A stretch of DNA of 64,000 bases. Source: Caulobacter sp. AP07 (lineage in GTDB: Bacteria > Pseudomonadota > Alphaproteobacteria > Caulobacterales > Caulobacteraceae). Below, one piece after another: positions 1 through 64,000 of this stretch. Below the pieces are notes generated by a model, which saw nothing but the letters and a program-made list of their open reading frames with translations, had not been told where the DNA came from and ran no database searches. How positions within the stretch are numbered: the stretch's first letter is position 1; every line of letters starts with the position of its first letter. The DNA lies in the NCBI RefSeq assembly GCF_000281955.1, contig NZ_AKKF01000004.1, positions 1 through 64,000 of the forward strand. The letters are read 5' to 3'. The translations under genes were made by a program, and so were the position numbers.

Positions 1-491
<491 letters not shown>

Positions 492-503
492 GGTGATCGC
501 GCG

Positions 504-1325
504 ATGAGTCGCCGCGAGACCCGCAACAACATGTCCCCGGCCCTGATCGGCTCGGTGAGCCTGCACGCCCTGGTGGTCGCCGCGATCCTGATCGGGCCGT
601 GGAAGCCGTCCAAGCCGGTGATCATCGGCGAGAGCGTGCCGGTGACCATCGTCACCGAGGGCCCCACCAACGTGCGCCCGGCCCTCGAAGCGCCCGAGGA
701 CCAGACGGCCCAGACCGAGGCGCCGACGCCCGAGGCCGACCCGCAGCCGCCGGCTCCGGTCCCCGCGCCCACGCCGACCCCCGCCCCGGCCCCGCCGAAG
801 ACCGCCCCGACCCCGACGCCGACGCCCAAGCCGCCAACCCCGAAACCGCCGACTCCCAAGCCGGCCAAGCCCGAGCCCGACTTCTTCGCCTCGCTGGAAA
901 GGACCCTGGCCAAGACGCCCAAGGCGACCGGCAAGCCCGTGGCCAACGCCGCCAAGGGGCCGACCCGTCCGGAGACCGCCACCCAGGCCCGCCCGGGCGC
1001 CGGGGCGATGACCGGCCTGCAGGCGGCGGCGATCGCCGGCATGAAGGACGAGATCCAGCGGCGCTGGAACCCCAATTGCGAGGTCGAGGGCGGCGGCGCG
1101 GTGCAGGTCAAGGTCGGCTTCAAGCTGGCCACCGGCGGTCGCATCGTCGGCCAGGTGACGGCCGGCGACGCCGAGAAGTCGTCCGACCCGGTGGTCCGGG
1201 CGGCCGCCGAGCGGGCCATCCGCGCGGTCTACCAATCGGCGCCCTTCGAAGGGTTGCCGCCGGACTATTATGGCCAGCAACTCAATTTGAACTTCAAGGC
1301 GCGCGACGCTTGCGCGGCGCGATAG
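504..1325 (+). CDS. tolA: Tol-Pal system protein TolA
   Basis: 273 residues. TolA spans the periplasm and links the TolQR motor to TolB and Pal, supporting outer-membrane constriction at division. The sequence shows a short basic N-terminus, one transmembrane helix (about residues 14-31, containing [13 protein letters not shown]), a long Pro/Ala/Lys-rich stretch with PTPTP and KPPTPKP repeats (about 70-125), and a C-terminal TonB/TolA-like domain (about 175-270) in which [15 protein letters not shown] starts the fold. The linker is Pro-rich rather than the long Ala/Lys helix of enterics. It sits 10 bp before tolB in the same operon. Confidence 0.93.
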
Positions 1326-1335
1326 GGAGAACCCG

Positions 1336-2643
1336 ATGAACCTGAAGCCCCTTCTTGCGGCGATGTCCGCCGTGCTGGCCATGAGCTGCGCCGCCATTGT
1401 CCCGACCGTGGCCCGCGCGCAGATCGAGGTCGACATCGACAAGGGCGCGGTCAAGCCGCTGCCGGTCGCCATCCCGGCCTTCTCGGGCGGCGGGCGCGGG
1501 GCCGACATCTCGCAGGTCATCAGCGGCAACCTCGAGCGCTCGGGCCTGTTCCAGCCGCTCAACGTCCAGGGCGTCGCCGACCAGCTGACCGACGTCAACG
1601 TCCAGCCGCGCTTCCCCGACTGGCAGGCGACCGGGGCCCAGGCCCTGATCAACGGCCAGGTGACGGTGGGCGCCGACGGCGTGCTGCGGGTCGACTTCCG
1701 CCTGTGGGACACCTTCAGCCAGCAACAGCTGCTGGGCCTGCAGTTCACCTCGACCGCCGAGAACTGGCGGCGGGTGGCCCACAAGATCAGCGACGCGGTC
1801 TATGAGCGCCTGACCGGCGAGAAGGGCTATTTCGACACCCGCGTGGCCTTCGTCGCCGAGAGCGGCTCGAAGATGGCCCGGGTCAAGAAGCTGGCGATCA
1901 TGGACCAGGACGGGGCCAATCCCAGCTACATCACCGACGGCTCCTACATCGTCATGACGCCCCGGTTCTCGGCCACCAGCCAGGAAATCACCTACATGGC
2001 GCTGCGGCCGACGGGCTCCAGCATCTATCTGCTGAACCTGCAGACCGGCCGCACCGAGACCGTGGGCAAGTTCCCCGGCATGGTCTTCGCCCCGCGCTTC
2101 TCGCCGGACGGCACGAAGGTGGCGTTCTCGGTCGAGAAGGGCGGCAACAGCGACATCTACGTGCTCGACCTGCGCAGCCGCGCCTCGACCCGCATCACCA
2201 CCGACCCGGCCATCGACACTTCGCCGTCGTTCTCGCCGGACGGGTCGAAGATCGTCTTCAACTCCGACCGCGGCGGCCAGGCCCAGCTCTATGTGATGAA
2301 CAGCGACGGCAGCGGCGTGCGGCGCATCTCCTACGGTGGCGGTCGCTACACCACGCCGGTGTGGAGCCCGCGCGGCGACTTCGTGGCCTTCACCAAGCAG
2401 ACCGGCGGCCAGTTCCACATCGGCGTGATGCGCCCCGACGGCGGCGACGAGCGCCTGCTGACCACCAGCTATCTGGACGAGGGCCCGACCTGGGCTCCCA
2501 ACGGCCGGGTGCTGATGTTCTCGCGCGAAAGCTCCAGCGGCAATTCGCGACTGTGGACGGTGGACGTCACCGGCCGGATCCTGCGCGCCGCCGCCTATCA
2601 GGGCGCGGCTTCCGACCCGGCCTGGTCGCCGCTGCTGGACTGA
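1336..2643 (+). CDS. tolB: Tol-Pal system beta-propeller protein TolB
   Basis: 435 residues. TolB is a periplasmic protein that binds Pal and TolA. The first 29 residues form a Sec signal peptide ending ARA before Gln. Residues 30 to about 165 match the N-terminal alpha/beta domain, and the rest is a six-bladed propeller with repeated blade motifs such as [29 protein letters not shown] and [12 protein letters not shown]. The start codon is preceded by AGGGAG at a good distance. It follows tolA by 10 bp and precedes pal. Confidence 0.96.
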
Positions 2644-2846
2644 TCGACACGACTTCGCGGCAACCTTCGCCATAACCACGCGTTGCCGCCTTGTTGTTCA
2701 TCCGACGTTCACGCGCCGGGTGAAACGAGGTGGTGGTGCGACAATCTGACGCCATTGTGAGGTCCAGGGTACGTTTTCGCGCAGCGTCACAAAGGCTTGG
2801 CGCGTAAGACGTATGAACCTTGGCCGTGGACTTGAGGAGAAACAGG
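2644..2846 (+). promoter_or_regulatory. tolB-pal intergenic region, possible extra pal promoter
   Basis: 203 bp without a gene, inside an otherwise tightly packed operon. I could not identify a clear promoter core or hairpin, but the length suggests separate transcription or mRNA processing for the abundant protein Pal. This is inference from spacing only. Confidence 0.3.
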
Positions 2847-3401
2847 ATGAGCTTCGAAACCAACCGCGTCGTTAGACTGGCGCTGATCGGTCTGGCGGCC
2901 GCCTCGCTCGCCGCCTGCGCCTCGCGGCCGAAGCCCGCGGGTCCGGTGGCTCCCGCCACGCCGTCGCAACCGACGGCTCCGCCCTACACCCAGCCCGCCG
3001 TGCCGCCGTCGCCGGTGGACCAGGGCCCGCTGCCGGGCACGGTGCAGGATTTCGTCATCAACATCGGTGAGCGGGTCTATTTCGACACCGACCAGTACGA
3101 CATCCGCAGCGACGCCCAGCCGACCCTGACCGCCCAGGCCCAGTGGCTGAACCGCTATCCGGCCGTGCGCGTGCGCATCGAAGGCAACGCCGACGAACGC
3201 GGCACCCGCGAATACAACCTGGCGCTCGGCGCCCGCCGCGCCAACGCCGTCCGCGAATTCCTGGTCGGCCAAGGCGTCTCGGGCTCGCGCATCGAGACCC
3301 TGTCCTACGGCAAGGAACGCCCGATCGACCCCGGCACCAACGAAGACGCCTGGGCCAAGAACCGCAACGCCCGCACCGCCATCACCGACGGCGCGCGATA
3401 A
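2847..3401 (+). CDS. pal: Peptidoglycan-associated lipoprotein Pal
   Basis: 184 residues. Pal is an outer-membrane lipoprotein that binds peptidoglycan and TolB. It has a type II signal peptide with lipobox SLAAC (Cys24), a Pro-rich linker (25-55), and an OmpA-like domain including YFDTDQYDI and the GNADERGTREYNLALGARRA peptidoglycan-binding motif. The ATG at 2847 is chosen over an upstream TTG at 2820 because GAGGAGA lies 7-12 bases before it and the signal peptide starts cleanly there. The 203-bp gap after tolB suggests pal may also have its own promoter. Confidence 0.96.
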   Translation: MSFETNRVVRLALIGLAAASLAACASRPKPAGPVAPATPSQPTAPPYTQPAVPPSPVDQGPLPGTVQDFVINIGERVYFDTDQYDIRSDAQPTLTAQAQWLNRYPAVRVRIEGNADERGTREYNLALGARRANAVREFLVGQGVSGSRIETLSYGKERPIDPGTNEDAWAKNRNARTAITDGAR

Positions 3402-3412
3402 TCCATAGGGCT

Positions 3413-3516
3413 CCCTTCCCCCTTGATGGGGGAAGGGCCGGGGTTGGGGGTGATACGGCGGTTCAGCTGTACGGCCGCGTCACCCCCACCCAACCCTCCC
3501 CCATCAAGGGGGAGGG
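3413..3516. repeat. Palindromic element, type D (pal-cpoB)
   Basis: Two terminal hairpins face each other: CCCTTCCCCC-TTGAT-type at 3413-3437 and CCCTCCCCCATCAAGGGGG-type at 3494-3516. The flanking GGGGTTGGGGGTGA and TCACCCCCACCCAACCC are also complementary, so the whole 104 bp folds into one long stem around a short centre near 3463. It is followed by TTTTGTTTT, so it could end transcription after pal. Confidence 0.85.
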
Positions 3517-3567
3517 CTTTTGTTTTCCCGCCGCACTTTTGTCCGCAACCGGGGCATAATCGCCGAC

Positions 3568-4407
3568 ATGAAGCTGAAAGCCGCGCTGCTCGCCTCCGTC
3601 CTGACCCTGGCTGTCGCCTTGCCGGCCCTGGCCCAGACCCCGCTGCCCGATCCGCTGGACGATCGCTCGGCCAAGCGGCTGGAGCGCATGGAAAAGGTGG
3701 TGCGCGAACTGCGGTCCATCGTCTTCCAGGGCCGCGACACCGGCAAGCCGGTGGTCGTGCAGCCGGCTGAGACCGACGCCCAGATCGCGGCGATGTCCGA
3801 CAAGCTCAATGACCTGGAACAGACCCTGACCCGGCTGAACGGCCAGAACGAGACCCTGACCCACGACCTGGACCAGGCGCGCCGGGCCGGCGAGGCGCAG
3901 AAGACGCGCGCCGACGCCCTGGACCAGCGCCTGGCCGCCCTGGAAAAGAAGGTCGCCGACCAGGAGGCCGCCGCGGCCGCCGCCGTGCCGCCCCCACCCC
4001 CGCCGCCCTCGGCTTCGGCCGACCCGGCCCAGGCCTTCAAGCAGGCCCGCCAACTGCTGCTGGACGGCGACTACGGCGCGGCCGAACAGGCCTTCGCCGG
4101 CTATGTGGACGCCTATCCCGACAGCGCCAAGACCCCCGAGGCCCGCTATTGGCTGGGCGAGACCCAGTTCGTGCGCGAGGCCTATGGCGACGCGGCCGGC
4201 TCCTATCTGGGCGCGGTGCGCGGCTGGCCGCAGACCAGCTGGGCGCCCGATGCGGTGCTGAAGCTGTCGCGTTCGCTGGTGGCCCTCAGAAAGCCCGCCG
4301 ACGCCTGCAAGACCCTGGACGAACTGGCCCGCCGCTACCCCAAGGCCCCGTCGGCGGTGACGGCCAAGGCCGCGACCACCCGGGCCCAGGCCAAGTGCGC
4401 GGCCTGA
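3568..4407 (+). CDS. cpoB: Cell division coordinator CpoB (YbgF), periplasmic TPR protein
   Basis: 279 residues. In other proteobacteria CpoB (YbgF) is the last gene of the tol-pal operon and coordinates peptidoglycan synthesis with Tol-driven outer-membrane constriction. It shows a signal peptide (1-23, ending ALAQ), a coiled coil (about 35-140, rich in RLERMEKVV, LNDLEQTL and LDQRLAALEKK), a Pro-rich linker (PPPPPPPSAS), and TPR repeats (about 155-270, e.g. AFKQARQLLLDGDYGAAEQAF). The ATG at 3568 starts the signal peptide; an upstream in-frame ATG at 3520 would begin next to the repeat element. Confidence 0.92.
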   Translation: MKLKAALLASVLTLAVALPALAQTPLPDPLDDRSAKRLERMEKVVRELRSIVFQGRDTGKPVVVQPAETDAQIAAMSDKLNDLEQTLTRLNGQNETLTHDLDQARRAGEAQKTRADALDQRLAALEKKVADQEAAAAAAVPPPPPPPSASADPAQAFKQARQLLLDGDYGAAEQAFAGYVDAYPDSAKTPEARYWLGETQFVREAYGDAAGSYLGAVRGWPQTSWAPDAVLKLSRSLVALRKPADACKTLDELARRYPKAPSAVTAKAATTRAQAKCAA

Positions 4408-4415
4408 TTTAAGGT

Positions 4416-4497
4416 CGTCATCCCCCGCTTTATGCGGGGGACCCATGCCGAGTTGGCCGATGCCGCTTGGGTCCCCCGAACAAGTCGGGGGATGACG
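4416..4497. repeat. Palindromic element, type B (cpoB-tilS)
   Basis: Perfect 11-bp ends, CGTCATCCCCC at 4416-4426 and GGGGGATGACG at 4487-4497, enclose a second nested pair (GGGGGACCCA and TGGGTCCCCC). The 82-bp unit starts 9 bp after the cpoB stop codon and ends 26 bp before the tilS start. It also encodes an apparent in-frame N-terminal extension of tilS, which I reject as coding. Confidence 0.85.
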
Positions 4498-4523
4498 GAA
4501 TTGGGAACGGCGAGGGGGTCAGC

Positions 4524-5822
4524 GTGCAGCATTCCTTCCCGAGCTTCACCGCCGCCCTCGACCGCCGCCTGCGCGCCGACGGCGCCGCGCCCCTGGCCGT
4601 CGGCTTCTCCGGCGGCGGCGACAGCCTGGCCCTGCTGATCCTGACCGTGGACTGGGCCCGCGCCCACGGCCGTCCGGTGGTCAGCCTGACCGTCGACCAC
4701 CAGCTCAACCCGGCCAGCGCCGCTTGGACGGCCCCCGCCGTGACCAAGGCCCAGGCGCTGGGCGCGACCGCCGCCGCCCTGGCCTGGTCCGGCCCCAAGC
4801 CCGCCGCCGGCCTGCCGGCCGCCGCCCGCGCCGCCCGCCACGCCCTGCTGGCCGACGCCGCCCGGGCGGCCGGGGCCGGCGTCGTGCTGCTGGGCCACAC
4901 CGCCGACGACCTGGCCGAGGCCGTCGCCATGCGGGCCGAGGGCTCGACGGTCTCCGACCCGCGCGACTGGGCCCCGTCGCCGGCCTGGCCGCAGGGACGG
5001 GGGGTGTTCGTGCTGCGGCCGCTGCTGGGCGTGGGACGGCGGGCGTTGCGGGACTGGCTGACGGCGCGGGGTGAGGCGTGGCTGGACGATCCGGCCAACG
5101 AGGATGCGAAATATGCCCGGGCGCGGGCGCGGCGAGTATTGGTGGACAAGCCTCAAAGTTTGCCATCCCGGACGAGCGCGCAGCGCGAGGATCCGGGACC
5201 GACCCGGAGCGCCGCGCTTCCGGCGGTCCCGGATCTTCGCTTCGCTACGTCCGGGATGACAGCCGAGGGCGCGCGCGCCGGCTACCTCGCCCTTTCCCGC
5301 GACGCCCCCGCCGCCCAGGTCGCCGCCGCCTGCCTGTGCGCCGCCGGCACGTCCCAGCCGCCGCGCGGCGAGCGGTTGCGACGCCTCGTCGATCGGATTC
5401 GCGCCGGGGAGACCTTCACCGCCACCCTGGCCGGGGCGCGGATCGAGGCGAGCGGCGATGGCGTGCGGTTCTTCCGCGAACCCGGCGAGGCCCGACGCGG
5501 CGCCAGTCCTCCCCCCGTGGGGGAGGCCCTGGACGTGGGCCAAGCCGTGGTCTGGGATGGCCGCTATGAGATCACCGCCACCGTCCCCGGTCTGACCGTG
5601 CGCCCGTTGCAAGGCCTGGCCGCCCGCCTGCCGGCCGCCCAGCGCCAGGCGCTGAAGGCCTTGCCGCCCGCCGCCCGGGCCGCCTTGCCGGTCCTTGTCG
5701 ATCCCGCCGGGACGGTCGGTTGCCCGATCCTTGCAGGGGTTTTCGCGACGCGCGTGCGGTGTCTTGTCGTGGATCGTTTCGAGGCGGCCGTCGGCCGTGT
5801 CGATCAAGAAGCCGCGACATGA
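4524..5822 (+). CDS. tilS: tRNA(Ile)-lysidine synthase TilS, carrying an inserted palindromic element
   Basis: 432 residues. TilS uses ATP and lysine to convert C34 of the CAU-anticodon tRNA-Ile to lysidine, switching it from Met to Ile identity; it is normally essential. The N-terminal PP-loop ATPase signature [10 protein letters not shown] is clear, followed by [16 protein letters not shown] and a C-terminal TilS-C-like region. GTG at 4524 is preferred, with GAGGGGG just upstream; the ATG at 4467 lies inside a repeat element. Residues of about 214-245 are encoded by a 95-bp palindromic repeat (5164-5258) and look foreign. The frame stays open, so the protein may be functional with a surface insertion or partly altered middle domain. 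Confidence 0.88.
5164..5258. repeat. Palindromic element, type A copy 1, inside tilS
   Basis: Terminal inverted repeats CATCCCGGACG (5164-5174) and CGTCCGGGATG (5248-5258) enclose a second nested pair, GATCCGGGACCG and CGGTCCCGGATC. The same element type occurs in intergenic positions at 30426-30527 and 47757-47869, which shows that this one is a mobile-type repeat that entered a coding sequence. Confidence 0.92.
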
Positions 5823-5898
5823 TATCCCGCGCGTGGCGAAACTGGCCGGGCCGTCCTATCTTGGAAGGTCAGAGATTATCGTTGGGAAGACAACGCGT

Positions 5899-7773
<1,875 letters not shown>

Positions 7774-7797
7774 CTTTCAGGCCCCTAGACGACGTTG

Positions 7798-7826
7798 AAG
7801 CCGGGTCCCTTGGGCCCGGCTTTTTC
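7798..7826 (+). terminator. Rho-independent terminator after ftsH
   Basis: Stem AAGCCGGGTCCC / GGGCCCGGCTT with a very short loop followed by TTTTTC, 24 bp after the ftsH stop codon. Confidence 0.88.
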
Positions 7827-7909
7827 GTTGGGGACATCCAACAACCTTGCCTTGGCGCGGATGCCGGCCGAAGTTAGACCTGTCGCCTCAACCAGAGGGA
7901 GCTACCCGC

Positions 7910-8386
7910 ATGAAGACCATCGTCGCTGGCTTGAGCCTGGCCGCCGCCCTGATGTTCGCCGCCAGCGCTTCCGCCGCCGAGATCCACGCCGACGGCATGA
8001 CCGGCGCCGAAGTCGCCAAGTGGCTGCAGGACGCCGGCTACAAGGCCGAACTGACCAAGGACGACGGCGGCGATCCGATGATCAACAGCGCCGCCAACGG
8101 CGCGTCGTTCAAGGTCTATTTCTACGATTGCGACAAGCCCCAGGTGCGCTGCAAGGCCCTGCAGTTCTCGGCCGGCTTCGACCTGAAGACGCCGCTGACG
8201 CTCGAGAAGATCAACGAGTGGAACCGCAAGAACCGCTACCTCAAGGCCTATCTCGACGACGACAAGGACCCCTACGTCCAGTACGACGTCAACGTGAACG
8301 CCGGCCGCACCGTCGCGGGCCTGGACGACGACTTCGGGGTCTGGACCGGCATGCTGGACGACTTCACGACGTTCATCGACTGGTAG
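7910..8386 (+). CDS. Secreted YbjN-domain protein
   Basis: 158 residues. A signal peptide (1-21, ending ASAAEI) is followed by a compact domain resembling YbjN/type III chaperone-like folds: GMTGAEVAKWLQDAGYKAELTKDDGGDPMI, then KVYFYDCDK and a late WNRKNRYLKAYLD segment. YbjN-family proteins have no agreed biochemical role; some affect motility and stress phenotypes. The ATG at 7910 is preceded by AGAGGGAG. It stands alone between the ftsH terminator and a repeat element. The family call is from overall pattern and is moderately sure. Confidence 0.75.
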   Translation: MKTIVAGLSLAAALMFAASASAAEIHADGMTGAEVAKWLQDAGYKAELTKDDGGDPMINSAANGASFKVYFYDCDKPQVRCKALQFSAGFDLKTPLTLEKINEWNRKNRYLKAYLDDDKDPYVQYDVNVNAGRTVAGLDDDFGVWTGMLDDFTTFIDW

Positions 8387-8396
8387 GGGCGAGAAG

Positions 8397-8557
8397 CCTT
8401 CTCCCCTTGCGGGAGAAGGTGTCGGCGTAGCCGACGGATGAGGGGTCTCTCAAAAGTCAAAGCCGCGACAAGCCAGAAGGCCGGTCGCGGCTTTCGCGGT
8501 CTTCAACCCCTCACCCGACCCGCTGCGCGGGCCACCCTCTCCCGCAAGGGGAGAGGG
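8397..8557. repeat. Palindromic element, type C copy 1 (161 bp)
   Basis: Nested structure: end hairpins CCTTCTCCC-CTTGC-GGGAGAAGG (8397-8419) and CCCTCTCCC-GCAAG-GGGAGAGGG (8535-8557), secondary hairpins GTCGGC-GTA-GCCGAC and CCCGC-TGC-GCGGG, then GATGAGGGGT pairing with ACCCCTCA, and a central stem AAAGCCGCGAC / GTCGCGGCTTT. A second copy of exactly the same length is at 22405-22565. Confidence 0.93.
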
Positions 8558-8598
8558 ATCGTTTCGCGTTTGGAGCGCGATTGCCTAGAACGCCATCC

Positions 8599-9429
8599 AT
8601 GTCTTCGACCCACCCTCATCCCCGCATCATGGGCGTCGTCAACGTCACGCCCGACAGCTTCTCGGACGGCGGCCAGTTCCTCGACCACGGCGCGGCCCTG
8701 GCCCAGGCGCGGCGGCTGATCGCCGACGGGGCCGACATCCTCGACATCGGCGGCGAGAGCACCCGGCCGGGCGCCGCGCCCGTGTCGGAAGCCGACGAGA
8801 TCGCCCGCGTCGTCCCGCTGATCGCGGCGATCCGGGCCGAGAGCGGGGTGACGATCTCGATCGACACCATGAAGCCCGCCGTGGCCCGCGCCGCCGTCGT
8901 CGCCGGGGCGAGCCTCTGGAACGACGTCGCCGCCCTGCGCTTCGCGCCAAACACTTTGGGGATGGCCGCTCCGGAGGTCGCCGCCGAGCTGGGCTGCGAG
9001 GTGGTGCTGATGCACATGCTGGGCGCGCCCGGGACCATGCAGGACGATCCGCGCTACGACGACGTGGTCGCCGAGGTCGAGGCCTTCCTGCTGGCCCGCG
9101 CCCTGACCGCCATGGCGGCCGGGGTGGCGCGCGAGAAGATCTGGCTGGATCCTGGGATCGGCTTCGGCAAGACCCCGGCCCACAACCTGGCCCTGCTGGC
9201 CGCCCTGCCGCGCTTCGTCGCCCTGGGTTATCCGGTGCTGCTGGGCGCCAGCCGCAAGCGCTTCATCGCCGCGCTGGACCCGCTGGGCGCCGAGCCCACC
9301 GCCCGCCTCGGCGGCTCCCTGGCCGCCCACCTGCACGGCGCGGCCTGCGGCGTGGCGGCGGTGCGGGTCCACGACGTGCGCGAAACGGCCCAGGCGCTGG
9401 CGGTGTGGCGCGCGATCGGGAGCGTCTGA
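8599..9429 (+). CDS. folP: Dihydropteroate synthase FolP
   Basis: 276 residues. FolP joins 6-hydroxymethyl-dihydropterin diphosphate and p-aminobenzoate to give 7,8-dihydropteroate in folate synthesis and is the sulfonamide target. All signature loops are visible: NVTPDSFSDGG, DIGGESTRPG, SIDTMKP, WNDVAAL, LMHMLGAPGTMQ, LDPGIGFGKT, LLGASRKRF and the C-terminal VRVHDV. The ATG at 8599 is chosen over TTG 8581. The usual partner glmM is not next to it here; an unrelated hydrolase converges from downstream. Confidence 0.97.
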   Translation: MSSTHPHPRIMGVVNVTPDSFSDGGQFLDHGAALAQARRLIADGADILDIGGESTRPGAAPVSEADEIARVVPLIAAIRAESGVTISIDTMKPAVARAAVVAGASLWNDVAALRFAPNTLGMAAPEVAAELGCEVVLMHMLGAPGTMQDDPRYDDVVAEVEAFLLARALTAMAAGVAREKIWLDPGIGFGKTPAHNLALLAALPRFVALGYPVLLGASRKRFIAALDPLGAEPTARLGGSLAAHLHGAACGVAAVRVHDVRETAQALAVWRAIGSV

Positions 9430-9474
9430 GGTCGTTTCCGACCCCAGACGGACGTCCTCAAAGTCACACTAGGT

Positions 9475-10824
9475 TCAGCTGCCGGCGCCGCGCTCGACGA
9501 TCGCCCGCGCATCGGGCGAGGTCGCGCGGCCGGTGAGAATCCAACTGGCCAGCAAGTCGAACAGGCCAGGCGGGTACGACGTCGTCTCACCCGTCGGTCC
9601 CTGGAACTTCTCGATCAGCCCATGATCGGCGTCCGGGAAGACGATCACGTCCAGGTCCGGCCGGCCGTGCTGGATGTCGCGCAGCACCGAGACCGTGCCC
9701 GCGCTCGGCGCCTGGCGGTCGCGGCCGCCCAGCAGCCAGAGTTGGCGTGGCTTGATCGTCTCGATGACGGGGCGCGGCTCATAGCCGAAGTCGAGCCCTT
9801 GCGACAGCGAAGGCCCGAACTCCCGCAGCTCTCCGGGCGTCCGGCGCAGCAGAACGCCGGTGTAGGAACGAGGCTGGATCGCGGCCATCCAGGGCTCTCC
9901 AGCATATTTCAGCTTCAGCGCTTCCAGGGCCTCGAAGCCCTGGGTGAAGTTTGACCTGACGACCCGCGCCGTGGCCGCGGTCATCTCGTCCGCCTTGCGC
10001 AGAACCCCGTCGTCGAACCCGGCCGCGCGCAGCTGATCCTCCACGACCGCCCGATCCTGGGCGACCGGACCCTCGGCCATGGCGAAGACCGGGATGACGA
10101 AGTCGAGCGGCGTCAATTTGGCCGTGAGGGGCGCGACCCAACCGCCCTGGCTGGCCCCGATGACCCCGACCTTCCCGACCCGCGGCGCAAGACGACGGGC
10201 CTCCTTGACGGCGGCGGCCGTATCGGCCGCGCGAACCTGGAAGTCCGCCGTCAGGGCGCCGCCCGAAGCGCCGGCGCCGCGCTTGTCGTAAACGAAGAAC
10301 CCGACGCCGCGCCGCGCCAGTTCGAACTGCCAGCCCGCGTCGTCGGTGTCCGGATCGTTGTTCGAGCCGCTGATCCAGACCGCCACGGCCTTGGCCTTGC
10401 CGCCGGGCGGCAGCACCAGCTTGCCGTGCAGGTCGACGTCCCCGCTGCGGAACACCGTCTCCCGGACGACCAGCGGCGTTCGGTGGCCCAGCTGGGCGCC
10501 GGAACCGTTCTCCAGCCGCACCACGCCCGATTCGCAAGCGTCGAAACGCAGGGTGAGTTTGGGCGGCGGGGCCGACGAGACATAGGCGCCGTCAGCCTGC
10601 TCGACCAGCCTGCCAAGGCCGCCCTCCGAGCGTGCGTATCGCAGGTCGCGTGGATGTCCGTTGCTGCCGGTGATGGAGAGGAAACGCCCGTCCGGCAGGG
10701 CATAGGTTCCCAACCGGCATCGCAGGCTGGGGTCCAGCCGCGTCTTGACGACCGGATCCAAGCCGGCGGGCGGCGTCGCGGCGGCGAGCGCCACGATGGC
10801 GAGCGTGGTCGATAGGCTGAGCAT
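9475..10824 (-). CDS. Secreted alpha/beta hydrolase
   Basis: 449 residues. After a short signal peptide and an N-terminal beta-rich domain of about 120 residues, an alpha/beta-hydrolase core carries WISGSNNDPDTDD (oxyanion region), nucleophile elbow GASQGG, acid loop LLGGRDRQAP and catalytic His in FPDADHGL, so the Ser-Asp-His triad is complete. The layout resembles dienelactone-hydrolase or S9/BAAT-like esterases; the substrate is unknown. The ATG at 10824 follows GAGGGG; an in-frame start 33 bp upstream lacks a ribosome site. Monocistronic, convergent with folP. Confidence 0.82.
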   Translation of the reverse strand: MLSLSTTLAIVALAAATPPAGLDPVVKTRLDPSLRCRLGTYALPDGRFLSITGSNGHPRDLRYARSEGGLGRLVEQADGAYVSSAPPPKLTLRFDACESGVVRLENGSGAQLGHRTPLVVRETVFRSGDVDLHGKLVLPPGGKAKAVAVWISGSNNDPDTDDAGWQFELARRGVGFFVYDKRGAGASGGALTADFQVRAADTAAAVKEARRLAPRVGKVGVIGASQGGWVAPLTAKLTPLDFVIPVFAMAEGPVAQDRAVVEDQLRAAGFDDGVLRKADEMTAATARVVRSNFTQGFEALEALKLKYAGEPWMAAIQPRSYTGVLLRRTPGELREFGPSLSQGLDFGYEPRPVIETIKPRQLWLLGGRDRQAPSAGTVSVLRDIQHGRPDLDVIVFPDADHGLIEKFQGPTGETTSYPPGLFDLLASWILTGRATSPDARAIVERGAGS

Positions 10825-10969
10825 GTGTCCCCTCAAGGTCGGCGGCGGCCTCCTCAAGCGGACGGCTACTACTGTCTAGAGGCGCCAGACCCCCAACTTG
10901 GATGCAGCGCTCATCGACTCCTGACGAGATTTCGACGCCGCCGCGTCGATAGCCTTGCCGCAGGTCGAC

Positions 10970-11884
10970 CTAGGCCCGCGCCAGCCCCGACCGCTCCGGC
11001 AAGGTCTCGGGTGTCCGCACGTCCCAGGCCAGGCCCACCCGCTCCAGCAGCCGGATGAACGCGAACCCCAAGTCCGCCTGTCCCGGATAGAGCCCCAGCT
11101 TGGCCGAGCCCGGCCAGGCGTGGTGGTTGTTGTGCCAGGCCTCGCCCATGGTCGGGATCGCCGCCCACGGCACGTCGTGGGCCTGGATGCCGGAAGCGGT
11201 GACCAGCCAGCGCTGCGGGCCGGTGCGGTGGGCCAGGCGACCGACGAACCAGTGGCCCGTCACCGACACGCAGACCCGTGCGCAGACGCCCCACAGCAGC
11301 CACGACCAGCCGCCCAGCATCAGCAGCCCGACGGCGACGGGAAGCTGTTGCAGCATCCAGGTCCGCTCCAGGAAGCGGTAGAACCGGTCATCGGCGATCC
11401 GTGGCGGGATCTCCACGCGGGGCGGATGGGCCAGCACCAGCCGGCCGTGCAGGTTCCAGGCATAGTCGGTCCAGAAGCCCGCGCGGTTGGACAGGTAGGG
11501 ATGGCAATCCGGTTGCCGCTGGCCCCAGTCGCGCAGGTCATGGCCCTCGATCATCGCCAGCGGCCCGCTCATCCCGACGAGCGTGCCGGCGTACATCATC
11601 AGGTGGTCCAGCCACGGCGGGCTCTGGAAGCTGCCGTGGATCAGCCGGCGGTGGAAGCCGACCGAGTGGCCGACCAGCAGGGTGGCGCCGGTCAGGACGA
11701 CGAACACCAGCAGGCCGCTCCAGCTGAAGAAGAACGGCGCGGCCAGGGCCCCGGCCAGCATGACGCCCTGCCAGATCGATGTGGCCGGCGCCCAGACCAC
11801 CTTGCCGGTGACGGCGTCGTCGGTCGGGGAGGGGGCGATGGAGTGAACCGCGTAGGGATCGTCGTGGGCGGGGTGATGGGTCAT
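10970..11884 (-). CDS. Membrane fatty-acid desaturase-like protein, degenerate second His box
   Basis: 304 residues with several hydrophobic segments (about 35-75, 90-110, 180-205). It belongs to the membrane diiron desaturase superfamily: first box HRRLIH (HX4H) and third box HNNHH are intact. Where delta-9 enzymes have HRxHH, this protein has HDLRD followed by WGQRQPDCH, losing two expected ligands. The start codon overlaps the stop of the upstream coq7-like gene (ATGA at 11881-11884), so translation is probably coupled. Function is inferred as lipid or quinone-tail oxidation, substrate unknown. Confidence 0.8.
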   Translation of the reverse strand: MTHHPAHDDPYAVHSIAPSPTDDAVTGKVVWAPATSIWQGVMLAGALAAPFFFSWSGLLVFVVLTGATLLVGHSVGFHRRLIHGSFQSPPWLDHLMMYAGTLVGMSGPLAMIEGHDLRDWGQRQPDCHPYLSNRAGFWTDYAWNLHGRLVLAHPPRVEIPPRIADDRFYRFLERTWMLQQLPVAVGLLMLGGWSWLLWGVCARVCVSVTGHWFVGRLAHRTGPQRWLVTASGIQAHDVPWAAIPTMGEAWHNNHHAWPGSAKLGLYPGQADLGFAFIRLLERVGLAWDVRTPETLPERSGLARA

Positions 11885-12471
11885 GCCGCCGCGCCTTCCA
11901 TGCCCAGGCGCCGCGCCAGCCGCGCGATGTCGCCACGCGTCGACAGCCACATCAACGTTTCGGTGCTCATCGTGATCGCCGCGTCGAACAGCCGGCCGAA
12001 CGGCGCCGCCCGATCGCCGCGCATCTTCACCGCGTGCTCCAGGTGCTCCATCTCGTCGGCGCTGACCGACTCGATCAGCGCGGTCAGCTCGGCGTCGTGG
12101 CGGCGCACGAAAGCCAGCTGGATGCTCAGGTGGCGGTGGACGCTACGCTCGACCACCTCGGTGCACAGATAGACCGCCCGCGCCCCGAACAGCGCCGTCG
12201 ACAGGCCCATCAGCAGCGCGCCGGCGGTCCAGATCCACGGCAGGCGGCAGACCTTGGCGGCGCGGGCCGGCATCAGCGCCCGGAAGCGACGGGCGTGGTC
12301 GGCCTCGTGGTCGCGGGTCCATTCCAGGAACGGCGCGACCTCGGGGCAGCGCCATCGCGCCACCGCCAGCTGGGCGCGATACAGCGCCACCCCACCCCGC
12401 TCCCCGGCGTCGTTGACGCGCAGGATGCGGCGGATGACCTGGGCGGGATCGAGGTCTGGACGGGGCGTCAT
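11881..12471 (-). CDS. Demethoxyubiquinone hydroxylase (Coq7-like)
   Basis: 196 residues. Coq7 is a ferritin-like diiron enzyme that hydroxylates demethoxyubiquinone in ubiquinone synthesis. Expected ligands are present: NDAGERGG (Glu), EADH, Glu in LCTEVVE, and DEMEH near the C-terminal third. A hydrophobic helix pair (about WIWTAGALLMGLSTALFGA) suits a membrane-associated protein. ATG 12471 is chosen because GGAG lies 8 bases upstream; ATG 12501 has none. It is first in a two-gene operon with the desaturase and divergent from an ArsR regulator. Confidence 0.88.
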   Translation of the reverse strand: MTPRPDLDPAQVIRRILRVNDAGERGGVALYRAQLAVARWRCPEVAPFLEWTRDHEADHARRFRALMPARAAKVCRLPWIWTAGALLMGLSTALFGARAVYLCTEVVERSVHRHLSIQLAFVRRHDAELTALIESVSADEMEHLEHAVKMRGDRAAPFGRLFDAAITMSTETLMWLSTRGDIARLARRLGMEGAAA

Positions 12472-12539
12472 CGGGCGATCTCCGACCGAGGGGGGCGTCA
12501 TCGCGTCGCCCGCGGTTTTCGCATTTGATAAGCTATTCC

Positions 12540-12590
12540 TTAAATACCTCCCTACCTATTTGCAAGTGCTTAGCGAACAGCTTAAATACC
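12540..12590. promoter_or_regulatory. AT-rich divergent control region with TTAAATACC direct repeats
   Basis: TTAAATACC occurs at 12540-12548 and again at 12582-12590, 42 bp (about four helical turns) apart, in a strikingly AT-rich gap between the coq7-like gene and the ArsR gene. The second copy lies only 6 bp from the ArsR start. This suggests autoregulation and control of the divergent operon. Inferred from sequence. Confidence 0.45.
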
Positions 12591-12595
12591 GATGC

Positions 12596-12907
12596 ATGCA
12601 ACGCGTGTTCGAAGCCCTCTCCTCGACGGTCCGCCGGAAGATCCTGGCCTATCTGGCCCATGCCGAGCTGACGGCGGGGGACATCGCCTCGCGGTTCGAG
12701 ATTTCCAAGCCGGCGGTGTCGCAGCACCTGTCGATCCTCGAGGCGGCCGGCCTGGTGCGCAGCGAGAAGCGCGGCCAGTTCGTGCACTACAGCCTGGTGC
12801 GCGACAGCCTGGTCAACACGTTGAACGACTTCGTCCAGGAGGTCTGCCCGGTCTCCAAGCCGCTGAAGAGCGAGAGCGCCAAGCTGAAGGCCGGGCGGGA
12901 AGAGTAG
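12596..12907 (+). CDS. ArsR/SdpR-family transcriptional regulator
   Basis: 103 residues. A single winged-helix domain: FEALSSTVRRKILAYLA, the recognition helix KPAVSQHLSILEAAGLV, and the wing KRGQFVHYSLV. No CxC metal-binding motif of classical ArsR is seen, so it is closer to the SdpR-like group. ATG 12596 has no ribosome-binding site and may be leaderless or weakly translated. A GNAT gene follows after 12 bp. It faces the coq7-desaturase operon across an AT-rich region with direct repeats, its likely target. Confidence 0.88.
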   Translation: MQRVFEALSSTVRRKILAYLAHAELTAGDIASRFEISKPAVSQHLSILEAAGLVRSEKRGQFVHYSLVRDSLVNTLNDFVQEVCPVSKPLKSESAKLKAGREE

Positions 12908-12919
12908 GGAGCCAGCCGC

Positions 12920-13525
12920 ATGCAGGTCGGATCGGCGGAGGGGCTGCGACTCGCGAGGGGCGACGACTGGCGGACCCTGGGCGAGGTCACCGCCGAGGCC
13001 TTCGCGGCCGATCCGGTGGCGACCTGGACCTTCGACGGCAAACCGTGCCTGCGGCCGGTGTTCCAGCGCCTGGCGCGGGACGTCTACCTGCCGCGCGGAA
13101 TCTGCCACCTCGCCGATGGGGACCTGGGCGCGACCATGTGGCTGCCGCCGGGCGCCAGCAAGGAACTGCCGGGCGTGTCGCTGCTGGGCGCCGCCGCGCG
13201 GCTGCTGATCGACGGCGGTCCCCGGGCGATGGCCCGGGCCCTGGCGGTCGACGCCGAGATGGCGCGCCGCAAGCCCAAGGCGCCGCACGCCTACCTGTTC
13301 ACCATCGGCGTCCGAGCCTCGGCGCGTGGCAAGGGGCTGGGCCGGCGGTTGCTGGCCCCGGTGCTGGCCGCCTGCGACGCGGCGGGCGTGCCGGCCTATC
13401 TGGAGAACAGCAACCCGGCCAACACGCCGCTCTATGCTGGGGCCGGGTTTCGCACCCTGGACGTCTTCTCGCCGGCCCCGGGGTGCCCGCCGCTGGCGGC
13501 GATGTGGCGGGAGGCGTCGGCCTGA
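12920..13525 (+). CDS. GNAT-family N-acetyltransferase
   Basis: 201 residues. The acetyl-CoA site is clear: FTIGVRASARGKGLGRRLLAPVL (motif A), followed by YLENSNPANTPLYAGAGFRTLDVF (motif B). The first half (residues 1-120) is less typical and probably shapes the substrate pocket. The substrate cannot be told. It is 12 bp downstream of the ArsR gene and probably co-transcribed with it. Confidence 0.87.
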   Translation: MQVGSAEGLRLARGDDWRTLGEVTAEAFAADPVATWTFDGKPCLRPVFQRLARDVYLPRGICHLADGDLGATMWLPPGASKELPGVSLLGAAARLLIDGGPRAMARALAVDAEMARRKPKAPHAYLFTIGVRASARGKGLGRRLLAPVLAACDAAGVPAYLENSNPANTPLYAGAGFRTLDVFSPAPGCPPLAAMWREASA

Positions 13526-13567
13526 CCCCTCTACCCCGTCCCCCGACTCACCGCTAGAACACCTCCC

Positions 13568-14389
13568 GTGACCCAACCTCCTCACCTAGGCCGCGTGCTC
13601 GTCCTCGCCGGATCGGATTCCGGCGGCGGGGCGGGGATCCAGGCCGACATCAAGACCATCACCGCCCTGGGCGGCTACGCGGCCACGGCGATCACGGCCG
13701 TCACCGTGCAGAACACCCTGGGCGTCACCGGCGTCCATCCGATCCCGCGGGACATCGTCGAGGCCCAGGCCCGCGCCGTGCTGGACGACATCGGGGCCGA
13801 CGCCCTGAAGACCGGCATGCTGGGCGACGCGGCCATGGTCGAGGTCGTGGCCCGGGTGCTGGACAGCGCCAAGGCAATCCCCGCCGTCGTCGATCCGGTG
13901 ATGGTCGCCAAGGGCGGGGCGTCGCTGCTGGCCGAGCAGGCGATTGGCGCCCTGCGGACCCTGATGATCCCCCGCGCCGCCCTGCTGACCCCCAACGCCC
14001 CGGAGGCCGCCGTCCTGACCGGGCTGAGCGTCGAGACCACCGACGACCTGCGCCGGGCCGGCGAGGCGCTGCTGGAACTCGGCGCCCAGGCGGTGTTGAT
14101 GAAGGGCGGTCACATTCTTGAGGGGAGCGGGGCTGGTGACCGGGTCATCGACCTGCTGATCACCCGTCACGGCGAGACCGCCTTCGAGGGCGAACGCATC
14201 GACACCCGCCACACCCATGGCACCGGCTGCACCCTGGCCAGCGCCTGCGCGACGGGCCTGGCCCAGGGGCTGTCGCTGACCGAGTCGGTGGCCCGGGCCT
14301 GGAACTACGTCCACGAGGCCATGCTGCGCGCGCCCGGGTTCGGGGCCGGACATGGGCCGCTGGACCATGGCTGGGTGGTGCGCAAATGA
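13568..14389 (+). CDS. thiD: Hydroxymethylpyrimidine/phosphomethylpyrimidine kinase ThiD
   Basis: 273 residues. ThiD phosphorylates HMP and HMP-P in thiamine synthesis. Ribokinase-type features are present: LVLAGSDSGGGAGIQADIKT near the N-terminus, DALKTGMLGD, VDPVMVAKGG, LTPNAPEA and the ATP/anion-hole motif THGTGCTLASA. The start is GTG. Its last codons overlap the next start (ATGA at 14386-14389), so the two genes are coupled. Confidence 0.96.
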   Translation: MTQPPHLGRVLVLAGSDSGGGAGIQADIKTITALGGYAATAITAVTVQNTLGVTGVHPIPRDIVEAQARAVLDDIGADALKTGMLGDAAMVEVVARVLDSAKAIPAVVDPVMVAKGGASLLAEQAIGALRTLMIPRAALLTPNAPEAAVLTGLSVETTDDLRRAGEALLELGAQAVLMKGGHILEGSGAGDRVIDLLITRHGETAFEGERIDTRHTHGTGCTLASACATGLAQGLSLTESVARAWNYVHEAMLRAPGFGAGHGPLDHGWVVRK

Positions 14390-14967
14390 GCGATCTGCAA
14401 GCCCGCCTCGTCGGGATCATCCGCAGCGTCCCCACCACCATGCAGGTGCTGCGGACGATCCGCGACCTCGACCTGCCCGACCCGATGGTGTTCTCCGGCG
14501 CGGTCTATCAGCCGGTGTGGAATCACCTGACCGGCCGCGCGCCGGACTACGGAATCAAGGATTATGACGTCGCCTATCACGACGCTTCCGACACCTCCTA
14601 CGAGGCCGAGGACGTGGTGATCCGGCGGGTGGCGGCGGCGTTCGAGGCGCCGCTGCGTGACCTGGTCGAGGTCCGCAACCAGGCCCGGGTCCACCTGTGG
14701 TTCGAGGGCAAGTTCGGGGCCGACGAGCCCTATCCGCCGCTGCTGTCCAGCGCCGACGCCTTGAAGCGCTTCGTGGCCACCGCCTTCTGCGTGGGCGTGC
14801 GGCTGGAGGCGGACGACAGCTTGAGCGTCTGGGCGCCGTTCGGCCTGGAGGACCTGTTCGCCCTGCGCCTGCGGCCCAACCCCTTGCGGGTGAAGGGCGC
14901 GGGCGGCTGGGAACGGACCACCGGCTCGGCCAAGGCGCGGTGGCCGGAGATCACGATCGAGGGGTAG
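14386..14967 (+). CDS. Nucleotidyltransferase-like family protein
   Basis: 193 residues. It resembles the family of short bacterial proteins annotated as nucleotidyltransferase family (Pfam NTP_transf_6 type): GAVYQPVWNHLTGRAPDYGIKDYDVAYHD contains the G-x-W and D-x-D-like pattern, then VEVRNQARVHLWFEGKFG. Biochemical function is not established for this family. Translationally coupled to thiD through a 4-bp overlap, although a role in thiamine metabolism is not indicated by the sequence itself. Confidence 0.8.
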   Translation: MSDLQARLVGIIRSVPTTMQVLRTIRDLDLPDPMVFSGAVYQPVWNHLTGRAPDYGIKDYDVAYHDASDTSYEAEDVVIRRVAAAFEAPLRDLVEVRNQARVHLWFEGKFGADEPYPPLLSSADALKRFVATAFCVGVRLEADDSLSVWAPFGLEDLFALRLRPNPLRVKGAGGWERTTGSAKARWPEITIEG

Positions 14968-14975
14968 GCTTGGCG

Positions 14976-15001
14976 GGGGACAGGCGCATGCGCCTGTCCC
15001 C
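14976..15001. repeat. 26-bp perfect palindrome, type G copy 1
   Basis: GGGGACAGGCGCA followed directly by its exact reverse complement. An identical 26-bp copy lies at 42412-42437. Here it starts 8 bp after a stop codon, so a transcription-ending role is possible, but there is no T tract. Confidence 0.9.
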
Positions 15002-15013
15002 GATCCGCGCCGA

Positions 15014-15036
15014 AACATTGTCACTGTAACAATGTT
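15014..15036. promoter_or_regulatory. Perfect inverted repeat upstream of the PhzF gene
   Basis: AACATTGT, 7-bp spacer, ACAATGTT, 67 bp before the PhzF start. The size and symmetry suit a dimeric repressor or activator site. The regulator is unknown. Confidence 0.55.
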
Positions 15037-15103
15037 GGCTTTGATCTAGAGACGGTTCGGCCATACGACCAGGAGATCGACCGATTTTCGAGAGACCTCC
15101 GCC

Positions 15104-15931
15104 ATGCGCCAGTGGACCGTCGACGCCTTCGCCTCGGGCCCGTTCAAGGGCAATCCGGCCTGCGTGGTCGAGCCGCTGGACGCCTGGCCCGATGCGGCCT
15201 GGATGCAGGCCTTGGCCGCCGAGAACAACCAGGCCGAAACCGCCTTCCTGCTGAAGACCGCCGACCCGGCGCGGTTCGGCCTGCGCTGGTTCACGCCGAC
15301 GGTGGAGGCGCCGATCTGCGGCCACGCCACCCTGGCCTCGGCCCACGTGCTGTTCGCCGAATTGGCCCTCGACGTCCCGCTGATCACCTTCGAGACCCTG
15401 GCGGGCGACCTGACCGTGCGTCGGGACGGCGAGGGGCTGGAGATGGACTTCCCGGCCGATCCGCCGCGTCGCACTCCTGTCCCCGAGGGCCTGGCCGAGG
15501 CCCTGGGCGCTCGACCGGTCGAGATGTGGGCCGGAATCTATCTGGTGGCGGTGCTGGAGGACGAGGCGACGGTGCGGGCCCTGAAGCCCGACCTGGCCGC
15601 GCTGGTGGGCATCGGGGGCGAGGCGACCGGCGGGCCGGGCCAAACCGTGGTCGTGGCCCTGGCCGACGCCGGCCGGCCCTATGACGTGGTCAGCCGCTTC
15701 TTCGCCCCGGGTTGCGGCATCCCCGAGGACCCGACCACCGGTTCGGCCCACTGCATCCTGGCCCCGCTGTTCTCCGAACGCCTGGGCCGGGCGACGCTGC
15801 GCTACCACCAGGCCTATCCAGGCCGGGGCGGCGACCTGGAATGCGAAGACCGCGGCGCGCGCGTTCTGTTGCGCGGCCGCGGCTTCACGATGGTCGAGAG
15901 CCGGCTGAGGGGAGCGCCGGCTCTCGGTTAG
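15104..15931 (+). CDS. PhzF-family isomerase/epimerase-like protein
   Basis: 275 residues. The PhzF family shares a diaminopimelate-epimerase-like fold; PhzF itself isomerises an intermediate of phenazine synthesis, but most homologues have no known substrate. Conserved elements are [15 protein letters not shown], the catalytic-type Glu45 in [27 protein letters not shown] and DPTTGSAH. No other phenazine genes are near, so phenazine synthesis is unlikely. A monocistronic gene with a perfect inverted repeat in its promoter region. Confidence 0.88.
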
Positions 15932-15940
15932 GACCTCGAA

Positions 15941-16318
15941 CTAGTTGCGGTCGCGGCCGTAGCCGTAACCGTAGTCGCGGTCATGGCGCTCGTAGCGGAT
16001 CTGGGCGCTGATGCGGTCGAAGCGACGATCCAGGTCGTCACGTTCCCAGCGGCTCAGGCCGTCACGGCTGTAGCGGTATTGCAGGCGGGCGGTTTCGCGC
16101 AGGTCGCCCTTCAGGCGCCAGGCTTCCCGGCGGTCCAGGCTGCCGTTGCGGATGCCCCTGTCGATGCGCTGGTCGAGGCGAGCGACGCGGTCGCCGCCCT
16201 GGTTCCAGCCGCCGCGGTCGTCATAGCCCCGGTCATAGGACTGGGCCATGGCGGCGACGGGCAGGGCGGTGGCGGCGACGGCCGAGACCGCGGCGATCGA
16301 AAGCAGAATCTTTTTCAT
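15941..16318 (-). CDS. Secreted Arg/Asp/Tyr-rich protein of unknown function
   Basis: 125 residues. Signal peptide 1-25 (ending AMAQ), a Tyr/Gly/Asp-rich stretch, then a strongly charged helical region with repeated RLDQRIDRGIRNGSLDRREA and RDDLDRRFDRISAQIR patterns, ending in a Tyr/Gly/Arg tail. The helical part vaguely recalls small periplasmic Spy/CpxP-like proteins but no family motif is present. Convergent with the PhzF gene, 9 bp apart. Confidence 0.8.
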   Translation of the reverse strand: MKKILLSIAAVSAVAATALPVAAMAQSYDRGYDDRGGWNQGGDRVARLDQRIDRGIRNGSLDRREAWRLKGDLRETARLQYRYSRDGLSRWERDDLDRRFDRISAQIRYERHDRDYGYGYGRDRN

Positions 16319-16461
16319 CGGTACGGGTCCTCTTGAACGGGTCCGCCATCCGGTTGGACGACGTTGACCTCAAAAGACCACACCGCGTCTGAAGCGGTTC
16401 TGAGCCGCTTGTTATGTGGCGTTCAGGTAGCTGAACCGGAATTTGGGAGTGGGGGGCGATC

Positions 16462-18345
16462 CTAGGCCGCCGCCACCTTGGAGCCGTCCTTGCGCGAGGC
16501 GGCCACGGCGGTTTCGATGGCGTCGTAGAGCTTGGTCACCTCGATCGGCTTGGCGACGTGGCCGTCCATGCCGGCGGCCATGTAGCCCTCGACCTGGTGG
16601 ACCAGGGCGTTGGCGGTGACCGCCACGATCGGGATGCGCTTGCGGCCTTCGCTGATCTCCAGGCCGCGGATGGTGCGGGCGGCCTCGACGCCGTCCATCA
16701 CCGGCATGTGGATGTCCATCAGCACGATGTCGAAGCCGCCGCGCTTCCACGCCTCGACGCAGGCCACGCCGTCGGCCACCAGTTCGACCTCGGCGCCCAG
16801 CGGGGCCAGGACGGCGGCGATGACCTTCTGATTGGTCGGATTGTCGTCGGCGGCCAGCACCCGCAGGCGGCGCTCGGATTCGATCGGCGGCGGGGCGGCT
16901 TCCGCCGGCGCGGGGGTGGTCGCCTCGCCACGCGGCATGGCGACCACGACGGTGAAGGTCGAGCCCTGGCCCTCGCGGCTCTGGACGTGCACGCCGCCGC
17001 CCATCAGCGTGGCCAGTTCGTTGCAGATCGACAGGCCCAGGCCCGAGCCGCCGAACCGGCGCGTGGTCGAGCTGTCGGCCTGGACGAACTTGTCGAACAG
17101 CCGCGGCAGGGTCTCGGCGTCGATGCCGATGCCGGTGTCGACCACGTCGATGCGCAGGCCGCGACCGTCGTCGGCCGAGGCGAACCGCACCGAGACCGAG
17201 CCCTCCAGCGTGAACTTCAGGGCGTTGGAGACCAGGTTGCCGAGGATCTGGCGCAGGCGGTCGGCGTCGCCGCGCCAGGCGCCCAGGGCCTCGGGCGCGA
17301 CGAAGACGCCGAACTCCAGGCCCTTCTGGCGGGCCTGGGTGGCGAAGGATTCGCGGACCGACAGGGCCAGGCTGGCCAGGTCGAAATCGCGCTCGACCAG
17401 GTCCAGGCGCCCGGCCTCGATCTTGGACAGGTCCAGCACGTCGTTGAGCACCGACAGCAGCAGGGCGCCGGATTCGCGGATCACCGACAGGCGCTCGCGC
17501 TGGACGGCGTTCAGCTCGCCCATGGCCATCACCTCGGTCATGGCCAGGACGCCGTTCAGGGGCGTGCGGATCTCGTGGCTCATATTGGCCAGGAAGTGCG
17601 ACTTCAGGACGTTGGCGGCGTTGGCGTCGTCGCGGGCCTTGACCAGCTGGGCCATGGCCCCGCGCAGGTCGTGGTCGTTGATCTCCAGCCGTGAGACCAG
17701 GTGGTTGAAGCTGTCGGTCAGGCTGTGGAAGACGTCGTCGTCCGCCGCCTGCTCGACGGGCTTGAAGCGGCCGTCGGCGGCCACCTCGCGCATGGCCTGG
17801 GACAGGCGCTCCATCGGCTTGGTCATACGGCGGGCCAGGCCGTTGGCCAGCAGGATCGCCAGGCCGGCCGAACCGAAGAACAGGGTGCCGGTCAGGGCCA
17901 GGTCGCGGGCCAGGATGTCGGTCAGGCTGGGGCGCTTGGCCACCAGCGCCAGGGTTCCGACCTGGCGCGAGCCCAGCATGATCGGCCGGGTCAGGGTTTC
18001 GACGTCCGGACCGACGCCGGCTCCGATCTGGGCCGTGACCTGGCCCTGCATGTCGGCCAGCCGCACGGCGATGACGTTGGGGGCCTTGGCCACCGCTTCC
18101 AGGGCGCGGTAGGCGCCGACGGTATTGTGGTCGGCCATGGGCGCGGCCGCTCCGGCCGCCACCATCTGGGCGAGGATCTCGTGGCTGGCCTTGGATTCCT
18201 GACGGGCGACGCTCCATTGCTGGAGCATGAAGCACAGACATGCCGCCAACAGCGCGGCCACGGTCGTGGTCAGCGCGACGGCGGCGATACGCGCCTGCAA
18301 GGGCGCATGCGTCGCGGCTTCGGAGCTGCGGCTGTCGTCGATCAT
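16462..18345 (-). CDS. Hybrid sensor histidine kinase with C-terminal receiver
   Basis: 627 residues. Order: transmembrane helix (about 19-42), periplasmic sensor (43-150, resembling CHASE8: ILAQMVAAGAAAPMADHNTVGAYRALEAV), second transmembrane helix (about 150-170), HAMP-like linker, HisKA with phospho-acceptor MSHEIRTPLNG, HATPase with NLVSNALKF (N), DTGIGI (G1), FDKFVQADSSTTRRFGGSGLGL (F and G2), and a receiver with ADDN, LMDIHMPVMDG (Asp acceptor), T in VTANA and AKPI. No Hpt domain is present, so a separate phosphotransferase such as ChpT may receive the phosphate. Target unknown. Confidence 0.93.
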   Translation of the reverse strand: MIDDSRSSEAATHAPLQARIAAVALTTTVAALLAACLCFMLQQWSVARQESKASHEILAQMVAAGAAAPMADHNTVGAYRALEAVAKAPNVIAVRLADMQGQVTAQIGAGVGPDVETLTRPIMLGSRQVGTLALVAKRPSLTDILARDLALTGTLFFGSAGLAILLANGLARRMTKPMERLSQAMREVAADGRFKPVEQAADDDVFHSLTDSFNHLVSRLEINDHDLRGAMAQLVKARDDANAANVLKSHFLANMSHEIRTPLNGVLAMTEVMAMGELNAVQRERLSVIRESGALLLSVLNDVLDLSKIEAGRLDLVERDFDLASLALSVRESFATQARQKGLEFGVFVAPEALGAWRGDADRLRQILGNLVSNALKFTLEGSVSVRFASADDGRGLRIDVVDTGIGIDAETLPRLFDKFVQADSSTTRRFGGSGLGLSICNELATLMGGGVHVQSREGQGSTFTVVVAMPRGEATTPAPAEAAPPPIESERRLRVLAADDNPTNQKVIAAVLAPLGAEVELVADGVACVEAWKRGGFDIVLMDIHMPVMDGVEAARTIRGLEISEGRKRIPIVAVTANALVHQVEGYMAAGMDGHVAKPIEVTKLYDAIETAVAASRKDGSKVAAA

Positions 18346-18465
18346 TTCCCGTCCTAGGAGAATCCCAGGGTCCTAGCTTGGCCCAATCTTCCTAACGCTT
18401 CGCTTCCAAGTCACGACATGGGTGCGACAAAACAACGTTAACGGGCGTTTCTGTTTGCAATATTT

Positions 18466-18482
18466 TTAACTTTCCGTTTACC
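18466..18482. promoter_or_regulatory. CtrA-like site (TTAA-N7-TTTACC)
   Basis: TTAA at 18466-18469, seven bases, then TTTACC at 18477-18482. This is one mismatch from the CtrA consensus TTAA-N7-TTAACC known in Caulobacter. It lies 34 bp before the start of the 18516 gene, in an AT-rich promoter-like region. Confidence 0.35.
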
Positions 18483-18515
18483 TCGCTTATTAGGCTTTCA
18501 TTAAGGAGACGGGGC

Positions 18516-18851
18516 ATGGAAAAGGTTTTTGTTGTTAAGCGCGCGGCCGCCAAGCTGCACGCAACCGAAGCCGCGATCGATGCGGCCATGGTTCAAACCG
18601 CTGAAATGATGGCGGAACTGGTCCAGACCCGTAAGGACCTGAACCTGTCGGCGACGGTCGCCGCCGGCGCCACCGCCAAGGTCGTCGCCGCGATGGCCGC
18701 CCTGTCGGAAGCCCGCACGGCCATGGTCGACGCCCACGCCGAAATGGACCAAGTCCGCCTGCGCCTCGGCGTCCGCACCAAGATGATGGGCTGGGAATTC
18801 AAGATGGAAGCGGCTCCGGTGGCCGACGACCGTCTGTCCGAAGCCAGCTAA
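18516..18851 (+). CDS. Small all-helical protein of unknown function
   Basis: 111 residues with no signal peptide or membrane helix. Nearly the whole chain is Ala/Met/Leu/Val-rich helix with heptad-like spacing (KLHATEAAIDAAMVQTAEMM, VVAAMAALSEARTAMVDAHA), suggesting a coiled coil or helical bundle. A strong ribosome site AAGGAG sits 7 bases before ATG. The upstream region is AT-rich and has a CtrA-like site. It is divergent from the hybrid kinase (170-bp gap); a functional link is possible but not shown. Confidence 0.82.
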   Translation: MEKVFVVKRAAAKLHATEAAIDAAMVQTAEMMAELVQTRKDLNLSATVAAGATAKVVAAMAALSEARTAMVDAHAEMDQVRLRLGVRTKMMGWEFKMEAAPVADDRLSEAS

Positions 18852-18871
18852 GCAATATTGCAAGAGTTTAA

Positions 18872-18909
18872 TCCCTAGAGTCTCCAATTCACGTTAGAGA
18901 CTCTAGGGA
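18872..18909. promoter_or_regulatory. 13-bp inverted repeat with two GANTC sites, overlapping a start codon
   Basis: TCCCTAGAGTCTC (18872-18884) and GAGACTCTAGGGA (18897-18909) are perfect complements with a 12-bp loop. Each arm contains a CcrM target (GAGTC 18878-18882, GACTC 18899-18903). The last base is the A of the ATG of the next gene. Confidence 0.7.
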
Positions 18910-19352
18910 TGCATGTTCAGCTAGCGCCGTTCTTTGGATGGGCCGCCACACTTGTGGTGTGCGGCTTGGCGTGGACCCGGGGCTCCCCCGCGGAGCGCTG
19001 GGGCAGTGTCATCGTCCTGATCGGCTCCATCGCGTCCATACCGATCCAGTTTCTGCTGCCGGAACCTAGTCAGGCCACCGTCTCTCTGCTCTGCGAGGGA
19101 CTGTACGGCCTCAGCTTCCTGATGCTGGCCCTGCGCTATGCCAGCCCCTGGCTCGGCGGCGCCATGCTGTTGCAGGCGATCCAGTTCAGCCTGCACGCCT
19201 ATTACATCGTCGGCGATCTGCCGCACGACCAGACCTACCGCATCGTCAACAACCTGAACTCCGCCGGGGTGCTGATCTGCATCCTGTTCGGCATCTTCGC
19301 GTCCTGGCGCCGCCAGGCCCGCGTCCACGACAAGGCTCGCGCCGCAAAATAA
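18909..19352 (+). CDS. Small inner-membrane protein of unknown function
   Basis: 147 residues with four predicted transmembrane helices (about 7-23, 31-48, 59-94 as two segments, and 118-133) and a basic C-terminal tail (RRQARVHDKARAAK). There is no recognised family motif. No ribosome site precedes ATG 18909; the start instead abuts a perfect 13-bp inverted repeat, so translation may be leaderless or controlled by the stem. Later start codons would cut the first helix. Confidence 0.72.
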   Translation: MHVQLAPFFGWAATLVVCGLAWTRGSPAERWGSVIVLIGSIASIPIQFLLPEPSQATVSLLCEGLYGLSFLMLALRYASPWLGGAMLLQAIQFSLHAYYIVGDLPHDQTYRIVNNLNSAGVLICILFGIFASWRRQARVHDKARAAK

Positions 19353-19436
19353 TTGCCGAGTGCGGATGATTCGTTCGTCCCGCGGCAAAATCTCTCCTTG
19401 CCTTCGGCGCGAAAACCCTGTTTCTCGCCGGCGGGC

Positions 19437-19487
19437 CACACCCCCCCAACGGGGTGCAGTCCATCTGTAAGGATGGGAGACATCGCT
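19437..19487 (+). promoter_or_regulatory. serC leader, possible structured RNA
   Basis: Two short stem-loops precede serC: CACCCC..GGGGTG (about 19439-19456) and CCATC-TGTAAG-GATGG (about 19461-19475), the second covering a purine-rich ribosome-site region. A conserved serC leader RNA is known in Alphaproteobacteria; whether this is a member needs a covariance-model search. Confidence 0.4.
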
Positions 19488-20663
19488 ATGACCACGACCC
19501 TCGCCAAGCCGGCGATCCGCCCGGCTCGCCCCGAGTTCTCTTCCGGCCCCTGCGCCAAACGGCCCGGCTGGACCCCCGAAAATCTCAGAAACGCCGTGCT
19601 GGGCCGCTCGCACCGCTCCAAGCTGGGCAAGGGCCGCCTCAAGGCCGCCATCGACCAGACGCGCGAAGTGCTGGAGGTTCCCGCCGACTTCCTGATCGGC
19701 ATCGTCGCCGGCTCCGACACCGGCGCCGTCGAGATGGCCATGTGGTCGATGCTGGGCCAGCGCCCGGTGCAACTGCTGGCCTTCGAATCCTTCGGCAAGG
19801 ACTGGGTCACCGACGTGACCAAGCAACTGAAGCTGCCGAACGTCGAAGTGCTCGACGCGCCCTACGGCCAGCTGCCGGACACCTCGAAGGTGCGTCCCGA
19901 CGCCGACCTGGTCTTCACCTGGAACGGCACCACCTCGGGCGTCCGGGTCCCGAACGCCGACTTCATCAGCGCCGACCGCGAAGGCATCACCATCTGCGAC
20001 GCCACCAGCGCCGCCTTCGCCCAGGAGCTGGACTGGACCAAGCTGGATGTCGTGACCTTCTCCTGGCAGAAGGCCCTGGGCGGCGAGGGCGCGCACGGCG
20101 TGCTGATCCTGTCGCCCCGCGCCGTGGCGCGGCTGGAGAGCTACACCCCGGCCTGGCCGATGCCGAAGCTGTTTCGGATGACGAAAGGCGGCAAGATCGC
20201 CGCCGACATCTTCGAAGGCGCGACCATCAACACGCCGTCGATGCTGTGTGTCGAGGACGCCCTGGACGCCCTGAAGTGGGCCGCCTCGATCGGCGGGCTG
20301 GAAGCCATGCAGGGCCGCGCTGACCAGAACCTGGCGGTGCTGGCCGACTGGGTGGCCAAGACCCCGTGGGTCGATTTCCTGGCCGCCACGCCGGACATCC
20401 GCTCCAACACCTCGGTGTGCCTCAAGGTCGTCGATCCGACGATCGCCGCCCTGCCGGAAGACGCCCAGGCCGACTTCGCCAAGAAGCTGGCCAGCCTGCT
20501 CGAGAAGGAGGGCGCCGCCCTCGACATCGGCGGCTACCGCGACGCCCCGGCCGGCCTGCGCATCTGGTGCGGCGCCACGGTGGAGGCCTCGGACGTCGAG
20601 GCCCTGACGCCCTGGCTCGACTGGGCGTTCGCCACGGTCTCGGCTGAACTGGCCGCCGCTTAA
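19488..20663 (+). CDS. serC: Phosphoserine aminotransferase SerC
   Basis: 391 residues. SerC transfers an amino group from glutamate to 3-phosphohydroxypyruvate, giving phosphoserine, in a PLP-dependent reaction. The alphaproteobacterial type is evident: [12 protein letters not shown] at the start, [25 protein letters not shown], and the PLP lysine in [13 protein letters not shown] (about Lys195). ATG 19488 is chosen with GGGAGA upstream; ATG 19473 is an in-frame alternative. It is followed by serA after a palindromic repeat, as expected for the serine pathway. Confidence 0.96.
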
Positions 20664-20678
20664 ACCGACGCCGTAGAA

Positions 20679-20777
20679 CCCCCTCCGTCGGCTTCGCCGC
20701 CACCTCCCCCAAGGGGGAGGATCTCGGAGCTCAGATGCTCCCCCTCTGGGGGAGCTGTCGCGGAGCGACTGAGGGGG
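20679..20777. repeat. Palindromic element, type E (serC-serA)
   Basis: Outer CCCCCTC (20679-20685) and GAGGGGG (20771-20777) enclose two hairpins, CCTCCCCC-AA-GGGGGAGG (20703-20720) and GCTCCCCC-TCT-GGGGGAGC (20737-20755). About 99 bp, same head-to-head hairpin plan as type C but different sequence. Confidence 0.85.
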
Positions 20778-20814
20778 CTTTCACCCACGAAATTCTCCGC
20801 AAGGAACACTCCAC

Positions 20815-22395
20815 ATGACCGCTCCCCGCGTCCTCATCGCCGACAGCCTGTCGCCCGCCGCCGTCGCCATCTTCACCGCCCGCGGCGTCCAGGCCGACGT
20901 CAAGACCGGCCTCAGCAAGGCCGAACTGCTCGAGATCATCGGCGACTATGACGGCCTGGCCGTCCGCTCGGCGACCAAGGCCGATCCCGAGGTCATCGCC
21001 GCCGCCAAGAAGCTGAAGGTCATCGGCCGGGCCGGCATCGGCGTCGACAACGTCAACATCCCGGCCGCCACCGCCGCCGGCATCGTGGTGATGAACACCC
21101 CGTTCGGCAACTCGATCACCACCGCCGAGCACGCCATCGCCATGATGTTCGCCCTGGCCCGCCAGCTGCCGGCCGCCGACGTCTCCACCCAGGCCGGCAA
21201 GTGGGAGAAGAACCGCTTCATGGGCGTGGAGCTGTACGCCAAGACCCTGGGCCTGATCGGGGCCGGCAACATCGGCGGCATCGTCGCCGACCGGGCGCAG
21301 GGCCTGAAGATGAAGGTCGTGGCCTACGACCCCTTCCTGTCCCCCGAGCGGGCCATCGAGATCGGCGTCGAGAAGGTCGAGCTGGACGAGCTGCTGGCCC
21401 GCGCCGACGTCATCACCCTGCACACCCCGCTGACCGACAAGACCCGCAACATCCTGTCGGCCGACGCCCTGAAGAAGACCCGCAAGGGCGTGCTGATCGT
21501 CAACTGCGCCCGCGGCGGCCTGGTCGACGAGGTCGCCCTGCGCGAACTGCTCGACAGCGGCCATGTCGGCGGCGCCGGCTTCGACGTCTTCACCGAGGAG
21601 CCGGCCAAGGCCAATCCGCTGTTCGGTTCGGACAAGGTGGTGGCCACCCCGCACCTGGGCGCCAGCACCAACGAGGCCCAGGAGAACGTCGCCCTGCAGG
21701 TCGCCGAGCAGATGAGCGACTACCTGCTGACCGGCGCGGTGACCAACGCCCTCAACAGCCCGTCGATCAGCGCCGAGGAAGCTCCCAAGCTGAAGCCGTT
21801 CGTGGCCCTGGCCGAGAAGATCGGCGCCCTGGCCGGCCAGATGGTCGATTTCGGCATCCTGGCCATCGACATCGCCTACGAGGGCGAGGTGTCCAACCTC
21901 AACGTCAAGCCGATGACCTCGGCGGCCCTGGCCGGAATCCTCAAGCCGATGCTGGCCGAGATCAACATGGTCTCCGCGCCGGCCGTGGCCAAGGAGCGCG
22001 GCATCACCGTTTCGGAGAGCCGCCAGGAGGTCAGCCCCACCTATGACAGCCTGATGCGCATCACCATCACCACAGAAAAGGGCAAGCGCGCCTTCGCCGG
22101 CACGGTGATCGCCGGCGCGCCGCGCATGGTCGAGGTCAAGGGCATGGAGCTGGACGCGGGCTTCTCGCCGGCCATGCTCTACATCAACAACCTCGACAAG
22201 CCGGGCTTCATCGGCGCCCTGGGCATGCTGCTGGGCGAGGCGGGCGTCAACATCGCCACCTTCAACCTCGGCCGCCTGTCGGCCGACGAGGACGCCATCG
22301 CCCTGGTCGGCGTCGACCAGGCCCCGGACGAGGTGCTGCTGGGCAAGATCCAGGCCCTGCCGCACGTCAAGGAAGCCCGGGCGCTGACGTTCTAG
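20815..22395 (+). CDS. serA: D-3-phosphoglycerate dehydrogenase SerA
   Basis: 526 residues, the long form with an intervening and a C-terminal ACT domain. SerA oxidises 3-phosphoglycerate to 3-phosphohydroxypyruvate, the first step to serine. NAD-binding GLIGAGNIGGIVA, the NCARGGLVDEVAL Arg loop and catalytic His in ATPHLGASTNEAQ are clear. The ACT domain (about 452-526) contains NNLDKPGFIGALGMLLGEAGVNIATF and probably binds serine for feedback control. Same direction as serC. Confidence 0.97.
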   Translation: MTAPRVLIADSLSPAAVAIFTARGVQADVKTGLSKAELLEIIGDYDGLAVRSATKADPEVIAAAKKLKVIGRAGIGVDNVNIPAATAAGIVVMNTPFGNSITTAEHAIAMMFALARQLPAADVSTQAGKWEKNRFMGVELYAKTLGLIGAGNIGGIVADRAQGLKMKVVAYDPFLSPERAIEIGVEKVELDELLARADVITLHTPLTDKTRNILSADALKKTRKGVLIVNCARGGLVDEVALRELLDSGHVGGAGFDVFTEEPAKANPLFGSDKVVATPHLGASTNEAQENVALQVAEQMSDYLLTGAVTNALNSPSISAEEAPKLKPFVALAEKIGALAGQMVDFGILAIDIAYEGEVSNLNVKPMTSAALAGILKPMLAEINMVSAPAVAKERGITVSESRQEVSPTYDSLMRITITTEKGKRAFAGTVIAGAPRMVEVKGMELDAGFSPAMLYINNLDKPGFIGALGMLLGEAGVNIATFNLGRLSADEDAIALVGVDQAPDEVLLGKIQALPHVKEARALTF

Positions 22396-22404
22396 GACCC
22401 AGAT

Positions 22405-22565
22405 CCTTCTCCCCTTGCGGGAGAAGGTGGCCCGAAGGGCCGGATGAGGGGTCTCTCAAACCTGAACGCCGCGTCCGGTCGAAAGGCTGGGCGCGGCGTT
22501 TGCGTTCATCGATCCCTCACCCGACGGTCCTCCGGACCGTCACCCTCTCCCGCAAGGGGAGAGGG
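22405..22565. repeat. Palindromic element, type C copy 2 (161 bp)
   Basis: Same architecture and length as 8397-8557. The end hairpins and GGATGAGGGGTCTCTCAAA are identical; the inner hairpins differ in sequence but keep pairing (GGCCCGAAGGGCC; ACGGTCCTCCGGACCGT; AACGCCGCG with CGCGGCGTT). It starts 9 bp after the serA stop and fills most of the 287-bp gap before the VanZ-like gene. Confidence 0.93.
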
Positions 22566-22682
22566 AAGGCGCCGATACGCAGATTCCGTGCAGGACCGGG
22601 GGCGAAGTGGAGCAGGCCTCGGAACGCCGTTCCCAAGCCGCGCCGCAGCGGCTAGTCGGGACCGTCACGCCCAGGAGTCCGC

Positions 22683-23045
22683 ATGCCGCCTCGCGTCCGC
22701 CGCAAGATCAACCGCCTGGTCTTCGCCGTCTTCGTGGCCGCCTCGGCCTTCACCCTGTGGCGGGCCCTGGTTCCGGGCGACGACAGCGTCGGCCTGATTC
22801 CCTGGGACAAGGCCAAGCACTTCATCGTCTTCTACGTGCTGGCGACCCTGGCCGGCCTGGCCCTGCCGCGCAGCCGCCTGTCGCGCATCGGCCTGGTGGT
22901 GCTGGCCTTCGGCGGCCTGATCGAGATTCTGCAGGGCCTGCCGATCATCGGCCGCGACGCCTCGTGGTTCGACCTGCTGGCCGACGCCTGCGGCATCTGC
23001 GCGGCGTTCGGGCCGATGGTGCTGACCCGGTGGCGGGAGCGGTAG
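22683..23045 (+). CDS. VanZ-like membrane protein
   Basis: 120 residues. VanZ-like proteins are small membrane proteins named from a teicoplanin-resistance accessory gene; most have no known activity. Four hydrophobic segments (about 10-28, 45-62, 70-88, 98-116) and the family motif WDKAKHFIVFYVLA with a later ASWFDLLADACGI match the fold. Nothing suggests glycopeptide resistance. It converges on the kinase downstream, with 7 bp between the stops. Confidence 0.83.
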   Translation: MPPRVRRKINRLVFAVFVAASAFTLWRALVPGDDSVGLIPWDKAKHFIVFYVLATLAGLALPRSRLSRIGLVVLAFGGLIEILQGLPIIGRDASWFDLLADACGICAAFGPMVLTRWRER

Positions 23046-23052
23046 GCCGGCC

Positions 23053-24855
23053 CTAGGGGGCGACCTCCACGGTCATTCCGGCCTCCGCCTCGGCTCGCGC
23101 CTCCGCCACCGCCGCCAGCAGCGAGAACAGCGCCACGGTGTCGATCGGCTTGCGCAGCACGCCGTCGGCGCCGGCCCGGCGATAGCGGGCCACGTCGTCG
23201 TCGAAGACGTTGGCGGTCAGCATCCAGACCGGGATGCGGGTCCCGGCCGGTTCGGCGCGGCGGATCTCGGCCAGGGCCGCCAGGCCGTTCAGCACCGGCA
23301 TGTTGACGTCCATCAGGACCAGGTCGAAGGCCTGGGCCCGCCAGGCGTCCAGGGCCCGGGCCCCGTCCTCGGCGAACACCAGCTCGACCGGCGAGGCGGC
23401 CAGCAGGGCGGCCAGCACCCGGCGGTTGGCGGGGTTGTCCTCGGCGGCCAGCACCCGGATCGGGCCGGCGACGCGCGGCTCGGCCACGACCGTGACCGCG
23501 ACGGCGGGCGCCGCCAGGATCGGCGCCTCGAAGGCGAACCAGAACACCGCCCCCCGTCCGCCCGTGTCACCCGTGGGGGCGTCGTCGACGCCGATCTCGC
23601 CGCCCATCAGGGCCAGGTTGGCGGCGCAGATCGCCAGGCCCAGGCCGCCGCCGCCCAGCCGGCGTCCGCGCTCGGTCTGCTCGAAGGCCTCGAACATCCG
23701 GGCGCGATCGTCGGGCGGGACGCGGGAACCGGTGTCACGCACCTCGACCAGCGCGGCCAGGGCCTGGTCCCTGGCGACGCCCGCCAGCCGCACCGCGACC
23801 CGGCCGCCCGACGGCGTGGCCTTCAGGGCGTTGGACACCAGGTTGACCAGGGTCTGCTCCAGCTTGGCCTCGTCGGCCAGCAGGCCGAAGGACAGGGCGG
23901 GGTCGGCGTCCTCGAAACTCAGCACCACGCCCACCGCCTCGGCATGGGCGCTCCACACCCGCACGACGGTGCGCGCCAGATGGCGCAGGTCGACGGCGGC
24001 CGGACGCAGCTGGGCCTTGCCGGCCTCCAGGCGGGTCAGGTCCAGCACGGTGTCCAGCAGCCGGGTCAGCTGGCCGCCGCCGTCCAGCACGCCCTGGGCC
24101 AGCTCGGCCTGGGTGGGGGTCAGCAGGGTCTCGCGCCGCAGGGCGTGGGCGAAGCCCATCACGGCGTTGAGCGGGGTGCGAATCTCGTGACTGGCCACGG
24201 CCAGCAGTTCGGACTTGGCGCGGCTGGCCGCCTGGGCCTCCTCGATGGCCTGGGTGAGGGCGACGTTCTTGCGGGCCAGGTCGCGCAGGGTCCGGGCCAG
24301 GGCCCGGTCGGTCTTCTGCTGCCGCCAGGTGGCGCTCAGCACCGCGGCCACGAACAGCGTCATGGCGATGGCGTAGTGGTTGTCGGCCAGTCGCGTCGGC
24401 CGGTCGAGCGCGAACCAGATCAGGGTGACCACCGGCGGGCCGATGGCCGTGACGTAGCTGACGCGGTTGGTGTGGACGCGCAGGGCGGCGAACAGCAGCA
24501 CGCAGATCACCAGCAGCGCCGCCTCGACCCTGACGATCGGCGGGCCGAACTGGCGGATCTGGACGGCCAGCCAGCAGGCGTTGATCGACAGCAGGAACAC
24601 CAGGGCGATCGATCGCCAGCGCAGCCGCCGGAAGGCCGCGACCGGGTCGGAATGGCGGACCGCCAGCTCGGTGGCGCCCAGCAGGGCCGCGTAGAGCACC
24701 AGCTCGACGCCGCCGAACAGGGTCATGCTCAGCGGCGTGTAGATCGCCAGCAGCCCGACGAAACAGGCGACCAGGCCCAGGCGCGACAGCACCAGCCCAC
24801 GCGTATAGCGAACGAACCCGTCCAGCCGGGTGACGTCCAAGGTCTGTTCGACCAT
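23053..24855 (-). CDS. Hybrid sensor histidine kinase with six-helix membrane region
   Basis: 600 residues. The N-terminal 200 residues form about six transmembrane helices without a clear periplasmic domain. HisKA contains VASHEIRTPLNAVMGF; HATPase shows NLVSNALKATP (N box) and GGGGLGLAIC (G2), but the G1 box reads DTGSRV instead of DTGIGI. The receiver has AAEDN, LMDVNMPVLNG and RKPID. ATG 24855 is preferred, with GAGGA upstream, over TTG 24870. The altered G1 may lower ATP binding. Signal unknown. Confidence 0.92.
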   Translation of the reverse strand: MVEQTLDVTRLDGFVRYTRGLVLSRLGLVACFVGLLAIYTPLSMTLFGGVELVLYAALLGATELAVRHSDPVAAFRRLRWRSIALVFLLSINACWLAVQIRQFGPPIVRVEAALLVICVLLFAALRVHTNRVSYVTAIGPPVVTLIWFALDRPTRLADNHYAIAMTLFVAAVLSATWRQQKTDRALARTLRDLARKNVALTQAIEEAQAASRAKSELLAVASHEIRTPLNAVMGFAHALRRETLLTPTQAELAQGVLDGGGQLTRLLDTVLDLTRLEAGKAQLRPAAVDLRHLARTVVRVWSAHAEAVGVVLSFEDADPALSFGLLADEAKLEQTLVNLVSNALKATPSGGRVAVRLAGVARDQALAALVEVRDTGSRVPPDDRARMFEAFEQTERGRRLGGGGLGLAICAANLALMGGEIGVDDAPTGDTGGRGAVFWFAFEAPILAAPAVAVTVVAEPRVAGPIRVLAAEDNPANRRVLAALLAASPVELVFAEDGARALDAWRAQAFDLVLMDVNMPVLNGLAALAEIRRAEPAGTRIPVWMLTANVFDDDVARYRRAGADGVLRKPIDTVALFSLLAAVAEARAEAEAGMTVEVAP

Positions 24856-24873
24856 GCCGATCCTCGCCAACGC

Positions 24874-24903
24874 GCCACTACGTCCTGGGCCACTACGTCC
24901 TGG
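24874..24903. repeat. Perfect 15-bp tandem duplication
   Basis: GCCACTACGTCCTGG occurs twice head to tail (24874-24888, 24889-24903), 19 bp before the kinase start. It could be a regulator site pair or a slippage product. Confidence 0.75.
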
Positions 24904-24989
24904 AATGACCCTGGGGAAGCTAGAGCATTCGCCGGCGATTCTGGGTTGTACGCTCGCCTATCAGGCGAACGTCGCGTGGGACGGTGAGG

Positions 24990-26888
24990 CTAGGCCTTGG
25001 TCCGAGTCTCAGCGGGCTGGCGCTTGGGCGGGGCGATGTCCCGCAAGCCTTCGACCATGGCGAACAGCTGCTGGCGCACGCCGAACTCGTCACCGGCCAG
25101 GGCGGCGGCTTCCAGCTTGGCCAGGGCGGCGGGGGTGATCGGAGCCAGGGGTCGCAAGGGGGTGGCCTCGGTGACGCCCGGGGCCTTGGGGCGGGCGGTC
25201 TCGTTGACGTCGACCAGGGCCTCGGTGAGCTTCTCGCCGGGACGCAGGCCGGTGATGCGGATCTCGATGTCGCGGTCGGGGACCAGGCCCTGCAGTTCGA
25301 TCATTCGCCGGGCCAGGTCGATGATCTTGACCGGCTCACCCATCTCCAGGGTCAGCACCCCGGTCGGCGGCTCGGGATCGACGGCCGACAGGGCCGCCGC
25401 CCGCAGCACCAGCTGCACGGCCTCGGGGATGGTCATGAAGTAGCGCTCGACCTGGGCGTCGGTCAGGGTGACCGGGCCGCCGCGGGCGATCTGGTGCTGG
25501 AAGATCGGCACCACCGAACCGGCCGAGCCCAGCACGTTGCCGAACCGCACGACATTGACCCGGGTGGAGCCGCCGCCGCCGAACTGACGGACCACGGCCT
25601 CGGCCACCCGCTTGGTCGCGCCCATCACGCTGGCCGGGGCGACGGCCTTGTCGGTCGAGATCAGCACCAGGTGGGCCGCGCCGCAGGCCTTGGCCGCCGC
25701 GGCGACGTTGCGGCTGCCCAGCACGTTGGTGCGCACGCCCTCGCAGGGGTGGTTCTCGACCAGGGTGACGTGCTTGAGGGCGGCGGCGTGGAAGATGATC
25801 TCGGGCGTCTCGGCGGCGAACACCAGCTTCAGGCGATCGGCGTCGCGCACGTCGCACAGCACGTCGCGGCGGGCCAGCGACGGCCAGGCCTCGCCCAGCT
25901 CGCGGTCGATGTGGAAGAGGTTGGCCTCGGCGGCGTCCAGCAGGGTCAGCTGGGCCGGGCCGCTGGCGGCGATCTGCCGGGCCAGTTCCGAGCCGATGCT
26001 GCCGCCGGCTCCGGTGACCAGCACCCGCCGCCCGGCGACCAGGGCGCGGACGGGCTCGGGGTCCAGCCGCACCGGGGCGCGGCTGAGCAGTTCTTCCAGG
26101 CTGATCTCGCGCAGGTGCGAGCCGCCGCCGCCGCCCGCGTTCATGTCGACCAGGCCCTGGCGGCGCAGCAGGCGCACGCCTTCGGTCCTCAACCGGCCCA
26201 GGCGCTCGGCCCCGAAGGCGCTGAGCGGGCCGTCGGTGAGGAACAGCAGGGCGGCCGGCTGCAGGCCGCCGTCGCGCAGCTGGGTCATGACGGCGTCGAA
26301 GTCGCCGATCGCGCCCAGCACGCAGACCCCGCCCAGCTCGTCGCCGGTCTCGCGGGCCTGCGGGGTCAGCACCCCGACCGGGGCGTAGCGCTCGCCCAGG
26401 GCGGCGGGGGCGCGCAGGAAGGCCTCGGCCTCGTTGGCCGCGCCGACGATCAGCAGGCGCGGCAGGGCCGGCGAGGCGGGCGCCGGGCGCAGCCGCAGCA
26501 GCGAATCGATCAGCATCCTCTCGTGCAGGGCGCGACGGACGATGCGCAGGCCGGCCAGCAGGGCGGTGAGGATCAGGAAGGCGGCGGCCAGGGTTCGCAG
26601 GCCGCCGGGCTGGCGCACCCCGGCCAGATAGGCCAGCAGGGCGAAGGTCAGGGTGGTCAGCAGGGCCGACCGCGCCAGGCGCAGGCCGTCGCTGGCCGCG
26701 AAGAACCGCCAGGGCGAGCGTTCGACCTGGAACAGGATCTCGACCACGAGGGCGCAGCCGGCGAACAGCGCGGCGTGGAGCAGGGCCGAAGGGGCGAAGG
26801 GCGCGACGCCGGCGCTCAGAAGTTGGGCCAGGAGCAAGGCCATGAAGGCCAGCGCCATGTGCGCCCCGACTTTGACCGCTCGACCCAT
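24990..26888 (-). CDS. Nucleoside-diphosphate-sugar dehydratase, CapD/FlaA1/PglF-type, membrane-anchored
   Basis: 632 residues. About four transmembrane helices (residues 8-120), then a first Rossmann domain (LLIVGAANEAEAFL) and a second, catalytic SDR domain starting VLVTGAGGSIGSELARQI. Extended-SDR residues typical of UDP-GlcNAc 4,6-dehydratases are seen: LISTDKAV and MGATKR (Met replacing the usual Tyr), plus RFGNVLGSAGSVVPIF and RPGEKLTE. Such enzymes start synthesis of deoxyamino sugars for LPS, capsule or glycan. No glycosyltransferase is adjacent, so the polymer is unknown. Confidence 0.92.
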   Translation of the reverse strand: MGRAVKVGAHMALAFMALLLAQLLSAGVAPFAPSALLHAALFAGCALVVEILFQVERSPWRFFAASDGLRLARSALLTTLTFALLAYLAGVRQPGGLRTLAAAFLILTALLAGLRIVRRALHERMLIDSLLRLRPAPASPALPRLLIVGAANEAEAFLRAPAALGERYAPVGVLTPQARETGDELGGVCVLGAIGDFDAVMTQLRDGGLQPAALLFLTDGPLSAFGAERLGRLRTEGVRLLRRQGLVDMNAGGGGGSHLREISLEELLSRAPVRLDPEPVRALVAGRRVLVTGAGGSIGSELARQIAASGPAQLTLLDAAEANLFHIDRELGEAWPSLARRDVLCDVRDADRLKLVFAAETPEIIFHAAALKHVTLVENHPCEGVRTNVLGSRNVAAAAKACGAAHLVLISTDKAVAPASVMGATKRVAEAVVRQFGGGGSTRVNVVRFGNVLGSAGSVVPIFQHQIARGGPVTLTDAQVERYFMTIPEAVQLVLRAAALSAVDPEPPTGVLTLEMGEPVKIIDLARRMIELQGLVPDRDIEIRITGLRPGEKLTEALVDVNETARPKAPGVTEATPLRPLAPITPAALAKLEAAALAGDEFGVRQQLFAMVEGLRDIAPPKRQPAETRTKA

Positions 26889-26898
26889 AGACGCACTC

Positions 26899-26971
26899 CC
26901 GCCACGACCGCCGTGAAGCGGTCCGAGGTGGACTTAGCACGCTCGCCGCGCGCCGTCGCCGGTCGTGGCGG
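26899..26971. promoter_or_regulatory. 12-bp inverted repeat upstream of the sugar dehydratase
   Basis: CCGCCACGACCG (26899-26910) and CGGTCGTGGCGG (26960-26971) are perfect complements separated by 49 bp. It may be a looped operator or an RNA stem between the YcaC-like gene and the dehydratase gene. Confidence 0.4.
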
Positions 26972-26985
26972 CGCGGCGGGCATGA

Positions 26986-27633
26986 TCAGGCGCCCGACCC
27001 CGCGCGCCCGGCGAGAAGCTGCAGTTCCCAGGCCAGGGCGACGCCGCTGGCCCCGCCGTGATCGATCAGCACGGGACCCAGGGCCGCCGCGGTGTCTTCC
27101 CGCGCCCAATCGCGCTGCCATTCGCCCATGGCCGCCAGCCAGGTGATCGGCGTCGCGCCGGCGGCGACCATGCGGCGCACGGCCATGTCGTGGGCTTCGG
27201 CCGAGACCCCGCCCGAAGCGTCGGTGACGATGAACACGTCATAGCCCTCGCCGAGCGCCTGGAGCGCCGGCATGGCCAAGCAGATCTCGGTCCAGAGCGC
27301 CGCCAGCACCAGTTGCTTGCGACCGCTCTTCCTGACGATGTCGACGACGCGCTCGTCCTGCCAGGTGTTGATGAAGGTGCGGTCGATCGGCTTCTGGTCG
27401 GGGAAGACGTCCTGAAGGCCCTTGATCAGATAGCCGCCACGCTCCTCGATCACCGTGGTCAGGATCGTCGGCACGTCGAAGACCTTGGCGGTCTTGGCCA
27501 GGCCGATGACGTTGTTGACGATCAGCGTCGGCTCATGGCTGTTCAGGTTGGCGAACTGGTAGGGCTGGTGGTCGATCAGCACCAGAATGCTGTCTTCGGG
27601 GCGCAGCAGGGCCTCGAGGCCGGTCTTGGGCAT
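26986..27633 (-). CDS. YcaC-like isochorismatase-family hydrolase
   Basis: 215 residues. Cysteine-hydrolase fold with Asp in LVLIDHQPYQF and the nucleophile Cys in LAALWTEICLAMPALQA; typical YcaC features include TTVIEERGGYLIKGLQDVFP and FINTWQDERV. The substrate of YcaC-like enzymes is not known; related enzymes act on isochorismate, nicotinamide or carbamoyl compounds. It is 30 bp downstream of a SnoaL-like gene on the same strand. Confidence 0.88.
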   Translation of the reverse strand: MPKTGLEALLRPEDSILVLIDHQPYQFANLNSHEPTLIVNNVIGLAKTAKVFDVPTILTTVIEERGGYLIKGLQDVFPDQKPIDRTFINTWQDERVVDIVRKSGRKQLVLAALWTEICLAMPALQALGEGYDVFIVTDASGGVSAEAHDMAVRRMVAAGATPITWLAAMGEWQRDWAREDTAAALGPVLIDHGGASGVALAWELQLLAGRAGSGA

Positions 27634-27663
27634 GGGAACTCCTTGGAACGTGCGGTGGGCGGC

Positions 27664-28041
27664 TCAGGCGCCGGCGGGGTCGAGAAGGACGTGGAGGGTC
27701 TGGATCCGGCCGCCCTCGAAGCGGGCGACGTCGGTTCCCGTCACGGCGACGGGACCGCCCGGGGGACCGGCGGCCCAGCGCAGCCGCCCGACGCCGTGGT
27801 GGCCCACGGCGGGGCCGATCGCGGTGAAGGCGAAGACCGGCGGCAGGCTGGCGAGCAGTTCGGTCACCGCTTCGGAGATCGCGGCGTGGCCCGTCGCCGA
27901 GGCCTGCGGTTCGTGCAGCACGGCGCCTTCGGCATAGAGTTCGCCGATGGCCTCGATGCGTCGCCCGGCGTCGCGCTCGCCGAACACCCGCGTGAGGTTG
28001 GCCTGCATCAGGCCGTCATAGTCGATGCGTTCCGCGATCAT
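27664..28041 (-). CDS. SnoaL-like/NTF2-fold protein
   Basis: 125 residues. Cone-shaped alpha+beta barrel pattern of the SnoaL-like family: N-terminal helix, RIEAIGELYAEGAVLHEPQASATGHAAISEAVTELLASLPP, then strands ending FEGGRIQTLHVLLD. Such proteins may be small-molecule isomerases or ligand binders; no catalytic assignment is possible. Likely in an operon with the YcaC-like hydrolase downstream; the AraC regulator gene lies just upstream. Confidence 0.78.
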   Translation of the reverse strand: MIAERIDYDGLMQANLTRVFGERDAGRRIEAIGELYAEGAVLHEPQASATGHAAISEAVTELLASLPPVFAFTAIGPAVGHHGVGRLRWAAGPPGGPVAVTGTDVARFEGGRIQTLHVLLDPAGA

Positions 28042-28201
28042 CTTCCGTCTTCCGGACCAGGATTTCCGGGAGGGCGAGTGTTCTCAAACGCTCAATACGC
28101 CTTCGCTCGCCCGTCCGATCGAGGCAAGATTGTCCCGCCGCCGCGCGGAAGGCCCTGTCCGATCCTGCGATCGCTGGTTCGAAACCGCTGCGGGAACGCG
28201 A

Positions 28202-29149
28202 TCAGCTCTTCCGGTCGCGTCGCCACGCCGCCGGCGTCGCGCCGGTGAGCTTGCGGAAGGTCCGGCCGAAATGCACCGCATCGGCGAAGCCGGTGGCCTC
28301 GGCCACCTGGTCGAGCGAGTCGCGGGTGTCGATCAGCGGGGCCTGGGCGCGCCGGATGCGCCCATCGAGCTGCCAGCGATAGGGCGCCATCCCCGTCGAG
28401 GCCTTGAACGCCCGGCTGAAGTGCGATTGCGACAGGCCGGCCAGCGCCGCCAGATCGGCGAGGTCGACGCGCTCGGGCAGATGGGCGTCCAGATATTCGA
28501 CGACGCGCCGAAGCCGCCAGGGCGCCAGGCCCGCGCCGTCCGCGCCGGGCTCCGGCCGAGGGGCGAACAGCCGCGCCGTGATCGCGGCGGTCAAGCCGTC
28601 GCCATAGAGCTGGGTCGATGGATCGGGGTCGTTGACCGCCTCGGCGAGAAGCTTGACCAGCGTCCAGATGCGATCATCGGAAAAGCGCAGCCGCGGCGCG
28701 GCGGCCGCGTCGGTGTCGAATTCGCTGGCCAGCCGTTCGCCCAGCGCCGCGAAATCGAAGGCCAGGCTGGCGTCCTTCACGAAGCGCGAGTCGGCGGTGT
28801 AGCCCCACATCTCCACGCCGGCGGGAGCGAAGTCCAGGTGTCTGGGCGTGTAGCCGATCGGGCAGGGCTGGTCCTCGCGCAGACGGGGCTCGCAGGGGCT
28901 GCCGACTTCTTCCAGCACGGCGATGAGGCGGGTCTCGGTCTCGCCGTGCAGGTGATGCGCCACCCGGCCCATGCAGTGGAATTCGTTGACGTCGACGCGC
29001 ACGCCGTTCCACGCGCGCCGCGACACCGACAGGCTCAGCACGTTCTCGGGCAGGGGAGACAGGCGGTCGACGCGGGCGTCCAGGATGGTTCTCCGAGCGG
29101 TGAGAGGATCACGGATGGCGAAGTGTAGTCCAACACTTCGACGGGCCAA
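28202..29149 (-). CDS. AraC-family transcriptional regulator
   Basis: 315 residues. The C-terminal AraC DNA-binding domain has two helix-turn-helix units: VDLADLAALAGLSQSHFSRAFKASTGMAPYRWQL and DSLDQVAEATGFADAVHFGRTFRKLTGATPAAWRR. The N-terminal 190 residues are an unassigned effector or dimer domain. The start is a TTG without a good ribosome site, so the true start may differ. It lies 30 bp after moeA and 160 bp before the SnoaL-like gene, its most likely target. Confidence 0.88.
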   Translation of the reverse strand: MARRSVGLHFAIRDPLTARRTILDARVDRLSPLPENVLSLSVSRRAWNGVRVDVNEFHCMGRVAHHLHGETETRLIAVLEEVGSPCEPRLREDQPCPIGYTPRHLDFAPAGVEMWGYTADSRFVKDASLAFDFAALGERLASEFDTDAAAAPRLRFSDDRIWTLVKLLAEAVNDPDPSTQLYGDGLTAAITARLFAPRPEPGADGAGLAPWRLRRVVEYLDAHLPERVDLADLAALAGLSQSHFSRAFKASTGMAPYRWQLDGRIRRAQAPLIDTRDSLDQVAEATGFADAVHFGRTFRKLTGATPAAWRRDRKS

Positions 29150-29179
29150 GCGCCGTTCGGCGAGGAGGCTCTCTTCCCG

Positions 29180-30403
29180 CTAAGCCCGCGCCAGGGGCAG
29201 CAGGCTCACCACGTCCCCGATCCCCGCCGCCGCCTCGCCGGCCGGCCGGACCACCAGGCAGTCGGCGCGCGAGAACACGCCGATCAGCGACGAGTCCTGG
29301 TCGGGGAAGGGCGTGACCGTCACCCGCCCCAGGGCGTCGACGGCGCGGGCGGCGCGCATCCAGTGCTCGCGGGGGCCGTTGGCGGGCAGGGGCTGGGCCA
29401 GGACGCCGGCGGTGATCGGCAGGGCGGGATCGGCGCCGGACAGGGCGGCCAGCAGCGGGCGCAGGAACAGCTCGGCGCAGACCAGGGCCGAGGCCGGGTT
29501 GCCGGGCAGGCCCAGCACGCGCCGGCCGTCTCCCAGGGTTCCGAACCAGGTCGGCTTGCCGGGGCGCACGGCGACGGTCTCGACCCGCAGGGCCAGGCCC
29601 AGGGTCTCCAGGGCCGGCTTGACCAGGTCGTGGTCGCCGACCGAGGCCCCGCCGACCGTGACGATCAGGTCGGCCTGGGCGTCCTTCACGGCGGCGGCGA
29701 TGGCCGCCAGGTCGTCGGCCTGGGCCTTCAGCCGCACGGCCTCGCCGCCCCAGGCCCGGACCAGGGCCGCCAGGGCGAACGAGCCGGACTCGAAGATCTG
29801 GTCGGGGGCCGGCACGTGGCCGGGCGGGACCAGTTCGTCGCCGGTGGCCAGGATGGCGACGCGGGGGCGGCGGGCGACGTCCAGGCTGGGCCAGCCGGCG
29901 GCGGCGGCCAGGGCCAGGGTCCAGGCGTCGATGCGGGTCCCCGCCGTCAGCAGGACGTCGCCGGCGCGGAAGTCGCCGCCGGCCAGGCGGATGTTGCCGG
30001 GCGGCGGATCGCGGTCGATCTGGAAGGTCACGACGTCGCCGTCGCGCGCGGCGTTCTCCTGGATGACCACCAGGTCGGCGCCGGGCGGCACGGGGGCGCC
30101 GGTGAAGATCCGCACCGCCTGGCCGGCCTCGACGGGGCGGGCGTGGGCGCGGCCGGCGGCGCTTTCGCCGGCGATCCTGAAGCGAGCCCCGGGCGTCAGG
30201 TCAGCGCGGCGGATGGCCCAGCCGTCCATGGCCGAGGCGTCGAACGGCGGCTGGTCGCGATCGGCGACGACGGAGGCGGCCAGGACGCGGCCGACGCTCT
30301 TGGCCAGCTCGACCTCCTCGACACCCAGCAGGGTCGCGTCGGCCAGCATCCGGGCGCGGGCCTCGGCGACGGTGAGGTTCTTGAGTGGGGTGGGGGGTGT
30401 CAC
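29180..30403 (-). CDS. moeA: Molybdopterin molybdotransferase MoeA
   Basis: 407 residues. MoeA inserts molybdate into adenylylated molybdopterin to give Mo-cofactor. The sequence shows the PPFDASAMDGWAI motif, FTGAPVPPGADLVV, the MoaB/Mog-like domain with VAILATGDELV and VTVGGASVGDHD, and the C-terminal domain starting after VLGLPGNPASALV. No other Mo-cofactor gene is in the window. It ends 30 bp before the AraC gene. Confidence 0.96.
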   Translation of the reverse strand: MTPPTPLKNLTVAEARARMLADATLLGVEEVELAKSVGRVLAASVVADRDQPPFDASAMDGWAIRRADLTPGARFRIAGESAAGRAHARPVEAGQAVRIFTGAPVPPGADLVVIQENAARDGDVVTFQIDRDPPPGNIRLAGGDFRAGDVLLTAGTRIDAWTLALAAAAGWPSLDVARRPRVAILATGDELVPPGHVPAPDQIFESGSFALAALVRAWGGEAVRLKAQADDLAAIAAAVKDAQADLIVTVGGASVGDHDLVKPALETLGLALRVETVAVRPGKPTWFGTLGDGRRVLGLPGNPASALVCAELFLRPLLAALSGADPALPITAGVLAQPLPANGPREHWMRAARAVDALGRVTVTPFPDQDSSLIGVFSRADCLVVRPAGEAAAGIGDVVSLLPLARA

Positions 30404-30425
30404 GTGCTGCTCATCCCATCAAACC

Positions 30426-30527
30426 TTGTCATCCCGGAAAGCGCGTAGCGCTTATCCGGGACCGCCGGAAGCGCATGCGCTCAGGCGTCGGTCCCGGATC
30501 TTCGCTGCGCTTCGTCCGGGATGACAA
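30426..30527. repeat. Palindromic element, type A copy 2
   Basis: Perfect 13-bp ends TTGTCATCCCGGA (30426-30438) and TCCGGGATGACAA (30515-30527) with the inner ATCCGGGACCG / CGGTCCCGGAT-like pairing. It starts 22 bp upstream of the moeA start, between moeA and fpr. Confidence 0.93.
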
Positions 30528-30555
30528 GTTGAGGGTGCGCTATGCGGACCGGAAA

Positions 30556-31383
30556 CTACCCGACGAACGCCCGCTCGATCACGAAGTCGCCCGGCTCGGC
30601 GTTGGAGCCTTCCTTCAGCCCGTGGGCTTCCAGCAGGGCGGCGGTGTCCTTGATCATCGCCATCGAGCCGCAGAGCATGGCGCGGTCGTGCTCGGGGTCG
30701 AACTTCACGCCGTCGATCTCGAGGTCGCGGAACAGCTGGCCGCTCTCGATCAGGTCGGTGAACCGGCCCTGGCGCTCGAACGGCTCGCGGGTGACGGTGG
30801 GGTAATAGACCAGCTGGGCCTTGGCCTCGTCGCCGACCAGCGGGTCGTCGTGGATCTCCGAGGTGAACAGGTCGCGATAGGCCAGTTCCTGCACTTCGCG
30901 CACGCCGTGGGCGACGATCACCCGCTCGAAGCGGCTGTAGGCGTCGGGGTCGCGGGCCACGGCCAGCCAGGGGGCCAGGCCCGTGCCGGTGCCGAACAGG
31001 AACAGGCGCTTGCCCGGGCGCACCGCGTCCAGCACCAGGGTGCCGGTCGGCTTCTTGCCCAGCAGCACCGGGTCGCCGGGCTGAATCTGTTGCAGGCGCG
31101 AGGTCAGGGGGCCGTCGGGCACCTTGATCGAGAAGAATTCCAGCTCCTCGGCGAAGCTGGGCGAGCCGATCGAATAGGCGCGCAGGATCGGCTTCTTCTC
31201 GCCCAGTTCCTCGCGCGGCGGCAGGCCGATCATCACGAACTCGCCGGAGCGGAAGCGGAAGCTGGCCGGGCGGGTGATGGCGAAGCTGAACAGGCGGTCC
31301 GTCCAGTGCTTGACCCACAGCACGGTCTCGGTGTGCTGGGCGGCTTCCTTCACGGGCGCGATGGTCGTCTCTATGGCCGTCAT
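30556..31383 (-). CDS. fpr: Ferredoxin-NADP(+) reductase (Fpr type)
   Basis: 275 residues, normal for bacterial FPR. The enzyme moves electrons between NADPH and ferredoxin or flavodoxin, often under oxidative stress. FAD-binding RAYSIGSPSF, FSIKVPDGPLTSRLQ, NADP-binding FGTGTGLAPWLAV, and the C-terminal LCGSMAMIKD plus terminal FVG are clear. ATG 31383 is chosen because family homology begins there; 26 residues upstream are non-homologous. Confidence 0.94.
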   Translation of the reverse strand: MTAIETTIAPVKEAAQHTETVLWVKHWTDRLFSFAITRPASFRFRSGEFVMIGLPPREELGEKKPILRAYSIGSPSFAEELEFFSIKVPDGPLTSRLQQIQPGDPVLLGKKPTGTLVLDAVRPGKRLFLFGTGTGLAPWLAVARDPDAYSRFERVIVAHGVREVQELAYRDLFTSEIHDDPLVGDEAKAQLVYYPTVTREPFERQGRFTDLIESGQLFRDLEIDGVKFDPEHDRAMLCGSMAMIKDTAALLEAHGLKEGSNAEPGDFVIERAFVG

Positions 31384-31683
31384 GCTTTGCGTCTTCTTGA
31401 GTCCTGGCCGCGTCCGTCCCGAAAGAGAACAGGCGCGCGCGATTTCAAAGGGCGTCGCCACGGCCCTGAAGCGACGTTTGTCTCATGTGAGCAGAGCCGG
31501 CCCGATGTCAACTTTCGTGGTCTGAAAGCGCGTTGAGAAAATCTTCCCCAAAACGGTCAAAAAGCGCGGCGCCTGTTTTTTGAACCGTGTCAAAATTGTG
31601 ATTGCCGCCTCCCGAAACCGGGCGCACTCTTCCCGTCGCTTCGTTTGTCCAGTGGACGCGAAGCCAACGATACGGAGGAACGT
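31384..31683. promoter_or_regulatory. Divergent fpr / lipoprotein intergenic region
   Basis: 300 bp without a gene, holding the promoters of fpr (leftward) and the small lipoprotein gene (rightward). A perfect 10-bp palindrome CTCATGTGAG is at 31482-31491, and the half nearer the lipoprotein gene is AT-rich. No regulator can be named. Confidence 0.4.
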
Positions 31684-32073
31684 ATGCGGGTAAGGTTCGT
31701 AAAGGCCGCCGCGGCGGCCAGTCTGTTAGCGTTAAGCGTAGCTGCCTGCGGGCAGGAAACGGGACCTGCGTCTCAAAAGGCCCAGTCGGTGTCTCTGGAA
31801 GGCAAGGCGGTCACGGCCTCGGGCTGTGTCCGACCGGTGGAATCGACGTCGTGCATCGTGGTTCGCGGCCCAGGCGGCGGCTACTACGACATCTCCGGAG
31901 CTTCGCCGGCCCCCGATCCCAGCAAGGGCGTGGCGGTTTCGCTGCGAGGCCGGGACAACGGCAAGAACACCGAGTGCGGGCGCCAGCTCGACGACGTGAA
32001 GTGGTCGTATCTCAACATCCAATGCGCGGCGCTGACGACCGCGCCGGCGACGACGCCGGAAAAGGCCGGCTGA
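31684..32073 (+). CDS. Small lipoprotein of unknown function
   Basis: 129 residues. A type II signal peptide ends in lipobox SVAAC (about Cys21), so the protein is lipid-anchored. The mature part has a likely beta-rich domain with VTASGCVRPVESTSCIVV and four further Cys, consistent with disulfides in the periplasm. The start has a strong GGAGGA ribosome site. No family was recognised. Confidence 0.82.
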   Translation: MRVRFVKAAAAASLLALSVAACGQETGPASQKAQSVSLEGKAVTASGCVRPVESTSCIVVRGPGGGYYDISGASPAPDPSKGVAVSLRGRDNGKNTECGRQLDDVKWSYLNIQCAALTTAPATTPEKAG

Positions 32074-32081
32074 CCGTCTCA

Positions 32082-32124
32082 AGGCTCGCCGGAGCCCGGA
32101 CCAGTCCGGGTCTTCGACGAGCCT
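32082..32124 (+). terminator. Nested hairpin after the lipoprotein gene
   Basis: Outer AGGCTCG (32082-32088) / CGAGCCT (32118-32124) and inner CCCGGAC-CA-GTCCGGG (32095-32110). There is no T tract, so it may be a Rho-dependent or stabilising structure rather than a classical terminator. Confidence 0.45.
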
Positions 32125-32126
32125 GA

Positions 32127-32500
32127 GCTATATCTCGACGCTCCGGCGCGGGGTCGAGGGCGCGAACCTTGCCGCTGGATGGCCGGCCCTGGGTCGGGTC
32201 TGGCCCGGGTCTGGCGACGTCGGCATGACGCGGTCCCTCCGGGGCGGGGTGGCTGGGCGTCCAGCTCTCGTCCATTGCTCGCGCGCCTGAACCTTACGAC
32301 CCTGAACCCTGCGAAAACGTCCGCCGGATACGCCCCCGGACAGGCCCCCGGACATGCCCGTCGGGCGGAACGGTCGTAGAACCCGCGCCGACCCCGCACT
32401 GGGCCGCTTGCCGGGCTCGAACGACCCTGCTAAACGACGCGGCTCTGGCGATGAGACCAACGCGCTGGCGGGCCGCAAAGGCCTACCGGCGCGCTGTTCA
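32127..32500. other. Non-coding stretch, nothing recognised
   Basis: About 370 bp between the lipoprotein hairpin and the tRNA-Trp promoter. Overlapping minus-strand frames are open but have no ribosome site, motif or plausible protein composition. I see no gene here. Confidence 0.5.
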
Positions 32501-32529
32501 TTGTCAGAAAGCCAAGATTCCCCCTAAAG
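32501..32529 (+). promoter_or_regulatory. Predicted promoter for tRNA-Trp-secE-nusG
   Basis: TTGTCA (32501-32506), 17-bp spacer, CTAAAG (32524-32529), 15 bp before the tRNA. The -10 resembles the Caulobacter GCTANAWC type. Confidence 0.55.
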
Positions 32530-32544
32530 GGATCGCGGTTCCGC

Positions 32545-32620
32545 AGGAGTGTAGCTCAGCTGGTAGAGCATCGGTCTCCAAAACCGAGGGTCGTGGGTTC
32601 GAGTCCCTCCACTCCTGCCA
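32545..32620 (+). tRNA. tRNA-Trp (anticodon CCA)
   Basis: 76 bases including an encoded CCA end. Acceptor stem AGGAGTG/CACTCCT pairs perfectly, the D arm has TAGCTCAGCTGGTAGAGCA, the anticodon arm is TCGGT-CTCCAAA-ACCGA with CCA at 34-36, and the T loop is TTCGAGT. It precedes secE as in many proteobacteria. Confidence 0.97.
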
Positions 32621-32685
32621 CTATATGTCATCGGTCGGCCCGGCTTCTCGGGCTGCCCCACCGAAAGTCGCGAGCCTTCTAAGTC

Positions 32686-33009
32686 ATGGCCAGGAAACCG
32701 GGTTCGAGCCCGTCAGCGATCAAGAGCCGCGCCGCCAAGACGGCGGCGGCGCTCGCGCCCGCGGGTCAGGCGTCCAGCGCCCTGGCCAAGGCTCCGGCCG
32801 CGCCGAAGAAGCCTATCAATCCTTTGCAGTTCGCCCGTGAAGTGCGCGCCGAGGCCCGCAAGATCACCTGGACCACCCGCAAGGAGACCTGGATCACCTC
32901 GGTGATGGTCTTCATCATGGTGGTGATCACGGCGCTGTTCTTCACCTTCGCCGACTGGCTGCTGGGCATGGGCGCAAACCTGCTCCTCAAGTTCGCCGCG
33001 GGAAATTAA
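32686..33009 (+). CDS. secE: Preprotein translocase subunit SecE
   Basis: 107 residues. SecE clamps the SecY channel. A Lys/Ala-rich cytoplasmic extension (1-45) is followed by the family motif FAREVRAEARKITWTTRKETWITSVMVFIM and a single transmembrane helix, the short one-helix form. It lies 65 bp after tRNA-Trp and 5 bp before nusG. Confidence 0.96.
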   Translation: MARKPGSSPSAIKSRAAKTAAALAPAGQASSALAKAPAAPKKPINPLQFAREVRAEARKITWTTRKETWITSVMVFIMVVITALFFTFADWLLGMGANLLLKFAAGN

Positions 33010-33014
33010 GCACC

Positions 33015-33572
33015 ATGAGCACCGACACCGCGTCCAACCCGAACCACAAGTGGTACATCGTCCACGCCTACTCGAACTTCGAGAAGAAGGTGGCCGAGAG
33101 CATCCGCGAACAGGCCAAGAGCCACGGTCTGGAAGACAGCTTCTCCGAGATCCTGGTGCCCACCGAGGACGTCGTCGAGATCCGTCGCGGCCGCAAGGTC
33201 AACGCCGAGCGCAAGTTCTTCCCCGGCTACGTGCTGGTGAAGATGAACCTGACGGACGAAGCCTACCACCTGATCAAGAACACCCCGAAGGTCACCGGCT
33301 TCCTGGGCAGCGCGTCCAAGCCGCAGCCGGTGTCGGAAAAGGAAGTCCAGCGCATCGTCGGCGCGATCGAGGAAGGCGTCGAGCGTCCCAAGACGGTCGT
33401 GCTGTTCGAGATCGGCGAGAACGTCCGCGTCACCGACGGCCCGTTCGCCAGCTTCAACGGCTCGGTCGAGCAGGTCGACGAGGAGCGGGCCCGCCTGCGC
33501 GTCACCGTCTCGATCTTCGGCCGCGCCACCCCGGTGGAACTGGAATACAGCCAGGTCGAGAAGATCGCCTAG
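33015..33572 (+). CDS. nusG: Transcription termination/antitermination protein NusG
   Basis: 185 residues. NusG binds RNA polymerase and Rho or ribosomes. The NGN domain begins KWYIVHAYSNFEKKVAESI and includes FFPGYVLVKM; the KOW domain is GENVRVTDGPFASFNG. Last gene of the secE-nusG unit, followed by a terminator at 33598-33629; rplK is 6 kb downstream instead of adjacent. Confidence 0.98.
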   Translation: MSTDTASNPNHKWYIVHAYSNFEKKVAESIREQAKSHGLEDSFSEILVPTEDVVEIRRGRKVNAERKFFPGYVLVKMNLTDEAYHLIKNTPKVTGFLGSASKPQPVSEKEVQRIVGAIEEGVERPKTVVLFEIGENVRVTDGPFASFNGSVEQVDEERARLRVTVSIFGRATPVELEYSQVEKIA

Positions 33573-33597
33573 GGGCGCTTTCACCGTCGAACTTTCG

Positions 33598-33629
33598 AAA
33601 ACCCCGCGCTCGCAAGGCGCGGGGTTTTT
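33598..33629 (+). terminator. Rho-independent terminator after nusG
   Basis: AAAACCCCGCGC / GCGCGGGGTTTTT stem with a 7-base loop, 26 bp after the nusG stop. Confidence 0.92.
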
Positions 33630-33656
33630 GCTGTGCGGCGTTGACGTGTCGCCTAT

Positions 33657-33683
33657 AATATAGCTACATGGCAATATAGCTAC
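33657..33683. promoter_or_regulatory. ArsR operator candidate, 11-bp direct repeats
   Basis: AATATAGCTAC at 33657-33667 and 33673-33683 overlaps a TATAAT -10-like box at 33654-33659, directly before the ArsR gene. Each repeat contains the palindrome TAGCTA. This is consistent with autorepression. Confidence 0.55.
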
Positions 33684-33695
33684 GAGGCGATGTTC

Positions 33696-34061
33696 ATGCC
33701 CTCCGTTCCGACCCAGCAGCTCGACCGTGTCTTCGCCGCCCTGGCCGACCCGACCCGGCGGGCGATCCTGGCGCGGCTGTCGCTGGGCGAGGCGACGGTG
33801 AACGACCTGGTCGAGCCCTTCGCCCTGGCCCAGCCCACCATCTCCAAGCACCTGAAGGTGCTGGAAGGCGCCGGCCTGGTGTCGCGCGGACGCAGCGCCC
33901 AGTTCCGTCCCGTGCGCCTGGAGGCCGCGCCCCTGGAGGACGTGGCCCAATGGATCGGCGGCTACCGCCGGTTCTGGGCGGAAAGCCACGACCGCCTCGA
34001 CGCCTATGTGAAAACCCTGCAAGCCGAGGAGACCTCGCATGACGCCCCCCGCGACGACTGA
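33696..34061 (+). CDS. ArsR-family regulator (paired with AHSA1/SRPBCC gene)
   Basis: 121 residues. Winged helix with VFAALADPTRRAILARLSLGEATVNDLVEPFALAQPTISKHLKVLEGAGLV and wing RGRSAQFRPVRL, then a C-terminal WIGGYRRFW helix typical of regulators paired with AHSA1 proteins. ATG 33696 is preferred over 33690 because it gives correct spacing to GAGG. It overlaps the next gene by 23 bp in another frame. Confidence 0.92.
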   Translation: MPSVPTQQLDRVFAALADPTRRAILARLSLGEATVNDLVEPFALAQPTISKHLKVLEGAGLVSRGRSAQFRPVRLEAAPLEDVAQWIGGYRRFWAESHDRLDAYVKTLQAEETSHDAPRDD

Positions 34062-34524
34062 ACCTGAAGCCGCCCGCCAGATCATCATCACCCGCCAGTT
34101 CGACGCCCCGGCCCGCATCCTGTTCCTGGCCCACAGCAAGCCCGAGCACGTCATGAAATGGTTCGGTCCGGTGGGCTGGCCGCTGACGACCTGCGACATG
34201 GATTTCCGGGTCGGCGGCCGCTACCACTTCGCCATGACCGGCCCTGACGGCGAGCCGGGCCCGCCGTTCGGCGGCGAGTATCTCGCGATCGAGCCGGACC
34301 GGCGGATCGTCTACAGCAACGGCTTCAAGAAGCCTGGCTCGCCCCGCTTCGTGGTCGAGATCACCTTCGAGGAGGCCGGTGGCAAGACGACCCTGACGTC
34401 GGTCTCCACCTTCGACTCCGTGGCGGTGCGCGACGAATACGCCGCGATGGGCTTCAAGGAAGGCACGGAGTCGGGCCTGGATCAGTTGGCCGATGTGGTC
34501 GCGGCGCTGAAGACCGAGGCCTGA
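34039..34524 (+). CDS. SRPBCC/AHSA1-domain protein
   Basis: 161 residues. START/Bet v 1-like fold with the AHSA1 signature: ITRQFDAPARILFLAHSKPEHVMKWFGP, DFRVGGRYHFAMTGPDG, LTSVSTFDS and the C-terminal GLDQLADVVAAL. Such proteins bind hydrophobic ligands and often form operons with an ArsR regulator, exactly as here (23-bp overlap). Ligand unknown. Confidence 0.9.
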   Translation: MTPPATTEPEAARQIIITRQFDAPARILFLAHSKPEHVMKWFGPVGWPLTTCDMDFRVGGRYHFAMTGPDGEPGPPFGGEYLAIEPDRRIVYSNGFKKPGSPRFVVEITFEEAGGKTTLTSVSTFDSVAVRDEYAAMGFKEGTESGLDQLADVVAALKTEA

Positions 34525-34534
34525 GGCGCAATCT

Positions 34535-34601
34535 GGGGACACACACTCACCGCGAGGCCTCGCCAGGTTCGCAAGGCATCCGGGGGTGAGTGTGTGTCCC
34601 C
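34535..34601. repeat. Palindromic element, type F
   Basis: Perfect 17-bp ends, GGGGACACACACTCACC (34535-34551) and its complement (34585-34601), with an internal 12-bp palindrome GCGAGGCCTCGC (34552-34563). Its ends resemble the 26-bp type G palindromes (GGGGACA...TGTCCCC). Confidence 0.85.
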
Positions 34602-34620
34602 CGTTCCTGCATCGACCTTT

Positions 34621-34668
34621 CACCCGACCTCGCTCCGCGAAGCCACCCTCTCCCGCAAGGGGAGAGGG
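34621..34668. repeat. Palindromic element, type C half copy
   Basis: Matches the right end of type C: CACCCGACC, a short hairpin (TCGCTCCGCGA), then CCACCCTCTCCC-GCAAG-GGGAGAGGG (end hairpin 34646-34668). The left half is missing; a type F palindrome lies there instead. It abuts the stop codon of the HxlR gene. Confidence 0.85.
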
Positions 34669-34669
34669 A

Positions 34670-35128
34670 TCAGAGTTCTGAAAACCCCACGCCCGGCCGG
34701 GCCTCGACGTCGCGCGCCGTGACGTTCTCGCCGCATTCCGAGCAGACCTGCACCGGCTGGAAGTCGCAGCCGCAGCCCTTGTGGCGGCGCACCACGGGCG
34801 GCCCCGCCTGGCCGGCATAGTGGTCGTCGCCGAACCGGGCGATGGCCAGGATCACCGGATGCAGCTCCAGCCCCTTGGCGGTCAGCCGGTATTCGTGGCG
34901 CGGCGGGTTGTGCTGGTAGGCCTCGCGGCGCAGCACACCTTCCTCGACCAGCACCCGCAGGCGATCGGTGACGATGGTGCGCGAGATGCCCAGGCGCGCC
35001 TGGAAGGCCTCGAACCGCCGCACGCCCAGGAAGCAATCGCGCAGGATCATCAGCGTCCAGCGGTCGCCGATCACCGCCAGCGACCGGGCGATCGAACACG
35101 GCTGATCGGCCAGGGCGTCCCACTTCAT
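34670..35128 (-). CDS. HxlR-family transcriptional regulator
   Basis: 152 residues. HxlR winged helix: PCSIARSLAVIGDRWTLMILRDCFLGVRRFEAFQARLGISRTIVTDRLRVLVEEGVL and EYRLTAKGLELHPVI. The tail has Cys pairs (GCGCD and CSECGE) that could bind zinc. It is divergent from the SDR-DsbA-amidase block and an IR in the shared gap is the likely operator. Confidence 0.92.
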   Translation of the reverse strand: MKWDALADQPCSIARSLAVIGDRWTLMILRDCFLGVRRFEAFQARLGISRTIVTDRLRVLVEEGVLRREAYQHNPPRHEYRLTAKGLELHPVILAIARFGDDHYAGQAGPPVVRRHKGCGCDFQPVQVCSECGENVTARDVEARPGVGFSEL

Positions 35129-35162
35129 GTCGCGTCTCGCATCGCCATGTCTTCAGACTGCC

Positions 35163-35184
35163 ATTGACTCGGTACAGATTCAAT
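35163..35184. promoter_or_regulatory. Putative HxlR operator
   Basis: ATTGACTC, 6-bp spacer, GATTCAAT: an inverted repeat with 7 of 8 pairs, midway between the divergent HxlR and SDR genes. Both arms contain GANTC sites (GACTC, GATTC). Confidence 0.5.
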
Positions 35185-35222
35185 ACGAACGATGGGAGAA
35201 ACAAGCACGGAGGAGACGCGAC

Positions 35223-35969
35223 ATGGCCATCGAACCTGTTTCCAAGGGCGTCTGCCTGGTGGTCGGCGCGGGCGACGGCGTCGGCGGGGCGATCGCCCGG
35301 GCCTTCGCCGCCAAGGGCCTGGAGGTCTGCGTCACCCGCCGGCCACGCCATCTGGACCAGCTGGAGGCCCTGGCCGAGCAGATCCGCGCCGCGGGCGGCC
35401 GGGCCCGCGCCTATGGCGTCGACGCCCGCCAGGAGGCCGACATGGTGGCGCTGTTCGAGACCATCGAGCGCGAGGTCGGGCCGCTGGAGGTGGTGGTCTT
35501 CAACATCGGGGCCAATGTGCGCTTCGGGATCGCCGAGACCACGGCCCAGGTGTTCAGCAAGGTCTGGGAGATGGCCTGTTTCGCCGGCTTCCTGACCGGA
35601 CGCGAGGCGGCTAAGGCCATGGTCCCGCGCGGCCGGGGCTCGATCCTGTTCACCGGGGCCAGCGCCTCCCTGCGCGGCAAGGAGGGCTTCGCCGCCTTCG
35701 CCTCGGCCAAGGCCGGCCTGCGGGCCGTGGCCCAGAGCCTGGCGCGCGAGCTGGGCCCCAGGGGCGTGCACGTGGCCCACGTGGTGATCGACGGGGCCAT
35801 CGACGGGGTCTTCACCCGCTCGATACGCGACGACGTCGAGGGGCTGCTGGCCCGCGACGAGATCCTCAAGCCCGACGAGATCGCTCAAAGCTTCGTCTGG
35901 CTGCACGAGCAGGGGCGGTCGGCCTGGACCCACGAACTGGACCTGCGCCCCTGGGCCGAGACCTGGTGA
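35223..35969 (+). CDS. SDR-family protein with altered catalytic Tyr
   Basis: 248 residues. Short-chain dehydrogenase fold with VVGAGDGVGGAIARAFA, DARQE, FNIGAN and the Ser-bearing FTGASASLRGKEGF. The YxxxK site reads FAAFASAKAGLRA, with Phe where Tyr is usual; the Lys is kept. Activity may therefore be altered. A strong GGAGGAG ribosome site precedes ATG 35223. It is followed by the DsbA-like gene after 9 bp; likely HxlR-controlled. Confidence 0.88.
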   Translation: MAIEPVSKGVCLVVGAGDGVGGAIARAFAAKGLEVCVTRRPRHLDQLEALAEQIRAAGGRARAYGVDARQEADMVALFETIEREVGPLEVVVFNIGANVRFGIAETTAQVFSKVWEMACFAGFLTGREAAKAMVPRGRGSILFTGASASLRGKEGFAAFASAKAGLRAVAQSLARELGPRGVHVAHVVIDGAIDGVFTRSIRDDVEGLLARDEILKPDEIAQSFVWLHEQGRSAWTHELDLRPWAETW

Positions 35970-35978
35970 GGACGCGAC

Positions 35979-36602
35979 ATGACCAACCCCAAGACCCCCG
36001 CCCCCAAGACGATTGAGTTCATCTTCGATTTCGGCAGCCCCAACGCCTATCTGGCCTGGAAGGTGCTGCCGGCCATCGCCGCGCGGACCGGCGCGACGGT
36101 CGTCCTGCTGCCCTGCCTGCTGGGCGGGATCTTCAAGCTGACCGGCAACCAGGCCCCGATGGTCGCGTTCGGCGGCGTCAAGGGCAAGATGGCCTACGAG
36201 ATGCTGGAGACCCGGCGCTTCATCGAGGCCCACGGCCTGACCGCCTTCCGGTTCAACCCGCACTTCCCCGTCAACACCCTGCTGCTGATGCGCGGCATGG
36301 TCGCGGCCCAGCGGGCCGGGGTGGGCGAGCCCTATCTGGACGCCATGCTGCGCGGCATGTGGGAGGAGGGGCTGAAGCTGGACGACCCGGCCGTGTTCAC
36401 CGCCGCCCTCGACGCGGCCGGTCTCGACGGCGCGGCCCTGCTGGCGGCCACCGGCGATCCGGAGGTCAAGGCCCAGCTGATGGCCAATACCGAAGCCGCC
36501 GTCGCCCGCGGCGCGTTCGGTATCCCGACCTTCTTCGTCGGCGACGAGATGTTCTTCGGCAAGGAGCGCCTGGGCCAGGTGGAGGCGCTGCTGGCCGATT
36601 GA
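35979..36602 (+). CDS. 2-hydroxychromene-2-carboxylate isomerase-like (DsbA-fold) protein
   Basis: 207 residues. FIFDFGSPNAYLAWKVLP matches the S-P-x-x-Y start of the HCCA isomerase/kappa-GST group; it lacks a CxxC pair. The end GIPTFFVGDEMFFGKERLGQVEALL is also typical. Such enzymes use glutathione to isomerise aromatic breakdown products. In operon with the SDR gene and the amidase, suggesting xenobiotic or aromatic metabolism. Confidence 0.88.
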   Translation: MTNPKTPAPKTIEFIFDFGSPNAYLAWKVLPAIAARTGATVVLLPCLLGGIFKLTGNQAPMVAFGGVKGKMAYEMLETRRFIEAHGLTAFRFNPHFPVNTLLLMRGMVAAQRAGVGEPYLDAMLRGMWEEGLKLDDPAVFTAALDAAGLDGAALLAATGDPEVKAQLMANTEAAVARGAFGIPTFFVGDEMFFGKERLGQVEALLAD

Positions 36603-36682
36603 CGGGCGATAGCCACTACTATTGTTTTCTCGGGCAGGCGGTCCGCATACGGAAGAGAGCGCCGCGACGAGGAAGGCGCACG

Positions 36683-38080
36683 ATGGCCGAGGCTCCCGAC
36701 GGCACCGAACTGGCGGCCATGATCCGGCGCGGCGACCTGACGGCGGTCGAGGCGATCGACGCCGCCATCGCCCGGGTCGAGGTCCTGCAGCCCAGGCTGA
36801 ACTTCCTGGTCGCCGAGACCTACGAGCGGGCCCGCGACCGGGCCAAGGCGGGCGGGCTGAGCGGGCCATTCGCCGGGGTGCCCTATCTGATCAAGGACAT
36901 GTTCGACGTCGTCGGCTCGACCACCCGCTATGGCTCGCGCTTCAGCGCCGCCCTGCCGCCGGCCGGGGCGCAAGGACCGATGATCGACGCCCTGGAGCGC
37001 GCGGGGCTGGTGCTGATCGGGCGCTCGGCCCTGGGCGAGTTCGGCTTCCTGCCGACCACCGAGCCGCTGGCCTTCGGCCCGACGCGCAGTCCCTGGAACC
37101 CCGAGCGCACGCCGGGCGGCTCGTCCGGCGGCGCCGCGGCCGCCGTGGCCTCCGGCGCCGTGCCCATGGCCGACGCGGCCGACGGCGGCGGTTCGATCCG
37201 CATCCCGGCCTCGGCCTGCGGCCTCTTCGGCCTGAAGCCGTCGCGCGGCCGGATGGTCGGCGACCAGATGCCTGCCGCCGGTTTCGACGTGACGGTGCAG
37301 CACGGCCTGACGCGCACCGTGCGCGACTCGGCGACCCTGTTCGCGGCCACGGAACGTCGGGACGGGAGCGCGGCCTTCGCGCCGGTCGGCGTGGTGACCA
37401 CCGCCAACGTCCGTCGGCTGCGGGTGGGGCTGGTGCCCCACGGCTTGAACGGACGGCCGGCGGATCCCCAGGTCCAGGCCGGGGTCGATGCGACGGTCCG
37501 CCTGTTGGCCGGCCTGGGCCACGCGGTGCGACCGACCGACTGGCCGATCGACGGGCGCGAGCAGGGCGCCGATTTCATGACGCTGTGGACCAACGCGGCC
37601 TTCGACGTCACGCGGCTGATCCGCCAGATGACCGGACAGCCCCCCGACGCGCGCCAGCTGGAACCTTTCACCCTGGCCATGGCGGAGATGGCGGCCGCCG
37701 CCCCGGCGGGCGCTCTGGACGCCGCCCGGACGCGCCTGCGCGCCGTGGCGGCCGCCTACGACCGGTGGTTCGCCGATTTCGACGTCATCCTGTCGCCGGT
37801 GCTGACCACCCCGCCGATACCGATCGGCCAGATCGCCGGCGACGTGCCGTTCGAGACCATGTTCGAGCGGTTGGGGCGCTTCAGCAACTACACCACCCTG
37901 CACAACATCGCCGGCTCCCCGGCCATGAGCGTCCCGCTGCACTGGACCGACGACGGCCTGCCGGTCGGCCTGCAGTTCGCCGCGCGGGCCGGCGACGAGC
38001 GGACCCTGTTCGAGCTGGCCTTCGAACTGGAGGCCGCCCAGCCCTGGGCTCACCGACGGCCGGCGGTGTGGGCGGACTAG
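36683..38080 (+). CDS. Amidase-signature enzyme
   Basis: 465 residues. The Ser-Ser-Lys triad is visible: Lys in YLIKDMFD, Ser in GGSSGGAAAAVASGAVPMADAADGGGSIRIPA (second Ser in GGSIR). The region DVILSPVLTTPP and C-terminal GLPVGLQFAARAGDE support the fold. It may hydrolyse amides or aryl acylamides; it is not GatA, since no GatB/C is near. 80 bp after the DsbA-fold gene. Confidence 0.93.
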   Translation: MAEAPDGTELAAMIRRGDLTAVEAIDAAIARVEVLQPRLNFLVAETYERARDRAKAGGLSGPFAGVPYLIKDMFDVVGSTTRYGSRFSAALPPAGAQGPMIDALERAGLVLIGRSALGEFGFLPTTEPLAFGPTRSPWNPERTPGGSSGGAAAAVASGAVPMADAADGGGSIRIPASACGLFGLKPSRGRMVGDQMPAAGFDVTVQHGLTRTVRDSATLFAATERRDGSAAFAPVGVVTTANVRRLRVGLVPHGLNGRPADPQVQAGVDATVRLLAGLGHAVRPTDWPIDGREQGADFMTLWTNAAFDVTRLIRQMTGQPPDARQLEPFTLAMAEMAAAAPAGALDAARTRLRAVAAAYDRWFADFDVILSPVLTTPPIPIGQIAGDVPFETMFERLGRFSNYTTLHNIAGSPAMSVPLHWTDDGLPVGLQFAARAGDERTLFELAFELEAAQPWAHRRPAVWAD

Positions 38081-38201
38081 GAGCGGATCGGCCGCACGGT
38101 TCCTTATGATCGTCTTATGCCGCCACCCCGGTTCCGAATGGATCGCTTACGCCCCGGCGCGCGAGACTCGGCAGGTGATGCACCTCGCCAGGAACCGCCC
38201 C

Positions 38202-38489
38202 ATGACCTCCGCGACCGGTCAGAAACTCGCCTCGCTGCTGCTCTCCCTGGGCGGCGTCGCCGGCTTCGCCGCGCTGCTGGTGGTGGGCGTCCACCACCCG
38301 GCCCAGGCCGGGGTGCTGTGGTTCTGCGCCTTCGTCTGGCTGCTGGCCTGCGGGGTCAGCAAGCTGGTGTTCGACCTGAGCGAGGCGGCGGGGCGCGACG
38401 CCGACCGGGACGGCGGGCCACGCTCGCGGACCCGAGGCGGGGCGAGGACGGTCTGGCGGGACGCGGGCGACGGCTCTAAGGACCGGTGA
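38202..38489 (+). CDS. Small membrane protein of unknown function
   Basis: 95 residues with two transmembrane helices (about 8-30 and 34-56; LASLLLSLGGVAGFAALLVVGV and VLWFCAFVWLLACGVSKLVF) and a charged, Arg/Asp/Gly-rich tail. ATG 38202 has AGGA upstream; ATG 38178 is an in-frame alternative. No family recognised. Confidence 0.65.
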   Translation: MTSATGQKLASLLLSLGGVAGFAALLVVGVHHPAQAGVLWFCAFVWLLACGVSKLVFDLSEAAGRDADRDGGPRSRTRGGARTVWRDAGDGSKDR

Positions 38490-38520
38490 CGCCGATCGCC
38501 GCCTCCAGGCAGGAACCCCC

Positions 38521-38982
38521 ATGGCCGACGACCTCATCATCCGCCCGATCGCCCAGGCCGACCACGACCGGTGGCTGCCGCTGTGGGACGGCTACAACGC
38601 CTTTTACGGCCGGGCCGGCGACACCGCCCTGGACCCGGCGATCACCGCCATGACCTGGAGCCGGTTCTTCGACGCCTATGAACCCGTCCACGCCCTGGTC
38701 GCCGAACGCGGCGGCCGGCTGCTGGGCCTGACCCACTACCTGTTCCACCGCAGCACCACGGCGATCGCGCCCATCTGCTACCTGCAGGACCTGTTCACCA
38801 CCGCCGAGGCGCGGGGCCACGGCGTGGGGCGGGCGCTGATCGAGGGGGTGTACGACGCGGTCCGGGCGGCCGGGGCGAGCCGGGTCTATTGGCAGACGCA
38901 CGAGACCAACGCGACGGCGATGCGGCTGTACGACCAGGTGGCCGAGAAGTCGGGGTTCTTGGTGTATCGGAAGCTGGCCTGA
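38521..38982 (+). CDS. GNAT-family N-acetyltransferase
   Basis: 153 residues. GNAT fold with CYLQDLFTTAEARGHGVGRALIEGVYDAVRAAGASRVYWQTHETNATAMRLYDQVAEKSGFLVYRK, which covers the acetyl-CoA motif and the terminal strand. Substrate unknown, possibly a small amine or amino acid. Good ribosome site AGGAA. 31 bp after the small membrane gene. Confidence 0.9.
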   Translation: MADDLIIRPIAQADHDRWLPLWDGYNAFYGRAGDTALDPAITAMTWSRFFDAYEPVHALVAERGGRLLGLTHYLFHRSTTAIAPICYLQDLFTTAEARGHGVGRALIEGVYDAVRAAGASRVYWQTHETNATAMRLYDQVAEKSGFLVYRKLA

Positions 38983-39064
38983 TGATCCCTATAGTTTTGC
39001 CATATCTAAAACTCAACATATGGGAGAGTGTGCGGGCAACGGTTTGTCCGACCAGGAACTCGCC

Positions 39065-39583
39065 ATGCGCCGCCCCCGCCTCTGGACCCTCGCGACCCTG
39101 TGTCTCGCCGCTTCCGCCTGCGCCCCGCCCGCCGCCAAGGCCCCGCAGGTCGCCGCCGGCCCGGGCCAGTGCGGCGGTTCGGTCATCCCGCCGCAGGTCC
39201 GTCTGACACCGGCCGAGATCGCCGCCCTGCCCAGTAGCGGGAAGCCGGGGGGCGTCCAGACCACCGTGCTCTACGGCGATCCGGGTCAACCTGGCCTCTA
39301 CACGGCGATGCTGGCCATTCCGGCCGGTTTCGTGCTGGCCGCCCACACCCATGAGGACACCCGCACGACGACGGTGGTATCGGGGACGTGGTCCATCGGT
39401 TACGGCCGGAAATTCGACGTGGCCCAGACCAAGGCCCTGCCGCCGGGCAGCCTCTATAGCGAGCCCAAGACCGTGGCCCACTTCGGGACGGCCAAGGACG
39501 GGCCGGTGGTGCTCTATGTCACGGGCTGCGGGCCGTCGAACACGGTGTTCGTGGATCCGCCAGCCCCGCCCGCGTCGCGCTAG
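39065..39583 (+). CDS. Cupin-fold lipoprotein
   Basis: 172 residues. Type II signal peptide with lipobox AASAC (about Cys19), then a cupin: motif 1 AAHTHEDTRTTTVVSGTWSIGYG with His-x-His-x(3)-type ligands and motif 2 near PGSLYSEPKTVAHFG. Anchored cupins of this type may bind a metal in the periplasm; substrate unknown. An upstream ATG at 39020 is rejected because it would bury the signal peptide. Confidence 0.85.
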   Translation: MRRPRLWTLATLCLAASACAPPAAKAPQVAAGPGQCGGSVIPPQVRLTPAEIAALPSSGKPGGVQTTVLYGDPGQPGLYTAMLAIPAGFVLAAHTHEDTRTTTVVSGTWSIGYGRKFDVAQTKALPPGSLYSEPKTVAHFGTAKDGPVVLYVTGCGPSNTVFVDPPAPPASR

Positions 39584-39743
39584 ACTCCCCACCCTCCACC
39601 TGCTACACGCCGCGCCTCGCTCCAGGACTCCGTCCCGGGGCGTGCTTGTCGTTCTCGGCAAGCTCAAATCCGTGGGAGGGCCGCCAGCCCGCACCACGGC
39701 CACACAGCGAAGGCCGTTAGCTCGGCTTTCTTGAGAGGATACG

Positions 39744-40175
39744 ATGGCTAAGAAGATCCTGGGCTATATCAAGCTCCAGGTGAAGGCCGGCTCCGCCACG
39801 CCTTCACCGCCCATCGGCCCCGCACTGGGCCAGCGCGGCGTCAACATCATGGGCTTCTGTAAGGAGTTCAACGCGCGCACCGAGAACGTCGAAAAGGGCA
39901 CCCCCCTGCCGACCGTGATCACCGTGTACCAAGACAAGTCGTTCACCTTCGTCACCAAGACCCCGCCGGCGACGCACTATCTGAAGCAGATCACCGGCCT
40001 GAAGTCCGGCGCCAAGCTGACCGGTCGCGAGACCGTCGGCGAAGTGACGCGCACCCAGCTGCGCGAGATCGCCGAAAAGAAGATGAAGGACCTGAACGCC
40101 AACGATCTCGAGGCCGCGGCCAAGATCATCGAAGGCTCCGCCAAGGCCATGGGCCTGAAGATCGTGGAGGCCTAA
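39744..40175 (+). CDS. rplK: 50S ribosomal protein L11
   Basis: 143 residues. L11 binds the GTPase-associated region of 23S rRNA and is needed for RelA activation. [37 protein letters not shown] at the N-terminus and the C-terminal RNA-binding domain ([23 protein letters not shown]) are typical. A GAGAGGA ribosome site precedes ATG. 4 bp before rplA. Confidence 0.98.
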
Positions 40176-40179
40176 GACC

Positions 40180-40869
40180 ATGGCCAAGCAACCCAAGCGC
40201 ATCCAGGCCTGGACCGGCGACCGTGAGTCCGCTCACGCCGTCTCCGAAGCCATCGCCCTGGTCAAGGCCAACGCCAAGGCCAAGTTCGACGAGTCGGTCG
40301 AGATCTCGATCAACCTCGGCGTCGACCCGCGCCACGCCGACCAACAGGTCCGCGGCGTCGTCAACCTGCCGTCGGGCACCGGCCGTGACGTCCGCGTCGC
40401 CGTCTTCGCCAAGGACGCCAAGGCCGCCGAAGCCACCGCGGCCGGCGCCGAACACGTCGGCGCGGAAGATCTGTACGAAAAGATCGCCGGCGGCTTCATG
40501 GACTTCGATCGCGTCATCGCGACCCCGGACATGATGGCCCTGGTCGGTCGTCTCGGTAAGGTGCTGGGCCCGCGCGGCCTGATGCCCAACCCGAAGGTCG
40601 GCACCGTGACCCCGAACGTCGCCCAGGCCGTCAAGGACGCCAAGGGCGGCGCCGTCGAGTTCCGCGTCGAGAAGGCGGGCATCGTCCACGCCGGCATCGG
40701 CAAGGTCTCGTTCACCGACGAAGCCCTGCTGCTGAACGTCAAGGCCATCGTTGACGCGCTCAACAAGGCCAAGCCGACCGGCGCCAAGGGCGTCTATGTG
40801 AAGCGTATCGGCCTGTCCTCGACGATGGGTCCGGGCTTCAAGATCGACGTGGCCTCGATCAACGCCTAA
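40180..40869 (+). CDS. rplA: 50S ribosomal protein L1
   Basis: 229 residues. L1 forms the L1 stalk for E-site tRNA release and represses its own operon in other bacteria. [59 protein letters not shown] and the end [11 protein letters not shown] are family hallmarks. Terminator follows at 40895. Confidence 0.98.
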
Positions 40870-40894
40870 GGCGTTCTTCGACCCAGGATCACGG

Positions 40895-40926
40895 AACGGG
40901 CGCTGGAGCGATCCAGCGCCCGTTTT
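40895..40926 (+). terminator. Rho-independent terminator after rplA
   Basis: AACGGGCGCTGG / CCAGCGCCCGTT 12-bp perfect stem with a 6-base loop and TTTT. Confidence 0.92.
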
Positions 40927-40941
40927 GCGTTTGGGGCGCGG

Positions 40942-40969
40942 TTGGTCGGTGGTTCGGCCAATGCTAGAT
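40942..40969 (+). promoter_or_regulatory. Predicted promoter for the VapB-like/flavoprotein pair
   Basis: TTGGTC (40942-40947), 16-bp spacer, CTAGAT (40964-40969), preceded by G to give GCTAGAT, close to the Caulobacter -10. The -10 overlaps a GANTC site (GATTC 40967-40971). Confidence 0.5.
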
Positions 40970-41008
40970 TCAAGACCGCACCTCGCATTTTCCGAAGGCG
41001 GACTTCCA

Positions 41009-41188
41009 ATGGCCATTCACGTCGCGAACCCGGAAGTCTGTGCTCTGGTGAAGTTGTTCGCCAAGGAGCGCGGCGTGAGCATGAGCGAAGCCGTGAAGAT
41101 CGCCGTCAGAGAAGCTCTGGCGGCGAGAGACGAGCCGGTAAGCGCGATGAAGGCGGATATCGCTGCGATTGATATCGAGCCCGCGTGA
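41009..41188 (+). CDS. VapB-like (Rv0623-type) orphan antitoxin
   Basis: 59 residues. MAIHVANPEVCALVKLFAKERGVSMSEAVKIAVREAL matches the ribbon-helix-helix antitoxin family named after Rv0623, which is normally followed by a PIN-domain VapC toxin. Here the next gene is a flavoprotein whose GTG overlaps this stop codon (GTGA, 41185-41188). No VapC is present. ATG 41009 is chosen over a 40925 start for family length. Confidence 0.85.
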   Translation: MAIHVANPEVCALVKLFAKERGVSMSEAVKIAVREALAARDEPVSAMKADIAAIDIEPA

Positions 41189-42402
41189 TCGAACCTCAAA
41201 CCCCAGACGTCGCCGTGATCGGCGGCGGGCCGGCCGGGCTGATGGCGGCCGAGGTGCTGAGCGCGGCCGGGCTGTCGGTGGCGGTGTACGAGCGCATGCC
41301 GACCCTGGGGCGCAAGTTCCTGATGGCCGGGCGTGGCGGGCTGAACCTGACCCATTCGGAGGAGTTCGAACGGTTCGCCGGCCGCTATGGCGCGGCGGGC
41401 GAGCGGTTGCGGCCGATGCTGGAGGCCTTCACCCCCGCCGACCTCGTGGCCTGGGCGAACGGGCTGGGGCAGGCGACCTTCGTCGGCTCCAGCGGCCGGG
41501 TGTTTCCCAGGGCGCTGAAGGCCTCGCCGCTGCTGCGGGCCTGGATCGCGCGGCTGGAGGGGCAGGGGGTGACGCTGAACACCCGGACCGCCTGGACCGG
41601 CTGGACCGCGGCCGGCGACCTGGCCTTCGACACGGTCGAGGGGCCGCTGACCGTCCGCCCGCGCGCCACGATCCTGGCCCTGGGCGGCGCAAGTTGGGCC
41701 AAGCTCGGCTCCGACGGGGCCTGGGCGCCGCTGCTGGCCGCGCGGGGCGCTCCGGTCGCGCCGTTCCGCCCGGCCAATGTCGGTTTCACGGTGGCGTGGA
41801 GCGCGGTGTTCCGCGAGCGCTTCGCCGGCTGTCCGCTGAAGAACATCGCCTTGAGCTTCGAAGGCGCGACCGCGCGCGGCGACGCCCTGGCGGCGGGCTA
41901 CGGCCTGGAGGGCGGGGCGGTCTACGCCCTGTCGGCGGCCTTGCGCGACGCGGTCGAAGGGCGGGGCAGCGCGACGCTGACGGTTGATCTGCGGCCCGAC
42001 CTGTCGGTCGCCCAGCTGACGGCCAGGCTGAGCCGGCCGCGCGGCGGGCAGTCGCTGTCGAGCTGGCTGCGCAAGGCCGCCCACCTGTCGCCGGTCGAGA
42101 TCGGCCTGCTGCGCGAGGCCCACGGCGTGGCCCTGCCGGTCGCGCCCGACGCCCTGGCGGCGGCGATCAAGGCCGCGCCGATCGTGCTGACCGGCGTCCA
42201 GGGCCTGGAGCGGGCGATCTCGTCGGCCGGCGGCCTGGACTTCGCGGCGCTGGACGGGCTGGAACTGAAGGCGGCGCCCGGGGTGTTCGTGGCCGGCGAG
42301 ATGCTGGACTGGGAGGCCCCGACCGGCGGCTACCTGCTGCAGGCGTGCTTCGCGACGGGCGTGGCGGCGGCCAGGGCGGTGGTCGAGCGGTTGAGGGGCT
42401 GA
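41185..42402 (+). CDS. HI0933/BaiN-family FAD-dependent flavoprotein (TIGR03862 type)
   Basis: 405 residues. Rossmann FAD site VAVIGGGPAGLMAAEVL, YERMPTLGRKFLMAGRGGLNLTHSE and the C-terminal GVFVAGEMLDWEAPTGGYLLQACFATG match the family. Members are predicted NAD(P)/FAD oxidoreductases; BaiN acts on bile acids in gut bacteria, but role here is unknown. GTG start overlaps the VapB-like stop, so translation is coupled. Confidence 0.92.
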   Translation: MIEPQTPDVAVIGGGPAGLMAAEVLSAAGLSVAVYERMPTLGRKFLMAGRGGLNLTHSEEFERFAGRYGAAGERLRPMLEAFTPADLVAWANGLGQATFVGSSGRVFPRALKASPLLRAWIARLEGQGVTLNTRTAWTGWTAAGDLAFDTVEGPLTVRPRATILALGGASWAKLGSDGAWAPLLAARGAPVAPFRPANVGFTVAWSAVFRERFAGCPLKNIALSFEGATARGDALAAGYGLEGGAVYALSAALRDAVEGRGSATLTVDLRPDLSVAQLTARLSRPRGGQSLSSWLRKAAHLSPVEIGLLREAHGVALPVAPDALAAAIKAAPIVLTGVQGLERAISSAGGLDFAALDGLELKAAPGVFVAGEMLDWEAPTGGYLLQACFATGVAAARAVVERLRG

Positions 42403-42411
42403 TCCCGGACT

Positions 42412-42437
42412 GGGGACAGGCGCATGCGCCTGTCCCC
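42412..42437. repeat. 26-bp perfect palindrome, type G copy 2
   Basis: Identical to 14976-15001 (GGGGACAGGCGCA plus its complement). It lies between convergent genes, 10 bp after one stop and 3 bp from the other. Confidence 0.92.
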
Positions 42438-42439
42438 GA

Positions 42440-43792
42440 TCACGGAGCCTTCATCGCCCCTCTGATCTTCGCCGCCATCGCCTCGATCTCCTTCGGGTCG
42501 CCCTTCTCGTTCTCGACGAATGTCAGCGGCTTGCCGGCGACACGCGGAATGACGTGGACGTGCAGGTGCGGCACGCTCTGGCCGACGCCGTTGTTCTGGA
42601 CGATCGTGAAGCCCTCCACGCCCAGGCCGTCGACCTGGGCCTGGCCGACGCGGGCGGCCACAGCCATGATCCGCGACAGGTCCTGCGGCGCGATCTCCAG
42701 GAGGTTGCGGGCCTTGGAGGTCTTGGAGATCACCAGCACGTGGCCGGGCTCGGCCGGGGCGTGGTCCATGAAGGCCAGGACCTGGTCGTCCTCGTAGACC
42801 TTGGGCACGGCGACCTCGCCGCGCAGGATCCGGGCGAACGGGTTGGTCTCGTCATAGGCCGCCTTCAGCGGGATCTGAGGCGTGCCCGGCCTGGCCGAGG
42901 CGGGGTCGAAGCGGCCCAGCCAGCGGAGGATCTCGGCCGTCAGCGCGATGCGGGCGTCCGAGAAGCTGTGGTCGGTGGCCAGGCGGGTTTCGGTCAGGGC
43001 CGGCGCGCCGGCCTGGCGCGCGGCCTGGGCCAGCTTGGTCGCGCCGATGCCGTAGTCGGCCCCGACCAGCAGCAGCGGACGATCGGCGATCCGGGCCACC
43101 AGGCTTTCCAGGTTCAGCCTGGAGCCGCTGGTCTCGATCTCCTTGATCAGCAGTTCGGCGCTGGTCCCGGCCAGGGGCACGGTGTCGGGACGCAGGGCGG
43201 CGGCGGCGGCCTTGCGCACGGCCGGGCTGGTGATCTTCGCCTTCTCGCCGCCGATGTCCCAGGCGTCGACCAGGATGGTCCCGGCCACCTTGGGGTCGGC
43301 GGCCGAGGCGTCGGCGGCCATGAAGCCGCCCATGCTGTGGCCGGCCACCACGATCCGCGTCGGGTCGATGTGGTACTTGGCGACATTGGCCGGGTCGCGC
43401 AGGAAGGCCACGGCGGCCTCGCCGTCGGCGCGGGCGTGGGCGAACAAGAAGCTTCCCGGGCTGCCCCAGGAGCCGCGATAGTTGATCCGCATCACGTTCC
43501 AGCCGGCCCGGCGCACGGCCTGCATGATGTCGACATTGGTCTCGTTGCCCGGGAAGCCGTGCAGGAACAGCAGGGTGGGGTGGGGCGCCTCGCCCGAGGC
43601 CAGGTACATCACCGCATTGACCCCTACCCCGCCGGTCGGAACGGTGAAGGCGGCCAGGTCGGCCGGATGGGCCGCGTCGCGGGCGGTGTCGGCGACCACC
43701 GCCCTGGGGATCGGCGCGAAACGCGGCTCGGCCTGGACGGTGGTGGCGAGCAGCAGGAGGGCGGCGAGCCCGGCGGTGAACGTGCGGATCAT
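42440..43792 (-). CDS. Secreted alpha/beta hydrolase fused to a HIT domain
   Basis: 450 residues. Signal peptide 1-21, then an alpha/beta hydrolase (about 45-300): LFLHGFPGNE (oxyanion), nucleophile GHSMGG (Ser153), Asp246 in GADYG as a possible acid, His275 in TDHSF. From about residue 311 a complete HIT domain begins AAYDETNPFARILRGE, with KVYEDDQVLAFMDHAP and catalytic HLHVHVIPR (His409, 411, 413). HIT proteins cleave nucleotide-phosphate bonds and are usually cytosolic and separate. No in-frame stop between the domains. The fused HIT has an N-terminus like a free HIT protein. Confidence 0.88.
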   Translation of the reverse strand: MIRTFTAGLAALLLLATTVQAEPRFAPIPRAVVADTARDAAHPADLAAFTVPTGGVGVNAVMYLASGEAPHPTLLFLHGFPGNETNVDIMQAVRRAGWNVMRINYRGSWGSPGSFLFAHARADGEAAVAFLRDPANVAKYHIDPTRIVVAGHSMGGFMAADASAADPKVAGTILVDAWDIGGEKAKITSPAVRKAAAAALRPDTVPLAGTSAELLIKEIETSGSRLNLESLVARIADRPLLLVGADYGIGATKLAQAARQAGAPALTETRLATDHSFSDARIALTAEILRWLGRFDPASARPGTPQIPLKAAYDETNPFARILRGEVAVPKVYEDDQVLAFMDHAPAEPGHVLVISKTSKARNLLEIAPQDLSRIMAVAARVGQAQVDGLGVEGFTIVQNNGVGQSVPHLHVHVIPRVAGKPLTFVENEKGDPKEIEAMAAKIRGAMKAP

Positions 43793-44187
43793 GGAAGGGG
43801 CCCCCTCGACGGTCCCCTTGTTATCCGGGAAATCCGACGGATGACCAGTCTCCCGTCCTCCTCGCTGGCGATGGAAGATGCCGGGTGTTGAAATCCGTCT
43901 GCAAACCGTCTATACGCCGCCCCTTCTCCGCTGGGCTCGCCCGGCGGTGATCCTGTTTGAGAACTGCGGGACGTGGGGTCACCACGCCATAATCGAGGAA
44001 GAGCCCTTCCTCGCCGTCGGGAGACAGGGATGGACAAGACCACGCTATTTCCTCCTTCACGGATGGGACGCGCGGCTGACTTTCCTTGGAACAGGCTGAT
44101 GCAACTCGCGTGCGGGAGCGATCCCTCATGCGTCGGGCATTTGGCTGCCGGAATGGTCCGGCCGCTGTAATTGAGTAGGAGACCGCA
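43793..44187 (+). promoter_or_regulatory. rplJ leader with predicted promoter and L10-type control region
   Basis: 395 bp without a convincing gene. TTGAAA (43888-43893), 17-bp spacer and TATACG (43911-43916) form a good promoter, giving a leader of about 270 bases. Hairpins such as CGTGG-GGTCA-CCACG (near 43969) and a GGCTGCCGGAATGGTCCGGCCGC region lie before the AGGAG ribosome site of rplJ. Long rplJ leaders bind L10-L12 in other bacteria. A 65-codon frame at 43973-44170 is judged spurious. Confidence 0.65.
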
Positions 44188-44706
44188 ATGGACCGCGCTC
44201 AAAAGCAGGAGTCGATCGAATCGCTGAAAGGCGTGTTCGAAGGCGCCGGCGCTGTCGTCGTGACCCACTACATGGGCATGACCGTTGCGGAAATGACTGA
44301 ACTGCGTAGCCGCCTCCGCAAGGAAGAGGCCACGTTCCAGGTGGTGAAGAACACCCTGGTCCAGAAGGCCCTCGGTGGCTCGATCGGTGAAGCGGGCGAC
44401 GCCCTGTTCACCGGCCCGGTCGCCATCGCCTTCGGCAAGGACCCGGTCTCCGCCGCCAAGATCGTCACCCAGTACGCCAAGGAAAACGACAAGCTCAAGC
44501 TGGTCGGCGGCATCCTGGGTCAGACGACTGTTCTGGACGAAAAAGCGGTGCGGGCTCTCGCCACGCTGCCGTCGCTCGACCAGATCCGTGGCAAGCTTAT
44601 CGGCCTCATCCAGGCTCCGGCGACCAAGATCGCCGGCGTCCTGCAGGCCCCGGCTGGCCAACTGGCGCGCGTCTTCAACGCTTATGCGACCAAAGACGCC
44701 GCGTAA
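44188..44706 (+). CDS. rplJ: 50S ribosomal protein L10
   Basis: 172 residues. L10 is the base of the stalk that holds L7/L12 dimers and represses its own mRNA. AVVVTHYMGMTVAEMTELRSRLRKEEATFQVVKNTLVQKAL, the N-terminal rRNA-binding domain, and the C-terminal helix that binds L12 (VLQAPAGQLARVFNAYATK) are clear. AGGAG ribosome site; rplL follows after 45 bp. Confidence 0.98.
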   Translation: MDRAQKQESIESLKGVFEGAGAVVVTHYMGMTVAEMTELRSRLRKEEATFQVVKNTLVQKALGGSIGEAGDALFTGPVAIAFGKDPVSAAKIVTQYAKENDKLKLVGGILGQTTVLDEKAVRALATLPSLDQIRGKLIGLIQAPATKIAGVLQAPAGQLARVFNAYATKDAA

Positions 44707-44751
44707 CGGTCATCTCCGCGTACATCCCTCATTCGTTTTAGGAAAATGAAC

Positions 44752-45135
44752 ATGTCCAAGCTCGAAAAGCTGGTTGAAGAACTGTCCACCCTGTCGGTCC
44801 TCGAAGCCGCTGATCTGTCCAAGATGCTGGAAGAAAAGTGGGGCGTTTCGGCCGCTGCTCCGGTCGCCGTCGCCGCTGCTGGCGGCGCCGCCGCTGCTCC
44901 GGCCGAAGCCGCCGAAGAGCAAACCGAGTTCACCGTTGTTCTGACCGCCGGTGGCGACAAGAAGATCAACGTGATCAAGGAAGTCCGCGGCGTCCGTCCG
45001 GACCTCGGCCTGAAGGAAGCCAAGGACCTGGTCGAAGGCGCTCCGCAGAACGTCGTCGAAAACGTCTCCAAGCAAGTCGCCGAAGAGATCGCCAAGAAGC
45101 TGACCGAAGCCGGCGCCAGCGTCACCGTGAAGTAA
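44752..45135 (+). CDS. rplL: 50S ribosomal protein L7/L12
   Basis: 127 residues. The stalk protein that recruits translation GTPases. N-terminal dimer domain ([24 protein letters not shown]), an Ala/Gly-rich hinge, and a C-terminal domain with [21 protein letters not shown] and [16 protein letters not shown] 44752 fits the AGGA spacing better than ATG 44746. Confidence 0.98.
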
Positions 45136-45141
45136 TTCACG

Positions 45142-45161
45142 TCCCACGCTCCGGCGTGGGA
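45142..45161 (+). terminator. Hairpin after rplL
   Basis: TCCCACGC / GCGTGGGA with a 4-base loop, 6 bp after the stop, without a T tract. It may stabilise the mRNA end upstream of the stronger terminator at 45197. Confidence 0.5.
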
Positions 45162-45196
45162 ACGACCTGCCGGCGTCAGTTCTGACGCCAAGATCG

Positions 45197-45228
45197 CGGC
45201 CCCGGAGGGAAACCTCCGGGGCCGTTTT
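45197..45228 (+). terminator. Rho-independent terminator after rplL
   Basis: CGGCCCCGGAGG-GAAA-CCTCCGGGGCCG, 12-bp perfect stem followed by TTTTCG. It separates rplJL from the downstream GH31 gene and rpoBC. Confidence 0.92.
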
Positions 45229-45382
45229 CGTTCTTCGTCTGCCTGATCGGCTTCGCGATCTCGCTGGTCGGCAAGGCGATCCGGCGCGATCGAGGTCCAT
45301 TGGTAGTATCAATCTTGTTGACGCTGCCCGGCCTCATCTCTAGCCATGCGGTCAATAGATAGCGGTAACATTAGGGGAAGCG

Positions 45383-47752
45383 ATGGATCGGCTGAGCAAG
45401 AGCGCGCGGCGCTGGTCGGCGAGACTGGTCTTGGGCCTGGCCCTGAGCCTCGCCGCCGGGGTCATGGCCAATCTGGCCGCGCCGATGACGGCCGCGGCCG
45501 AGCCCCTGGCGGTGATGGACCGCAACGGTTCCTACGTTTCGGTCGAGACCTACGCTCCCAACATCGTCCGGGTGACGATCAGCCAGGACAAGGACCTGGC
45601 CGCCGGGGCCCCCGGCTACGGCTTCACCGGCCAGAGCGACGCCAAGGGCTGGCGCCATGACCAGAAGGCCGGAGCCGACATCTTCACCTCCGGCGCGCTG
45701 TCGCTGGAAGTCGTGGCCCAGCCCTGGCCGGGCGCGCCCTCACAGATGGATCGCTACTTCGCCCCGTCGCTGCCGCCGGTTTCGGTCAAGGTGCGCAAGG
45801 CCGACGGTTCGGACCTGGTGGCGATGAATGGCTGGGAAATGTCGCCGCACGTCGTGGCGGGCGAGAAGACCTACCAGGCCGGGGCCAGCTTCTCGACCAG
45901 CGCCGACGAGCACTTCTACGGCCTGGGCCAGAACCAGGAAGGGATTCTGGACCTGCGCGGTCGGACCATCGACTGCAAGCACTTCTACGACGCCCCGCAC
46001 GGCGAGACCGTCTGCGTGCCGTTCATGGTCTCGTCGAAGGGCTACGGCATCCTGTGGGACAACCCGTCCGACACCCACGTCTATCCGGCCGTCAACGGCC
46101 GCACCCTGTGGCAGTCGAACGTCGGCGAGCGGGTGTCGTTCTTCGTGATCACCGGCGGCTATGACGAGATCTACGCCGGCTACCGCAAGCTGACGGGCGT
46201 GACGCCGCTGCCGCCCAAGGCCGCCTTCGGCCTGATCCAGTCCAAGGCCCGCTACGAGAGCCAGCAGCAGATTCTCGACGCCGCCAAGGGCTATCGCGAC
46301 CGCGGCTATCCGCTGGATGTGATGGTGCTGGACTGGTTCCACTGGACCCGGATGGGCCAGATGGACATCGACCCGACCTACTTCCCCGACCCGGCCGCGA
46401 TGAACAAGGACCTGCACGACCACGGCGTGCGCAGCATCATCAGCGTCTGGCCGCGCTACGAGAAGGAAGGCCGCTACTTCAACTTCCTGGCCGACAAGGG
46501 CTGGCTGCTCAAGGACGCCGACGGCAAGGTCGTCGACGGCCTGGCGTTCCGCAGCGACCGCACCGGCGGCCTGATCGACAGCACCAATCCCCAGGCCCGC
46601 GAGTGGTACTGGGGCAAGATCCGCGACAACATCGCCTCCAAGGGCTTCGATTGGTTCTGGCTGGACGAGACCGAGCCGGACCTGGTGCCGGACGGCTATT
46701 TCTATTCGATCGGCTCGGGCGACCGCTATCACAACGTCTTCCCGCTGCTGCACACCCAGGGCGTGGCCGAGGGTTCGCGCCGCGACCGGCCCGACAAGCG
46801 CAACCTGATCCTGGCCCGCGCGGCCTATATCGGTTCGCAGCGCAACGGCGGCCTGTTCTGGTCGTCCGACATCCAGCCGACCTGGGAAGCTCTCAAGCGG
46901 CAAGTGCCGACGGGGCTGAACTTCACCGCCTCGGGCCTGGCCTATTGGGGCAACGACATCGGCGGCTGGCAGTGGCTGCCGCAGACCACCACGGCGACCA
47001 AGGCGCCGCTGCTGGATCCGTCCGACGCCCGCGCCGTGGTCGGCCAGAACAACGACTATCCCGAGCTGCTGGCGCGCTGGTTCCAGTACGGGACCTTCAC
47101 CCCGACCCTGCGCATCCACGGTTCGCGCAAGGAGGTCGAGATCTGGCAGTACGGCAAGGGCGCCGAGGCGGTCATGGCCAAGTACCTGAAGCTGCGCTAC
47201 GCCCTGATGCCGTACCTGTACTCGATGGGCCATGCGACCTACGAGACCGGCGCGCCGTTCATGCGCGGGCTGTTCATGGACTTCCCGGGCGATCCCAAGG
47301 TGGCCAACCTCGGCGACCAGTACATGTTCGGTCCGGCCTTCCTGGTGGCCCCGATCACCGACCAGGGCGTCGAGGACCGCGACGTCTACCTGCCGGCCGG
47401 GGCCGACTGGTACGACTACTGGAGCGGCAAGAAGTTCACCGGCGGCCAGACGATCAGCGTCCATGCGCCGATCGACACCATCCCGCTGTTCGTCCGGGCC
47501 GGCTCGATCGTCCCGATGGGCGCGCCGATCCAGAGCACGGCCACGCCGCAGGCGATCAACGCGGTGAAGGTCTATCCGGGCCGCGACGCCGAGTTCACCC
47601 TCTATGACGACGACGGGGTGACCAACGCCTACGAGAAGGGTGTCGGCAAGACGGTGAAGCTGCACTGGGACGACAAGGCCGGCAAGCTGACGGCCGTGGG
47701 CGACAAGGGCCTCGGCGCCCAGGCGCTGGCGGCGGTGCAGGTGGTGAAATAA
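45383..47752 (+). CDS. Secreted GH31 glycoside hydrolase (alpha-xylosidase/alpha-glucosidase type)
   Basis: 789 residues. Signal peptide (about 1-39), N-terminal beta-sandwich, (beta/alpha)8 barrel with VMVLDWFHWTRMGQMDID, nucleophile Asp about 428 in FWLDETEPDL and acid/base Asp about 496 in LFWSSDIQPTW, then GNDIGGW and C-terminal beta domains. The WLDETEP context is close to alpha-xylosidases of xyloglucan users. No other sugar-use genes are adjacent. It stands alone between rplL and rpoB with its own terminator upstream and a repeat element downstream. Confidence 0.92.
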   Translation: MDRLSKSARRWSARLVLGLALSLAAGVMANLAAPMTAAAEPLAVMDRNGSYVSVETYAPNIVRVTISQDKDLAAGAPGYGFTGQSDAKGWRHDQKAGADIFTSGALSLEVVAQPWPGAPSQMDRYFAPSLPPVSVKVRKADGSDLVAMNGWEMSPHVVAGEKTYQAGASFSTSADEHFYGLGQNQEGILDLRGRTIDCKHFYDAPHGETVCVPFMVSSKGYGILWDNPSDTHVYPAVNGRTLWQSNVGERVSFFVITGGYDEIYAGYRKLTGVTPLPPKAAFGLIQSKARYESQQQILDAAKGYRDRGYPLDVMVLDWFHWTRMGQMDIDPTYFPDPAAMNKDLHDHGVRSIISVWPRYEKEGRYFNFLADKGWLLKDADGKVVDGLAFRSDRTGGLIDSTNPQAREWYWGKIRDNIASKGFDWFWLDETEPDLVPDGYFYSIGSGDRYHNVFPLLHTQGVAEGSRRDRPDKRNLILARAAYIGSQRNGGLFWSSDIQPTWEALKRQVPTGLNFTASGLAYWGNDIGGWQWLPQTTTATKAPLLDPSDARAVVGQNNDYPELLARWFQYGTFTPTLRIHGSRKEVEIWQYGKGAEAVMAKYLKLRYALMPYLYSMGHATYETGAPFMRGLFMDFPGDPKVANLGDQYMFGPAFLVAPITDQGVEDRDVYLPAGADWYDYWSGKKFTGGQTISVHAPIDTIPLFVRAGSIVPMGAPIQSTATPQAINAVKVYPGRDAEFTLYDDDGVTNAYEKGVGKTVKLHWDDKAGKLTAVGDKGLGAQALAAVQVVK

Positions 47753-47756
47753 CCAC

Positions 47757-47869
47757 TGTCATCCCGGACAAGCGCGCAGCGCGCCGATCCGGGACCGACG
47801 CCTGAGCTCGGCGCTTCCGGCGGTCCCGGATCTGCGCCCGGCTCAGGCGGGCGCAGATCCGGGATGACA
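47757..47869. repeat. Palindromic element, type A copy 3
   Basis: Perfect 12-bp ends TGTCATCCCGGA (47757-47768) and TCCGGGATGACA (47858-47869). The interior carries GATCCGGGACCG and CGGTCCCGGATC, plus an extra GCGCCCG.../CGGGCGC arm. It starts 4 bp after the GH31 stop codon. Confidence 0.92.
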
Positions 47870-48197
47870 ACGGTGGGGGAAGTTCCAAGCCTCACCGAAC
47901 GCGTCCGCATTCTTTTGTGGATAAACCCCCTTTCCAACCCCGTCGGGTTGGCCTATATCCGCCCGTTCACGAAGACATTCGGCGGAGCGCGCACGCGCGT
48001 GTCCGCATATTACGCCCCGAGGCGCGGTCAGCCGCCCTCCGATCCGCGCGAAGGGGCGCCCGTCAAGCTTCCGGTCCCGGTCGCCTGGCAGGGGAATTCC
48101 AGCGTCCAGCGTTCTCTCAAGCGGAGAGCGGCGAGGGTGGACGCTAAGGCATTCGAATTTACGCGCGGACTCCAGTTCCGCGCCGCAGGGAAAAAAC
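47870..48197 (+). promoter_or_regulatory. rpoB upstream region and leader
   Basis: 328 bp without a gene. A perfect hairpin CCAACCC-CGTC-GGGTTGG is at 47934-47951, followed by TATAT. I find no promoter core I would call with confidence. A ribosome site AGGGAAA precedes rpoB. Confidence 0.4.
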
Positions 48198-52280
<4,083 letters not shown>

Positions 52281-52289
52281 TCCGGATCA

Positions 52290-52315
52290 CCGCTCCCGCC
52301 TGATGGCGGGAGCGG
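52290..52315 (+). other. Hairpin between rpoB and rpoC
   Basis: CCGCTCCCGCC-TGAT-GGCGGGAGCGG, 11-bp perfect stem, 9 bp after rpoB, no T tract. It may be a processing or pause structure that tunes rpoC relative to rpoB. Confidence 0.75.
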
Positions 52316-52374
52316 ACCCGATCGCCGCTCTCCAACTTTGAATTTTCGCGGGTAATCCCGCAGAAGGAACCAAG

Positions 52375-56559
<4,185 letters not shown>

Positions 56560-56581
56560 GGCCTTCGCGGCAACGAAACGG

Positions 56582-56618
56582 AACGGCCCGGGAGCGATCC
56601 CGGGCCGTTTTGTTTTTT
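56582..56618 (+). terminator. Rho-independent terminator after rpoC
   Basis: AACGGCCCGGGA-GCGA-TCCCGGGCCGTT followed by TTGTTTTTT, 22 bp after the stop. Confidence 0.95.
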
Positions 56619-56756
56619 GGGGGGCGGGGACAACACCCAGGCCCATGACAAGGCTTGGTTCGCGCTTCAGAACCCCTCGGTCTTTTCGCGATGCAGATCG
56701 CGTTGGACGCGATTAAGGTCGGCGGGGCGAGTTGGCGGCGGGCGGAGAGGGCGTTC

Positions 56757-57551
56757 ATGGAAACCGGCGTTGACCTTGGCGCGCGAACCTCCGACACGGC
56801 TGGGCTCTTCCTGTTCGATAGGGCCCAGATGCTTGAGCGCGCGAGGGCCCTCAAGGACCAGTACGCCTCGGCGTCGCCGTTCCCCCATATCGTCATTGAC
56901 GACTTCCTGCCGACGGACGTGGCCGAGCAGGTGTTGCGGGCCTTTCCGCCGATCGACGATCCCGTGTGGCTGGACTGGCGCCGCCGCGACGTGGTTCACC
57001 AGCCGAAGAAGCAGGGCGTCGGGCACGCCGACCGCATGGACGGGGTCAGCCCCGTCATCCACCACGTGCTGTTCGCCCTCAATTCATCGCCGATGGTGCG
57101 GTTCCTCGAGGAACTGACCGGCATCGACGGACTCACGCCCGACCCCCACTTCGTGGGTGGCGGCCTGCACCAGATCCTGCCGGGCGGCAGGCTCGCCATC
57201 CATTCGGACTTCAACATCCACCCGTCCTCGCGCCTGTATCGCCGGCTGAACGTGCTGCTCTATCTCAACAAGGACTGGCGGCCGGAGTACGGCGGCGAGC
57301 TGCAGCTTTGGGACAGGTCCATGCAGGTCATGGTCCGCGACGTGGCGCCGATTTTCAACCGCTGCGTCGTCTTCAACACCGACCGCGATTCCTTCCACGG
57401 GCACCCGGATCCCCTGCGGACGCCGGAAGGCCTGACCCGCAAGTCCCTGGCGCTCTACTACTACACCCTGAACTGCGCGAGCAGCGACGAGGCCGAGCGC
57501 GCCACGGACTGGCAACTGCGCCCCGGCGAGGTCGAGACGGCGGCGGTCTAG
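56757..57551 (+). CDS. 2-oxoglutarate/Fe(II)-dependent oxygenase-like protein
   Basis: 264 residues. A jelly-roll core of the prolyl-4-hydroxylase type: FPHIVIDDFLP at the start, Fe ligands in LAIHSDFNIHP (H-x-D) and FHGHPDP (distal His), and the 2-oxoglutarate Arg in LTRKSLALYYYT. Substrate unknown; such enzymes hydroxylate proteins, sugars or small molecules. GAGAGGG lies 6 bases before ATG 56757; earlier in-frame starts are at 56691 (ATG) and 56655 (TTG). Convergent with LysR: their stop codons overlap at CTAG. Confidence 0.87.
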   Translation: METGVDLGARTSDTAGLFLFDRAQMLERARALKDQYASASPFPHIVIDDFLPTDVAEQVLRAFPPIDDPVWLDWRRRDVVHQPKKQGVGHADRMDGVSPVIHHVLFALNSSPMVRFLEELTGIDGLTPDPHFVGGGLHQILPGGRLAIHSDFNIHPSSRLYRRLNVLLYLNKDWRPEYGGELQLWDRSMQVMVRDVAPIFNRCVVFNTDRDSFHGHPDPLRTPEGLTRKSLALYYYTLNCASSDEAERATDWQLRPGEVETAAV

Positions 57552-58468
57552 AGGGGCGACAGGGCGCGCTCCGACTCCCGCAACACCGCCAGCCGCTCCA
57601 GCCTCGGCGCCGCGTAGTCGAGGAAGGCCCGCACCAGCGGCGGCATGAACCGCCCGCCGGCCGTCAGCAGTTGCACCGGCAGGGGCGGCGGCTCGAAGTC
57701 GCGCAGCAGCCGCACCAGCCGGCCCGCCGCCAGGTCCTCGGCCACCTGGTAGGACAGGGCCCGCCCGACGCCCCGGCCGGCGCGGATCGCCGACAAGGCC
57801 GCCTCGACGTGGTTGATCTGCAGCCGGGGCTCCAGCCGCACGGCCCGGACCCGCCCCTGGGCCTCGAACCGCCATTCCGGCGTCGCCGAGATCACGGTGG
57901 TCAGGATGGTGTCGTGGGCCGACAGGTCGGCTGGCTCGAGCGGCACGCCGCACCGGGCCAGATAGTCGGGCGAGGCCACCACCAGCCGGCGCACCGCGCC
58001 CAGCCTGCGGACCAGCAGGTTGGAATCGGCCAGCGGACCGATACGCAGCGCCACATGCAGCTCGCCCTCGATCAGGTCCAGGTTGCGGTCGTGCAGGGTC
58101 AGGTCGGCCCGCACGCCCGGATGGTCGGCCAGGAAGTCGCTGACCACCGGCGTCAGGTGGCGGCGGCCGAACACCGTCGGGCCGGTGACCCGCAAGGTTC
58201 CGCGCACCGCGTCGGGGGCCGGGGCCTGAAGGGCGATCTCGTAATCGGCCAGCAGCCGGCGGGCCCGGTCGGCCAGGTCGCGGCCGGCCTCCGTGGGGGC
58301 CAGGCGGCGGGTGGTGCGCTCGATCAGCCGCGCGCCCATCCGCTCCTCCAGAGCCGCCAGGGCCCGGGTCATGGCGGCCGGGGACTTGCGCAGCTTGCGG
58401 CCGGCGGCGGCCAGTCCCCCGGCGTCGATCACGGCCACCAGCATGGCCAGTTCGTCCAGACGATCCAT
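57548..58468 (-). CDS. LysR-family transcriptional regulator
   Basis: 306 residues. N-terminal winged helix ELAMLVAVIDAGGLAAAGRKLRKSPAAMTRALAALEERMGARLIERTTRRLAPTEAG, then the periplasmic-binding-protein-like effector domain (RGTLRVTGPTVFGRRHLTPVV...). Divergent from the GST-PNPOx pair with a 101-bp gap, the usual LysR layout. ATG 58468 starts the helix-turn-helix cleanly. Confidence 0.95.
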   Translation of the reverse strand: MDRLDELAMLVAVIDAGGLAAAGRKLRKSPAAMTRALAALEERMGARLIERTTRRLAPTEAGRDLADRARRLLADYEIALQAPAPDAVRGTLRVTGPTVFGRRHLTPVVSDFLADHPGVRADLTLHDRNLDLIEGELHVALRIGPLADSNLLVRRLGAVRRLVVASPDYLARCGVPLEPADLSAHDTILTTVISATPEWRFEAQGRVRAVRLEPRLQINHVEAALSAIRAGRGVGRALSYQVAEDLAAGRLVRLLRDFEPPPLPVQLLTAGGRFMPPLVRAFLDYAAPRLERLAVLRESERALSPL

Positions 58469-58473
58469 CAGAG

Positions 58474-58502
58474 TTCCAAAACTCGCAATTATATCTTCCA
58501 AA
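58474..58502. promoter_or_regulatory. Direct repeats TTCCAAA in the LysR-GST gap
   Basis: TTCCAAA at 58474-58480 and 58496-58502, 22 bp apart (two turns), flanking an AT-rich centre with an ATTATAT stretch. Possible LysR binding region. Confidence 0.4.
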
Positions 58503-58569
58503 TCTGCTCAATTCTGCCCGAAGATCGCAACAGCCAATATCCCCTCATCGTAATCGAAGGGGATCTCCC

Positions 58570-59190
58570 ATGACCAAGTCCGAAATCGTCCTGCATGGCA
58601 TGGGCCTGTCGGGCCACACCCATCGGGTGGCGCTGATGTTGAACGCCCTGGGCCTGCCCTACCGGTTCGTGGACGCGCCGGGCGACGTGCGCGCCTCGGC
58701 CGCCTTCCGGGCGCTGAACCCGCTGGGCCAGATCCCGGTGTTGCAGGACGGCGACCTGACCCTGGCCGACAGCAACGCCATCCTGGTCTATCTGGCCCGC
58801 CGCTACGCCCCCGACGGCGCCTGGCTGCCCCAGGAGCCCGTGGCCGCCGCCGCCGTGCAGCGCTGGCTGTCGATCGCCGCCGGCGAAGTGATGCACGGCC
58901 CGGCCGCCGCCCGGATGATCAGCCTGTTCGGCTTCCCCGACGATCCGGTCCGCGCGGCGCGCATCTCCGAGCGGGTGCTGACCTTCATGGACGGCCACCT
59001 GGCGGACCGGACCTTCCTGGCCGCCGACCACGTCACCCTCGCCGACCTGGCCTGCTACAGCTATGTGGCCCACGCGCCGGACGGCGGCGTGGCGCTGGAG
59101 CCCTATCCCGCCGTGCGCGCCTGGCTGGGGCGGGTGGAAAGCCAGCCCTGGTTCCAGCCCATGCCCGACTTCGTCCCGAAGGCCGCCTGA
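58570..59190 (+). CDS. Glutathione S-transferase family protein
   Basis: 206 residues. Thioredoxin-like N-terminal domain (LHGMGLSGHTHRVALMLNALGLPYRFVD, with LNPLGQIPVLQDGDLTLADSNAILVYLA) and an all-helical C-terminal domain ending WLGRVESQPWFQPM. LGQIPVL carries the conserved cis-Pro. Class and substrate cannot be told. First gene of a two-gene operon with a PNPOx protein, regulated from a divergent LysR. Confidence 0.93.
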   Translation: MTKSEIVLHGMGLSGHTHRVALMLNALGLPYRFVDAPGDVRASAAFRALNPLGQIPVLQDGDLTLADSNAILVYLARRYAPDGAWLPQEPVAAAAVQRWLSIAAGEVMHGPAAARMISLFGFPDDPVRAARISERVLTFMDGHLADRTFLAADHVTLADLACYSYVAHAPDGGVALEPYPAVRAWLGRVESQPWFQPMPDFVPKAA

Positions 59191-59204
59191 GAATGGAGGG
59201 TGAG

Positions 59205-60119
59205 ATGGACAGCGTGTTCCACCCCGGCGAACTGGCCGCCCAGGCGCGGGCCGGGACGGGCTCGCCCGGCGGGTCGTTCATCCGGCCGTTCATGCCCGAC
59301 CAGCACCGCGACTTCTTCGCCCTGCTGCCCTACCTGTTCCTGGCCACGGTCGATGCGGACGGCTGGCCGGTCGCCACCGTGCTGACCGGGGAGGCGGGCT
59401 TTGTCCGCAGCCCCGACCCGACGACCCTGACCGTCGCCGCCCGGCCTCGGGAGGGCGAGCCGGGCGGTGAGCTGTTCCGCCCCGGCCAACCGTTCGGAGC
59501 CCTGGGCCTGGACTTCACCACCCGCCGGCGCAACCGCGCCAACGGCGTGATCGCCGAGGCGGAGGAGGGCGGGCTGACGCTGCGGGTGCTGCAGAGCTTC
59601 GGCAATTGCCCGCAATACATCCAGACCCGCGCGGTGGAGGCCGGTCCGGCCTCCACGATCCCCGCCGAGGCCATCGCCTTCCCGACCTCGGACGCCCTGG
59701 CCCAGATCGCCCGCGCCGACACGATGTTCGTGGCCACGGTGGCGGGCGGCCAGAACGGCGGCGTCGACATCTCGCATCGCGGCGGCCTGCCCGGCTTCGT
59801 CAAGGTTTCGGGGGAGGTGCTGACCATCCCCGACTTCCGGGGCAACCGGTTCTTCAACACCCTGGGCAACCTGGTGCTCGACCCCCGCGCCGCCCTGCTG
59901 TTCGTCGATTTCGAGACCGGCGACCTGCTGCACCTGCAAGGCCGCGCCGAGATCGATTGGGACGCGCCGGGCGACGGGGCCTGGCCCGAGGGCGTGCAGC
60001 GCCAATGGCGCCTGCGGGTCGAGCGCGCCTGGCGTCGCCCGGCCGCCCTGCCGCTGCGCTGGGCGTTCGGCGACTACTCGCCGACCAGCCTGGCCACCGC
60101 CGCCTGGAACGCCGCCTGA
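59205..60119 (+). CDS. Pyridoxamine 5'-phosphate oxidase-fold protein
   Basis: 304 residues. A split-barrel flavin-binding fold with PNPOx-like features repeated in the second half: ADTMFVATVAGGQNGGVDISHRGGLPGFVKV and DFRGNRFFNTLGNLVLDPRAALLFVDFETGDLLHLQGRAEI; the first half holds YLFLATVDADGWPVATVLTG. It is longer than PdxH and lacks its specific motifs, so flavin-dependent reduction of a small molecule is likelier. ATG 59205 follows GGAGGG. 14 bp after the GST gene. Confidence 0.87.
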   Translation: MDSVFHPGELAAQARAGTGSPGGSFIRPFMPDQHRDFFALLPYLFLATVDADGWPVATVLTGEAGFVRSPDPTTLTVAARPREGEPGGELFRPGQPFGALGLDFTTRRRNRANGVIAEAEEGGLTLRVLQSFGNCPQYIQTRAVEAGPASTIPAEAIAFPTSDALAQIARADTMFVATVAGGQNGGVDISHRGGLPGFVKVSGEVLTIPDFRGNRFFNTLGNLVLDPRAALLFVDFETGDLLHLQGRAEIDWDAPGDGAWPEGVQRQWRLRVERAWRRPAALPLRWAFGDYSPTSLATAAWNAA

Positions 60120-60137
60120 GGGGGCCGGAGCGCGCGC

Positions 60138-60962
60138 CTACCGCCGCTCGTTCTCCCGCGCGGCCTTCTTCCGGCGCGCGTCGGCCTTGTCCGCGTCGTC
60201 CAGCCGCTTGAGCTGTTGCGAGGCGCTCGACCTCTGCCGGCCCAGCCCGTCCTGCTCGGCCCCCAGCACCCAGGGGATTTCCTTCATCGTGCCGGGACCC
60301 TCGCGGCTGCGATGGTCGACGCCGATGCCCATGGGCGCGTCGTCATAGGCGCGCTCGGCTTCCTGGCGAATGGCCTGGCGGTCGAAGGCGCGGCGCTTGG
60401 CCGGGTCCATGGGCGCGCCATAGACCGGAGCGCCCGGGGGAATGTTCCCCAGGCGCTCGTCGCAATGCTCCTGTTCGCGGCGGTTGAGGCCGACGGCCCG
60501 GGCGTTGGCGCAGCCGACGCCGCTGCCGCGCAAGGCGGTGCGCAGGTCGCCGCGCGGTCCCTCGGGCAGGGGGGCGGGATGGACGCCGGTCGGCCGGGCC
60601 GGCGGGCCGGGAACCGGAACGGGCGCGACGCCCAGCGGCGTCACCGACGACGGCGCGACTAGGCGCGGCGCGCGTGGCTTCAACGGCGAGGCGGACGCCG
60701 CGCGGTCCGGACTGGCGGCGATGGTCGGCGCGGCCCGGCGCGGGACGGCGCTGCGCTCCAGGGTCACCGTGATGGCGTCCTCGTCGTTTGAGCGGTCCGG
60801 AAACCGCGCGCCCGTCGACCAGGCCAGGGCGGCCAGGATCGCCGCGTGCAGCATCACCGAGCCGGTCAGGACGGCGCCGTTTCTCAACCGGGTTCTGCGC
60901 GCCACGGACTGGACCAAGGACAAACTCGACAGGAACTGGGACGGCCAGACTTTCCACTGCAA
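60138..60962 (-). CDS. TonB-like periplasmic protein, tandem paralogue 1, unknown function
   Basis: 274 residues. A short basic start, one transmembrane helix (about 29-48; VLTGSVMLHAAILAALAW), a motif GARFPDRSNDEDAITVTLER, a Pro/Ala-rich region (75-135), then SGVGCANARAVGLNRREQEHC (Cys151 and Cys167) and a charged helical tail rich in Lys/Arg. The plan recalls TonB/TolA but has no TonB C-terminal domain. The TTG start at 60962 lies in a block conserved with the neighbour, 51 bp upstream. Start uncertain. Confidence 0.75.
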   Translation of the reverse strand: MQWKVWPSQFLSSLSLVQSVARRTRLRNGAVLTGSVMLHAAILAALAWSTGARFPDRSNDEDAITVTLERSAVPRRAAPTIAASPDRAASASPLKPRAPRLVAPSSVTPLGVAPVPVPGPPARPTGVHPAPLPEGPRGDLRTALRGSGVGCANARAVGLNRREQEHCDERLGNIPPGAPVYGAPMDPAKRRAFDRQAIRQEAERAYDDAPMGIGVDHRSREGPGTMKEIPWVLGAEQDGLGRQRSSASQQLKRLDDADKADARRKKAARENERR

Positions 60963-61013
60963 GTGGCGAAACCGTGACCGCTGAACGCTAGATGGGAGGC
61001 GCGACCGCTTGTG

Positions 61014-61811
61014 CTAGTAGGGTTTGCGCAGGTCCGCCTCCGGCGTCAGCGAGCCGTTGGGCGGCTGGATGAAGCACGGTCCGGCCCGCAGGGCGTTGGG
61101 CGGACCCTTTGGCGCCTTGCGGGCGTTGGGGCCGAACTTCACCGAACAGCCGACGCGCGGGCCGTGGCCGGAATTGGCGCTGGCGTCGGCGGCGAACATC
61201 CCGGCGGCGCCCCGCGCCGTCAGCGGAACCATCGGACCGCCATTGTCGTAGGCCTGGGCCACGGCGTCGTAATAGGCGCGCTTCCCCGGATCGATCGGGG
61301 CCGGCAGGAAGGGGGCGTCGCGGGCCTGGGCGCCGAGCGTCTCGGCGCAGCGGTCGCGCTCCTCCCGGTTCAGCCCGACGGCCCGGGCGTTGGCGCAACC
61401 GACGCCGCTGCGGCGCAGGGCGGCGCCCAGATCGCCGTTGGCCGCGCCGGGCGCCGGTCCTGGCGCGGCCATGGTCGAAACCGGCGCGATGGGAAGGGCA
61501 GCGACGGCCTCGGCGGTCGGGGTCTGCCGTGGCGCGCGCGGCCGCGGGCTCAACCTCGCCGGCCCCGACGACCAAGCCCCGCCGGTCGCGCGCCGCGGGC
61601 GCTCCAGGGTGACGTCGATGGCGCCCTCGTCGGTGGAGCGATCGGGAAAGCGCGCGACGACAGGCCAGGCCAGGAGGGTCAGCACCGCCGCGTGCAGTCC
61701 CACGGCGGCGACCAGCACCGCGCCGCGCTCGCGCCGACGAAGACGTCTCTCTGACAGGCGCAAGGCGGTCTCTTCACGCGGGGCGGACAGCCTCCAGGCT
61801 TGCCACCCCAA
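61014..61811 (-). CDS. TonB-like periplasmic protein, tandem paralogue 2, unknown function
   Basis: 265 residues. Same plan as the downstream neighbour: helix about 30-49 (LVAAVGLHAAVLTLLAW), VARFPDRSTDEGAIDVTLER, Pro/Ala-rich region, then SGVGCANARAVGLNREERDRC (Cys139 and Cys155), a shared APIDPGKRAYYD-like segment and a distinct tail with GCSVKFGP and PCFIQPP. The TTG start at 61811 matches the position of that in paralogue 1. Divergent from the rpsL promoter. Confidence 0.77.
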   Translation of the reverse strand: MGWQAWRLSAPREETALRLSERRLRRRERGAVLVAAVGLHAAVLTLLAWPVVARFPDRSTDEGAIDVTLERPRRATGGAWSSGPARLSPRPRAPRQTPTAEAVAALPIAPVSTMAAPGPAPGAANGDLGAALRRSGVGCANARAVGLNREERDRCAETLGAQARDAPFLPAPIDPGKRAYYDAVAQAYDNGGPMVPLTARGAAGMFAADASANSGHGPRVGCSVKFGPNARKAPKGPPNALRAGPCFIQPPNGSLTPEADLRKPY

Positions 61812-61862
61812 GTGGCGAAAGCGTGGCCGTTAGGGGGTCATTAACCGACGCAAACGCCGCGA

Positions 61863-61891
61863 TTGACGTCGGAAGCGTTCGCGAGTAGTTT
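61863..61891 (+). promoter_or_regulatory. Predicted promoter of rpsL-rpsG-fusA
   Basis: TTGACG (61863-61868), 17-bp spacer, TAGTTT (61886-61891). The -35 is the exact Caulobacter housekeeping form. It gives a leader of about 200 bases before rpsL; no structure was resolved in it. Confidence 0.7.
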
Positions 61892-62097
61892 CCGCGCTCT
61901 TTTCGAGGCGGACCCTGTCCGTCCTGATGAGCGCCCGTCCCTGACCCGACGGATAGCCCGCCGGAACGCCACCCGCGTCCCGGCGAGTTTCGTGTTTATC
62001 AGGTCCCCCTCCGGGGCCGAGAAAGCCGGAAGAAAAACAACAAGGACCCGAAGCGCTTCGGCCGACAGGCACACGCTTCCATCAGAGCAGAGACTGA

Positions 62098-62469
62098 ATG
62101 CCTACCGTCAACCAGCTCATCCGCAAACCGCGCCAACCTAAGCCGGTCCGGAACAAGGTGCCCGCCCTGAAGGGCTGCCCCCAACGTCGCGGCGTTTGCA
62201 CGCGCGTCTACACGACGACCCCGAAGAAGCCGAACTCGGCTCTGCGTAAGGTCGCCAAGGTCCGTTTGACCACCGGCATCGAAGCCGTTTGCTACATCCC
62301 CGGCGAAGGCCACAACCTGCAGGAGCACTCGGTGGTGCTCATCCGCGGCGGCCGCGTCAAGGATTTGCCCGGCGTCCGCTATCACATCCTGCGCGGCGTC
62401 CTCGACACCCAAGGTGTCAAGGATCGTAAGCAGCGTCGTTCGCTCTACGGCGCCAAGCGTCCGAAGTAA
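62098..62469 (+). CDS. rpsL: 30S ribosomal protein S12
   Basis: 123 residues. S12 helps decoding and is the main streptomycin-resistance locus; Lys43 in [17 protein letters not shown] and Lys88 in [13 protein letters not shown] are the sensitive wild type. The ribosome site is weak (GAGCAGAG). First gene of the str operon; rpsG follows after 12 bp. Confidence 0.99.
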
Positions 62470-62481
62470 GGAAGAAGAAGT

Positions 62482-62955
62482 ATGTCCCGCCGCCGTCGCG
62501 CCGAGAAACGCCAAGTCCTGCCGGACCCCAAGTTTGGGGACCTGATTGTCACGAAGTTCATGAACTACGTGATGTACGAGGGCAAAAAAGCCGTCGCCGA
62601 AAACATCATCTATGGTGCTTTCGACATCCTGGAAAACAAGCGCAAGGACCAAGGTCCGCTTGAGACCTTCCACTCCGCCCTGGACAACGTCGCCCCGGCG
62701 ATCGAAGTCCGGTCGCGTCGCGTTGGCGGCGCCACCTATCAGGTGCCGGTGGAAGTTCGTCCGGACCGTCGTCGCGCCCTGGCCATCCGCTGGCTGGTGA
62801 CCGCCGCGCGCAAGCGTGGCGAAAACACCATGACCGAAAAGCTGGCCGGTGAGCTCCTCGACGCTTCCAACAACCGCGGCACCGCGGTGAAGAAGCGCGA
62901 AGACACCCACAAGATGGCTGAAGCCAACCGGGCGTTCTCGCACTACCGCTGGTAA
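62482..62955 (+). CDS. rpsG: 30S ribosomal protein S7
   Basis: 157 residues. S7 nucleates the 30S head and in E. coli represses the str operon. [30 protein letters not shown] and the [27 protein letters not shown] core are typical. AAGGAAGAAG precedes ATG. A strong hairpin follows before fusA. Confidence 0.99.
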
Positions 62956-62978
62956 CCTTTCTTACCAGCACTCTTTCA

Positions 62979-63011
62979 GGCGCGGGCGGTTTGAGATAAA
63001 CCGCCCGCGCC
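62979..63011 (+). other. Strong hairpin between rpsG and fusA
   Basis: GGCGCGGGCGGTTT-GAGAT-AAACCGCCCGCGCC, 14-bp perfect stem, 24 bp after rpsG and 57 bp before fusA, followed by GCACGTTTAAATG. Only three T residues, so it may attenuate, not end, transcription into fusA. Confidence 0.8.
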
Positions 63012-63068
63012 GCACGTTTAAATGTCCCCGCCCTGGCTTCTGGGCGAGGCAGTCAACAGAGCTAGACC

Positions 63069-64000
63069 ATGGCCCGCCAGCATAAAATCGAAGACTACCG
63101 TAACTTCGGCATCATGGCGCACATCGACGCCGGGAAGACGACGACGACCGAGCGGATCCTGTATTACACGGGTAAGTCGCACAAGATCGGCGAAGTCCAC
63201 GACGGCGCCGCGACCATGGACTGGATGGACCAGGAGCAGGAACGCGGCATCACCATCACGTCGGCCGCGACGACCGCTTTCTGGAAAGACAAGCGCCTCA
63301 ACATCATCGACACCCCCGGACACGTCGACTTCACGATTGAAGTCGAGCGCTCGCTCCGCGTGCTCGACGGCGCCGTCGCGGTGCTGGACGGCAACGCCGG
63401 CGTCGAGCCGCAGACGGAAACCGTCTGGCGTCAGGCCGACAAGTACAAGGTTCCGCGCATCGTCTTCGTCAACAAGATGGACAAGATCGGCGCCGACTTC
63501 GACAAGTCGGTCGAGTCGATCCGCGACCGTCTGGGCGCCAAGGCCGTGCCGATCCAGTTCCCGATCGGTTCGGAAACCTCGCTGAGCGGCCTGGTGGACC
63601 TGGTCCGCATGAAGGCCGTGGTCTGGGACAACGACGCCCTGGGCGCCAACTTCCGCGACGAGGAAATCCCCGCCGACCTGCTGGCCAAGGCCCAGGAGGC
63701 TCACGCCTATCTGGTCGAAGCCGCCGTCGAAATGGACGACGAGGCGATGGAAGCCTATCTGGGCGGCGAAGAGCCCTCGGAAGCCGTGCTGAAGAAGTGC
63801 ATCCGCAAGGCCGTTCTGGTCGGCGCCTTCTACCCGATCCTCTGCGGCTCGGCCTTCAAGAACAAGGGCGTGCAGACGCTGCTGGACGCCGTCGTCGACT
63901 ACCTGCCGTCGCCGCTGGACATCCCGCCGACCAAGGGCATCGACTTCAAGACCGAAGAAGAAGTCGTGCGTCACGCCTCGGACGAAGAGCCGCTGTCGGT
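63069..64000 (+). CDS. fusA: Elongation factor G (3' end outside window)
   Basis: Partial, first 310 residues. EF-G drives translocation with GTP. G1 AHIDAGKTT, switch [20 protein letters not shown]3 DTPGHVD, G4 NKMD and the G' domain region are present. ATG 63069 follows the start of domain I ([24 protein letters not shown]). Third gene of the str operon; tufA would be expected next. Confidence 0.98.

Follow-up and report, generated by a model that had tools for sequence, protein, structure and literature searches.

HIT enzymes are nearly ubiquitous and act through a nucleotidyl-histidine intermediate, but little is known of what they truly act on in bacteria. NitFhit belongs to the Fhit branch of the superfamily, has a nitrilase-fold partner and is intracellular. 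In fly and worm this protein joins a hydrolase to a HIT-superfamily domain (PDB 1ems; PMC9913352, in the portion of the paper available), as does the gene described here, which differs in its alpha/beta-hydrolase fold, its HinT-like HIT domain and its predicted signal peptide; 1ems matched the HIT part only (E 2.6e-5). The MccH phosphoramidases share the HIT fold and act on nucleotide phosphoramides; neither of the marks given for them in PMC7157772, a triad of the form HxHxK and a missing outer histidine, is present here. In the activation of remdesivir, as given in the accessible part of PMC8370248, CES1/cathepsin A and then HINT1, an esterase followed by a HIT phosphoramidase, act on one conjugate; these are separate human proteins, not fused, and they serve as an analogy for mechanism only.

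The window, the whole stretch of DNA that was analysed, comprises 64,000 nucleotides of Caulobacter sp. AP07 (contig NZ_AKKF01000004.1, positions 1 to 64,000). On its minus strand, at 42440..43792, lies a gene of 450 codons plus a stop, with an ATG start and a single frame. The original prediction was that this frame encodes a secreted-type alpha/beta hydrolase and a complete HIT domain, with the nucleophile elbow GHSMGG and the motif HLHVHVIPR. This was confirmed: the motifs are present at residues 151-156 and 409-417, and both domains scored above their Pfam cut-offs. HIT PF01230 reached 71 bits over residues 329-417 (E 1.4e-19; cut-off 21.5), and the alpha/beta-hydrolase models PF12697 and PF00561 matched residues 74-199 (41.4 bits against 26.3) and 72-218 (37.7 bits against 25.8). 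No NCBIfam cut-off was reached by the hydrolase half or the HIT half.

All features of the gene are on the minus strand. A Sec signal peptide (residues 1-21, VQA↓EP, 43730..43792) is predicted from a regular expression and hydrophobicity only. It is followed by the alpha/beta-hydrolase domain (residues 22 to ~300, 42893..43729), which is delimited by Pfam, by Foldseek matches to esterases and, at its C-terminal end, by stand-alone relatives. The elbow with Ser153 lies at 43325..43342, and His275, probably the catalytic histidine to judge from the fold, at 42968..42970 within the motif TDHSFSD, which is invariant in 24 rows. A linker of about residues 301-306 (42875..42892), set by the domain limits and modelled with low confidence, leads to the complete HIT domain (residues 307-450, 42443..42874), which begins at the former initiator position (Ile307, ATC) and is defined by Pfam, structure matches and a comparison of junctions.

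The full-length fused frame was found in 23 of 61 sampled genomes of the genus, the window's own included, at 64-100% identity to the window protein, and a 24th (G144) came from the family sample. The fused loci with record titles are all from Caulobacter (11/11). All 24 genes cross the junction in one frame and encode both GHS-x-GG and H-x-H-x-H. The original prediction had named two observations that would overturn it, a stop or frameshift at the junction and relatives with separate genes and an ATG there. Neither was seen in any of the 24 genes, and at the former HIT start not only ATG but also GTG and TTG are lacking in every one. There is hardly any doubt that the fused gene is real and represents a conserved domain fusion.

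As far as sampled, the fusion occurs in one genus, Caulobacter, only. The samples are partial for each group and comprised 61 genus, 249 family, 398 order and 398 phylum genomes, together with 337 + 115 class genomes for the HIT half only. In the family sample 65/249 genomes matched at E 1e-40; 19 matches were full-length, all of the genus, and the remainder covered the hydrolase half only, none extending past query residue 325. Matches were obtained in 27/398 genomes of the order at E 1e-60, eight of them full-length and all of the genus, and in 8/398 of the phylum at E 1e-45 (two full-length, both of the genus, five hydrolase only and one HIT only). The HIT half alone matched 1/337 class genomes at E 1e-30, which was the window's own. 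An extra scan of genome contigs with short patterns from the fused protein returned 11 fused loci, 38 with the hydrolase only, most of them from Sphingobium, and two with HIT only, 51 in all. The reach of all these searches was limited to relatives of the fused protein, so that HIT fusions of unrelated alpha/beta hydrolases would have escaped them. Among plasmids 54 records matched, none covering 80% of the query.

Outside the genus the sampled genomes carry the hydrolase alone. These stand-alone, probably exported hydrolases of Sphingobium and other genera of the family (L049-L086, L090-L100) have the same hydrolase domain, mostly at 37-52% identity with one partial match at 60%, and a similar C-terminal limit; unlike the fusion, they have no HIT domain. 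A stand-alone hydrolase is also present in three genomes of the genus (G016, G039 and G058), and in G058 it occurs in addition to the fusion, to which it is 40% identical. Within the genus the fusion is patchy, by loss or by transfer. In a tree of ribosomal proteins L10 and L7/L12, in which rows with one protein missing were gap-filled and the two fused loci without L10 are absent, fused and unfused genomes were intermixed; because of this intermixing, and because branch support is not shown, the tree cannot separate losses from transfers.

The junction was compared with the ends of stand-alone proteins. Among 51 stand-alone hydrolase loci, seven of them unscored, the distance from the Asp of DHxF to the C-terminus was 27 residues in 37 loci, all from the contig pattern scan, and 22-29 in seven further loci of the family. 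In the fused genes (n = 24) 37-39 residues separate this Asp from the first Tyr of the HIT domain. Ordinary HIT proteins, of which 64 loci were compared, have a Met six residues before that Tyr in 34 of the 49 loci that fit the pattern. At the same position the fused genes encode Ile in 19 cases (ATC 14, ATT 5), Pro in three, Val in one and Leu (CTG) in one, and Met in none of the 24. The Leu two residues past the former initiator is kept in 24/24 fused genes, as in 34 of the 49 pattern-fitting stand-alone loci. The linker is thus of four to six residues with the commonest hydrolase length, and of two to eleven over the whole range. These distances, together with the residues at the former HIT start, indicate that two whole genes were joined and that the old initiator was lost.

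Each half of the fusion forms a single group in its own tree. All 24 fused HIT rows grouped together among 87 rows (FastTree support 0.97), as did all 24 fused hydrolase rows among 75 (support 0.999); in a more careful HIT tree of 71 rows, made up of eight of the 24 fused sequences and 63 others, the eight representatives grouped at 95/95. One fusion event is therefore the simplest account, and the sequences are most simply read as an end-to-end fusion of single origin within Caulobacter.

By similarity, the nearest proteins to the fused HIT half are the ordinary HIT proteins of the family (47-53%). In the careful tree it fell on a long branch, with poorly resolved placement, outside the family's ordinary HIT group, which itself was supported at 96/99. 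Constraining the fused rows to group with the family's HIT rows cost 4.9 log units (p-AU 0.40), and constraining them to group with the genus's own HIT copies alone cost 11.4 log units (p-AU 0.25); neither arrangement was rejected. The quick tree grouped the fused rows with twelve HIT proteins of the short type (support 0.836). The HIT half would derive from a second HIT gene, either the genus's own duplicate or an acquired one, and the trees favour neither; whether it was an own duplicate has no bearing on the function of the enzyme. A separate HIT gene is kept in all 23 carriers from the genus sample, although the copy in G018 is truncated by the end of its contig. In the window's genome this ordinary gene is on another contig and its product is 47% identical to the fused HIT domain.

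The fused gene has a constant neighbour. A flavoprotein gene (HI0933/TIGR03862; 41185..42402, plus strand) adjoins the fusion in 24/24 loci, and on the other side a gene for ribosomal protein L10 (44188..44706, plus strand), which we take to be rplJ, was found within the stretch fetched in 22/24; for L021, one of the two remaining loci, L10 is visible in L047, a record that extends further. The genus has 38 sampled genomes without the fusion, and L10 was found in 19 of the 20 that were queried. In seven of these 19 the flavoprotein gene lay no more than 1.5 kb from L10 with no fusion between them, and in twelve it was beyond reach. In the 250 bases upstream of the 24 genes, on both strands, no PhoB-like site was found at 11 of 14 matches, and Rfam gave no match over 38000-50000.

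Two observations on the surrounding DNA may be recorded here. A small Rv0623-like (PF07704) antitoxin-type gene at 41009-41188 of the window (plus strand) overlaps the start of the flavoprotein gene; the stretch 41012-41188 scored 33.6 bits with PF07704, against 28.3, and no toxin gene to go with it was noticed alongside. The cluster of ribosomal protein and RNA polymerase genes at 39744-56559 is apparently interrupted twice, by the flavoprotein gene and the fusion between L1 and L10, and, between L7/L12 and probable rpoB at 48198, by a large gene that resembles a glucosidase (45383-47752). The gene names in this cluster are presumed from sequence, size and place.

All 24 fused proteins have a hydrophobic N-terminus by a simple rule, and a regular expression for signal peptidase matched 23 of them; the 24th (L012) has LQA↓EP, which is outside the pattern. 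The stand-alone hydrolase relatives that were printed have starts resembling signal peptides, as judged by eye and unscored. Among 64 ordinary HIT loci a crude rule found a hydrophobic stretch within 60 residues upstream in only one (L037), where it precedes the probable start MSLDGT. By these simple sequence rules the fused protein is very probably exported. The original prediction had placed the HIT domain in the periplasm on account of the signal peptide. The leader predicted in the fused proteins and the similar starts of the stand-alone hydrolases agree with this, and the location stands as a prediction only.

The possibility that an internal start releases a cytosolic HIT protein was considered and, on the evidence of a start-codon scan of the 24 fused genes, rejected as a general rule. 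Between the last hydrolase strand and the first HIT Tyr no in-frame ATG, GTG or TTG was found in 22 of the 24; L014 and L089 have one GTG each. Codons too late to give a whole HIT domain also occur within it: L017 and L020 have ATG, L022 and L027 have TTG, and nine genes, the window's among them, have GTG.

In the hydrolase half Ser153 and His275 are invariant in the 24 rows. The acid is probably Asp or Glu at 246, by eye from the sequence, and its identity is not invariant. Among the best 50 Foldseek rows this half was placed with esterases, lipases and S9 peptidases (top match 7qjm, E 8.3e-15). The UilS lactonase model NF047920 gave 23.5 bits, well short of its cut-off of 400. As only general Pfam models, and no NCBIfam model at its cut-off, recognise the hydrolase half, its sequence points to no particular substrate.

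The explanation that we prefer is of an exported bifunctional enzyme whose two halves would act in sequence on nucleotide conjugates; taken whole, we give it somewhat less than an even chance. A gene for an exported, esterase-like serine hydrolase would have been joined to a second HIT gene, and the product would be Sec-exported, most likely to the periplasm, and probably dimeric through its HIT domains. In a first step the hydrolase domain would take off an acyl, aminoacyl ester or peptide group; in a second, the HIT domain would cleave a nucleotidyl phosphoramidate or ester bond to give a nucleoside monophosphate. There is a precedent for this order of steps in the action of CES1/CatA and then HINT1 on remdesivir, as reported in the accessible part of PMC8370248. 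The role of the enzyme might be to take apart outside nucleotide conjugates, whether food or antibiotics, before they enter the cell. That nucleotide conjugates are the joint substrate of both halves is a tentative proposal, possible rather than probable.

In HINT1 the phosphate is held by groups on the pre-triad loop. The corresponding loop in the fused protein, NGVGQSVP (residues 401-408, 42569..42592, minus strand), lacks two residues relative to the other HIT proteins compared. Counting between the NG-motif Asn and the triad's first His gives 8 in 24/24 fused proteins; among 63 other HIT proteins the same count was 10 in 54 by rule, 10 or 11 by eye in the other nine, and 8 in none. The five solved structures in the alignment show the same two-residue gap relative to the fused loop. 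Long-type stand-alone HIT proteins (Caulobacteraceae, and Bartonella 3lb5, which matched with E 3.1e-24) have the same HIT domain with a C-terminal extension; they differ in starting near the domain without a hydrophobic leader, in having a pre-triad loop two residues longer and in forming a tree group of their own from which the fused proteins are excluded. The HinT models NF007965 (purine nucleoside phosphoramidase; 45.6 against 206) and NF045834 (82.4 against 130) stayed below their cut-offs. In view of the role of this loop in HINT1, the change probably alters specificity or rate.

The whole protein was modelled by AlphaFold2 from 39 rows (mean pLDDT 79.6, pTM 0.72). Values of pLDDT were below 50 over most of the leader, the linker (305-311) and a loop at 401-405, and the best 50 Foldseek rows of the whole model included one HIT row, 3lb5 (TM by target 0.82). 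With its pre-triad loop both shorter and poorly modelled, the HIT half may have had its activity or specificity changed or lost.

The catalytic residues of the HIT half are kept. His409, His411 and His413, which form the triad (42554..42568, minus strand), and His351 (42740..42742, minus strand) are invariant in the 24 rows. His351 is taken as the counterpart of the histidine outside the triad, H39 in E. coli HinT, and was matched to it by eye from the description in the available text of PMC7157772. Mean pairwise identity is 0.80 for the HIT half against 0.72 for the hydrolase half. Differences per codon position were 0.142, 0.113 and 0.249 in the HIT half and 0.213, 0.174 and 0.296 in the hydrolase half, and the third position was highest in every segment. 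Ratios of median dN/dS (Biopython NG86) were 0.71 for the signal peptide, 0.55 for the hydrolase, 0.71 for the linker and 0.45 for the HIT half; these values are approximate, given the high GC content and wide divergence of the genes. With its catalytic histidines invariant and the higher conservation of the two, the HIT half is no decaying tail. The invariant residues suggest, with reasonable but far from full confidence, that both active sites work.

HIT proteins form dimers, and it could be argued that the domain is only a dimerisation or ligand-binding module of an exported esterase and catalyses nothing outside the cell. The loop altered in 24/24 proteins would fit such a role, and no periplasmic nucleotide substrate is known here. 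A scaffold would not need catalytic residues, however, and the triad histidines and His351 are invariant in what is the more conserved half; we regard a purely structural role as rather unlikely.

Two unrelated periplasmic activities, an esterase and a nucleotide hydrolase, might alternatively share nothing more than export and expression, since neighbouring genes may fuse when the stop and start codons that separate them are lost, and this requires no functional link. The surroundings of the stand-alone hydrolases lean this way: no shared functional theme was found among the neighbours of 14 of them, mostly Caulobacteraceae and with crude gene calls, and the fetched flanks of 51 loci (L031, L032, L049-L086 and L090-L100) held no HIT gene. 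Against it, the joint has been retained across orthologues down to 63% identity to the window protein, and two independent functions on one chain seem rather unlikely, to the same degree as a purely structural role.

One neighbourhood of the stand-alone hydrolase did recur. In 36 of the 38 loci L049-L086, from the pattern scan and mostly Sphingobium, it sits between rbfA and tdk; tdk was named by NF003300 for one locus, L050, and rbfA and truB are the names that we presume for the neighbours concerned. As a control, the family of genome G1124 (presumed Sphingomonadaceae) was searched, and tdk was present in 63/89 genomes. Among the 30 tdk loci returned the hydrolase was within 1.5 kb of none, and both rbfA and truB lay around tdk in 15; in G1124 and in the genome of L079 the hydrolase is present but away from tdk. 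The control confined this neighbourhood to part of one group, and the link to thymidine kinase, the only genomic one to nucleosides, was set aside as evidence for nucleotides. With this link weakened and no PhoB-like site upstream, the suggestion in the original prediction that the enzyme could process nucleotides or nucleotide esters outside the cell is a conjecture.

MccH presumably acts in the cytoplasm, which counts against an MccH-type defence enzyme that destroys peptidyl-nucleotide antibiotics. A peptide-trimming hydrolase partner would suit such an enzyme, and MccH-clade HIT enzymes split processed microcin C at its phosphoramide bond, but in 24/24 fused proteins the third residue of the triad is His and not Lys and the outer His is kept rather than replaced by Phe, contrary to the MccH signature (PMC7157772, in the portion available), and this identity is very improbable. 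Least credible of all is an assembly or sequencing artefact that merged two genes, for which nothing was found beyond the 326 contigs of the window's genome, because 24 orthologous genes of one genus, in different genomes of which G003, G026 and G047 are each a single contig, read through and have no ATG, GTG or TTG where HIT once began.

The original prediction had also supposed the combination to be unreported. Among the matches listed in the open-licence PMC literature, where titles and the starts of abstracts were covered, there was no report of an alpha/beta hydrolase-HIT fusion or of a periplasmic HIT enzyme, which agrees with that supposition and is weak evidence of novelty. The component families are already known; what would be new is their fusion, exported by prediction.

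The exported bifunctional enzyme that we prefer has a stronger form, which is the more doubtful: an esterase-phosphoramidase that takes nucleotide conjugates apart beyond the cytoplasm, whose altered loop on the phosphate side would give it a substrate range of its own, and the first HIT enzyme built for the bacterial periplasm as far as the literature was searched. In Caulobacter an extra HIT domain has been tied to a hydrolase of the exported esterase kind, with its histidines kept and its loop changed, and the partner and the predicted compartment narrow the range of possible substrates. If the proposal is correct, nucleotide conjugates would be processed outside the cytoplasm, and the fused protein would unite on one chain the two chemical steps known from the activation of remdesivir.
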